Source: Piscirickettsiaceae bacterium (GTDB lineage Bacteria; Pseudomonadota; Gammaproteobacteria; Nitrosococcales; Methylophagaceae). From it: a DNA stretch of 48,669 nt. Shown here piece by piece: positions 1 to 48,669 of this stretch. The notes under the pieces are model-generated. The model was not told the origin of the DNA and did no database searches. It worked only from the letters and a program-made list of their open reading frames with translations. Position numbers and translations under genes: made by a program. The first letter of the stretch is position 1. Every line of letters starts with the position of its first letter. The stretch lies in NCBI GenBank assembly GCA_024685975.1, contig JAIBDZ010000010.1, positions 1-48,669 on the forward strand, read 5' to 3'.

Positions 1-38
1 AAACAGACTCAATAACAGATTTACAGCAAAGGTTAATT

Positions 39-503
39 ATGGATATTCGCAAAATAAAAAAACTCATTGATTTGATCCAAGAATCTGATGTCGCAGAAAT
101 CGAAATCCAAGAAGGAGAAGAATCTGTTCGAATCAGTCGAACCAATAATAATCCGCAAGTTATGATGGCTTCTCAAGCAATGCCAGCACCTGCTCCTGCT
201 GCTGCACCAGCCATGCCGGCACCTACTGTTGATGTTGATACGCCCGCTGCATCACCAGCATCAAATACGAACAATGCCGTCAAGTCACCAATGGTTGGGA
301 CTTTTTATCGTTCTTCATCACCAGAATCAGCCCCTTTTGCTGAAGTCGGCCAAACCGTTGCTGAAGGTGATGTCATTTGCATTATCGAAGCGATGAAGAT
401 GTTCAATCAAATTGAATCAGACAAAAGCGGCGTCATCAAAGCCATCCTCGTTGAAAATGGACACCCTGTTGAATTTGGTGAACCTTTAATCATCATTGAA
501 TAA
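39..503 (+). CDS. accB: Biotin carboxyl carrier protein of acetyl-CoA carboxylase
   Basis: This 154-residue protein carries the biotin that shuttles CO2 between biotin carboxylase and carboxyltransferase in the first step of fatty-acid synthesis. Residues 1-36 form the N-terminal segment typical of AccB. Residues 43-76 are an Ala/Pro-rich linker. Residues 80-154 are the biotinyl/lipoyl domain with the EAMKM motif, placing the biotinylated lysine at K120. The ATG at 39 is preceded by an AAAGG ribosome site. accC follows after 52 bases, the usual accBC operon. The promoter lies outside the window. Identification is secure. Confidence 0.98.
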
Positions 504-555
504 AACGTCCTAACATAGCCTGTTCCACTCCAAATTTAACGGATAAAAAGCGACC

Positions 556-1896
556 ATGATCGATAAAATTGTCATTGCCAACCGAGGTGAAATTGCCCTT
601 CGCGTATTACGCGCTTGTCACGAGCTTGGCATCAAAACCGTTGCTGTTCACTCTGAGGCTGATCGAGACTTAAAACATGTCTTATTAGCAGATGAAAGTG
701 TCTGTATTGGCCCTGCTCCTTCCAATGAGAGCTACTTAAACGTTCCTGCGATTATCAGTGCTGCCGAAATCACCGATGCTTCAGCTATTCACCCTGGTTA
801 TGGCTTTTTATCTGAAAATGCTGATTTCTCAGAACGCGTTGAAGAAAGTGGCTTTATTTTTATTGGCCCTAAAGCAGACACTATTCGCTTAATGGGTGAC
901 AAAGTCTCTGCCATTAAAGCCATGAAAGAAGCAGGAGTACCTTGTGTACCTGGTTCAGATGGCCCCTTGGGTAATGACGATGCCACTAATTTAAAATTAG
1001 CGAAAGGAATCGGTTATCCCATCATTATTAAAGCTTCTGGCGGTGGTGGTGGTCGTGGCATGCGCGAAGTACATAGCGAAGCCCATTTATTAAATGCCAT
1101 TGCCTTAACTCGAAGTGAAGCCAAAGCGGCTTTTGCGAATGATGTCGTTTATATGGAGAAATTTCTCACAAACCCACGTCACATCGAATTCCAAGTCTTA
1201 GCAGACGAACACGGTAATGCCATCCATTTAGGTGAACGTGATTGTTCCATGCAACGTCGTCACCAAAAAGTATTAGAAGAAGCGCCCGCTCCTGGTATTA
1301 CTGAAGAAATGCGAAACCGGATGGGCAAAATTTGTGCTGATGCCTGTGTCCGTATTGGTTATCGTGGTGCTGGTACTTTCGAATTCCTTTATCAAGACGG
1401 CGAATTTTATTTCATTGAAATGAACACCCGTATACAAGTTGAGCACCCGGTGACAGAACGCGTCACTGATACCGACTTAGTCGCTGAGCAAATCCGCATT
1501 GCAGCCGGTGAGCCACTCTCGTTGCGCCAAGAAGACATTGTCATCAGAGGCCATGCTATCGAATGCCGTATCAACGCTGAAGATGCCAGAACATTTATGC
1601 CAAGTCCTGGCACAATTACCCACTACCATGCACCTGGTGGTGCAGGCATTCGTATGGATTCACACGTTTATAGTGGGTATCGTGTTCCACCTCATTATGA
1701 TTCTTTAATCGGCAAACTCATTTCTTATGGTAAAACACGAGAGTCTGCTATTGCTCGTATGCGAACAGCTTTAGCTGAAATTGGCATCGAAGGCATTAAA
1801 ACTAACACCGAGTTACATAAAGACATTATCGAAGATGCACATTTCCAAACAGGTGGAACCAATATTCATTATCTTGAAAAGAAATTGGGCCTGTAA
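556..1896 (+). CDS. accC: Biotin carboxylase subunit of acetyl-CoA carboxylase
   Basis: This 446-residue ATP-grasp enzyme carboxylates the biotin on AccB using ATP and bicarbonate. The Gly-rich ATP loop (GGGGGRGM) is at residues 162-169. E276, E288, N290, R292, E296 and R338 fall at the same positions as the metal- and bicarbonate-binding residues of the E. coli enzyme. The C-terminus ends in the family hallmark [14 protein letters not shown]. Length is normal (449 in E. coli). It lies between accB and prmA on the same strand, probably in one transcript. Confidence 0.98.
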
Positions 1897-1939
1897 CGCC
1901 ATGTTAATCCATGCCAACCTTTAAGTTCGAGATTGTCTG

Positions 1940-2818
1940 ATGGCCTGGATCCAACTTATCTTCAATAGTTCGCTTGACGGCGCCGATCACCTTTCTGACT
2001 GCTTATCAGAATGTGGTGCAGGCGCAGTTACCTTTCAAGATAGCGCTGATCAACCTATTTACGAACCAGACATTGGCACGACACCGTTATGGACTTCAAC
2101 GCACGTTATCGCCTTATTTGATGCTGATACTGACATTGCTTCTCTTATCGCACAATTAACAACGCTACTTGCTCCTCAGGCTTTACCTGATTATAAAGTG
2201 GAAGCCGTCGAAGATAAGGACTGGGTGAGAGAGTGGATGGATAATTTCCATCCCATGTCTTTTGGTGACACATTGTGGATCTGTCCGAGCTGGCATACCC
2301 CACCGGAACCTGATGCCATCAATATATTGCTTGATCCCGGCTTGGCTTTTGGTACAGGAACTCACCCTACCACCGCCTTATGTTTGAATTGGCTAGATCA
2401 AGCAGACGTAAAAGATAAAGTAGTCATCGACTATGGTTGCGGCAGCGGTATTCTTGCGATTGCTGCGGCTTTATTAGGCGCCAAAAAAGTCATTGGCGTC
2501 GACATCGACCCGCAAGCATTAGAAGCAACGCAAGCAAATGCCAAACGCAATCACGTCACTATTGATACTTATCTGCCAGAAGATTGCCCAGACATCAAAG
2601 CAGACCTCATTATTGCCAATATCCTAGCAGGACCATTGCAACAACTGGCTCCGACACTGACCGCCTTCTCAAAACCACAATCTGATATCGTATTATCTGG
2701 CATCCTTGCTTCTCAGGCCAACAGCGTTAGCCAAGCTTACCAACCCCATTTTGACATGGCTCCTGCCGTGCAAAAAGAAGACTGGATCCGATTAACGGGG
2801 CATCATCATGCAAACTAG
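1940..2818 (+). CDS. prmA: Ribosomal protein L11 methyltransferase
   Basis: This 292-residue SAM-dependent enzyme methylates lysines and the N-terminus of ribosomal protein L11. The N-terminal L11-recognition domain is followed by the signature LDPGLAFGTGTHPTT (residues 131-145) and the SAM-binding motif DYGCGSG (164-170). IIANILAGPL near residue 230 is the conserved NxLA-type motif. Its last 11 bases overlap the start of dusB, so the two are translationally linked. The accC-prmA-dusB-fis order is common in gammaproteobacteria. Confidence 0.97.
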   Translation: MAWIQLIFNSSLDGADHLSDCLSECGAGAVTFQDSADQPIYEPDIGTTPLWTSTHVIALFDADTDIASLIAQLTTLLAPQALPDYKVEAVEDKDWVREWMDNFHPMSFGDTLWICPSWHTPPEPDAINILLDPGLAFGTGTHPTTALCLNWLDQADVKDKVVIDYGCGSGILAIAAALLGAKKVIGVDIDPQALEATQANAKRNHVTIDTYLPEDCPDIKADLIIANILAGPLQQLAPTLTAFSKPQSDIVLSGILASQANSVSQAYQPHFDMAPAVQKEDWIRLTGHHHAN

Positions 2819-3809
2819 TCCTATCCAGATTGGCCCTTATACCTTACCCAACAATTTATTCCTTGCCCCAATGGCAGGCGTCACCGATAGACCATTCCGA
2901 CAACTCTGCCGCCGTCTTGGTGCCGGTATGGCTGTCTCAGAAATGATTACGGCCAATAAAACACTCTGGGCCAGTAAAAAGTCACTGCTCAGAGCTAACC
3001 ATATTGGTGAACCTGAACCACGTAGCATCCAAATCGCAGGTGCCGATCCCATTATGCTTGCAGAAGCAGCCCAGCATAATGTTGACCAAGGCGCTCATAT
3101 TATTGATATCAATATGGGCTGCCCGGCTAAAAAAGTTTGTAACGTCATGGCAGGATCAGCCTTATTACAAAATGAACAATTGGTCGCTGATATTCTCGAA
3201 TCCGTCGTCAATGCCGTCGATGTTCCTGTGACACTGAAAATTCGCACTGGTTGGGATCCTGACCATCGCAATGGTCTCACTATTGCTAAAATTGCAGAAC
3301 AGTCCGGTATACAGGCCTTAGCCGTACATGGTCGAACCCGGGCCTGTGCTTATAAAGGCGATGCTGAATATGACACCATCGCAGAAATCAAATCTGCCCT
3401 TAGCATTCCAGTTATTGCCAATGGTGATATCACGACCCCAGAAAAAGCCAAGCAGGTTCTCGACTATACTGGCGTAGACGGCTTGATGATTGGCCGTGCT
3501 GCCCAAGGCAACCCTTGGATCTTCAAACAAATTTTAGCGTATCTAGAGTCGGGGGAGCCAACAACCGCCCCAGCGATTGCTGAAGTCCAGCACATTTTAA
3601 TCGAACATTTGCATGCTTTATATGATTTTTATGGTGAATATACCGGTGTGCGTATGGCAAGAAAACATATTGCTTGGTACAGTAAGGGCCTACGAGATGG
3701 GAACCCTTTCCGCAAAAAAATGAATACTTTTGAACACCCAGAACAGCAATTGGCCTATACAGAAGCTTTTTTTAGTGCGCTCGCATCCAATGAGATCTTG
3801 GCAGCATGA
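2808..3809 (+). CDS. dusB: tRNA-dihydrouridine synthase B
   Basis: This 333-residue FMN-dependent TIM-barrel enzyme reduces uridine to dihydrouridine in the tRNA D-loop. The motif [12 protein letters not shown] (residues 20-31) is the family start signature. MGCPAKKVC (103-111) contains the likely catalytic cysteine C105. The FMN-phosphate region NGDI...[13 protein letters not shown] is present. The start overlaps prmA, and the stop overlaps the fis start as ATGA. The dusB-fis pair is a classic co-transcribed unit in this class. Confidence 0.97.
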
Positions 3810-4096
3810 ACAAACCGGACTCGCCATTAAACCATTTTATTGCGCCTGATTTACTCGCAAATCAAGATGGCTCCCTCAGTGATTGTGTTGAAAAAGCTAT
3901 TAAAGATTACTTCCAACAATTGGAAGGACATCACACCGCAAACCTCTACGAATTGCTACTTGCAGAAGTAGAGGCACCACTGCTCAAAGCAACATTAGAG
4001 CACACGAAAGGCAATCAATGCCGCGCCTCAGAAATACTCGGTATCAATCGCGGTACATTACGTAAAAAATTAAAAACCTACGGGTTCATCGAATAA
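3806..4096 (+). CDS. fis: Nucleoid-associated DNA-binding protein Fis
   Basis: This is a 96-residue homodimeric nucleoid protein that bends DNA and influences rRNA promoters, recombination and replication. The C-terminal helix-turn-helix runs from about residue 62 to 94 ([18 protein letters not shown], then [13 protein letters not shown]) and matches the Fis/NtrC-type HTH. The N-terminal arm resembles that of non-enteric Fis proteins. The start is coupled to dusB by a 4-base overlap. No separate fis promoter is visible, so expression probably follows the upstream operon. Confidence 0.95.
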
Positions 4097-4120
4097 GTTA
4101 TTTTTGTTAAGGTCACCTCA

Positions 4121-5683
4121 ATGAACAAGATCCAACGCGCTTTATTAAGCGTATCTGATAAAACTGGCGTACTTGAATTAGCGCAACAACTTCACCAACA
4201 CGGTATTGAACTCCTATCAACCGGCGGCACAGCAAAACTGCTTCAAGAAGCAGGACTACCTGTCAAAGAAGTGTCTGAGCACACCGGCTTTCCAGAAATG
4301 ATGGCAGGCCGTATTAAAACACTTCACCCTAAAATCCATGGTGGTTTATTAGGTCGCCGCGGTACTGATGAAGGCATTATGGCTGAGCACGATATTAGCC
4401 CGATCGATTTGGTCGTTGTCAATCTATATCCTTTTGAAGCCACCATTGCTCGCGATGATTGCACTTTAGATATGGCGATTGAAAATATTGATATTGGCGG
4501 CCCAACCATGTTGCGTGCCGCTGCTAAGAATCATGCCGCAGTCACTGTTTTAATTGATCCTAACGACTATCAAAACGTATTAGAGCAAATTGCGACTAAT
4601 GGATGCGTTGATGACGCGACTCGTTTTGATCTTGCCGTCAAAACGTTTGAGCATACTGCTCACTACGATGGCATGATTGCTAATTATTTTGGCACACGAA
4701 CAGAAAGCGAAGACACCACTTTCCCTCGTACATTTAATAGCCAGTTCTATAAAGCACAAGAAATGCGCTATGGTGAGAACCCACATCAAAAAGCCGCATT
4801 CTACACCGAACGCCAGCCTGAATCAGGCACGATTGGCGTCGCTATGCAATTACAAGGTAAAGCGCTGTCATATAACAATATTGCTGACACTGATGCCGCA
4901 TTAGAATGCGTCAAAGCCTTCCCGGAGTCGCCAGCATGCGTCATTGTCAAACATGCTAATCCATGTGGCGTTGCCACCGCTGACAGCATCTTAGATGCCT
5001 ATGAATTAGCCTATCAAACCGATACAACATCGGCCTTTGGCGGCATTATTGCTTTTAATAGAGAATTAGATGCCACAACCGCGCAAACGATTATAGATCG
5101 CCAATTTGTTGAAGTGATTATTGCCCCTTCCGTCAGTGACGAAGCGCAGGCTATTGTCGCTCAAAAAGCCAACGTCAGATTGCTCAACTGTGGAGACTTA
5201 CCTGCAAAAGCGGTCGCAGGCTTAGACTATAAACGCGTCACGGGGGGCTTATTAGTGCAAGATCGAGATATCGCCTTAGTACAAGATGATGAATTAACCG
5301 TTGTCACTAAAAAAGTCCCAACAGAACAGCAAATGCATGATCTTCGTTTTGCATGGCGTGTGGCTAAATTTGTGAAATCCAACGCAATTGTTTACGCTAA
5401 TAAGCAACAGACGATCGGTATTGGTGCAGGACAAATGAGTCGTGTCGTCAGTAGCCGAATTGCAGGCATCAAAGCTGAAGATGCAGGTTTAGTTGTTGAA
5501 GGAGCCGTCATGGCTTCGGATGCGTTCTTCCCATTCCGCGATGGACTAGACGCTGCAGCAGAAGCGGGTATCAGCGCCGTTATTCAACCAGGAGGATCAA
5601 TGCGTGATGAGGAAGTCATTGCAGCAGCAGACGAACACGGTATCGCTATGGTCTTCACAGGTATGCGTCACTTTAGACACTAA
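4121..5683 (+). CDS. purH: Bifunctional AICAR transformylase / IMP cyclohydrolase
   Basis: This 520-residue enzyme performs the last two steps of de novo IMP synthesis. The N-terminal MGS-like IMP cyclohydrolase domain (about 1-195) contains STGGTAKLL and [12 protein letters not shown]. The C-terminal transformylase has the KHANPCGVA catalytic segment and ends with the conserved [12 protein letters not shown]...[12 protein letters not shown]...FTGMRHFRH. Only 24 bases separate it from fis, so it is probably co-transcribed. purD, which often follows, is absent here; the next gene is a CyaA homologue. Confidence 0.98.
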
Positions 5684-5707
5684 GCAAACCCACCAAGTTG
5701 AATTGAT

Positions 5708-8350
5708 ATGGATGCCAATCTAGTTATCGATCAATTCCAACAGTTTAACCGCTCTAGACTAGAGCGGTTAAACAAACTGGTTTCACCAAAACAGCACGAC
5801 TTCCTTTCACTACTGCCCATTTTAATACACCATAATTTTTCCGATCTCCCCGCTTATGGAGGCACGGACTGCCCTTTCGGCATTGTTGATTACCAAGTCG
5901 ATGATGACACAATTACCGCGCTACAAAAGCACTACCCTCGTTTCAAATACAAGCGCCAAGGTATCCGAAATTATGGCTTTTCAGCCTTATACCTGATTAA
6001 CCGTTATGGCTTACTAAACCTACCAAGCGAATTAAGCTTTGATATTGTGTTAGTCCATCACGCATTATCATCAAGTCAACAACTCGCTTTAGATAACAAA
6101 TTACAGCTCTTGTCTGAATGGGCCTTGCCATTTGGCATTCAATTAAACTGTATTTTGCTCGACCAAGAAACATTAGCGTCATCGAACAAACCTGAAATCC
6201 TAAATGATTTATACTTAAATGGCCTGATTTTAGCTGGGGCGATCCCATTGTGGTGGCTTACCGCCCCTAATGAACCTTATCCAAAACAAGCCGATATATT
6301 TGATCATCAGCACGCTAAGTACTCGACATTAAACCTCGGTAATGCTGTTTCGTTAAAAGCCTCTGACTATGCTAAAGCACTACATGAGCAATTGTTACAG
6401 GCACTCGATAAGGGCTTGTCACATTGTTTAGATCTCATCTATTTAGAACAACAATTAATCCAATTTCCAAAGGTTTACCCACTTTGCCTTCGATTAAGAT
6501 ATGCTTTACATAAAGGTGAAACTAACCCAATACACCTTGATCAACAAGTATTAAAACTGCAAACAATACAGCACAATAAAGCCATCTCTGCCAATGCAAA
6601 AAAATTAGCCCAACAATCTCTTTACTTGGCCTTCAAAGAAGCATTATCCAAAACCATCAAACAGCCGGCTCACCCCTGGCGCAGAGAATTCATCAAACAA
6701 TTGACTCACGATTGGCAGTGGGCTAACCATGATTTCCTCATCTTAGATAGACGAAACCGGGCTCACTTTACACAATGCCTTGAAGAACACGAGCAAACAA
6801 CAAGCTACTTCACACAGGCATTAACAACGTTAAAAAACTTTTGCCAACAACAACAAATACAAGATCTATCGTTAAAGGAAATTGAACAAACACTCTATCG
6901 CTATCAACAAAACAAACCCAATATACTGAGCCAACTTCCTAGTGGAATAACGGCAAAAGCACCCGAAGAATACCTCTATTTTTACCGCTTCGGCCAAGAG
7001 AGCCTTTGGAAGTTAAGCCTGATCAGCCTTGAATCTGAATCGCAATCAGCCACTTACCAAGCACGCACCTATCTTGAATTAGTCGCTTGGGCTGTTATAA
7101 ACGGCCTATTAAAAAGCGAAACACGCATATTAGTAAGTGATAAAACACAGCAAATCACCTTAAAAGCCGTCATGGATTTATCGGCACAACTGTTACGCAC
7201 AGAATTAGCACACGCAACAGACAAGACTATCGCTCTCACACCAGACAACACCGCGCCACGCAATATTGCATCATTACATTTGTTTGCTAATTTAGATCCA
7301 GAACACAACCTCATTTTTGTTCAACATCAAGACCCTGATATACAGCTCACAACACTACATAATGATCCCTTTAACTATGCCAACCGTGGTGCAAATTTAC
7401 TCTATCAAGTTGATGCATTATTGCTCACCACACAAGGGGAATGGCAATTGTTTCAGTTCAAAGGAAAACAAGCGCCATTACAGCTTTTACAATACTTAAT
7501 TTCATGGTGGAGTGATGCAAAAACGCCCCACCCTATCAGCTGTTGGAGCCCAGCACAAAACCATAGCCAACTGATTAATCATCATTTACAGCAAATGGTA
7601 ACGGACGTGAACCATTATTTCCTGCAAGACAAAACGGCCCAGTTTGTCACTCAATTGGCTCATGAATTATATGTCTTCCATTGGCAACAAGAAGGCGCTG
7701 ACATTAGGCCTTTAAAATCCAGTCATTTAGAGAATGAATTAGCCACATTAAACCAGCAATTTATCTCAACGTATATCGATCGAAGGTTAGATCCAGACCA
7801 AAAACGCTTCACCTTACTCAGTGTTCAAAAGCCCAATACAATAAGCATCATCATTGAAGCCAAAGCACATGACACCATTATTCACATCGTCGATGAGTTG
7901 GCCAATCTCCACCACACGCATTTACAACTCAAGTTTGATACTGCATTGTCACATTACCAACACTTTATTCAAACAATGCATCAGCAACAATCTGAGCTGA
8001 CTATTGATTTTTATCAACTCAAACCTTTCGGCATCAACCAATGGAAGTTAAGCCCAATTAACTTGCCGCAGCCCAATCAAAAAAGAGGCTACTTACCCGT
8101 TATTATTCAAATGGATAGCGCAAAAGAAAATGCGAATTGCATTATCACTTGTGGCCCGAAGCAATTCTCTGGCCTTGCCAATAACGCTCAGTTACTACAA
8201 CAGCTCACTGAGTTTATTATGAACCTTCGAGCCAGTAAAATTGCCTACCCACTTTACATTAATGGCATCACTTTTACTGATCCTGAGCAAGTCACAGCAG
8301 CCGATTACATCATGCAAAAACACCGGTTTGAACAACAGTTAAACCAATAA
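5708..8350 (+). CDS. Class I adenylate cyclase homologue with a degenerate catalytic signature
   Basis: This 880-residue protein belongs to the class I (CyaA) adenylate cyclase family. Matches to E. coli CyaA by eye include the N-terminal LLPILIHHN...PFGI segment (residues 35-59), LLSEWALPFGIQLNCILLD (134-152), WRREFIKQLTHDWQW (324-338) and the regulatory C-terminal half. The nucleotidyl-transfer signature (G102-S103...S113-D114-L-D116-I-W118 in E. coli) aligns without gaps to N98-R99...L109-S110-F-D112-I-V114, so only the second Asp remains. It may therefore be a catalytically dead or repurposed homologue. The gene is intact, so it is not an obvious pseudogene. A 31-bp palindrome lies in codons 12-22. 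It starts 24 bases after purH. The family is fairly sure; loss of activity is inferred. Confidence 0.8.
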   Translation: MDANLVIDQFQQFNRSRLERLNKLVSPKQHDFLSLLPILIHHNFSDLPAYGGTDCPFGIVDYQVDDDTITALQKHYPRFKYKRQGIRNYGFSALYLINRYGLLNLPSELSFDIVLVHHALSSSQQLALDNKLQLLSEWALPFGIQLNCILLDQETLASSNKPEILNDLYLNGLILAGAIPLWWLTAPNEPYPKQADIFDHQHAKYSTLNLGNAVSLKASDYAKALHEQLLQALDKGLSHCLDLIYLEQQLIQFPKVYPLCLRLRYALHKGETNPIHLDQQVLKLQTIQHNKAISANAKKLAQQSLYLAFKEALSKTIKQPAHPWRREFIKQLTHDWQWANHDFLILDRRNRAHFTQCLEEHEQTTSYFTQALTTLKNFCQQQQIQDLSLKEIEQTLYRYQQNKPNILSQLPSGITAKAPEEYLYFYRFGQESLWKLSLISLESESQSATYQARTYLELVAWAVINGLLKSETRILVSDKTQQITLKAVMDLSAQLLRTELAHATDKTIALTPDNTAPRNIASLHLFANLDPEHNLIFVQHQDPDIQLTTLHNDPFNYANRGANLLYQVDALLLTTQGEWQLFQFKGKQAPLQLLQYLISWWSDAKTPHPISCWSPAQNHSQLINHHLQQMVTDVNHYFLQDKTAQFVTQLAHELYVFHWQQEGADIRPLKSSHLENELATLNQQFISTYIDRRLDPDQKRFTLLSVQKPNTISIIIEAKAHDTIIHIVDELANLHHTHLQLKFDTALSHYQHFIQTMHQQQSELTIDFYQLKPFGINQWKLSPINLPQPNQKRGYLPVIIQMDSAKENANCIITCGPKQFSGLANNAQLLQQLTEFIMNLRASKIAYPLYINGITFTDPEQVTAADYIMQKHRFEQQLNQ
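5743..5773. repeat. 31-bp near-perfect palindrome inside the 5' end of the CyaA-like gene
   Basis: The 15-base arm GTTTAACCGCTCTAG (5743-5757) is exactly repeated in inverted orientation at 5759-5773, with one central base. As RNA it would form a stem of about 14 bp with a 3-base loop, starting 35 bases after the start codon. No U-run follows, so it is not a standard terminator. It encodes FNRSRLERLN without breaking the frame. It could be an operator, a translation-blocking hairpin or a recombination relic. Confidence 0.85.
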
Positions 8351-8417
8351 AAACGCTTTCTCTTTCGGCTTCGCTCTTTTATTATGTCTATGTTTACAAG
8401 ATAACTAGAGATTCCTC

Positions 8418-9446
8418 ATGATTACAGTCGGCATTGTCGGTGCAACCGGTTATACAGGCGTTGAATTATTACGCCTACTCAGTCAACACCCCCAAGTTGT
8501 CATTCAATGCGTTACATCTCGAAGTGAAGCAGGTAAAGCCGTTAGTGAATTATTTCCTAATCTAAGAGGTCATATTGATATTGCTTTTAGTGAGCCTGAC
8601 ATCAATCAATTGGCTGACTGTGATGTCGTTTTTTTCGCCACACCGCATTGTGTCGCCATGGATATGGTGCCCCAACTCATCGCACGCAATACCAAAGTTA
8701 TTGATTTATCCGCAGACTTTAGACTGCAAGACGTCAATCAATGGCAAGATTGGTACAAGATGACTCATACTTGCCCTGAACTGATTGAGCAAGCAGTCTA
8801 TGGCCTACCAGAAGTCAATCGTGAACAAATAAAACAAGCGCAATTAATCGCTGTACCAGGTTGTTACCCAACAGCAACACAACTCGGTTTCTTACCGCTA
8901 TTGGAACAGAACTTGGTTGATCCAAGCCACCTCATTGCCGATGCCAAATCAGGTGTCAGTGGAGCTGGCCGAAAAGCGGCTATCGCGACATTATTAACCG
9001 AATCCTCGGAAAATATGACCGCTTACGCCGTATCAGGTCATCGCCACTTGCCTGAAATTACACAAGGGCTAAACAAGGCCTGTAATACACCGGTACACCT
9101 CACCTTTGTTCCGCACTTAACCCCGATGATTAGAGGTATTCACGCTACTTTATATGCTACCGCTACTCAAGAAGCGGATTTACAAGCGGTGTTTGAACAA
9201 CGTTATGCTAACGAGCCTTTTGTTGATGTATTACCAGCAGGTCACCATCCTTCGACTAGAACGGTCAAAGGGACCAACCTATGCAGAATAGCGGTACATC
9301 AACCCCAAAATAGCAATACTGTTGTCGTTTTATCAGTCATTGATAATCTCGTCAAAGGCGCCTCAGGACAAGCAATTCAAAATATGAATATTCTTTTTGG
9401 CTTTCCTGAAACAATGGCTATCGATGCCATTGCTGTCATGCCATAA
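8418..9446 (+). CDS. argC: N-acetyl-gamma-glutamyl-phosphate reductase
   Basis: This 342-residue NADPH-dependent enzyme makes N-acetylglutamate semialdehyde in arginine synthesis. The dinucleotide loop GATGYTG is at residues 8-14. The catalytic cysteine is C149 in [12 protein letters not shown]. The substrate-binding segment SGHRHLPEI and the C-terminal [15 protein letters not shown] are intact. It is the first gene of the argC-DUF6776-bactofilin-erpA block, an order also seen in pseudomonads. argH, the last step of the pathway, is at 23.3 kb. Confidence 0.97.
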
Positions 9447-10157
9447 GTGCTCATGACATCATCAATACATCAGCACGATACCCATGTTATAAAAAAGTTA
9501 CTTAGCGTCCTTATCTTATTATTAATCATTGCAATAGCTCTATCGAGTTACCGCTATTATGCAAAAGACAGTTTATCCAACCAAATTTATACCTTAACGC
9601 AGCAAAACAACACGCTCCTGAAAGACAACACCGCTCTCAATGCACAAAGAGAAGACTTGCTCAAGACCTTATCAGAACAACAACAAACCATCGCAATACA
9701 ACAAGCGACAACAACAGAGTTACAAACCCAGCTCAACACACTACAAGATGACATCATCACCTTAAATCAAGAGCTCGATTTTTATCAAAATATTACCAGC
9801 GGTCAAACCACGAGCAAGCTACATATCAAAGAATTTAACTTAAGTGCTGAAACAGCACTTGCAGGTTTATATCGTTACCGCCTCGTTCTTGCACAAGGGA
9901 AAAAAATTACTCAACCGTTAACCGGCACCGTCAAGCTGTCCCTTAATGGTAGACTAGCTGAAGAAACGACAACAGTAGACATCACAGAACACGCCATGAG
10001 ATTAAGACATATTCAAGTTATTCATGGACTTATACAATTACAAAATGATTTCGCACCAGAGACACTCACCGTCAAGGTCACCCAAAACAAAAAAAACACG
10101 CTCAATACCACATTAGACTGGAACGACCTCACCCAACCAGTACAAACGGAAAGGTAA
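9447..10157 (+). CDS. DUF6776-like single-pass membrane coiled-coil protein
   Basis: This protein has a short cytoplasmic tail, one membrane anchor (about residues 17-37) and a long coiled coil with many Gln and Leu (about 45-112). A compact C-terminal domain starts after DFYQNI, which resembles the DUF6776 family. The GTG at 9447 directly follows the argC stop; an in-frame ATG at 9453 is an alternative start, and neither has a clear ribosome site. The bactofilin starts 3 bases downstream. Position suggests a cell-envelope or cell-shape partner of the bactofilin. No enzymatic role is visible. Confidence 0.75.
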   Translation: MLMTSSIHQHDTHVIKKLLSVLILLLIIAIALSSYRYYAKDSLSNQIYTLTQQNNTLLKDNTALNAQREDLLKTLSEQQQTIAIQQATTTELQTQLNTLQDDIITLNQELDFYQNITSGQTTSKLHIKEFNLSAETALAGLYRYRLVLAQGKKITQPLTGTVKLSLNGRLAEETTTVDITEHAMRLRHIQVIHGLIQLQNDFAPETLTVKVTQNKKNTLNTTLDWNDLTQPVQTER

Positions 10158-10160
10158 ATC

Positions 10161-10607
10161 ATGTTTACAAAGTCAAAAAAGAAAAGAAGCCATAAATCCC
10201 ATGTTCATATTGATACCTTAATTGGACAACATACTCACTTAAAAGGCGATATTGAGTTTAGTGGCGGGATTCGAATCGATGGCAAAATCACCGGTACAAT
10301 CAACGCAATTAACGATATAGACTCAGTACTAACACTAAGCGAACTTGGCGCCATAGAAGGTGAAGTGCGCGTGCCTAATATGATTATTAATGGCCAAATT
10401 AACGGTGATATTTATGCCATGGGACACATCGAACTCGCTGACAAAGCAAAAATCACTGGCAATGTTTTTTATCGACTGATAGAAATGGCCGTTGGCGCAG
10501 AAGTGAATGGCCAACTGATTCGCATGTCAGCTGAAGAAAACGGCCAACAACAACTACAGCAAGAGGCAACCCAGGCAGGTCAAATAGAACAAAAGTCTAA
10601 TTCTTGA
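10161..10607 (+). CDS. Bactofilin (polymer-forming cytoskeletal protein)
   Basis: This is a 148-residue protein with the bactofilin beta-helix core at about residues 19-115, recognisable from TLIGQHTHLKGDIEFSGGIR, IDGKITGTI and GEVRVPNMIINGQINGDIY. Bactofilins polymerise without nucleotides and position cell-wall enzymes or polar structures. The N-terminus is short and Lys/Arg-rich; the C-terminal tail is Gln-rich and probably disordered. It follows the coiled-coil membrane protein by 3 bases, consistent with a working pair. The family call is firm; the role in this organism is unknown. Confidence 0.9.
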   Translation: MFTKSKKKRSHKSHVHIDTLIGQHTHLKGDIEFSGGIRIDGKITGTINAINDIDSVLTLSELGAIEGEVRVPNMIINGQINGDIYAMGHIELADKAKITGNVFYRLIEMAVGAEVNGQLIRMSAEENGQQQLQQEATQAGQIEQKSNS

Positions 10608-10632
10608 CTATTTTACTTGGTTTTTAGATAAT
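10604..10632 (+). promoter_or_regulatory. Sigma70-type promoter for erpA
   Basis: TTGACT at 10604-10609 and GATAAT at 10627-10632 are separated by 17 bases. Predicted transcription starts near 10639, leaving a leader of about 30 bases before erpA. It overlaps the bactofilin stop, so erpA can be expressed apart from the upstream operon. Confidence 0.65.
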
Positions 10633-10668
10633 ACTTGATCTACACTCTAGCTTGTTAGGAGCATCATT

Positions 10669-11013
10669 ATGTCAAGCGAAATGCCAAGCCCAGTTAAATT
10701 TACTGATTCAGCTGCGAATAAAGTCAGCGCGTTAATTGCTGAGGAAGGTAATGACCAATTAAAACTACGCGTGTTTATCACTGGCGGCGGCTGCTCTGGT
10801 TTTCAATATGGTTTTACATTTGAAGAAGAAGTCGGCGAAGATGACACTCAAGTTGAAAAAGCGGGAGTCACATTATTGATTGATCCTGCCAGCTATCAAT
10901 ATTTAGCCGGTGCTGAAATTGATTACAGCGATGGTATTGAAGGCGCACAATTTGTCATTCGTAATCCAAATGCCACCACAACATGTGGCTGCGGTTCTTC
11001 TTTCTCAGCTTAA
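10669..11013 (+). CDS. erpA: Iron-sulfur cluster insertion protein ErpA
   Basis: This 114-residue A-type carrier delivers Fe-S clusters to client proteins such as isoprenoid-synthesis enzymes. The three ligand cysteines are C42 ([10 protein letters not shown]), C106 and C108 ([10 protein letters not shown]). TAGGAG lies 7 bases before the ATG. The gene is convergent with mnmE, with only one base between the two stop codons and no obvious terminator hairpin. The position after the bactofilin favours ErpA over IscA, which normally sits in the isc operon. Confidence 0.95.
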
Positions 11014-11014
11014 A

Positions 11015-12355
11015 TTATTTACCAATACAAAAACTAGAAAAGATTTTCCCTAATAAATCGTCGCTAGTAAATGTACCCGTGATCTCGCCCAACGCCTGTT
11101 GGGCTTGTCGCAATTCTTCAGCCAACAACTCTCCGGCCCCCATACCCGTTAAACAGCTATATCCTGCTTCTATCGCCGTTCTAGCACGTTGTAAAGCATC
11201 TAAATGGCGACGGCGAGCAATAAAGACTCCTTCGTCTTGGGGTTGATAGCCAGCAACATCACATAAATGTTGTTGTAACAAATCAAGTCCTTCGCCTGTT
11301 TTCGCCGATAACGCAATAATCGTGCGGCCATTTTCTTCGCGAATACTCGCTCGTTGGCCTTCTCGATCGATTTTATTATGAATAATCGTCACCGGAATCG
11401 CGTCAGGGAAATACGCTAAAATCGCCTTATCCTCATCCGTAAGCTCATCGCGACCATCGGTCACCAATAAAATACGATCGGCCTCAGCCAATTCAGATTG
11501 GGTACGCTTAATGCCTTCTCGCTCTACGACATCGGTTGCTTCATGTAAGCCCGCTGTATCTGAGATCCGAAGCGGCAAACCACCAATGTGGATTTGCTCT
11601 CTTAATACATCCCGAGTCGTTCCCGCGACATCGGTTACAATTGCCGCATCATGTCCGGCTAATTGGTTATGTAAACTCGATTTTCCGGCATTAGGTTTGC
11701 CTGCTAAGACAACTTGCAGTCCATCACGTAATAAACGGCCTTGTTGAGCACTTGCTTTGATTGCATCGAGTGTCACCAGCAAAGCTTGCAACTGCTTATC
11801 AACTGCAGCTTCACCAAGAAAGTCAATTTCTTCATCACTAAAATCAATAGCAGCTTCAACATAAATCCGTAAATCAGTCAGTTGTTGAAGTAAGTTATTA
11901 ACGCGTTCAGAAAAAGCCCCTTGCAATGAACGCATAGCACTTTTTGCAGCTTGCTCAGTGGTACTTTCAATCAAATCAGCAATGGCTTCAGCTTGCGCCA
12001 AATCCATTTTATTATTCAAAAAAGCCCGCTCAGAAAACTCGCCCGGTTTTGCCATTCTTGCGCCGAGTTCTACCGCTCGTTGGCAGAGTTGATCTAATAC
12101 TATCGGGCTACCATGACCTTGCAGTTCAACAACATCCTCTCCGGTAAAAGAAGCAGGGTTAGGGAAAAACAAGGCAATACCACTATCGATAATCGTGCCA
12201 TCTTTATCTCTAAAGTGACCATATTCAGCATGGCGCGCGACCGGTTTCTTACTACAAATTTGTTCAACAATACTGGCGCTTAATGGTCCAGATAATCGAA
12301 CAACACCAACACCACCTCGCCCCGGTGCAGTCGCAACAGCAACTATCGTTTCCAT
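11015..12355 (-). CDS. mnmE: tRNA modification GTPase MnmE
   Basis: This 446-residue GTPase works with MnmG to make the 5-carboxymethylaminomethyl modification on wobble uridine of tRNA. The N-terminal folate-binding domain begins [19 protein letters not shown]. The G domain has P-loop GKPNAGKSS (219-227), DTAG and NKID motifs. The C-terminal CIGK motif (443-446), needed for modification, is intact. It is the distal gene of the rpmH-rnpA-yidD-yidC-mnmE cluster, 9 bases after yidC. Its partner mnmG is about 30 kb away in this window. Confidence 0.98.
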
Positions 12356-12364
12356 CGATACGGA

Positions 12365-14011
12365 CTAAATCGCGCCTAATTGACGTGTGATATACCATTG
12401 TTGTGCAATCGATAAGATATTATTCACAACCCAGTACAACACTAAGCCTGACGGGAAGAAAGCAAAGAACACGGTAAAGACGAGAGGAAAGACTTTCATG
12501 ACCATCGCCTGCGTTGGATCTTGCGGTGGCGGATTCAGCTTTTGCTGAATAAACATACTGACACCAAAGATCAACGGCAAAATGAAATAAGGATCCAATG
12601 CGGTTAGATCGTTAATCCAAAGAATAAAGTCTGCTTGGCGTAACTCAATACTTTCAACTAAAACCCAATAGAATGCTAAAAAGACCGGCATCTGTACCAA
12701 GATAGGTAAACACCCACCCAATGGATTAATTTTCTCGGTTTTATAGAGTTCCATCATCGCTTTATTAAATTGCTGCTTATCATCACCATAGCGTTCTTTC
12801 AACGCCGTTAATTTTGGCGTTAACTTACGCATTCCAGCCATCGAACGATAGCTTGCTGCAGACAATTTAAAAAAGGCTAGCTTAATCAATACCGTTAAGA
12901 AAACAATTGACCAGCCCCAGTTATTCGTCAGTTTATGGATCCATTCCATCACCATAAATAAGGGCTGAGAAATAATGGTTAAAACACCATAATCTACGGT
13001 TAAATCTAAATTATCGGCAATCGGCTCTAGACGTTTATGTTCTTTTGGCCCTAAATACATTTGATAGCGCGCCTCACTGGTGTCACCCGATGCGACTTGC
13101 ATCGTCGGCATTTTCACACCAGATGTATAATTACGTTCATTAATCGATTTACCATAAAAATCTTTTGCTTGATCGTCTAATGACGGCACCATCGCAGCCA
13201 CAAAATAATGTTGCAACATTGCAGACCAGCCCGTTGTCGCTGTCTTGGTATACGATTGATCATCTAAATCATCAAAATCAATTTTTTCATATTCCTCACC
13301 TGGACTAGAAAAAACAGCACCGGTATAGGTATAAATCAGCGTTCTGTCATCGCTTGGTCGTTCACGGTTAAATTGTGCATAAGGATAAGCAACAAATGTT
13401 TGACCGCTTTGATTTGTGATCTCATATGACACGTCGACTAAATAACTATCACGCTTAAAAGTGTACGTTTTCTTAACGCGTAAGCCTGCATCAGACTGCC
13501 AATATAGAGGAACGGTTAGTTCATCTTGTCCATCTGACAAGATATATTCAGATTGTTCAGCTTGATATTGCTCATAATGTGTTGGCGCATCAACATCAGA
13601 GCGAAGACCTGATTGCACAACAAAAAACTGGCCAGCCTTATCACTCAAAAACTGAACCGGTATATTCGGATCACTTGAATCAACAGGATACTGCAATAAG
13701 GCTAAGCGGCGAATATCAGCCCCTTTAGGATCAATATAAGCATCAATCACATCTGTTTTAATATGGACTTGGCTCACAGAACTCGTCTGAGGTAAAGCAG
13801 CAAGCTCCGGCAAACTATCGTCTGCGGCAGCATTTATCACCGGCAAATCAGGGAGATCAGCTTGTACATCAGCACCCGCCTGTTCGGAAGTGACTTCCGT
13901 TGTTTGTTGCGTCATTTCTAAAGGACGAACATAGTCGCGTTGCCATGCTTCCCATAGTAGAAGAGAAACAACTAATAAGCCGAAAATGAGAAAGGTTTTG
14001 ATATTATCCAT
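12365..14011 (-). CDS. yidC: Membrane protein insertase YidC
   Basis: This 548-residue inner-membrane insertase/chaperone works alone or with SecYEG. An N-terminal membrane anchor (about residues 6-22) precedes an acidic, low-complexity linker (about 35-75) and the large periplasmic P1 domain (about 80-340). The conserved 60KD_IMP core from about residue 350 includes [41 protein letters not shown] and [10 protein letters not shown]. The start overlaps the yidD end by 8 bases. Length matches other gammaproteobacterial YidC proteins. Confidence 0.97.
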
Positions 14012-14240
14012 TACGTTTGTCTATTTTTAAATCAGGAACAGGATCATCCCCACCCTCATGCCAAGGATGACAATGTGATAACCGGCGTAAACCAAGCCAA
14101 GTACCGCGAAATATGCCGAAACGAGTTATTGCTTCTATCATATAAGTGGAGCAAGTAGGATGAAAACGACAATTTGAACCCAATAATGGGCTAATCAGAA
14201 ATTGATATGCTCGAATGAGTCCAACTAGGATTTTTGCCAC
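14004..14240 (-). CDS. yidD: Membrane protein insertion efficiency factor YidD
   Basis: This small amphipathic membrane-associated protein assists YidC. The hallmark [26 protein letters not shown], then [20 protein letters not shown], is complete, including three conserved cysteines. I chose the GTG at 14240 (78 residues), which overlaps the end of rnpA by 16 bases. The frame is open up to a TTG at 14282 (92 residues), but that is a rare start deep inside rnpA. Both choices contain the whole domain. Confidence 0.9.
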
Positions 14241-14578
14241 TGTGTTGCCACCGTTTGCCAATGTTGCTCTAATGTCGCCCAAATTTGCTTTATATCGCGT
14301 TGGCTCACATCAGCCCGCGACAAAACAACGATATCAATATTGGCTAACACAGATTGATGTTGCCGAAATGATGTTCTTATAACCCGTTTTAATCGGTTAC
14401 GACGCGACGCTAACTTAATATGCTTCTTCGCAATCGCCAACCCTAAACGAGGATGTCCAACTGAATTTTCTATTGTTAACACCGTCAGACCACCGCGACT
14501 AGAACGTTTTGCCTGACGAAACACCCGAGAATAGTCTCTCGGGTTATTCATTCTCATGGCCCGGCTAAACTTTGCCAA
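14225..14578 (-). CDS. rnpA: Ribonuclease P protein component
   Basis: This 117-residue basic protein is the subunit of RNase P that matures tRNA 5' ends. The family core [32 protein letters not shown] contains the RNR motif. The N-terminal [17 protein letters not shown] matches the usual start of the family. It therefore probably begins at a TTG (14578), supported by GGGAGG at 14585-14590 with a 6-base spacer. The first ATG (14557) would remove conserved residues. It lies between rpmH and yidD as usual. Confidence 0.95.
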
Positions 14579-14604
14579 GTCATGCCTCCCTATGCGAGAG
14601 AAAA

Positions 14605-14739
14605 TTAAACAGTTAAGCTTGCACGACCTTTAGCACGGCGAGCATTGATCACACGACGACCACCAACAGTTTTCATACGAGCACGGAAACCATGAGTACG
14701 GTTGCGCTTTAAATTACTAGGTTGAAAAGTTCTTTTCAT
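14605..14739 (-). CDS. rpmH: 50S ribosomal protein L34
   Basis: This 44-residue, extremely basic ribosomal protein begins [19 protein letters not shown] and ends [10 protein letters not shown], the invariant L34 pattern. GGAG lies 8 bases before the ATG. It is the first gene of the rpmH-rnpA-yidD-yidC-mnmE operon, read away from dnaA. It is served by the promoter at 14808-14837. Confidence 0.97.
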
Positions 14740-14991
14740 TTCACCAACTCCATCATAAACGATTATTTGCCACTAAAATAAGCATCCAGTTAGGCAAAAG
14801 GGGAGAAATTATAGTGTGTTACCCACCCATAAGTCAAACCTTACATCAACATCATGACATAAGTTTTACTTGATAAAATCAAACATTGGCGATAACGTTA
14901 CCAGTCTTACTTCGACGTACATTATAATGTTATCTTCTTATCTTGTATAAGCCTAAATTAACTTCATCGCAACGACATCCAAGGAGTCCAT
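14740..14991. other. Divergent rpmH/dnaA control region
   Basis: This AT-rich gap of 252 bases separates rpmH (-) from dnaA (+). Besides the rpmH promoter it holds two short perfect palindromes: TAACGTTA at 14893-14900 and ACATTATAATGT at 14919-14930. The second contains a consensus TATAAT (14923-14928), a candidate dnaA -10 box without a good -35. No cluster of DnaA boxes (TTATCCACA-like) is present, so I cannot call this oriC. Confidence 0.55.
14808..14837 (-). promoter_or_regulatory. Sigma70-type promoter for rpmH operon
   Basis: On the minus strand TTGACT (14837-14832) and TATAAT (14813-14808) are separated by 18 bases. Transcription would start near 14801 and leave a leader of about 60 bases. 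Both boxes are near consensus, as expected for a ribosomal protein operon. Confidence 0.7.
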
Positions 14992-16338
14992 GTGTCTTCA
15001 TCCCTATGGGAAAATTGTCTCTCCCATCTTGAAGGTGAACTAACCGTTCAACAGCTAAACACATGGCTGCGTCCTTTACATGCCGTTGAGTCAGGCGACA
15101 CCCTTAAATTACTTGCGCCCAACGCGTACGTACAAGCGTGGGTTCAAGAACAGCTTGAATTAAAAATTCATGATCTGATCACCCAATTAAGCCAAGGTAA
15201 TATCACGCGCATTCATATCGAAGTGGGCACCCATACCCTCGATCCTGAGCCAGAAAAAAAACCAGAACCAACACAGTCAAGCAAAGCGATGCCGCAAAGA
15301 GCAACGCCTGCACTAGGCAGTCCGATGAACCCATTATTTACATTTGACACTTTTGTTGAAGGTAAATCTAACCAAATCGCGCGCGCCAGTTCATTACATG
15401 TCGCAGAAGCGCCTGGAACATCAGGATATAACCCCCTATTTTTATATGGTGGTACAGGTTTAGGCAAAACGCATTTAATGTTGGCTGTCGGTAATCAAAT
15501 CAAAAAAGATAATCCTAGCGCTAAGGTTATGTACCTCTCTTCCGAACGTTTTGTGCAAGATATGATTACCTCTTTGCGCAACAATGTGATTGATGAGTTT
15601 AAAGCCCATTACCGTAATGTCGACGCCTTATTAATTGATGATATCCAATTCTTCTCAAAAAAAGAACGTTCACAAGAAGAGTTCTTCTATACCTTTAATA
15701 ATCTACTCGAAGGCCAGCGCCAAATTATTTTAACGTGTGATCGTTTCCCTAAAGAAGTTGAAAACTTAGATGAACGTCTTCAATCACGCTTAAGTTGGGG
15801 ACTGACAGTTGCGATCGAACCGCCAGAGTTGGAAACCCGCGTCGCCATCTTAATTAAAAAAGCCCAACAAAACCTCATTAACCTCCCTGATGATGTGGCC
15901 TTTTTTATCGCCAAGCGCATCCGCTCTAATGTGCGCGATCTAGAAGGCGCATTACAACGTGTGATGGCTTATGCCCGCTTCACTCGCCAACCACTTTCAA
16001 TTGAAATGGCACAAGAAGCGCTAAAAGATTTATTAGCCTTACATCAAAAACTCGTCACCTTAGAAAGTATTCAGAAAACTGTCGCCGAATATTACAAAAT
16101 TCGCGTCTCTGATTTATTATCCAAGAAACGAACACGCTCTATTGCAAGACCAAGGCAAGTTGCTATGTCCTTAGCCAAGGAATTAACCAATCATAGCTTG
16201 CCTGAAATCGGCGATGCGTTTGGCGGTCGTGATCACACCACCGTATTACATGCTTGCCGTAAAGTCGTCGAATTACTTGAAACCGACAGCCGAATAGCCG
16301 AAGATCACCGAAACCTCCTCCGAACTCTATCTAGCTAA
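14992..16338 (+). CDS. dnaA: Chromosomal replication initiator DnaA
   Basis: This 448-residue AAA+ ATPase binds DnaA boxes and opens the origin. Domain I starts [16 protein letters not shown]. Domain II is a Pro/Glu/Gln linker (about 84-112). Domain III has Walker A GGTGLGKT (153-160) and Walker B LLIDDIQF. Domain IV carries the box-binding signature [14 protein letters not shown]. The start is GTG at 14992 with AAGGAG 5 bases upstream; the overlapping ATG at 14990 is out of frame. dnaN follows after a short gap. Confidence 0.98.
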
Positions 16339-16352
16339 GCGAGAGAATGACC

Positions 16353-17456
16353 ATGCAGTTTACCGTCAGCCAAGAAACCATTGTCCGACCATTACAGCTT
16401 GTCTGCAGCATTGTCGAACGACGTGCCACATTACCGATATTATCCACTATCTTAATGAAAACACACGACAATCAACTTACGCTCACCAGTACCGATATGG
16501 AACTGGAAATGATTGCCACTTTACCCGTCGCAGTGGAACAAGAAGGCAAAACTACCGTTTCAGCCAGAAAATTTCTAGACATTTGTCGTGCCCTGCCCGC
16601 CAATGCCACTATCAGCTTTAGCGCAGAAAAAAATAAAGCCCTCGTCAAAGCGGGGAAAAGTCGATTTTCCCTATCTACATTACCCAGTGAAGACTTTCCT
16701 GATAGCGAAGGGGCTAATTACACCGACGAAATCAGCTTACCGCAGTCAGCTTTAAAGTCACTCTTTGATGAAACCAGTTTTGCTATGGCAAGCCAAGATG
16801 TCCGTTATTATTTGAATGGCCTATTGTTAGAGCACGATGACGAGACATTACGTGCCGTCGCAACAGATGGACATCGCCTCGCCTTAGGCAGTTTAACAAC
16901 AAGCCAAAAAGCAGCGGAAAAAAGCAGTGTTATCGTGCCAAGAAAGGCGATTCTTGAATTAGGTCGATTATTAAATGACAGCGAAGACAATGTCACCATT
17001 GCCTTGAGTAATCAGCAAATCAAAGTGGCTTTACCAGATTTACATTTCACATCAAAATTAATTGATGGTCAGTTCCCAAATTATCAACGTGTCATTCCAT
17101 TGGGCGGAGATAAAGAAGTGATCGCTGAGCGCGAAGCCCTTAAACAGGCATTATCACGCGCCGCCATCTTATCTAATGACAAACACCGCAGCGTTCGCAT
17201 CAACCTCGAAAATGGCTTATTTAAAGCCACCGTCGTCAACCAAGAACAAGAATCTGCAGAAGAAGAAATCACCGTAGAGTACGAAGGCCCATCATTAGAA
17301 ATCGCCTTTAATAATGCCTATTTATTAGACCTCTTAAATGCGATCCCAGATGATAAAGTAAAAATGTTATTCAGCGATGACAATAGTAGTGTTTTGATTA
17401 CGCCATTTGATGATAAATTGGCCAGACAATACGTTGTCATGCCAATGCGATTATAA
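16353..17456 (+). CDS. dnaN: DNA polymerase III beta subunit (sliding clamp)
   Basis: This 367-residue protein is the ring-shaped clamp that tethers DNA polymerase III. It starts MQFTVSQETIVRPLQ, like the family, and ends YVVMPMRL. I use the ATG at 16353, with GAGAG 7 bases upstream. The ATG two codons earlier (16347) sits too close to that ribosome site. Unusually for this class, recF and gyrB do not follow: the next gene is a convergent antiporter 5 bases away. Confidence 0.97.
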   Translation: MQFTVSQETIVRPLQLVCSIVERRATLPILSTILMKTHDNQLTLTSTDMELEMIATLPVAVEQEGKTTVSARKFLDICRALPANATISFSAEKNKALVKAGKSRFSLSTLPSEDFPDSEGANYTDEISLPQSALKSLFDETSFAMASQDVRYYLNGLLLEHDDETLRAVATDGHRLALGSLTTSQKAAEKSSVIVPRKAILELGRLLNDSEDNVTIALSNQQIKVALPDLHFTSKLIDGQFPNYQRVIPLGGDKEVIAEREALKQALSRAAILSNDKHRSVRINLENGLFKATVVNQEQESAEEEITVEYEGPSLEIAFNNAYLLDLLNAIPDDKVKMLFSDDNSSVLITPFDDKLARQYVVMPMRL

Positions 17457-17461
17457 GGCGT

Positions 17462-19192
17462 TTAGTGACGAAGCTCGCCCATCACCACGCGATGATCTGA
17501 CACTTTCTGCACCACATCTGAATAATAGTCGTTTCTAAAAGCAGCAATAACATCATCGATGGCTTCCTGCTCTAACCCTGTTCCTAATAACACTTCTTGC
17601 GATAAACGCAGGCTTGTTTCTAAGGTTTCAGATACGGTTGTCGATGCGCCTTGGGTAATCAAATTCGCACAATGGCGTCGATCTTTTGCACGGGCATGCA
17701 CCGGTAAATTAGGATAATACTGACGTACTAATGGGATCAGATTGGCAAAATGTTCAGGATTATCCATCGCCACCACGACCATTTTTGCTTTACTGGCGCC
17801 AGCCGCCTGTAAGACTTTAATATTACTGGCATCCCCGTAATACACGCTAAACCCTTGTTCTCTAGCAGCTTTCACCCGAGACTGACTCATATCAATGCCG
17901 ATATAAGGCACATCAGCGGCATTGAGAATAGCGCCAATCCTCGCACCCACTCGACCAAATCCAGCTAAAATCACATGGCCTTCAGTCTCTTCAAACAATG
18001 AACTAAAGTCGCCTTCTTTCTCTTGTTTTGCCGGTGTTCGACTGGCCAGAATATTTGCCCCTTTCACTACGAAAGGCGTCAATACCATTGTTAATGCAAT
18101 CACTAATGTCAGCAAATTGGCTAATGCTGATCCCAATACGCCAGATGCAGTTGCAAAGCCAAACATCACAAAACCAAATTCACCACTTTGTGATAACAAG
18201 GCTGCTGTTTGCAAAGACACATTATGTTGTGAGCCAGAAAAGCGTGCTAACAGATAGACAACGACCCCTTTCACCATCATTAGGCCCAAGGTCAGGCCAA
18301 TCACAACAAAAAACTCATTCCACAATAACGCAAAATCAATGCCCATACCGACCGTCATAAAAAACAGGCCCAGTAAAATCCCTCTAAAAGGCAAAATATC
18401 TGCTTCTATTTGATGTCGGTAATGGGATTCAGCCAGCATTATTCCTGCTAAGAAAGCCCCCAGCGCCATAGAAAACCCAATCTGCTCCATGATCCAAGCC
18501 ATTCCCAAGACCAATAAAACCGCTAACGCCACAAAAACATCCGGATCTTGGCTTGCAACAATTTTACTAAGGATGGGGTTTAATAAATAATGCCCTGCGA
18601 CCAGTAATGCAATGATGACCAAAACGGAATACATCAAATTCATACTCGACTCACCCGCATCGACATGACCGCCAGCGAGGAATGACACCAAGGCCAATAA
18701 AGGCACCACAGCGATATCTTGCAACAATAAAACGGACAAAGACATTTGCCCCATACGGGTAGAAATACCGCCTCGTTCAGCCAGTAACTTTAAACAGAAA
18801 GCCGTAGAGGATAGAGCTAAGCCAAAGCCAATAATAATGGCTTCGTTTTGCGAAACCCCACAAGCCATGGCCGCAATGTACAGCACACCGGCCGTCACTA
18901 ATAACTGGCCTAAACCTAGGCCAACAACCATTTTTCGCATTTGCCAGAGTTTGTCGGCTTTTAGCTCTATTCCGAGCACAAATAGCAGAAAAATGACGCC
19001 AAATTCGCCTAAATGACGAATTTTATCGACTTCAGTTAAGAGACCAAAGCCCCAAGGACCGAGCACAACACCTGCTGCCAAATAACCTAGAATCGCCCCA
19101 AGCCTAATGGCGTGAAAGAAAGGAACAACAACAACGGTAGCTAATAATAAAGTAAGAATATCAACTAAGTAATGAGTGTCTACTCCACTCAT
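17462..19192 (-). CDS. Kef-type CPA2 monovalent cation/proton antiporter with RCK domain
   Basis: This 576-residue membrane protein has about twelve hydrophobic helices (residues 5-380) of the Na+/H+ exchanger CPA2 fold. A cytoplasmic TrkA-N/RCK domain follows (about 405-520) with the nucleotide-binding motif GFGRVGARIG. It resembles KefB/KefC, which exchange K+ for H+ during electrophile or pH stress, but ion specificity cannot be read from sequence. It lies 19 bases after hemY on the same strand, so it may be the last gene of the haem operon. No ancillary KefF/KefG gene is adjacent. Confidence 0.88.
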   Translation of the reverse strand: MSGVDTHYLVDILTLLLATVVVVPFFHAIRLGAILGYLAAGVVLGPWGFGLLTEVDKIRHLGEFGVIFLLFVLGIELKADKLWQMRKMVVGLGLGQLLVTAGVLYIAAMACGVSQNEAIIIGFGLALSSTAFCLKLLAERGGISTRMGQMSLSVLLLQDIAVVPLLALVSFLAGGHVDAGESSMNLMYSVLVIIALLVAGHYLLNPILSKIVASQDPDVFVALAVLLVLGMAWIMEQIGFSMALGAFLAGIMLAESHYRHQIEADILPFRGILLGLFFMTVGMGIDFALLWNEFFVVIGLTLGLMMVKGVVVYLLARFSGSQHNVSLQTAALLSQSGEFGFVMFGFATASGVLGSALANLLTLVIALTMVLTPFVVKGANILASRTPAKQEKEGDFSSLFEETEGHVILAGFGRVGARIGAILNAADVPYIGIDMSQSRVKAAREQGFSVYYGDASNIKVLQAAGASKAKMVVVAMDNPEHFANLIPLVRQYYPNLPVHARAKDRRHCANLITQGASTTVSETLETSLRLSQEVLLGTGLEQEAIDDVIAAFRNDYYSDVVQKVSDHRVVMGELRH

Positions 19193-19211
19193 TGTTTCTT
19201 CACTGTATTCA

Positions 19212-20417
19212 TTAACTACTCAATAATGTCGACTGCGATAGCATCAATTCTAAACCTTGACGATAAGCAGCCACTTCTTCTTTTTCTCGGCCGCCTTGAG
19301 CCTGGTACACTTCAGCTAAGACCTGATAAGTCTCACCACGCGGGCCAATAGCGATACTTTGTTGCAAATATTGCTCCGCTTTCTCAAATGCTTTGTTTGC
19401 CAAGGCAATGCGCCCTAGGGATAATAACAGCCAAGGGTTATCCGGATGTTGTGATAGCCATTTTTCAGCCCGTTCCACTTGCCCATCATGGTTATCAATA
19501 TGAATTAAGCCATATTGATAGGCTAAACGATCACTCCATTCATTATTCATAAAGGCTTCAATCAACGGCCCAGCCTCTTTACCACGTTGTTGCAAAATCA
19601 ATGCTGTTGTATACGCATTCAACATCGGTTCTGTATATCGAATTTTAGTCGGTGCCTGTTGCCAAATATCACTGACTCTTTGCCAATCTTGCTCTGCAAT
19701 AGCAGACTCTAATTGTCCCACTGTCGCATCTGTTGAAAGGTCTTTCATACCAGAGGCATCGAGTACATGGCGTTTACGTAAGTCTGGCAACACATCTTGC
19801 ACCGCCTGCCATTCGTTCATATCAGAATAAAGCTGTTGCAATAATTTCAATACATGAGGGTGCTTAGGGTGTGACTCCCTTAACCGCTGTAATGTGGCTA
19901 ATGCTTGTTCTTTCTGATCGGCATCAATCAATAATTCAGCTTGAACGATGCCAATCGCGATATCCGCCTTGTCCGACGTATCATGGGCTAAACGTAAATA
20001 ATTATCCCGACGCTCACCCGCTCGTTGCTTTTGAGCCGCACGGGCTGCGGATAGATAATGCAGTAAAGGCGCTTCGCTATGGCCGGCATAACGCATTAAA
20101 GCCCGCTCAGCTTCTGCCCAGCGCCCTTCTTCCAGCATAATTAAACCTTGCGTCAATGATTTATTGGCGCGACTTAATCGTTTTGCTGATTGCCAACGAG
20201 ATAATCGTGATGGCGCCCGCTTAATCGCAACTAAGCTTCGTAAAGTGAAATACCCAGCCAACACTAACAACACAAAGGCAACAATAAACACAACCAGTGA
20301 TGTCTCTAAACTCCAATGGCCGTATTGAAATAGAACAAAGCCAGGCTCAAAGTCAGCCAGCCACATCAGGCCACTGCCAATCAGCAGCGCCAAAGCAAAG
20401 ATGATCAGCAATTTCAT
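19212..20417 (-). CDS. hemY: HemY-type TPR membrane protein of the haem operon
   Basis: This 401-residue protein has two N-terminal membrane segments (about 3-20 and 40-62) followed by TPR-like helical repeats. It matches proteobacterial HemY (HemY_N domain) and is distinct from the oxidase called HemY in Gram-positives. Recognisable segments are GYFTLRSLVAIKRAPSRL near residue 55 and LLSLGRIALANKAFEKAEQYLQQSI in a late TPR. Its role in haem synthesis is still poorly defined. Its start overlaps the hemX stop by one base, indicating coupling. Confidence 0.9.
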   Translation of the reverse strand: MKLLIIFALALLIGSGLMWLADFEPGFVLFQYGHWSLETSLVVFIVAFVLLVLAGYFTLRSLVAIKRAPSRLSRWQSAKRLSRANKSLTQGLIMLEEGRWAEAERALMRYAGHSEAPLLHYLSAARAAQKQRAGERRDNYLRLAHDTSDKADIAIGIVQAELLIDADQKEQALATLQRLRESHPKHPHVLKLLQQLYSDMNEWQAVQDVLPDLRKRHVLDASGMKDLSTDATVGQLESAIAEQDWQRVSDIWQQAPTKIRYTEPMLNAYTTALILQQRGKEAGPLIEAFMNNEWSDRLAYQYGLIHIDNHDGQVERAEKWLSQHPDNPWLLLSLGRIALANKAFEKAEQYLQQSIAIGPRGETYQVLAEVYQAQGGREKEEVAAYRQGLELMLSQSTLLSS

Positions 20418-21475
20418 TAGAGCTCACCTTTTTTTTCTTGTAACCAGACCAGTGACCCTGACACATCAGGCATTTCAACCGTGATTTTTTCAGCATTTAA
20501 TGCCTGAATCGCCGATAGAGCGGCATCACGTTCATCACCAATAAAATACTGCTCTAACCATTGCTGCGCTGATGACAAACTATCATGGTAAACCCGCTCC
20601 CTTTGGTCTAATAATGCCAATCGAGCAGTCTCTAATTTTAATCGTAAATTTTGATACAAGAAATAACGCTCTTCTGGCACCAATACCGCAGCCGCACCAT
20701 CTTCTTGCCGTCGAATCACAACTAATGATCGAACTTCATCCCATGCTGATTGTAGTGCGCCTTGCCAATCAATACTGCCAGCCGCATCGTCAACGGCTTG
20801 CTCAATCTGATCTTCTGTGACTTCTGGTGCCATCAAAACTTGTAATTTATCAACTTGTTCTATCAAGCTTTGTAATTTCACTGCCATGCCATCAATATCG
20901 ATTTTAGCAACCGACGATAAGGCTAACAGTTCATCTGCCAACAAGGCCCGTAAACGATAAAAGCGTGGATCGGCCAACTCTTCTAATCGCTCATCTGCAA
21001 GCCTTAATGCTGATATCGCAGCATCATTATCCGACGCCAACTGAACGCGTTGATTTGCGGTTTGAAGCAAATATTCCACTTCTGCCATTGTCCACACGCG
21101 CTTGACATCATCATTCGTCATATCTTGGACTTTGGCGATTTCTGTGATTTTATCTGCTAACCCGACATCACTTTGATTCAAATTATCTAATAATGTACTT
21201 GTCGCAGCAGCTTCGCTTGTCATTTTTTGTCGTAGTTGGCTTAGACGACTATCAACGGAAGACTCTGTCGACGCTAATTGCTCAGTCAAGTCTGCCATCG
21301 CTAATTTTTGCTGCTCAATGAGCCAATATAAGCCAGCACCTAACAATAATAAGATCAGTATCGCTATCCACAGCAAAATCGGTTTTGCTGGTTTAACTTC
21401 AGATACCGTCGCATTCTCTATCGTGACCGGCGCAGCTTGTTTATCATCGCCTTTATTATTAGCATTATTTGCCAT
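20417..21475 (-). CDS. hemX: HemX-like membrane protein
   Basis: This 352-residue protein has a short charged N-terminal tail, one membrane helix (about 33-50) and a coiled-coil stretch (55-125). An alpha-helical periplasmic domain contains AEVEYLLQTANQRVQLASD, the HemX family signature. It is often annotated as uroporphyrinogen-III C-methyltransferase, but no methyltransferase SAM motif is visible, so that name should not be taken as activity. It overlaps hemD by 11 bases and hemY by one. Confidence 0.9.
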   Translation of the reverse strand: MANNANNKGDDKQAAPVTIENATVSEVKPAKPILLWIAILILLLLGAGLYWLIEQQKLAMADLTEQLASTESSVDSRLSQLRQKMTSEAAATSTLLDNLNQSDVGLADKITEIAKVQDMTNDDVKRVWTMAEVEYLLQTANQRVQLASDNDAAISALRLADERLEELADPRFYRLRALLADELLALSSVAKIDIDGMAVKLQSLIEQVDKLQVLMAPEVTEDQIEQAVDDAAGSIDWQGALQSAWDEVRSLVVIRRQEDGAAAVLVPEERYFLYQNLRLKLETARLALLDQRERVYHDSLSSAQQWLEQYFIGDERDAALSAIQALNAEKITVEMPDVSGSLVWLQEKKGEL

Positions 21476-22217
21476 TGCTTCGTCCCATTTCGACTATTCG
21501 CTCAACCACAGCCGCATCAGTAGCGTCATCAGACACTACAACGTGCTGGAAACCTAAATCTAGTGCCACTTGCCGTATCCGTTCGCTAACAACAAGTAAC
21601 CTAATCTGTGTAATTCGTTCGTCATTCACAACTTGCCAAAGGTTTTTTAACCCTGACACACTGGTCACAATTAACCAATCCGCGTTTAATACCTTCGCAA
21701 TCTCATCATTCTGATAGATCGGCATACGACGTTGATATACTGATAGATATTGTATCTTAGCACCTCTTTCTTGCAAGGTCTCAGCAATCAACTCTCTCCC
21801 TCCGTTGCCGCGCACAATCAAAATACGCTTATTCACAACTGTTTGCATTTCAGCTAACGCTAACAAACTTTCGCTCCCAGCAGGTGGCGGAGCAATCACA
21901 TCAACAGTGAAACCATACTCAGATAAACAGTTTGCGGTCGCAGCCCCAACGGCGACAATTTGAGCCGTATCAGGCAATACGTCTGTCAGTCCAGCCATAA
22001 AACAATGCACTGCATTTTGGCTCACAAAGATCACCATATCCAGTTCAGCCCATTGCAATGCAGGCCATTGTTCGACATCAACAGGCTCAATCACAATCAT
22101 TGCCATCGGCGTCACAATAGCGCCCTGCTTAGACAACATATGTACTAACTCTGTCGCCTGCTGAACAGGTCGTGTTACAACGACATTCACCCCATTAAGC
22201 AGGTGGGTTGTCACCAT
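21465..22217 (-). CDS. hemD: Uroporphyrinogen-III synthase
   Basis: This 250-residue enzyme cyclises hydroxymethylbilane with inversion of ring D. The family is poorly conserved. Typical landmarks are the N-terminal [22 protein letters not shown], then [33 protein letters not shown] and [15 protein letters not shown]. Its start lies 23 bases inside hemC and its end overlaps hemX, so the whole operon is tightly packed. Context makes the call firm. Confidence 0.93.
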
Positions 22218-23136
22218 AAACCTCAGCTAAAATTTTGTCCGCACCCTGCGCTAATAAATGCTCGGCGACGACTTCACCTAAGGCTTCGGCATCTTCTACT
22301 TTGGCTCTTGCATCAGCAAAGAGCATTTTACTGCCATCAGGTTTGCCAACCAGTCCGCGTAACCACACCTCATCGCCATCGATCAAAGCAAAACCACCAA
22401 TCGGAACTTGGCAGCCACCAGCTAAACGTCGGTTCATCGCTCTTTCCGCTGACACAACAATCCATGTACGAGCGCAACGCAATGGCGCTAATAACCGGTT
22501 TAATTCAACATCATCGCTGCGTGTTTCAATCCCAACCGCACCTTGTCCGACAGCGGGCAAACTTTGCTCTGGCGTAATAGCATCACGAATACGTTCGTCG
22601 AAGCCTAGTCGTTTTAATCCCGCTGAAGCCAGAATAATCGCATCAAAATTGCCGGCATCTAGCTTTGCTAACCGCGAATTCACATTGCCTCTTAAAGACA
22701 ATATTTCCAGATCAGGGCGATGATGACGTAATTGACATTCTCGACGTAAGCTTGACGTGCCAACACGCGCACCTTCAGGCAAGTCATCAATGGAGGCATA
22801 ATCATTCGACACAAAAGCATCCCTTGGATCTTCTCGTGTACAAATAACGGGTAAATGTAATCCTTCGGGCAACACCATTGGCACATCTTTCATTGAATGC
22901 ACCGCGATATCGGCATCGCCAGATAACATGCCTTGCTCTAACTCTTTGACAAATAAACCTTTACCACCCACTTTCGCTAATGGCGTATCAAGGATTTTAT
23001 CGCCTTGTGTAGTCATTTTGACTAATTCAATCGTCAGTTCGGGATATAAAGCAAGCAGGCGATCGCGTACAAATTCTGCCTGCCACATCGCTAAAGGACT
23101 TCTACGCGTCGCAATTTTTATAGTTCTATCAGTCAT
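22195..23136 (-). CDS. hemC: Porphobilinogen deaminase (hydroxymethylbilane synthase)
   Basis: This 313-residue enzyme polymerises four porphobilinogen units. The dipyrromethane cofactor cysteine is C242 ([10 protein letters not shown]) and the catalytic aspartate is D84 (HSMKDVP), both at the E. coli positions. Arginine-rich [11 protein letters not shown] is intact. It is the first gene of hemC-hemD-hemX-hemY and is divergent from argH across 161 bases. The hemC-argH neighbourhood, often with cyaA nearby, is common in gammaproteobacteria. Confidence 0.97.
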
Positions 23137-23297
23137 CTAATTCGGTGATTCTTAGTCTAAGATAAGTGTGCAGTTTAACAGCCACAGCAAGTGAGTCATA
23201 GCCATCATCACTATCCTAGAAAACAGGCGGACAACAGTATGAGCATGATTACGCGTTATAATACCCTTTTTAACTCAACGCCTAAAGACTGGAAGCC

Positions 23298-24692
23298 ATG
23301 ACTGCACCTAGTAAAAAACTCTCCTCAGCGCGCCTGACGCAACCTACAGATGCCTTTGTCGAAGCCTTTACCGCCTCAGTCGAATTTGACCAGCGTTTAT
23401 ACCAACAAGATATTGCAGGCTCCGTCGCCCACGCCACGATGTTATGTAGCGTAGATATCTTAACCGAATCAGAACGTGATCAAATCATCGCTGGCTTGAA
23501 ACAAATAGAGCAAGAAATTGACGCAGGAGAGTTTGTTTGGTCAATCGCACAAGAAGATGTGCATATGAACATCGAAGCCAGATTAATCAGTCTTATCGGT
23601 GAAGTCGGTAAAAAGTTACATACGGGTCGATCACGTAATGACCAAGTCGCGACTGATGTCAGACTCTACCTGCGTGACATGATGACACCGATTGCCAGTG
23701 AGCTTGCCAGACTACAAAGCGCGTTAGTCTCTGTCGCTGAAAGAGAAGCGGAAACGATTATGCCTGGTTTTACCCATCTGCAAACAGCGCAGCCTGTTAC
23801 CTTTGGTCATCATATGATGGCATGGTATGAAATGTTATGTCGTGATGCTGAGAGACTGAATGATTGCGCTAAACGTGTGAATAGCTTGCCGCTAGGCGCT
23901 GCCGCATTGGCCGGTACCACCTTCGATATTGATCGAGAACAAACAGCGGCGTTGTTAGGCTTTGACCGGATTTGCCAGAACTCTCTAGATGCGGTCAGCG
24001 ATCGTGACTTTGCCATTGAATTCAATAGCGCGGCATCGATTTTAATGATGCATTTATCGCGCTTTTCAGAAGAACTCATTATCTGGTCATCAGCCCAGTT
24101 TGATTTTGTTGATTTAGGCGATGCCTTTTGCACAGGCTCCTCCATCATGCCGCAAAAGAAAAACCCTGACGTGCCTGAATTAATCCGAGGCAAAACCAGC
24201 CGCGTTTATGGTAATCATTTCAACTTATTAACCTTAATGAAAAACCAACCTCTGGCTTACAACAAAGACAATCAAGAAGATAAAGAGCCTTTGTTCGACA
24301 CGATCGATACCTTATTAGGATCATTACGGGTTTATGCTGACATGATGTCCGTTATCACGGTTAAAGCTGACAATATGCGCCAAGCGGCATTGCGCGGTTA
24401 TGCGACGGCAACTGATTTAGCCGATTATCTCGTTCGTAAAGGTGTCGCTTTTAGAGATGCCCATGAAGTCGTCGGACTCTCTGTCGCTTATGGTATCGAG
24501 CAACAAAAAGATCTGTCGGAATTAAGCCTTGCTGAATTGCAGCGTTTTTCTGACCAAATCTCCGAAGATGTCTTTGACGTACTCACTCTAGAAGGATCCG
24601 TTGCAGCCCGGAATCATTTAGGCGGCACAGCACCAGAGCAAGTCAAACGTGCTGTTGCAAAGGCAAAACAAGATCTGGCCGACGCACAATAA
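23298..24692 (+). CDS. argH: Argininosuccinate lyase
   Basis: This 464-residue enzyme of the fumarase/aspartase superfamily cleaves argininosuccinate to arginine and fumarate. The superfamily signature [12 protein letters not shown] lies at 280-291. [13 protein letters not shown] (108-120) and the catalytic His region [11 protein letters not shown] (156-166) are present. A TGGAAG ribosome site precedes the ATG. A consensus -10 box (TATAAT, 23257-23262) lies about 35 bases upstream without a convincing -35. A minus-strand terminator hairpin directly follows the stop. Confidence 0.97.
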
Positions 24693-24698
24693 AAGCAT

Positions 24699-24736
24699 AA
24701 AAAAAACCCTGATAGGCACTGGGCCTTATCAGGGTT
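24699..24736 (-). terminator. Intrinsic terminator for the repeat lipoprotein gene
   Basis: The arms AACCCTGATA and TATCAGGGTT with an inner GGC/GCC pair form a hairpin. On the minus strand it is followed by eight U residues (A-run at 24699-24706). It lies 47 bases past the lipoprotein stop. On the plus strand there is no U-run, although it may weakly stop argH transcripts. Confidence 0.8.
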
Positions 24737-24782
24737 GAAATAGCGGATTCTATGTCCGCTTTATCCGGCATTATTAAGCTAC

Positions 24783-26333
24783 TTACAAATCAATGCCTAA
24801 TGCTTTGACGGTTTCCATATTGATATATTTATCAACTGGTAAGCCATTATCCTGTTGGAAAGCATTGATTGCTCGAATCGTATTATGACCAATCACACCA
24901 TCAATCGGACCAGGATTGTAATCACGCGCCACTAAAGCTCGCTGAATACTAGATACCGCATTATTGGTCATATTGGTTTCACATAAAATCGACCGCCATT
25001 CCATAAAGCCTTCTGTCTCAAGCTCTTTTGACGTCACCGTATTGTATTCAGCTGGAATCGTTTCACGCACTTCTTGTGCTGCTGAAGCTAATTTTCTCAC
25101 TTCCACTGTTTTATAAACGGCAGGGATCTCAACTCGATGTGAACTTGCAGGTGTATCAACAACCGTTGTTGTCACTGTTTCATACACTGCAGGCGTTTCA
25201 GTTAAACAGATCTTATTGCCTGTTCTGGTCATACGAGGGTGCTCAGTATTGTGCACTTCATGCCACACAAACGCCACATCAGACACCTGCTTTTTAACAC
25301 TCACTGTGTCATATTCAGCAGGAATCTCTGTTCTGATTTCTTGTGGCCCTGACACTAGTTCACGTACTTGAACCGTTTTATACACTGCAGGCACAACCAC
25401 TTCTTCGATTCTTGCAGGACTCTCGATGACACGACGTGTTAATGTTTTATATGTCGCAGGTACTTCGACTAAACACATGATTTCACCAGTGGCTTCATCA
25501 ATTTTCTGAATAGGGCCTGTACCTTTTTTCCAAACCGTATGCGCAGCAACATCAACCACACGTTCTGTTTCTGTACGATATACCGCGGGTACTGTTCTCA
25601 TTTCAGTCGATGCTTCTTTGACGAGCACTTGTTTTTCAACTGTTCGATATTCTGGTGATGAAACAGAGACTGACTCAGACGCTTCTTTTAACAAGACTGT
25701 TTCTGACTCATACTCATATTGAGCAGGGATATAATGTTCATGAAAACACATGCCGGGGGTCGCAGTATCAAGGTTAATACCGCCATTTTTTGCAGCCATT
25801 AATAAGTCATGACTCGCAGGCGCCGCACCTTTTTCAAGTCCTGTCATCCAATGCGTTGATGCTGCACTCACTAAACGACGTTCTGTTTCTGTACGATACG
25901 TTGCTGGCACTGTTTCAATGCGATAATCCGCTTCACTCACTAAAACTTGTTCTGTCACCATCTCATAACGAGCAGGGATCACAGTCACTTTTTCAGCTGC
26001 TTCTTTGCTTAATACCGTTTGAGAGACTTGTTTAAATTGCGGCTCAACCCACACCCGCGCATAACACTCACCAGCTTTAGCTGAAGGTGGTAATAAATCG
26101 CCTTGCGCTGACATCATGCCAGCCCCAACAGATGATAAATTCGCTTCCCTTTCCGCCAACGCCGCCGCTCGTTGTTCTAACGCTGCACGCTCTGACGCCA
26201 AAGCTTCACTTTTTGCCGCTATTTCTTGTGCGCTCATTGTCGACATATCCACATCGGATGATTGTGTTGCACAACCAACCAGCAGCGAGACACCGGCCAC
26301 AATAAATAAAGGACGACTTCGCTTTATATTCAT
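24783..26333 (-). CDS. Repeat-rich lipoprotein with C-terminal peptidoglycan-binding domain
   Basis: This is a 516-residue predicted lipoprotein with signal peptide and lipobox LLVGC (lipidated C21). A short Ala/Glu-rich coiled coil spans 33-68. Four modules follow, each opening near a cysteine (C90, C196, C287, C376) and closing near a tryptophan (W162, W268, W357, W446). Each module holds three repeats of about 23 residues with the core PAxYxTV followed by a V/L-x-x-A/P step. A PG_binding_1-like domain lies at 455-514 (VSSIQRAL...GPIDGVIGHNTIRAINAFQ). It probably bridges a membrane and the cell wall. Which membrane is unclear, although Ala after the lipid Cys favours the outer one. AAGGA precedes the start. 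No characterised homologue is known to me. Confidence 0.8.
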   Translation of the reverse strand: MNIKRSRPLFIVAGVSLLVGCATQSSDVDMSTMSAQEIAAKSEALASERAALEQRAAALAEREANLSSVGAGMMSAQGDLLPPSAKAGECYARVWVEPQFKQVSQTVLSKEAAEKVTVIPARYEMVTEQVLVSEADYRIETVPATYRTETERRLVSAASTHWMTGLEKGAAPASHDLLMAAKNGGINLDTATPGMCFHEHYIPAQYEYESETVLLKEASESVSVSSPEYRTVEKQVLVKEASTEMRTVPAVYRTETERVVDVAAHTVWKKGTGPIQKIDEATGEIMCLVEVPATYKTLTRRVIESPARIEEVVVPAVYKTVQVRELVSGPQEIRTEIPAEYDTVSVKKQVSDVAFVWHEVHNTEHPRMTRTGNKICLTETPAVYETVTTTVVDTPASSHRVEIPAVYKTVEVRKLASAAQEVRETIPAEYNTVTSKELETEGFMEWRSILCETNMTNNAVSSIQRALVARDYNPGPIDGVIGHNTIRAINAFQQDNGLPVDKYINMETVKALGIDL

Positions 26334-26473
26334 AATCTATTCCTTAAAATAATCAATTGCTGGGTGACGCATAAACCGACACAGCTCTCTATAACCCAGT
26401 GACTGACAATGTATAAGATCACGACTGAACAGAAGCTGAACGTCAACCTTCACATTTTTCATTTAACAAAACA

Positions 26474-26501
26474 TTGAAAAACCGTGTGACTGCCCCCACA
26501 T
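26474..26501 (+). promoter_or_regulatory. Sigma32 (RpoH)-like heat-shock promoter for cbpA-degQ
   Basis: TTGAAA at 26474-26479 and CCCCACAT at 26494-26501 are separated by 14 bases. This is one mismatch from the sigma32 -10 consensus CCCCATNT and has correct spacing. Transcription would start near 26508. The downstream genes are a DnaJ-family chaperone and a DegQ protease, which fits heat-shock control. Confidence 0.7.
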
Positions 26502-26538
26502 TACTGAACCATAGATTGGGTAACGATGATGAAACCAT

Positions 26539-27429
26539 ATGGAATATAAAGACTATTACAAAATACTCGGCGTCTCGCGTGATGTCTCTCAAGATGAGCT
26601 GAAAAAAGCCTATCGTAAACTTGCGCGTAAATATCACCCTGACGTCAGTAAAGAAGCCGATGCGGAAACCAAGTTTAAAGAAGTGGGGGAAGCATATGAG
26701 GCACTAAAAGATCCTGAAAAACGGGCGCAATATGACCAATTTGGTCATAACTTCCAACATGGCCAATCATTTAACCCACCACCTGGCTGGGACCAACGTG
26801 GCGGCATGGGAGGCAATAACAACTTCAGCAGCTTTTTCGAAAGCATGTTTGGTGGCGGTATGGGCGGTGGAAGCGACCCCTTCTTTGCGAAAGGTGAAGA
26901 CGTTAACGCCAAAATCACCATCTCTTTAGAAGATGCCTTCCAAGGTGCAACCAAAGCTATTCGAAGACCAGCGGGTTCAGCACAAGGTGGCACTATTAAT
27001 GTCAAAATCCCTGCAGGCATTACTTCAGGTAAAAAAATTCGCCTATCAGGCCAAGGAAAAGTTGGCGCCAGTCACGAAGCCGGCGATCTTTTTTTAGAAA
27101 TCAATATTGCGAGTCATCCCCACTACCAAGTTGAAGATAAAAATATTATTTTGACGCTGCCTATCGCACCTTGGGAAGCAGCACTGGGCGCGAAAGTTAC
27201 CGTACCAACCTTAGCAGGCAAAATTAGTTTATCGATTCCTGCTGGTGCCAAAAGTGGACAAAAAATGCGCTTAAAAGGCCGAGGCTTACCGGGTAAAGAA
27301 GCCGGTGACCAAATCATCATTTTACAAATCATGACGCCCCCAGCTGACAGCAACACAGCCAAACAGCTCTATCAGCAAATGGCCGAAGAACTAAACTTTA
27401 ACCCAAGAGAATCATTAGAAAACTTATAA
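26539..27429 (+). CDS. cbpA: DnaJ-family co-chaperone CbpA
   Basis: This 296-residue J-domain protein stimulates DnaK and may bind curved DNA. The J domain is at 1-70 with HPD at 33-35. A Gly/Phe/Met-rich linker follows (about 75-118). Two C-terminal substrate-binding beta domains come next, with no zinc-finger cysteines, which separates it from DnaJ proper. The C-terminus lacks an obvious CbpM-related partner gene nearby. degQ follows after 23 bases, and a sigma32-like promoter lies upstream. Confidence 0.92.
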
Positions 27430-27452
27430 AACGCCAGACAGGAGCGATCCTT

Positions 27453-28829
27453 ATGACACAGTTGACTTCACGTTTATTATGGCTAGGTGCCTTTATTTTA
27501 CTGACATTAAATGCCTATGCCGCATTGCCGAACCATTGGTTTGGCAATGGTGAAATGCCTTCACTTGCCCCCATGCTGGATGAAAGTAAACCAGCCGTGG
27601 TCAATATCGCCACTCAAAGCCAAGTGCCTGTCCGTGATAACCCTTTACTCAATGATCCCTTCTTTCGTCGTTTTTTTAATATTCCCGAGCAACAACAACC
27701 CCGCCATCGCACCAGACAAAGTCTCGGTTCTGGCGTGATTTTTGATGCTAAAAAAGGGTTGGTCTTAACCAATAGCCACGTCATTCAAAGTGCAGATGAA
27801 ATCACTGTCTCACTCACTGATGGTCGCAGTTTTCAAGCAGAAGTCGTTGGCAGCGATCCTGCGACCGATGTTGCCCTAATCAGAATTCCACCAGAAAACC
27901 TCACCGCAATTCCCATCGCCAACTCAGACAAATTACGCGTCGGTGATTTTGTTGTCGCCATTGGTAACCCTTTTGGCCTTGGTCAAACCGTCACGTCAGG
28001 TATCGTGAGTGCCTTGGGACGAAGTGGTTTAGGCATTGAAGGCTATGAAAACTTTATTCAAACAGATGCCTCTATTAACCCCGGAAACTCAGGCGGTGCT
28101 CTGGTCAATTTACGAGGTGAATTAGTCGGCATTAACACCGCTATTTTCTCTCCCGGTCAACAAGCAGGTAATATCGGCATTGGTTTTGCTATCCCCAGTA
28201 ATATGGTGCAACAAATCAGCGCCCAACTCATCGAACACGGCGAAGTTCGTCGTGCTTATTTAGGTGTGCAGATGCAAGACATCACCCCCGATCTTGCAAA
28301 AGCATTTAATCTAGAAACGGGTTATGGCGCAGTGGTCACGCAAGTGCATGATGGCTCTGCTGCAGAAAAAGCGGGCGTAAAAGTCGGTGATGTCATCACA
28401 GCCATTGATGGCGAAAAACTCACTAATGCTGATAGCTTACGCAATACCGTTGGGTTATTAATGGTCGATCAAACGATCACCTTAGATCTCATTCGTGAAG
28501 GCGAAGCTCGCCAAATAAAAGCCACTGTCAAAGCAGTGCAAGAAACAGATAGTAAAATGCCAGCTCATCCCAAATTGGCTGGCGCCTCATTTGGCGATTT
28601 AGAACCTTCTTCTCCTTATTATGATCAGATTGATGGCGTCATGGTCTATAACGTAAAACGCAATAGTCCCGCATGGCAAGCAGGTTTAAGAGCCGAAGAT
28701 ATTATTACCTCCGTTAATAAAACGCCGGTGAAATCTTTAGAAGACTTTAAACGTCTCGTGAGAACGGATAGTCATCTATTGCTCAATCTAACCCGTCGTG
28801 GCCGCGCCATGTTTATGATTTTACGATAA
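27453..28829 (+). CDS. degQ: Periplasmic serine protease DegQ/DegP
   Basis: This 458-residue HtrA-family protease degrades or refolds damaged envelope proteins. The N-terminal signal peptide ends near residue 23 (NAYA-A). The catalytic triad is H109 (TNSHV), D139 (ATDVAL) and S213 (GNSGGAL). Two PDZ domains follow (about 250-350 and 365-455). The short Q-linker and length favour DegQ over DegP. AGGAG precedes the ATG. It is probably co-transcribed with cbpA. Confidence 0.94.
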   Translation: MTQLTSRLLWLGAFILLTLNAYAALPNHWFGNGEMPSLAPMLDESKPAVVNIATQSQVPVRDNPLLNDPFFRRFFNIPEQQQPRHRTRQSLGSGVIFDAKKGLVLTNSHVIQSADEITVSLTDGRSFQAEVVGSDPATDVALIRIPPENLTAIPIANSDKLRVGDFVVAIGNPFGLGQTVTSGIVSALGRSGLGIEGYENFIQTDASINPGNSGGALVNLRGELVGINTAIFSPGQQAGNIGIGFAIPSNMVQQISAQLIEHGEVRRAYLGVQMQDITPDLAKAFNLETGYGAVVTQVHDGSAAEKAGVKVGDVITAIDGEKLTNADSLRNTVGLLMVDQTITLDLIREGEARQIKATVKAVQETDSKMPAHPKLAGASFGDLEPSSPYYDQIDGVMVYNVKRNSPAWQAGLRAEDIITSVNKTPVKSLEDFKRLVRTDSHLLLNLTRRGRAMFMILR

Positions 28830-28846
28830 GCACGAATACAAAAGAC

Positions 28847-29176
28847 ATGAGTAAAGACAAACAGCTATACCGCATTGAGTTTATTCAAGGGAATGAACGT
28901 TACGAACTCTATGCTCAAGAATTAATCAATAGCGGCCTATTTGGTTTTATTGAAATCGCTGATTTTGTTTGGGATACCCATACCGGCATCGTAGTCGATC
29001 CGAGTCATGAAAAGCTCAAAGACGAATTTGCCGATGTTGAGCGCACCTATATTCCCATGCACGCCATCTTACGTATCGATGCTGTCACCAAAAAAGGGCT
29101 CGCCAAAATCACGCATTTTGACTCCAAAATTAGCCACTTCCCCAGCCCGATCTATACGCCAAGCGATAAAAACTAA
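28847..29176 (+). CDS. DUF1820 family protein
   Basis: This is a 109-residue soluble protein beginning with YRIEFIQGNERYELYAQELINSGLFGFIEI, characteristic of the DUF1820 family of gammaproteobacteria. The conserved PSHEKLKDEFADVERTYIPMHAILRIDAV block follows. The function is unknown. It starts 17 bases after degQ and is probably the last gene of that transcript. No membrane segment or catalytic motif is evident. Confidence 0.85.
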   Translation: MSKDKQLYRIEFIQGNERYELYAQELINSGLFGFIEIADFVWDTHTGIVVDPSHEKLKDEFADVERTYIPMHAILRIDAVTKKGLAKITHFDSKISHFPSPIYTPSDKN

Positions 29177-29264
29177 GTAAAACTATCATCAGAGTGTGTT
29201 GTCTAATTATTAGGTAAGGGGAAACTGACCCGACCATCTCCATCACGACAGCAAGGAGATAATT

Positions 29265-30059
29265 ATGAACAACTATCATCTCACTCATCACCTTGAGCCA
29301 GCCGACACACATGAAGCTAAAGCCGATATCCTACGGCCTTTTCATTGGATACAATCGGGCTGGCATGACTTTAGTTACCATCCTGCAGCCAGTTTTGGCT
29401 ATGGCATTATCGTCACCGTATTGTTGTCGATGACGTATCTATTTGCCGGTGTCAATATATACAGTGTTGCCGCCGCAATGACAGGTTTTATGCTGGTCGG
29501 GCCAATTCTAGCCGCAGGCTTATGTGAACTGTCATGGCGACATGAAACCAATGAACCCTTGAGTTTCGACCAATCCATGACACGGCTCTATCTCTGCCGA
29601 AGTACCTTATATCAATTTGCCGGCATCTTGCTCGGTTTTAGCGTGCTTTGGTTTGCCTTATCAGCCTTAATATTAACCCTAACGCTCGGCTATATTGCCC
29701 CGCCTATTGACCAAGTTTTATGGGGTAACTTCTTCGAGCATACCGGCGGACTCCATGTCCTGCTTTATCTACTCATGGGAGGCATATTAGCGATTGTTGT
29801 CTTTAGCGTCTCTGTGGTTTCCATTCCTGCAATCATCGAAATGGGCGTATCAGTACAAGAAGCCATGTTACTCAGCTTCAAAGTCTTTATGACAAACTTA
29901 CCCACGATGATTGTTTGGGGTGGCATCCTCGTTGCCTTATGCTTGATAGGTACATTCACCTTCTTTCTCGCCATGATTGTGTTATTCCCATTATTGGGAC
30001 ATGCCACATGGTACGCCTACCGCGATTTAGTCGAAGATGAAGTCGAGATCAGCGTATAA
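29265..30059 (+). CDS. DUF2189 family integral membrane protein
   Basis: This 264-residue protein has about six hydrophobic helices after a soluble N-terminus. It resembles the DUF2189 family (GWHDFSYHPAASFGYGIIVT near residue 30, GPILAAGLCELSWR near 77). Members are widespread near respiratory or uncharacterised genes in proteobacteria, and the function is unknown. AAGGAG lies 7 bases before the ATG. A strong intrinsic terminator directly follows. Confidence 0.82.
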   Translation: MNNYHLTHHLEPADTHEAKADILRPFHWIQSGWHDFSYHPAASFGYGIIVTVLLSMTYLFAGVNIYSVAAAMTGFMLVGPILAAGLCELSWRHETNEPLSFDQSMTRLYLCRSTLYQFAGILLGFSVLWFALSALILTLTLGYIAPPIDQVLWGNFFEHTGGLHVLLYLLMGGILAIVVFSVSVVSIPAIIEMGVSVQEAMLLSFKVFMTNLPTMIVWGGILVALCLIGTFTFFLAMIVLFPLLGHATWYAYRDLVEDEVEISV

Positions 30060-30074
30060 ACGCTAAAGTGTGTT

Positions 30075-30109
30075 GCTAGGGGAATGACTTGTCATTTCCC
30101 TAGCTTTTT
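30075..30109 (+). terminator. Intrinsic terminator after the DUF2189 gene
   Basis: A 14-base arm, GCTAGGGGAATGAC (30075-30088), pairs with GTCATTTCCCTAGC (30091-30104) with one G-U pair. Five T residues follow. It closes the plus-strand transcript. Confidence 0.9.
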
Positions 30110-30182
30110 AAGGTTCTAATCATTCTTTAATCTCTAACAAACACAACTAATTTGTCTTATACGAAACCCAACTTTGGAAAGC

Positions 30183-30241
30183 TATTTGAGAGTAATACGA
30201 CTAGTGTTTTATCTTAGCGAGTTATCGTCGTATCTCAAATA
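30183..30241. repeat. Imperfect inverted repeat in an intergenic region
   Basis: The left arm (30183-30201) and right arm GTCGTATCTCAAATA (30227-30241) match over 15 bases except for a 3-base insertion (GTA) on the left, with 25 bases between. No U-run follows on either strand. The surrounding 30110-30311 stretch shows no gene. It may be a structured leader, a regulator site or a small mobile-element remnant. Confidence 0.6.
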
Positions 30242-30311
30242 AATTGAAGGACGAGGAATCCCGTGGAATGGTATAGACTAGCCTTATTAATGCTATATAA
30301 AGAATTGTAGA

Positions 30312-31037
30312 TCAACATTGATGCTCATCATCTAATTTATAGGTTTCTCTACAGCTCTCACACTCAACGATGTTAATAGTAGAGTTGCACCAAAAACAAT
30401 ATGGATAATTTTTTTCATCAAAGATCAAAGTTTCAAATTTACATTGAGGACATTCAAGAGTACCTGAAAATTCTGCCGGTAATTCCATACTCTCAGGATC
30501 CCAGTCAGGCCATTGCTTTTGAAGCCATTTTTCTAACCTAATTTCAGCAATATTTGTCCGCTCATTATATTTTAAAACAATAGCTTGAATACTTTGTAAT
30601 TGCTCAGTGTCGATATCGTCACACAGCCTCTCCTCAAGGATAGATTCCACAAAAAAAAGAACAAATTTAAAACATTCTGAAATGACTTTCTCATCTTCCT
30701 CTTTTCTGTCATAACGATAATGTTCTATTTGATTCCTTCTTTTTTGTATCTTTTTTATAACCTTGATTGGCTCTTCCGGTAAGCTTAACTTTAAATTCTC
30801 TAATCTAATCAGTATTTCAGCAAAGCTCACCGTTAAAGATTCATCCGTTATCTTCTTATCAATATTCCTATAAATAAGAATTGGATTTACACGATAAAGA
30901 TATTCTTTTAATAAAAGTTCTATTGCATGAAAAAGAGTAAGAATTGTATGTTTTCTGGAACTAGCATCATCATTTTTTACAAAATGGTTAATCCCTACAC
31001 TTAACGAATCAATAGCATTCTCATATATCTCTCTCAT
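30312..31037 (-). CDS. HEPN-like domain protein with C-terminal zinc ribbons (accessory gene)
   Basis: This is a 241-residue protein not recognised by name. The N-terminal half is all-helical with TLFHAIELLLKEYLYR (33-48) and RNQIEH (101-106), which fits the RX4-6H motif of HEPN ribonuclease-type domains. The C-terminus has a CPQC...CFWC zinc ribbon (C196, C199, C214, C217) and a second CESC...HQC cluster (C226, C229, H239, C241). Base use is clearly more AT-rich than in its neighbours (many AAT, ATA and AGA codons), suggesting transfer. The ATG at 31037 has AAGGAG 5 bases upstream. It starts 30 bases after glmU and may be co-transcribed with it. Confidence 0.75.
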   Translation of the reverse strand: MREIYENAIDSLSVGINHFVKNDDASSRKHTILTLFHAIELLLKEYLYRVNPILIYRNIDKKITDESLTVSFAEILIRLENLKLSLPEEPIKVIKKIQKRRNQIEHYRYDRKEEDEKVISECFKFVLFFVESILEERLCDDIDTEQLQSIQAIVLKYNERTNIAEIRLEKWLQKQWPDWDPESMELPAEFSGTLECPQCKFETLIFDEKNYPYCFWCNSTINIVECESCRETYKLDDEHQC

Positions 31038-31067
31038 CAAAACTCCTTATCCGTCTTTACATGCTTC

Positions 31068-32432
31068 CTACTTCTTCTTAACCGGCCTCTTCCACCCTTT
31101 AATCGTCCGAGTTTCAGACTTAGTCAGGGTCAAAGCATCCGACTCCGCATTCTTACGAATCGTCGAACCAGCCCCAATCGTCGAGTCATCTTCTAAGATA
31201 ACAGGCGCCACCAATTGAGTATCCGATCCCACAAAAACCCGATCACCAATCACCGTACGATGTTTATTCGCACCGTCATAATTACAGGTAATCGTTCCTG
31301 CCCCAATATTCACATCTGCGCCCATATCGGTATCGCCAATATAGCTCAAATGATTCACTTTTGATCCATGTCCAATATTGGCATTTTTAGTTTCGACAAA
31401 GTTACCTATTTTCGCTTTATCCGCTAACACTGTACCTGGGCGAAGACGAGCAAATGGGCCGATATTAGCATGACGTCCAACCACGGATGAGTCGATCATA
31501 CTGTTTGGTAAAATGATTGTTCCTTCGCCAATTTCTGCATCTTTAATAATGCAATTAGCGCCGATCTCAACACCGGTTTCAATCTTCACTTTTCCTTCAA
31601 AAATCACATTAATATCGATCACAACATCATTGGCGATATCGACTTCACCACGAATATCAATCCGGTCAGGATCCATTAATGTCACACCCGCGGTCATTAA
31701 TTTATCGGCTTGTTTATATTGATAACAGCGTTCTAATTCTGCCAATTGTAATCGGTTATTCACGCCCGCGACTTCTGTTTCATCTTCAACACACACTGTT
31801 TTGATCGTCATTTTTTCGGCAACGGCTAAAGCAATCATATCAGTGAGGTAGTACTCACCTTGTGCATTATTATTACTGAGATTATCAAGCGAAGTGAGTA
31901 ACCACTTACTCGGTATCACCATAATACCGCTATTGACTTCCTCTATTAATAAAGTCGCAGGATCCGCATCTTTTTGTTCTGTAATACAGATAACCTCACC
32001 AGCGGCATCACGAACAATACGTCCATAGCCTGTTGGATCATCAAGTTTTGTTGTCAGCACGCCAAGTTCATCTGCCTCGACACAATCAAGCAAGGCTTGT
32101 AGAGTGTTCACTTCGGTAAGCGGCACATCACCATATAACACCAAGGTTTTGTCTGAATCCGTCATGGCAGATTTGGCCTGCATAACAGCATGGCCTGTGC
32201 CAAGTTGCTCGGTTTGCATCACATGGTTCACATCGAGCTTATCTAATAATGGCAAGACTTGTTCTGCACCATTACCTGCCACTATGGTGAGCTTTTTGGG
32301 CTTGAGTTTTTTTGCAGTATCGACGACATGTTCGACTAATGGTTTACCAGCTAACGCATGCATTACTTTCGCTTTAGCCGACTTCATGCGAGTCCCTTTA
32401 CCCGCCGCTAAAATCACAATACTCAATGACAT
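31068..32432 (-). CDS. glmU: Bifunctional GlcNAc-1-P uridyltransferase / GlcN-1-P acetyltransferase
   Basis: This 454-residue enzyme makes UDP-GlcNAc for peptidoglycan and lipopolysaccharide. The N-terminal nucleotidyltransferase has VILAAGKGTRM. The C-terminal left-handed beta-helix of hexapeptide repeats includes GPFARLRPGT, KIGNFVETKNA and the active-site region NYDGANKHRT. I chose the ATG at 32432, which matches the family N-terminus; the frame extends four codons further to a TTG. It lies downstream of atpC behind a terminator, a common order. Confidence 0.97.
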   Translation of the reverse strand: MSLSIVILAAGKGTRMKSAKAKVMHALAGKPLVEHVVDTAKKLKPKKLTIVAGNGAEQVLPLLDKLDVNHVMQTEQLGTGHAVMQAKSAMTDSDKTLVLYGDVPLTEVNTLQALLDCVEADELGVLTTKLDDPTGYGRIVRDAAGEVICITEQKDADPATLLIEEVNSGIMVIPSKWLLTSLDNLSNNNAQGEYYLTDMIALAVAEKMTIKTVCVEDETEVAGVNNRLQLAELERCYQYKQADKLMTAGVTLMDPDRIDIRGEVDIANDVVIDINVIFEGKVKIETGVEIGANCIIKDAEIGEGTIILPNSMIDSSVVGRHANIGPFARLRPGTVLADKAKIGNFVETKNANIGHGSKVNHLSYIGDTDMGADVNIGAGTITCNYDGANKHRTVIGDRVFVGSDTQLVAPVILEDDSTIGAGSTIRKNAESDALTLTKSETRTIKGWKRPVKKK

Positions 32433-32530
32433 TTTTATATCCAAATTTAGTGGTAAATTAAAATCTATTCTAACAACAAATCATGAGTTGATAAGTGTCG
32501 TAACTCACTCTTTGCTAGTTTCAATAAGAC

Positions 32531-32561
32531 AAAAAAAAGGCCATCTTTCGATAGCCTTTTT
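32531..32561 (-). terminator. Terminator after the ATP synthase operon
   Basis: AAAAAGGC/GCCTTTTT arms with an inner ATC/GAT pair, one mismatch and a TTTC loop form a hairpin. It has an A-run on one side and a T-run on the other, so it can stop either strand. It lies 30 bases past the atpC stop and separates the atp operon from glmU. Confidence 0.85.
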
Positions 32562-32590
32562 AATGATTATTTCGTATCTATGAATGCCTA

Positions 32591-33013
32591 TTAACGACCG
32601 GCGTTCTTTCTCATTCTTTCAATACTTCTCAGTTGCGCCATCGCTTCCGCGAGTTTTGCTTGCGCCTCTGTGTAATCCATTGTAGCTTCGTTATTTGCTA
32701 ATGAACGCTCTGCGGCTTCTTTTGCAGCAATCGCTGCAGCTTCATCAACATCATCAGCACGCATCGCTGTATCAGCCAAAATGGTGACAACATGCGGTTG
32801 TACTTCCAACATACCACCAGAAACGTAAAACTGCTCTTCCTTACCATTGTTAAGGACGCGCACTTCACCTGGTTTTAATGTTGTTAATAACGGTGTATGT
32901 CGAGGGTAAATACCAATTTCGCCCATTGAAGCAGACGCAAACACCGCTTCAACTAAGCCGGAGAAAATCTCCTTCTCAGCACTGACAATATCAACATGAA
33001 TGGTCATCGCCAT
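32591..33013 (-). CDS. atpC: ATP synthase epsilon subunit
   Basis: This 140-residue F1 subunit forms part of the rotor stalk and restrains ATP hydrolysis. The N-terminal beta-sandwich includes [20 protein letters not shown] and [14 protein letters not shown]. The C-terminal two-helix domain (about 90-138) contains [15 protein letters not shown]. It is the last gene of the operon, 17 bases after atpD, and is followed by a terminator. Confidence 0.97.
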
Positions 33014-33030
33014 GATTTATCCCCTGTGCC

Positions 33031-34419
<1,389 letters not shown>

Positions 34420-34459
34420 TCAATACGTTTGGGCTAGCTATCAGCCCGTGTTATTTGCT

Positions 34460-35326
34460 TTATACCGCTGCGGCACCAGCAACAATTTCAGAAATCTCTT
34501 GGGTAATCGCCGCCTGACGTGCTTTGTTATACACCAATTGCAAGTCATCAATAAGATCACCCGCATTGTCTGATGCACTCTTCATCGCAATCATTCGAGA
34601 CGCTTGTTCACAAGCTGCGTTTTCCACTACACTTTGATACACCAACGATTCAATGTAACGAACCAAAAGTTGGTCTAAAACATCTTTTGCATCAGGTTCA
34701 TAAATGTAATCCCAATGATGTTTCAATTCTTCACTAGGAGCCTCAGGCATATCCGGCAGTAACTTAATGATCTTGTTGTGTTGCGTCATCGTATTAACGA
34801 ATTCGTTATACACAAGATACAAGCTATCAATGCGACCAGATTCAAATGCATCAAGCATCACTTTAATCGCACCAACCAATTCATTCGCGCTAGGTTCTTC
34901 GCCGACTTGTGTGACCTGACCGACTAAAGACACCGGTAAGCGACCGAAAAAGCTAGATGCTTTTTGCCCGATAGCACAGACATCAATATCAATGCCTTTT
35001 TCCGTTTTATCTTTAATGTCCATCATGACAGTTTTAAACAAGTTATTGTTTAAACCACCACACAAACCACGGTCAGATGACACGACAATATAACCAACAC
35101 GCGATTTTTCTTCACGTGGTTGCAAATACACATGCTTGTATTCTGGGTGTGCAAAAGCTAAATGCTGAATAACATTCAGAATTTTTTCTGCATAAGGACG
35201 CGTCGCAGCCATTTTTTCTTGGGCTTTACGCATCTTACTTGCAGCAACCATTTCCATCGCACGCGTGATCTTTTGCGTGTTTTTGATACTGCCTATCTGA
35301 GTCCGTATCTCTTTACCACTTGCCAT
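34460..35326 (-). CDS. atpG: ATP synthase gamma subunit
   Basis: This 288-residue central-shaft subunit has the conserved N-terminal coiled-coil helix ([31 protein letters not shown]) and the C-terminal helix ERMIA-like segment [37 protein letters not shown]. Together these form the rotor axle. It lies between atpA and atpD as usual. Confidence 0.98.
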
Positions 35327-35340
35327 GGCTTACGCTCCGC

Positions 35341-36882
35341 TTACCAGCTACCAGTTGTTTTGAAGCTTTCGATAGCACTACGCATGCCACCAGAAATTTC
35401 ATCATCAAAACCACCTGTTTCATTGATTTTATCCATCAACTCAGCATGGTTTGAACCCATATACGACAATAATGCCGCTTCAAATGAGCCCACTTTATTG
35501 ACTTCAACATCATCTAAGAAGCCATCATTAGCTGCAAATAATGACACTGACATTTCAGCAATAGAAAGTGGTTTATATTGAGGTTGTTTCATCAACTCAG
35601 TGACACGTTGACCACGTTCGATTTGACTACGTGTTGCTTCATCAAGATCAGAAGCAAACTGAGCAAATGCTGCTAACTCACGATATTGCGCCAAATCAAG
35701 ACGTGTACCACCACCTAGTTTCTTAACAATCTTAGTTTGAGCTGCACCACCAACACGTGATACAGATAAACCAGCGTTAATCGCAGGACGGATACCCGAG
35801 TTGAATAAGTCAGTTTCTAAGAAGATTTGACCATCTGTAATCGAAATTACGTTAGTTGGGACGAAAGCTGATACGTCACCCGCTTGTGTTTCGATAATGG
35901 GTAATGCTGTCAACGAACCCGTTTGACCTTTTACGGCCCCACCAGTTTGTTTTTCTACATAATCAGCACTAACACGTGATGCACGCTCTAATAAACGAGA
36001 GTGAATGTAGAACACATCACCAGGGTAAGCTTCACGACCCGGTGGACGACGTAACAATAATGATACTTGACGGTAAGCCCAAGCTTGTTTAGTCAAATCA
36101 TCATAAATGATTAACGCATCTTCACCTTTATCACGGTAGTACTCACCCATTGAACAACCAGCATATGGTGCAATGAATTGTAATGCCGCTGAATCAGATG
36201 CAGACGCTGCTACGATAGTCGTATGCCCTAATGCATCATGTTCTTCTAATTTACGAACAACGTTAGCAATAGATGAGGCTTTTTGACCGATAGCAACATA
36301 AATACACTTAACACCGGTATTTTTCTGATTGATAATCGCATCAACTGCAATCGCAGTTTTACCTGTTTGACGGTCACCGATAATCAACTCACGTTGACCA
36401 CGGCCGACAGGAATCATCGCATCAACTGATTTCAAGCCAAGTTGTAGCGGTTGGTCTACAGATTGACGTGAAATAACACCAGGAGCAACTTTCTCAATAG
36501 GAGATGTTGCTTCAGCGCTGATTTCGCCTTTACCATCAATTGGATTACCTAAAGCATCGACGACACGACCTAATAAAGCTTCGCCTACCGGTACTTCTAA
36601 AATACGGCCAGTACATTTAACACTGTCGCCTTCTGTAATGTGTTGGTAGCTACCTAACACTACCGCACCGACAGAATCACGCTCTAAGTTAAGCGCCATA
36701 CCATAAGTGTTGCCAGGAAACTCTAACATTTCCCCAGCCATAACATCGGCTAAACCATGTATACGTACAATACCATCGGTTACACCAACAACCGTACCTT
36801 CCGTACGTGCTTCAGTTGTCCCATCAAAGCCTTCAATACGCTTTTTGATTAGGTCACTGATTTCTGCTGAATTGAGTTGCAT
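35341..36882 (-). CDS. atpA: ATP synthase alpha subunit
   Basis: This 513-residue regulatory F1 subunit binds nucleotide without hydrolysis. P-loop GDRQTGKT lies at 169-176, the E. coli position. [19 protein letters not shown] and the signature [17 protein letters not shown] are present. The length equals the E. coli protein. It lies 14 bases upstream of atpG. Confidence 0.99.
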
Positions 36883-36904
36883 CTTAATTCCTCTATACGG
36901 GCCG

Positions 36905-37438
36905 CTAGTTAATCACACTGGCCAGTCTATTCAATTTACCTAAGGCTGAACCGTCAATAATCAGGTCGCCTGCTCGAATAATCGCACCACCTAACAAACT
37001 GTCGTCAACCTCAACGTTTAATGTGACATCTCTGCCAGTACGTTTTTTCAACGCCGCTGAAATAGCTGCTTCTTGTTCTGGTGTTAGCGCTTTTGCTGCA
37101 CTCACTTCTGCTGTCATTACGTGCTCTGCTTCTGCTCGTAACACTTCAAAAATCTCAGCAATCGCTTCCAAAAGTGGCAAGCGTTTGTTATCAGCTAACA
37201 TCGTCAAAAAGTGACGCGTTTGCTCAACTGAGTTATCACCCAAGATAGACATTAAAACATCGACAACTTGTTCATCTGTAATAGATGGACTCGCGATCAT
37301 TGCTTCTATTTCAGGGTCAGCCGCGCATTGTGCAAGAATCGCCAACGACTCAGACCACGCTTTTAACTCGCCATGTTCATTTGCTATGCCAAATACTGCA
37401 TTAGCATAAGGACGAGCAATTGTAGTTGCTTCAGCCAT
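36905..37438 (-). CDS. atpH: ATP synthase delta subunit
   Basis: This 177-residue subunit attaches the peripheral stalk to F1. It begins [16 protein letters not shown] and ends with the conserved [25 protein letters not shown]. Position between atpF and atpA and the length fit the family. Confidence 0.97.
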
Positions 37439-37449
37439 CGTTTCTTCCT

Positions 37450-37920
37450 CTAGATCCGGCTTACCAATTCATCAATCAAATCGGTATGCGCCTTGTCGTC
37501 AATTTCACGGTTTAGGATCTTCGCAGCACCGGCCAATGCTATCGCACCGACTTGACCACGTAATTCGTCTTTCGCACGATTTGCATCTTGCTCAATTTCC
37601 GCATGTGCCGACGTCATAATACGTTCACCTTCAACACGTGCTGACTCTTTAGACTCATCCACAATTTCATTACCGCGGCGTTGGGCTTGAGAAATAATCT
37701 CGTTAGCCTTTTCTTTCGCTTCATGAATTACTTGTTGAGCACGCTTTTCAGCTAACTCTTGCTCATGACGACCACGTTCTGCTGCGGCTAAGCCATCTGC
37801 AATTTTTTTAGTTCGCTCTTCTAGCGCCTGCATAATTGGCGGCCAGACATATTTCATGCAAAACCAAACAAAAATAGCAAAAGCAATCGCTTGACCTATC
37901 AAGGTTGCATTCATGTTCAT
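37450..37920 (-). CDS. atpF: ATP synthase b subunit
   Basis: This 156-residue peripheral-stalk subunit has one N-terminal membrane helix (MNATLIGQAIAFAIFVWFCMKYVWPP) and a long charged helix that dimerises. Only one b-type gene is present, so the stalk is a homodimer rather than the b/b' form. Confidence 0.97.
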   Translation of the reverse strand: MNMNATLIGQAIAFAIFVWFCMKYVWPPIMQALEERTKKIADGLAAAERGRHEQELAEKRAQQVIHEAKEKANEIISQAQRRGNEIVDESKESARVEGERIMTSAHAEIEQDANRAKDELRGQVGAIALAGAAKILNREIDDKAHTDLIDELVSRI

Positions 37921-37963
37921 GCTAATACCTCTTCTTTATCGCAATAAGGTTTATAAACCAGGA

Positions 37964-38206
<243 letters not shown>

Positions 38207-38252
38207 CTACAAATAATCGAATTACTAAATTAAAAACGAAACTTATTAAATC

Positions 38253-39535
<1,283 letters not shown>

Positions 39536-39574
39536 TTTCACTGGCTTTTTTCACTAACCTAGATAAACGCTGGC

Positions 39575-39604
39575 ATTATATAGACCTGCCGTTTACTCGG
39601 TCAA
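39575..39604 (-). promoter_or_regulatory. Sigma70-type promoter for the atp operon
   Basis: On the minus strand TTGACC (39604-39599) and TATAAT (39580-39575) are separated by 18 bases. Predicted transcription starts near 39568, about 30 bases before atpI. It lies just past the parB stop, so the atp operon has its own promoter. Confidence 0.7.
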
Positions 39605-39618
39605 TGAAAATCATGGTT

Positions 39619-40476
39619 TTACTTTATTTTTTTAACAATCTTTTTCAAATCATCAATATCTGCATAATCAATAACCAGTTTCCCTTTACCACTGGCCGTG
39701 TGTTTGACGGCAAATCGATGTTCTAATTTCTCACTAATCAATTGTTCCACTTTTTCTAACTCTTCTAGTAAAGAATTATCATATTGCGGCTTATCTTTTG
39801 GTGGTCTCAACATCCGGCGAATCAATTGTTCAGTTTCACGGACCGATAACCCTCGCTCAACAATAATTTTTGCCGTGTCAGATTGAACTTGGCCTTCAAG
39901 TGGCAATAAGGCACGAGCATGGCCCATTTCTAAATCACAATTTTCTACCATTCGTTTGACATCATCATTCAAATTACGCAAACGTAATAGATTCGATACT
40001 GCGGCACGGGAACGCCCTACAGCTTCGGCTGCTTCTTGATGAGTCATTGAAAATTCTTCCCGTAGGCGAAACAAGGCGTTTGCTTCTTCCATTGGATTTA
40101 AATTTTCGCGTTGAATATTTTCAATCAGTGCCATTGCAATGGCATTTTTATCTGGCACATCACGGACTAAAGCAGGAATCGTGTCCAAACCAACCAACTG
40201 GCAAGCCCGCCAGCGGCGCTCACCCGCAATAATTTCATACCGGTCATCTTCAATAGGTCTAATAACAATCGGTTGAACTAAACCTTGTGCTCGGATCGAA
40301 TCAGCTAATTCATCTAATGATTCTTGTGACATATCAACCCGAGGTTGATATTTACCAGGCTGGATCTGCATAAGTGGAAAATACTGTAATGTATCTTGGT
40401 TCGCATCTTCTGTTTGCGTCACATCTGCTAGTAAGGCATCTAAGCCACGCCCTAAACCTCGTTTTTTAATTGCCAT
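39619..40476 (-). CDS. parB: Chromosome-partitioning protein ParB
   Basis: This 285-residue protein binds parS and spreads to form the partition complex. It begins KKRGLGRGLDALL, the N-terminal motif that contacts ParA. The CTPase/ParB domain has GERRWRACQLVG, preceded by IENIQRENLNPMEEA. The central helix-turn-helix is MTHQEAAEAVGRSRAAVSNLLRL. The C-terminal dimerisation segment ends the protein. It is 10 bases after parA. Confidence 0.97.
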   Translation of the reverse strand: MAIKKRGLGRGLDALLADVTQTEDANQDTLQYFPLMQIQPGKYQPRVDMSQESLDELADSIRAQGLVQPIVIRPIEDDRYEIIAGERRWRACQLVGLDTIPALVRDVPDKNAIAMALIENIQRENLNPMEEANALFRLREEFSMTHQEAAEAVGRSRAAVSNLLRLRNLNDDVKRMVENCDLEMGHARALLPLEGQVQSDTAKIIVERGLSVRETEQLIRRMLRPPKDKPQYDNSLLEELEKVEQLISEKLEHRFAVKHTASGKGKLVIDYADIDDLKKIVKKIK

Positions 40477-40486
40477 ACCTGTTTAC

Positions 40487-41254
40487 CTAACTTTGTTCAC
40501 GACGCATAAATTCACCAGCTAATGCCAAATAGGCAATCGAGCCGCGAGAACCGCGATCATATGTTACAACGGGAATGCCATGACTTGGCGCCTCTGCCAG
40601 CCTAACATTACGAGGAATAATAGTATGAAACACTTTTTTATCGAAATGATTAATCAATTGTCTCGATACTTGATTGGCCAAATTATTACGCGCATCGAAC
40701 ATGGTTCGAATCAAACCAGAAATGGTTAATGTTGGATTGGCACGTTGCTTGACTCGCTCGATCGTTTTTAACAATGAGGACAAGCCTTCCAAAGCATAAT
40801 ACTCACATTGAATCGGAATAATCACCCCTTTAGATGCCACCAAGGCATTTAATGTCAACATGCTTAACGATGGCGGGCAATCGATTAAAACGTAATCATA
40901 ACGGTCTTGTACTGGTACCAAGGAATTTCGAAGACGATATTCTCGCTCTGGTTCATCTAATAATTCAATTTCAGCGGCCGTCAAATCGGCATTGGTTGGA
41001 ATAACATCAAAAGAAAAATCATCACGTGAAACGATCACTTCTTCTGCACTAGCATCGCCAACCAACAAATCATAACTGCTTTTCTCGATCGGTGCTTTAT
41101 CAATACCACAGCCAGTTGTCGCATTGCCTTGTGGGTCCAAATCAATCAATAATACTTTTTTGCCATTTTCAGCCAAGGAAGCGGCTAAATTCACAGTTGT
41201 TGTCGTTTTACCAACCCCACCTTTTTGATTTGTTACAGCAAAAATATTACCCAT
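40487..41254 (-). CDS. parA: Chromosome-partitioning ATPase ParA
   Basis: This 255-residue deviant-Walker ATPase (Soj type) moves ParB-parS complexes. The motif KGGVGKTTTTVNLA lies at residues 10-23. DYVLIDCPPSLSMLTLNAL is the Walker A'/B region. The short N-terminus without an HTH indicates the chromosomal type. It sits between rsmG and parB as in most proteobacteria. Confidence 0.97.
   Translation of the reverse strand: MGNIFAVTNQKGGVGKTTTTVNLAASLAENGKKVLLIDLDPQGNATTGCGIDKAPIEKSSYDLLVGDASAEEVIVSRDDFSFDVIPTNADLTAAEIELLDEPEREYRLRNSLVPVQDRYDYVLIDCPPSLSMLTLNALVASKGVIIPIQCEYYALEGLSSLLKTIERVKQRANPTLTISGLIRTMFDARNNLANQVSRQLINHFDKKVFHTIIPRNVRLAEAPSHGIPVVTYDRGSRGSIAYLALAGEFMRREQS
41018..41033. promoter_or_regulatory. 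Possible degenerate parS-like site inside parA
   Basis: TCACGTGAAAC is an 11-base run identical to the right part of the parS consensus TGTTTCACGTGAAACA. The four leftmost bases and the last base differ. Such a run can occur by chance. Confidence 0.25.
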
Positions 41255-41277
41255 TCATTCTCACCTTGCTTACCACC

Positions 41278-41904
41278 TTAATTTTTGCTCAAAATCACCA
41301 AGTGACGCTCACTGTCATCGTCAGGAAGTCCTAACACATGCACAGAATCCAACTTAAATTCATCACCCATTTCTGCTAATTCGGCCTCGGGGTATACCCC
41401 TTTCATCAATAATAGCTGGCCAGCATCGGCACAATGTTGCTTTGCCAATGCAATAATATCAGCAATCGTCGCAAAAGCACGCGCAGTAATCAAATCAAAC
41501 TGTGACAATGATGCCTGTTCAACGCGTGCATGTACGACAGTGACATTCTCTAAACCAAGCTCTGCTTTCACTTGCTGTAAAAAGCGGGTTTTTTTCGAAT
41601 TGCTATCTAGCAATGTCACCGCCAGATCAGGACGCGCAATAGCAACCGGTATACCAGGTAATCCTCCACCTGAACCAATATCTAATAGTCGCCCATCTGA
41701 AAGATAAGGCAATATTGTCAAACTATCTAATAGGTGACGACTGACCATTTCATCAATGTTTCTGACAGAAGTGAGATTATAAACTCGGTTCCATTTCGCT
41801 AATAACGCCACATAGTCATTCAATTGCTGATATTGCTGTTCAGTAAACGTGATACCTAAGGCCTTACAACCTGATTGTATTTGAGCCATCATCGAATCAG
41901 ACAT
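41278..41904 (-). CDS. rsmG: 16S rRNA (guanine527-N7)-methyltransferase
   Basis: This 208-residue SAM enzyme (GidB) methylates G527 of 16S rRNA; its loss gives low-level streptomycin resistance. The SAM motif LLDIGSGGGLPGIPVAI, the segment DSNSKKTRFLQQV and the motif VVHARVEQ are intact. Its ATG overlaps the mnmG stop by one base, indicating coupling. Confidence 0.97.
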   Translation of the reverse strand: MSDSMMAQIQSGCKALGITFTEQQYQQLNDYVALLAKWNRVYNLTSVRNIDEMVSRHLLDSLTILPYLSDGRLLDIGSGGGLPGIPVAIARPDLAVTLLDSNSKKTRFLQQVKAELGLENVTVVHARVEQASLSQFDLITARAFATIADIIALAKQHCADAGQLLLMKGVYPEAELAEMGDEFKLDSVHVLGLPDDDSERHLVILSKN

Positions 41905-43784
41905 TAACTCGCTTCACTTTGATCGCGCTTCAAGTGTACTAATAATAATGATACTGCTGCTGGTGTCACACCCGATATCCGCGAAGCTTGTCCAATGCTA
42001 TTAGGTCTGGCATTAATCAACTTTTCTCGCACTTCATTTGATAAACCACGCACATTGTCATAGTTAATATCTAGTGGCAGTGTTGTCTCTTCATGACGCT
42101 TTAATCGTGCAATTTCATTTTGTTGACGATCAATATATCCAGCATATTTGGTGCGAATTTCTACTTGCTCCGCCACGACGTCATCAACTGCTTTCTCTTC
42201 TTGTAATAAGGTCATCAACCCTAAATAATCGACTTGAGGGCGACGTAATAAATCAAGCGCTGTACTGGCTTTGTTCAATCGCTCACCTAACACTGACTCT
42301 GCAACCGTTTGATCTTGCTTCTCAGGGCTCAGCATCACCTTATCTAAACGCGTCAGCTCGTCGGTGACCGCAGATTGTTTAGTATTAAATACTGCCCAAC
42401 GTTGGTCATCGACTAAACCTAGTTCACGTCCTTTCGGCGTTAAACGCATATCAGCATTATCTTCACGCAACATCAATCGATATTCAGCCCGACTCGTAAA
42501 CATACGGTAAGGCTCTTGTGTGCCAGACGTGATCAAATCATCAATCATTACACCGATATAAGCTTCATCTCGTCGAGGAGACCACGGTGCTAACTCTCTC
42601 GCTTGCAAACCAGCATTCAAACCAGCAATCAAACCTTGCGCTGCCGCTTCTTCATAGCCCGTTGTGCCATTGATTTGACCCGCGAAAAACAAACCTGCCA
42701 TGTGTTTTGTTTCAAGCCAAGGTTGTAAATCCCTCGGGTCAAAATAATCATATTCAATCGCATAACCTGGGCGAGTAATATGGGCATTTTCTAACCCTTT
42801 CATCGACCGCACAATCTCATATTGCACATCAAAGGGAAGACTCGTCGAAATACCATTAGGATAGACTTCGCCGCAATTTAAGCCTTCAGGCTCGAGGAAG
42901 ATTTGATGTGACGTTCTGTCTGCAAAACGAACCACTTTATCTTCAATTGACGGACAATAACGGGGCCCAATGCCTTCAATCTCACCACTATACATTGGTG
43001 AGCGGTCTAAATTCGCTCGAATAACATCATGGGTCGCTTCATTAGTATGCGTAATGTGGCAAGAAATTTGTGCGGGATGATCTGCCGCTTTTCCTAAAAA
43101 GGAAAAAACAGGGGTCGGCGTATCGCCAGGTTGTTCAGTTAGCTGACTATAATCAATGCTCTGTGTTGCAATACGAGGCGGCGTACCTGTTTTTAAACGG
43201 TCAACCCGAAAGGGTAAAGCGCGAAGTCGTTCAGCCAAACCAATAGAGGCAGGATCACCAGCACGACCACCACCATGACTTTTTAAGCCAATATGAATTA
43301 AACCGCCCAAAAAAGTCCCAACAGTCAATACCACTGCCTTCGCTGAAAAACGCAATCCCACTTGGGTGACAACACCTACGACACGATCTTGTTCAACAAT
43401 CAAATCATCGACCGTTTGTTGAAACAAATATAAATTTTCTTGTGATTCTAAGGCTGTTCGTATCGCTGCTTTATAACGGACTCGATCTGCTTGCGCTCGC
43501 GTTGCACGAACGGCCGGGCCTTTACTGGCATTTAAGATCCTAAATTGAATACCACCAAGATCAGCAGCTTGTGCCATCGCACCGCCTAGCGCATCGATCT
43601 CTTTTACCAAATGGCCTTTACCAATACCACCAATCGCGGGGTTACAACTCATCTGACCTAAGGTCTCGATGTTTTGCGTTAATAATAAGGTTTTAACACC
43701 TTGACGCGCTGATGCTAGCGCCGCCTCAGTACCGGCGTGACCGCCTCCCACCACAATTACATCATAATGATCTTGATAAGCCAT
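41904..43784 (-). CDS. mnmG: tRNA uridine 5-carboxymethylaminomethyl modification enzyme MnmG
   Basis: This 626-residue FAD protein (GidA) works with MnmE on wobble uridine. The N-terminal FAD loop is [12 protein letters not shown]. The signatures [11 protein letters not shown] and [16 protein letters not shown] and the C-terminal [17 protein letters not shown] are all present. I start at the ATG (43784); the frame continues three codons to a TTG. It heads the mnmG-rsmG-parA-parB cluster. Confidence 0.98.
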
Positions 43785-43929
43785 TGCTTTCAACCTAAAA
43801 CGATTTACGTAACTTTATATTTTAACATGGAACGTTGTTTTATTAGCAAAAATCACAAGTTAGCTTCACTCACATAATATTATCAGGCATATTATGGCAA
43901 TTAATTAAGCGAAACCAATGAGATAATGT

Positions 43930-44286
43930 ATGAAAAAAAATACCGGATTAATGAGGCTGTTTTATGCTTGCCAATATTCATGGCAAGGCCTCACCTCGGC
44001 ATTAAGGAACGAAACCGCGTTTAAACAGGAATTCACCGCGTCCATTATCCTCATTGCCATCACATTCTTTTTAGATATTACCTTAACCGAACAAGCCGCC
44101 ATGATAGCCAGTTTAATTTTGGTCATGCTGATTGAAATCCTCAACTCTGCTATCGAATGCGTCGTTGATCGTGTCGGCACAGAACGCCACCCCTTGTCAG
44201 GCAGGGCTAAAGATTACGGCTCACTCGCAGTGCTCATGACATTAATCATTGTCGTATTAACTTGGTCAAGCATTTTGCTTAGTTAG
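43930..44286 (+). CDS. dgkA: Diacylglycerol kinase
   Basis: This 118-residue trimeric membrane enzyme phosphorylates diacylglycerol released by membrane-derived glucan synthesis. Three hydrophobic helices are visible. The active-site motif [14 protein letters not shown] and the N-terminal [24 protein letters not shown] match the family. It is convergent with lgt, and their ends overlap by 8 bases. No clear ribosome site or terminator is seen. Confidence 0.95.
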
Positions 44287-45052
44287 CTCGTCGGTACGCA
44301 CGTGCAATGAAAAACAACCCCATGAGAATCATTGGCAAGGATAAAATTTGTCCCATCGTAAGCCACTCAAAGAAAAGATACCCGTATTGCTGATCCGGCA
44401 CACGAACCAGCTCAACTAATGACCGGAACACGCCATAACCTAAAAGAAATAACCCCGACACAGCTCCAACCGGTTTAGGTTTAGCAGAAAACCACCACAA
44501 AATAAGGAAAAGCAAAGCCCCTTCTAAAGCGGCTTCATATAATTGAGAGGGATGCCTTGCAAGAGGGCCACCAGTCGGAAAGACCATTGCCCACGGCACA
44601 TCACTGACTTTGCCCCATAATTCACCATTAATAAAGTTACCAATTCGTCCAAAAAACAAACCAATTGGAACCATTGGCGCAATAAAGTCACTAATATGAA
44701 AATATGACTTACCCGTTTTACGTGCAAAAAAGCCAAAAGCGAGTAACACACCGATTAGACCACCATGGAAGGACATACCGCCCTGCCACACTTTAAATAG
44801 ATTAAGTGGATTCTCAACGAGGCTAGGAAAATCATAAAATAATGCATACCCAACACGACCACCCACAATCACACCAATCGCGCCATAAAACAACAGATCT
44901 TCCACCTGCTCTGCCGTCCAGTCATAACGCGCGGCTCTGACGCGACCTAACCACCATGCACCAACAAAACCAAATAAGTACATCAAACCGTACCAATGAA
45001 TTTGTAAAGGGCCTAATGACACAGCAACAGGGTCAATTGTTGGATAAATCAT
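44279..45052 (-). CDS. lgt: Prolipoprotein diacylglyceryl transferase
   Basis: This 257-residue inner-membrane enzyme transfers diacylglycerol to the lipobox cysteine of prolipoproteins. About seven helices are visible. The Lgt signature [13 protein letters not shown] is intact, preceded by [28 protein letters not shown] contains another conserved patch. It would process lipoproteins such as the one encoded at 24.8 kb. Confidence 0.97.
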
Positions 45053-45374
45053 ACAAATCTCACAAAATTGTGGAAAAAAACAGACAAATTTAATTAAAAA
45101 GCTAGCCCATCATACCAATTACCGTTAGAATAGCCACCCATTGCATTGTTTTGATTGTAATTTAACAGTTATTTCAAGCAATTTTGAGTGCAAAGATATT
45201 GCCCATACATATGGGGAAACCGCGGAAAAGCAACAATATTATAAAAGATAGCTTTCACCGTTTTGGCGCACAGCATGTACTACTTGTTGCATTAACACCT
45301 AATTATATAGGGTTGATGTTGCAACGATACTACATTTAACCGTTAAAATTTTAGTTATTCCAGGAGACGGAAAC
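45053..45374. other. Intergenic region before the first TorF-like porin
   Basis: This AT-rich gap of 322 bases separates lgt (-) from the first porin (+). It has no plausible gene. A weak sigma54-like string, TTGGCGC...TG (45263-45279), lacks the required GC at -12. No convincing sigma70 pair was found either. A single DnaA-box-like TGTGGAAAA is at about 45069-45077. CAGGAG precedes the porin start. Confidence 0.5.
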
Positions 45375-46124
45375 ATGAAATTACAAAAACTAACAGCTCT
45401 GTGCCTAGCTGCCAGTGCATTCACAGCAACATCAGCTATGGCGTGGGAAAGCGAAGACGGCCAACATTCTACAAGCGCAAGCGTAGCATTATCTACTGAC
45501 TACATGTGGCGTGGTACTTCACAAACTGATAACGAAGCTGCTGTTTCTGGTAGTTTTGATTACAGCCACTCAACTGGTTTCTATGCTGGCGCATGGGCAT
45601 CAAACATTCAATTAGATGATTCAAGCATCGAAATTGATGGTTACTTAGGTTACGCTAGCGAATTCGGCGACACAGGCATCAGCTATGATGTTGGTTTCAT
45701 GCGTTATTTCTTCCCAGGTAACGACCGTAATGGCGACTGGAATGAAATCTATGCAGCATTAAGCTACAGCTACTTCAGCTTCAAAGTATCTCATTCTGCT
45801 GATGCATTAGCATCACACGAATCTGCAACTCATTACCTATTTGGATTTAACTACGGTCTTCCAATGGGTGTTGAATTCCACGCAAACTACGCGTTCTACG
45901 ATTTTGATGATCTAGATGGTACATTCGGCGCAGCAGCAGCTGGTGTAGATGATACTTTAGAAGATTTCAACCTTGGTTTCTCTAAAGAAATCGCTGGTTT
46001 CGGTTTTGACTTAACTTACTACAACACATTAAGTGATGCAGAAGAATTAGTTGAAAACTTGAACGGCGGTTCAGACAGCATTGCTGACGATCGTTTCGTC
46101 TTCACTATTTCTAAATCTCTATAA
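45375..46124 (+). CDS. TorF-like putative porin (copy 1)
   Basis: This 249-residue protein has a cleavable signal peptide (cut probably after TSAMA, about residue 23). Repeated amphipathic beta-strands with many aromatic and acidic residues follow, ending in a Leu (VFTISKSL), as in outer-membrane barrels. The mature start (SVALSTDYMWRGTSQT) is characteristic of the TorF family of putative porins. It is followed by its own terminator. It is closely similar to the next gene, suggesting tandem duplication. The substrate is unknown. Confidence 0.87.
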   Translation: MKLQKLTALCLAASAFTATSAMAWESEDGQHSTSASVALSTDYMWRGTSQTDNEAAVSGSFDYSHSTGFYAGAWASNIQLDDSSIEIDGYLGYASEFGDTGISYDVGFMRYFFPGNDRNGDWNEIYAALSYSYFSFKVSHSADALASHESATHYLFGFNYGLPMGVEFHANYAFYDFDDLDGTFGAAAAGVDDTLEDFNLGFSKEIAGFGFDLTYYNTLSDAEELVENLNGGSDSIADDRFVFTISKSL

Positions 46125-46155
46125 TATATAGACTGATTTAGTTAGTAGTAATAAG

Positions 46156-46191
46156 AAAAAGCCACCAGCGCCTAGCGTTGGTGGCTTTTTT
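46156..46191 (+). terminator. Intrinsic terminator after porin copy 1
   Basis: GCCACCAGCG (46161-46170) pairs with CGTTGGTGGC (46176-46185) through a 5-base loop and is followed by six T residues. It separates the two porin genes into different transcripts. Confidence 0.92.
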
Positions 46192-46309
46192 GTTTCTATT
46201 AGAAAATTTAGCCGCCCTTTTACGCAACGTGAAAACAACAAACGGCCATTTATTTGACTAAAAAACCACGCTTTATAACGCACTGTTATATCGCAACCCC
46301 GCTTTTACC

Positions 46310-46326
46310 TGCACCAAAATGATCCA
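46310..46326 (+). promoter_or_regulatory. Possible NtrC enhancer site
   Basis: TGCACC-N5-GATCCA matches the left half of the NtrC consensus TGCACY-N5-GGTGCR fully and the right half at 4 of 6 positions. It lies about 65 bases upstream of the sigma54 promoter, a usual distance for an enhancer. Confidence 0.45.
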
Positions 46327-46389
46327 CCCCTCATTCAAGCATCAGTGAAAACTAGAACTAGATCACTGTTTTTCAAGATAAATCTCACA

Positions 46390-46406
46390 TTGGCACGCAT
46401 CCTGCT
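46390..46406 (+). promoter_or_regulatory. Sigma54 (RpoN) promoter for porin 2-glnK-amtB
   Basis: TTGGCACGCATCCTGCT matches the sigma54 consensus YTGGCACGRNNNTTGCW at all but two defined positions. It has the essential GG (46392-46393) and GC (46404-46405) at the right spacing. Transcription would start near 46417. Confidence 0.8.
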
Positions 46407-46477
46407 CTATGTAATACAAGTGATTTCGCTATCCGGCAAATTACCACCTTTAAATCAAACTGTCGTAGGAGACAATA

Positions 46478-47191
46478 ATGAGGATGAAAAATTTAACTGT
46501 TCTATGTTTAGCTGCAAGCGCATTAACAACAACATCAGCTTTTGCTTGGGAAAGTGCTGATGGTCAACATTCGACTAGTGCAAGTGTCGCAATGTCTTCA
46601 GACTACATGTGGCGTGGTTACAGTCAAACTGATAACGAGCCAGCTATCTCTGGTAGCTTTGATTACGGTCATTCAAGTGGTTTCTATGCTGGTACATGGG
46701 CATCAAACGTTGACTTTGGCGATGACACAAGCATGGAAATCGATATCTATGCTGGTTTCGCAAGTGAATTTGGTGATTCAGGTATTAGCTACGATGTTGG
46801 TGTTCTTCGTTATATGTACCCAGATGAAGACTATGACTGGAATGAATTTTATGTTTCTTTAGGTTATAGCTATTTCAGTGCTGGAATTGCTTATTCAAGT
46901 GATGTTTACGGTTCTGATGAAGACGGTACTTATTACTCATTAGGTTTCGATTATGACTTACCAATGAATCTTGCATTGAGTGCCGGCGTAGGTTATTACG
47001 ATTATGATGATGATGTTTTCGGTGCGGGTGTTGAAGATAACGCAACAGATTACCATATTGGCTTATCTACTGAAGTAGTCGGCTTTGGTGTTGATTTAAC
47101 TTACACCGATACTGACAGCGATGGCGAAGATCTTTATGGCGATAATATTGCCGACGGTCGTTTAGTCTTTACCGTATCTAAATCTTTATAA
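46478..47191 (+). CDS. TorF-like putative porin (copy 2)
   Basis: This 237-residue paralogue of the preceding porin has a signal peptide cut near residue 23 (TSAFA). It shares GQHSTSASVA, SDYMWRG and SQTDNE with copy 1, and both end in VFT-SKSL. The mature chain is rich in Asp, Gly and Tyr and very acidic. AGGAG precedes the ATG. A sigma54 promoter lies upstream and glnK-amtB downstream, so a role in uptake of a nitrogen source is inferred. Confidence 0.87.
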   Translation: MRMKNLTVLCLAASALTTTSAFAWESADGQHSTSASVAMSSDYMWRGYSQTDNEPAISGSFDYGHSSGFYAGTWASNVDFGDDTSMEIDIYAGFASEFGDSGISYDVGVLRYMYPDEDYDWNEFYVSLGYSYFSAGIAYSSDVYGSDEDGTYYSLGFDYDLPMNLALSAGVGYYDYDDDVFGAGVEDNATDYHIGLSTEVVGFGVDLTYTDTDSDGEDLYGDNIADGRLVFTVSKSL

Positions 47192-47195
47192 ATAG

Positions 47196-47588
<393 letters not shown>

Positions 47589-47611
47589 AGTTTAATTTAG
47601 GAGAAAAAACA

Positions 47612-48669
47612 ATGGAAAACCAAATTTTCCAACTCCAATACGCCATGGACACATTCTATTTCTTAGTATGTGGTGCCTTGGTTATGTGGATGGCAGCAGG
47701 CTTCGCAATGTTAGAAGCAGGTCTTGTTCGCGCTAAAAATACAACAGAAATTTTAACCAAAAATGTCTTACTTTTCGCCATTGCCTGTACCGCTTATTTG
47801 GTCATCGGTTATGACATTATGTATGGCGGTGGTTTCTTATTAGATGGTATCGCAGGTGGTGACACCTTAGTAGAAGACGCATTAGCTGCTTCAGCTGAAG
47901 CCGGTTTTGAAGGTGGGTCTGTTTATTCAGGTGCCTCTGACTTCTTCTTCCAAGTTGTCTTCGTAGCAACCGCGATGTCTATTGTCTCAGGTGCGGTCGC
48001 AGAAAGAATGAAGCTAAGCGCTTTTGCTTTATTCGCTATCGTAATGACTGCTTTTATCTACCCAATGGAAGGTAGCTGGACATGGGGTGGTAACTCTGTC
48101 TTCGGTATGTTCTCTCTTGGTGATGATTTTGGCTTCCTTGATTTTGCAGGCTCAGGTATCGTCCATATGGCAGGTGCTGCTGCAGCATTAGCTGGTGTTA
48201 TCTTATTAGGTGCTCGTAAAGGTAAATATGGCCCTAACGGTGAAATCAAACCAATCCCTGGTTCAAACTTACCATTAGCAACATTAGGTACTTTCATCTT
48301 ATGGATGGGTTGGTTCGGCTTCAACGGCGGTTCAGTCTTGAAACTAGGTGATATCGCTAACTCAAACGCGGTCGCAATGGTGTTCTTAAATACGAATGCA
48401 GCTGCAGCAGGTGGTGTTATCGGTGCTCTTATCATTGCCAAAATCATGTTTGGTAAAGCTGATTTAACCATGATTTTAAATGGTGCATTAGCAGGTTTAG
48501 TCGCTATTACGGCAGAGCCTTTAGCGCCAACGCCTGGCCTGGCAACAGTTGTCGGTGCTATCGGTGGTATTTTGGTTGTATTCTCAATCGTGACGTTAGA
48601 CAAGCTCAAGATTGATGATCCTGTCGGCGCTATTTCGGTTCATGGTGTCGTGGGTATCTGGGGCTTATT
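47612..48669 (+). CDS. amtB: Ammonium transporter AmtB (3' end outside window)
   Basis: At least 352 residues are encoded; the gene runs off the window. Hydrophobic helices of the Amt/Rh family are visible. The conserved pore histidines are in SGIVHMAGAAAAL and AISVHGVVGIWG. The signature GWFGFNGGS is intact. The N-terminus starts inside the first helix without a long signal peptide. GGAG lies 8 bases upstream of the ATG. It is co-transcribed with glnK. The missing C-terminal tail would be the GlnK contact region. Confidence 0.96.
   Translation, partial: MENQIFQLQYAMDTFYFLVCGALVMWMAAGFAMLEAGLVRAKNTTEILTKNVLLFAIACTAYLVIGYDIMYGGGFLLDGIAGGDTLVEDALAASAEAGFEGGSVYSGASDFFFQVVFVATAMSIVSGAVAERMKLSAFALFAIVMTAFIYPMEGSWTWGGNSVFGMFSLGDDFGFLDFAGSGIVHMAGAAAALAGVILLGARKGKYGPNGEIKPIPGSNLPLATLGTFILWMGWFGFNGGSVLKLGDIANSNAVAMVFLNTNAAAAGGVIGALIIAKIMFGKADLTMILNGALAGLVAITAEPLAPTPGLATVVGAIGGILVVFSIVTLDKLKIDDPVGAISVHGVVGIWGL

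Follow-up and report, generated by a model that had tools for sequence, protein, structure and literature searches.

In CyaA of Escherichia coli, the Ser and Asp residues of the active site are essential for activity, and the regulatory half of the protein senses a metabolic or protein signal. Xanthomonas is not known to have a cyclase. Clp of Xanthomonas is a CRP homolog that binds cyclic di-GMP and carries a signature glutamate, E99 (PMC10333796); PMC3528676 supports Clp in its reference list only. Pseudoenzymes are catalytically dead relatives of enzymes kept for regulatory roles (PMC10211241 and PMC5106787). Within the open-licence literature, no report of a dead class I cyclase was found among the top-ranked search results, and the papers that name both Methylophaga and adenylate cyclase are, by title and opening of the abstract, on other subjects; the main text of an expression paper on Methylophaga thiooxydans (PMC6548844) mentions no cyclase and no Crp, and an article on the nucleotidyltransferase fold (PMC11646218) mentions neither CyaA nor adenylate cyclase.

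We examined a 48,669-nucleotide stretch of DNA (the window; contig JAIBDZ010000010.1) from a member of the Methylophagaceae, a family of marine bacteria that live on methanol; in it, one gene has the pseudoenzymes as its nearest known counterparts: judged from its sequence, it encodes a CyaA homolog, and ortholog, without the Gly-Ser and DxD motif by which the enzyme is recognized. The product resembles CyaA in its full-length architecture (PF12633 plus PF01295), in occupying the locus that intact cyaA holds in two other members of the order, and in keeping 31 of 76 invariant columns; it differs in that Gly-Ser and DxD are gone, together with the SSGSxQ segment and a number of conserved lysines and aromatic residues. 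Like other pseudoenzymes, it has kept its predicted fold and lost its catalytic motif while selection retains the protein; unlike them, the apparently dead copy is the sole class I copy found, with no active paralog beside it. The explanation that we favor, and that as a whole seems reasonably probable, is that a cyaA ortholog became a catalytically dead pseudoenzyme kept as a sensor or scaffold, in a lineage whose cAMP circuit was altered.

A CyaA homolog lacking the class I catalytic motif

The gene (positions 5708 to 8350, forward strand) opens with ATG and runs for 880 codons with zero internal stops. Its product scores 90.7 bits against PF12633, the N-terminal nucleotidyltransferase domain (residues 6 to 161; 5723 to 6190, forward strand), and 130 bits against PF01295 (residues 208 to 764; 6329 to 7999, forward strand), both above the curated cutoff of 27 bits, which identifies it as a class I adenylate cyclase homolog. 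Nine NCBIfam class I cyclase equivalog models also match it, none above cutoff, the best at 302.3 bits against a cutoff of 1300. The protein has 880 amino acids, compared with 848 in E. coli CyaA and 943 to 957 in six aligned intact long forms.

A prior interpretation made from the letters alone (the sequence-only reading) had placed N98-R99 and L109-S110-F-D112-I-V at the active site by an ungapped alignment by eye, and had concluded that an intact 880-codon CyaA homolog had lost its catalytic signature. The conclusion was confirmed by the Pfam matches and by gapped MAFFT alignments that included E. coli CyaA along with further intact class I enzymes and that also reproduced the register. Codons 98 and 99 (AAC CGT; 5999 to 6004, forward strand) encode Asn-Arg opposite Gly102-Ser103 of E. 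coli CyaA, and codons 109 to 114 (TTA AGC TTT GAT ATT GTG; 6032 to 6049, forward strand) encode L109-S110-F-D112-I-V114 opposite Ser113-Asp114-Leu-Asp116-Ile-Trp118, with S110 and D112 facing Asp114 and Asp116. Where the enzyme has Gly-Ser and DxD, the window protein therefore has N-R and S-F-D; it contains no GS dipeptide anywhere and has Val at the place of Trp118. At a junction near residue 164 (6194 to 6205, forward strand), the alignment shows that the window protein lacks some twelve residues which, in intact cyclases, surround and include SSGSxQ.

Near the start of the gene, in codons 12 to 22, lies a perfect inverted repeat with 15-nt arms and a 1-nt spacer (5743 to 5773), which codes for part of a conserved NRxRxERL stretch and is the longest perfect inverted repeat listed for the window at spacings of up to 40. 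In the first 110 bases of the open pieces from 44 relatives, the best inverted-repeat arms were 3 to 7 nt, apart from a single case of 11 nt (G065).

Loss of the active site across the Methylophagaceae

An initial contig scan with the window protein alone as the query confirmed no relative. PF12633 matched 48 of 57 family genomes, at 26.4 to 123.9 bits, and sorting the 57 gave 39 full-length copies, which span three genera, 6 broken copies from two genera (G003, G007, G008, G013, G014, and G063; some of the frame breaks are possibly assembly errors), 1 truncated copy (G074), 2 pieces cut by contig ends (G028 and G073), and 9 genomes without a match. Carriers among the named records are Methylophaga aminisulfidivorans, M. 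sulfidovorans, and MAGs filed as Methylophaga, Piscirickettsiaceae, Gammaproteobacteria, or Pseudomonadota. Among 274 genomes sampled across the class there were 83 PF12633 matches, 77 of them scoring 213.5 to 268.7 bits; the other six were the family members G000 and G030, G149 (109.5 bits), G198 (83 bits), and the sub-cutoff fragments G101 and G120.

No intact cyaA was found beside the degenerate gene by the PF12633 search in any of the 57 family genomes, which vary in completeness, and in the window's genome, 67.6% complete, the window ORF was the sole match to PF12633 and to PF01295. A second, canonical cyaA, for which the sequence-only reading had advised a search, was thus found in neither set, and we rejected the idea that the gene is a spare copy beside an intact one.

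Forty-seven family sequences were aligned, 44 of which include the motif region. Gly-Ser is at its place in none of the 44 (Gly102 in 0, Ser103 in 2), Asp114 is present in 2, and no sequence has Gly-Ser plus DxD or combines three of these four residues; position 102 is Asn in 39. By comparison, Gly102, Ser103, Ser113, Asp114, Asp116, and Trp118 are all present in 37 of 37 and then 43 of 43 intact cyclases (80 of 80), a set comprising E. coli CyaA, the order-mates G039 and G040, and all 77 class genomes scoring at least 213 bits. The earlier remark that one acid survives holds for D112 of the window protein and fails as a family rule: the 116 place is acidic in 35 of the 44, window included, and is Thr in the window's two nearest relatives, G012 and G010. 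Acids occupy both Asp places in 11 sequences, and Trp118 is kept by 38. Read from these alignments, the loss of the catalytic motif is common to the whole family, wider than had been claimed for the single protein. A quirk of one genome or a sequencing error was rejected, the same loss being seen in 44 of 44 sequences with the region, the window's among them.

The loss extends beyond the motif. In the first 37 comparison cyclases, whose rows mostly end after about 700 residues, 76 columns do not vary. Of these, 31 retain their residue in 80% or more of the 39 full-length family proteins and 33 do so in 20% or fewer, with 27 of those 33 falling within E. coli residues 102 to 332. Lost columns include E150, F153, F154, the 175 to 182 segment, R188, K260, K264, K332, and K432, and columns 175, 178, 181, and 182, in the SSGSxQ segment, are gaps in all 39.

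Locus, orthology, and origin

In the window, the gene lies 24 bp downstream of purH (4121 to 5683, forward strand; NF002049, 793.5 bits) and 67 bp upstream of argC (8418 to 9446, forward strand; TIGR01850, 448.3 bits). The order purH-cya-argC recurs at family loci wherever the flank covers both sides, and the same order occurs in the order-mates G039 and G040, both of which have an intact cyaA; purH and argC neighbors were not found in four other members of the class, G054, G042, G050, and G048, where the flanks are about 1.2 to 1.5 kb. This shared locus indicates that the degenerate gene is an ortholog of cyaA, apparently degraded in place at the old locus. After argC come a DUF6776 protein (9447 to 10157) and a bactofilin (10161 to 10607), an order that also recurs at family loci with enough flank.

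In a tree of 55 rows built by a quick method, the 39 full-length degenerate proteins form one group, supported at SH-aLRT 100, whose stem measures 1.03 changes per site. Catalytic decay apparently occurred once, most simply in the family ancestor. Damaged active sites also occur in two class I cyclase-like proteins that belong to different families within the class: one retains GS with FRL at the DxD place (G149, L225), and the other is missing the loop in the alignment (G198, L226). Both sit on long branches apart from the Methylophagaceae, and active-site loss may therefore have arisen more than once.

Selection on the degenerate gene

Nei-Gojobori dN/dS was 0.096 to 0.195 in 11 family pairs (dS 0.13 to 1.62; some pairs share a genome), 0.092 to 0.195 in all 18 family pairs with dS below 1.6, and low along the whole length of the gene. 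In the same 11 pairs, argC and purH gave 0.006 to 0.084. The intact pair G040/G039 gave 0.118 for cyaA, 0.056 for argC, and 0.082 for purH, and other intact cyaA pairs (partial genes, dN about 0.2 or less) gave 0.118, 0.149, 0.320, 0.065, and 0.048. Constraint on the degenerate gene is thus inside the range of the intact enzyme, yet weaker relative to the neighbors, with a wider gap than in G040/G039, the sole intact pair with the same neighbors. The window copy has no relative close enough for dN/dS, and selection is read from the relatives; the claim of the sequence-only reading that the frame is kept by selection stands for those relatives and extends to the window's own copy only through them. 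The same applies to its description as a pseudoenzyme: homology without the catalytic motif is seen in the window protein itself, selection in the 11 pairs of relatives.

The foremost alternative is that the gene is a functionless relic, slowly decaying with its frame still unbroken. Among the 57 family genomes, the six broken copies, the single truncated one, and the nine genomes without a match fit such decay and tell against a retained function, as does constraint weaker than that on argC and purH in the same pairs; the gene evolves fast relative to its neighbors, and the window's own branch, at 0.9 against 0.28 for its sister, is long. The gene may be dispensable in some lineages. A relic would not, however, be expected to be full length in 39 of 57 genomes across three genera with dN/dS as low as that above, and the window lineage is fast in more than this gene. 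Window and G012 copies are 44% identical, compared with 87% for purH, 80% for argC, and 46 to 91% across ten neighbors, and the ratio of changes in G000 to those in G012 is 1.0 to 4.7 in ten neighbors and 2.2 to 2.7 in the cyclase-like gene; the lineage is fast in most neighbors too, and relaxation peculiar to the window copy was rejected. We consider a relic rather improbable.

Conservation along the protein bears on which part of the putative pseudoenzyme is kept. Mean identity over residues 91 to 122, 123 to 200, and 201 to 320 is 0.42, 0.37, and 0.32 in the family against 0.57, 0.50, and 0.56 in six intact long forms, and over residues 321 to 420 it is 0.29 against 0.46; residues 1 to 90 give 0.44 and 0.43, and residues 421 to 880 give 0.30 to 0.41 and 0.28 to 0.41. 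The C-terminal region (residues 797 to 880; 8096 to 8347, forward strand) is among the better conserved parts in the family; its mean pairwise identity is the same, 0.41, among 19 family representatives and among the six intact long forms. The comparison, between two sets that differ in depth, is suggestive of a catalytic half that lost its extra conservation and a regulatory half that did not.

The remaining cAMP circuit

The CpdA equivalog was above cutoff in 0 of 57 family genomes, where the 11 matches seen were weak (40.7 bits at best), whereas four of six order-mates scored 215 to 239 bits, two of them above the cutoff of 225. A class III cyclase domain was found in only 2 of 57 family genomes (G033 at 99 bits, G002 at the cutoff), and replacement by such a cyclase was rejected. 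Of the 57 family genomes, 52 encode CYTH domains, as do four of six order-mates; of two CYTH proteins scanned with TIGR00318 (cyaB), one scored 13.4 bits against a cutoff of 57.95 and the other gave no match, and a class IV substitute among the rest is conceivable.

A CRP above the equivalog cutoff is encoded by 45 of the 57 family genomes, and 9 of 11 outgroup genomes have one as well. The sequence-only reading had called for a search for crp; the gene is present in most of the family, and none was found in the window's own genome, perhaps owing to its incompleteness. We take the cAMP contacts of CRP to be Glu72, Arg82, Ser83, and Thr127, with Ser83 contacting the cAMP phosphate. In the 45 family CRPs, Gly71, Glu72, Arg82, and Arg123 are universal, Thr127 is kept in 36, and Ser83 in 7, the Ser83 place holding M in 17, T in 7, S in 7, G in 4, A in 3, K in 3, Q in 2, and I in 2. 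Of 10 outgroup CRPs above cutoff, from 9 genomes, 9 have Ser83; the exception is Asp in G036, which has no cyaA match. Two order-mates that likewise lack a cyaA match, G038 and G041, nonetheless retain Ser83; the link between cyaA loss and Ser83 is therefore not strict, and the universal Gly71, Glu72, and Arg82 mean that cAMP binding is not clearly gone. From these comparisons, the remaining circuit looks altered in the family at CpdA and at Ser83 of CRP. The family-wide loss, the orthology at the old locus, and these two changes had not been foreseen.

Alteration at the Ser83 place recalls Clp, whose E99 presumably occupies the equivalent position. The family CRPs differ in that none of the 45 has Glu there, and the signature glutamate of a Clp-type cyclic di-GMP receptor, on that presumed equivalence, is absent. 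Compared with E. coli CRP, the proteins at family CRP loci L130 to L159 have five extra residues inserted beyond the nucleotide-binding core, as do those of the order-mates G036 and G038 to G041.

A further alternative is that the cyclase-like protein is a partner of the CRP homolog, holding or releasing it without cAMP. The persistence of CRP in 45 genomes with an altered cAMP site would suit such a pairing. The two genes nevertheless come apart: CRP is above cutoff in G011, G020, and G060 (and slightly below it in G005), which have no cyclase-like gene, and beside broken copies in G003, G007, G008, G014, and G063. We regard this partnership as unlikely.

Predicted structure and the improbable reading of an active enzyme

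An AlphaFold2 model of the whole window protein, from 23 family sequences, had a pLDDT of 84.7 and a pTM of 0.73. Foldseek gave zero PDB matches at an E value of 0.001 or less; the best were aminoglycoside adenylyltransferases (E value, 0.013), followed by MNT nucleotidyltransferases with probability up to 0.97, and there were weak matches to actin-like ATPase folds. No solved class I cyclase structure was found by sequence search. The model is consistent with a nucleotidyltransferase-like fold.

That predicted fold leaves room for continued activity, as a cyclase or another nucleotidyltransferase, by way of catalytic residues that have shifted or moved elsewhere, as do Glu72 and Arg82 of CRP, the acid at the second Asp place and the Trp kept by most members, and a few near misses: G009, G002, G024, and G028 have GS three residues downstream with acids at both Asp places, and G032 has DxD with GG three residues past the usual Gly-Ser place. 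Some species, such as those nearest a working motif, could conceivably retain residual activity. For the family, Gly-Ser is at its place in none of the 44 sequences, no CpdA is above cutoff, and the window protein has neither GS nor the Trp; in residues 1 to 310, moreover, with Asp and Glu counted separately, there is no column in which 37 or more of the 39 proteins keep either residue, which argues against a relocated metal site. An active enzyme is therefore a very improbable reading.

An alignment error hiding a true GS..DxD elsewhere in the protein is extremely improbable: the pattern G[SG]-(6-14)-DxD, found in 37 of 37 intact cyclases tested alongside, does turn up in 7 of the 39 full-length proteins of the family (17 with Glu permitted for Asp), the window's included (GG at residue 51), but at scattered positions, and the active-site register is identical in the 86-sequence alignment and in the Pfam match across the region, which also answers the earlier concern about a profile alignment.

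A proposed pseudoenzyme in an apparently changed cAMP circuit

We propose that in an ancestor of the Methylophagaceae the class I active site of the cyaA ortholog disappeared, taking with it Gly-Ser, DxD, the segment around SSGSxQ, and conserved lysines, and that cAMP synthesis went too; its loss across the family is, on these comparisons, very probable. The gene would afterwards have been kept as a pseudoenzyme under purifying selection, while in the same lineage cAMP signaling was altered, CpdA not being found and Ser83 of CRP no longer being held. Purifying selection in most examined species makes a nonenzymatic job probable, and some function has probably been retained. As preferred mechanism, we infer that the regulatory half lets the protein act as a sensor or scaffold, in which case the helical and C-terminal halves would still sense a metabolic or protein signal and give their output by protein contact instead of cAMP. 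The sequence-only reading had offered a sensor or scaffold role; the regulatory-half conservation, suggestive as it is, fits that idea, and the role itself stays conjectural. A bolder version, in which the only class I cyclase turned in place into a dead signaling protein that signals by direct contact, with CpdA lost and the cAMP site of CRP released, is a tentative and rather doubtful one.

The window protein passes the Pfam cutoffs, PF12633 is above cutoff in 48 of the 57 genomes, and annotation by Pfam would therefore assign cAMP synthesis to the family, despite few or none of the usual cAMP-synthesis enzymes being found there. Nature would here have separated the catalytic half of CyaA from the regulatory half, so that what the latter does alone could be tested. 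The family is, in addition, a candidate for a second-messenger circuit that has lost its messenger with both ends still in place; if this is true, the Methylophagaceae would have rewired a cAMP circuit to run without cAMP.
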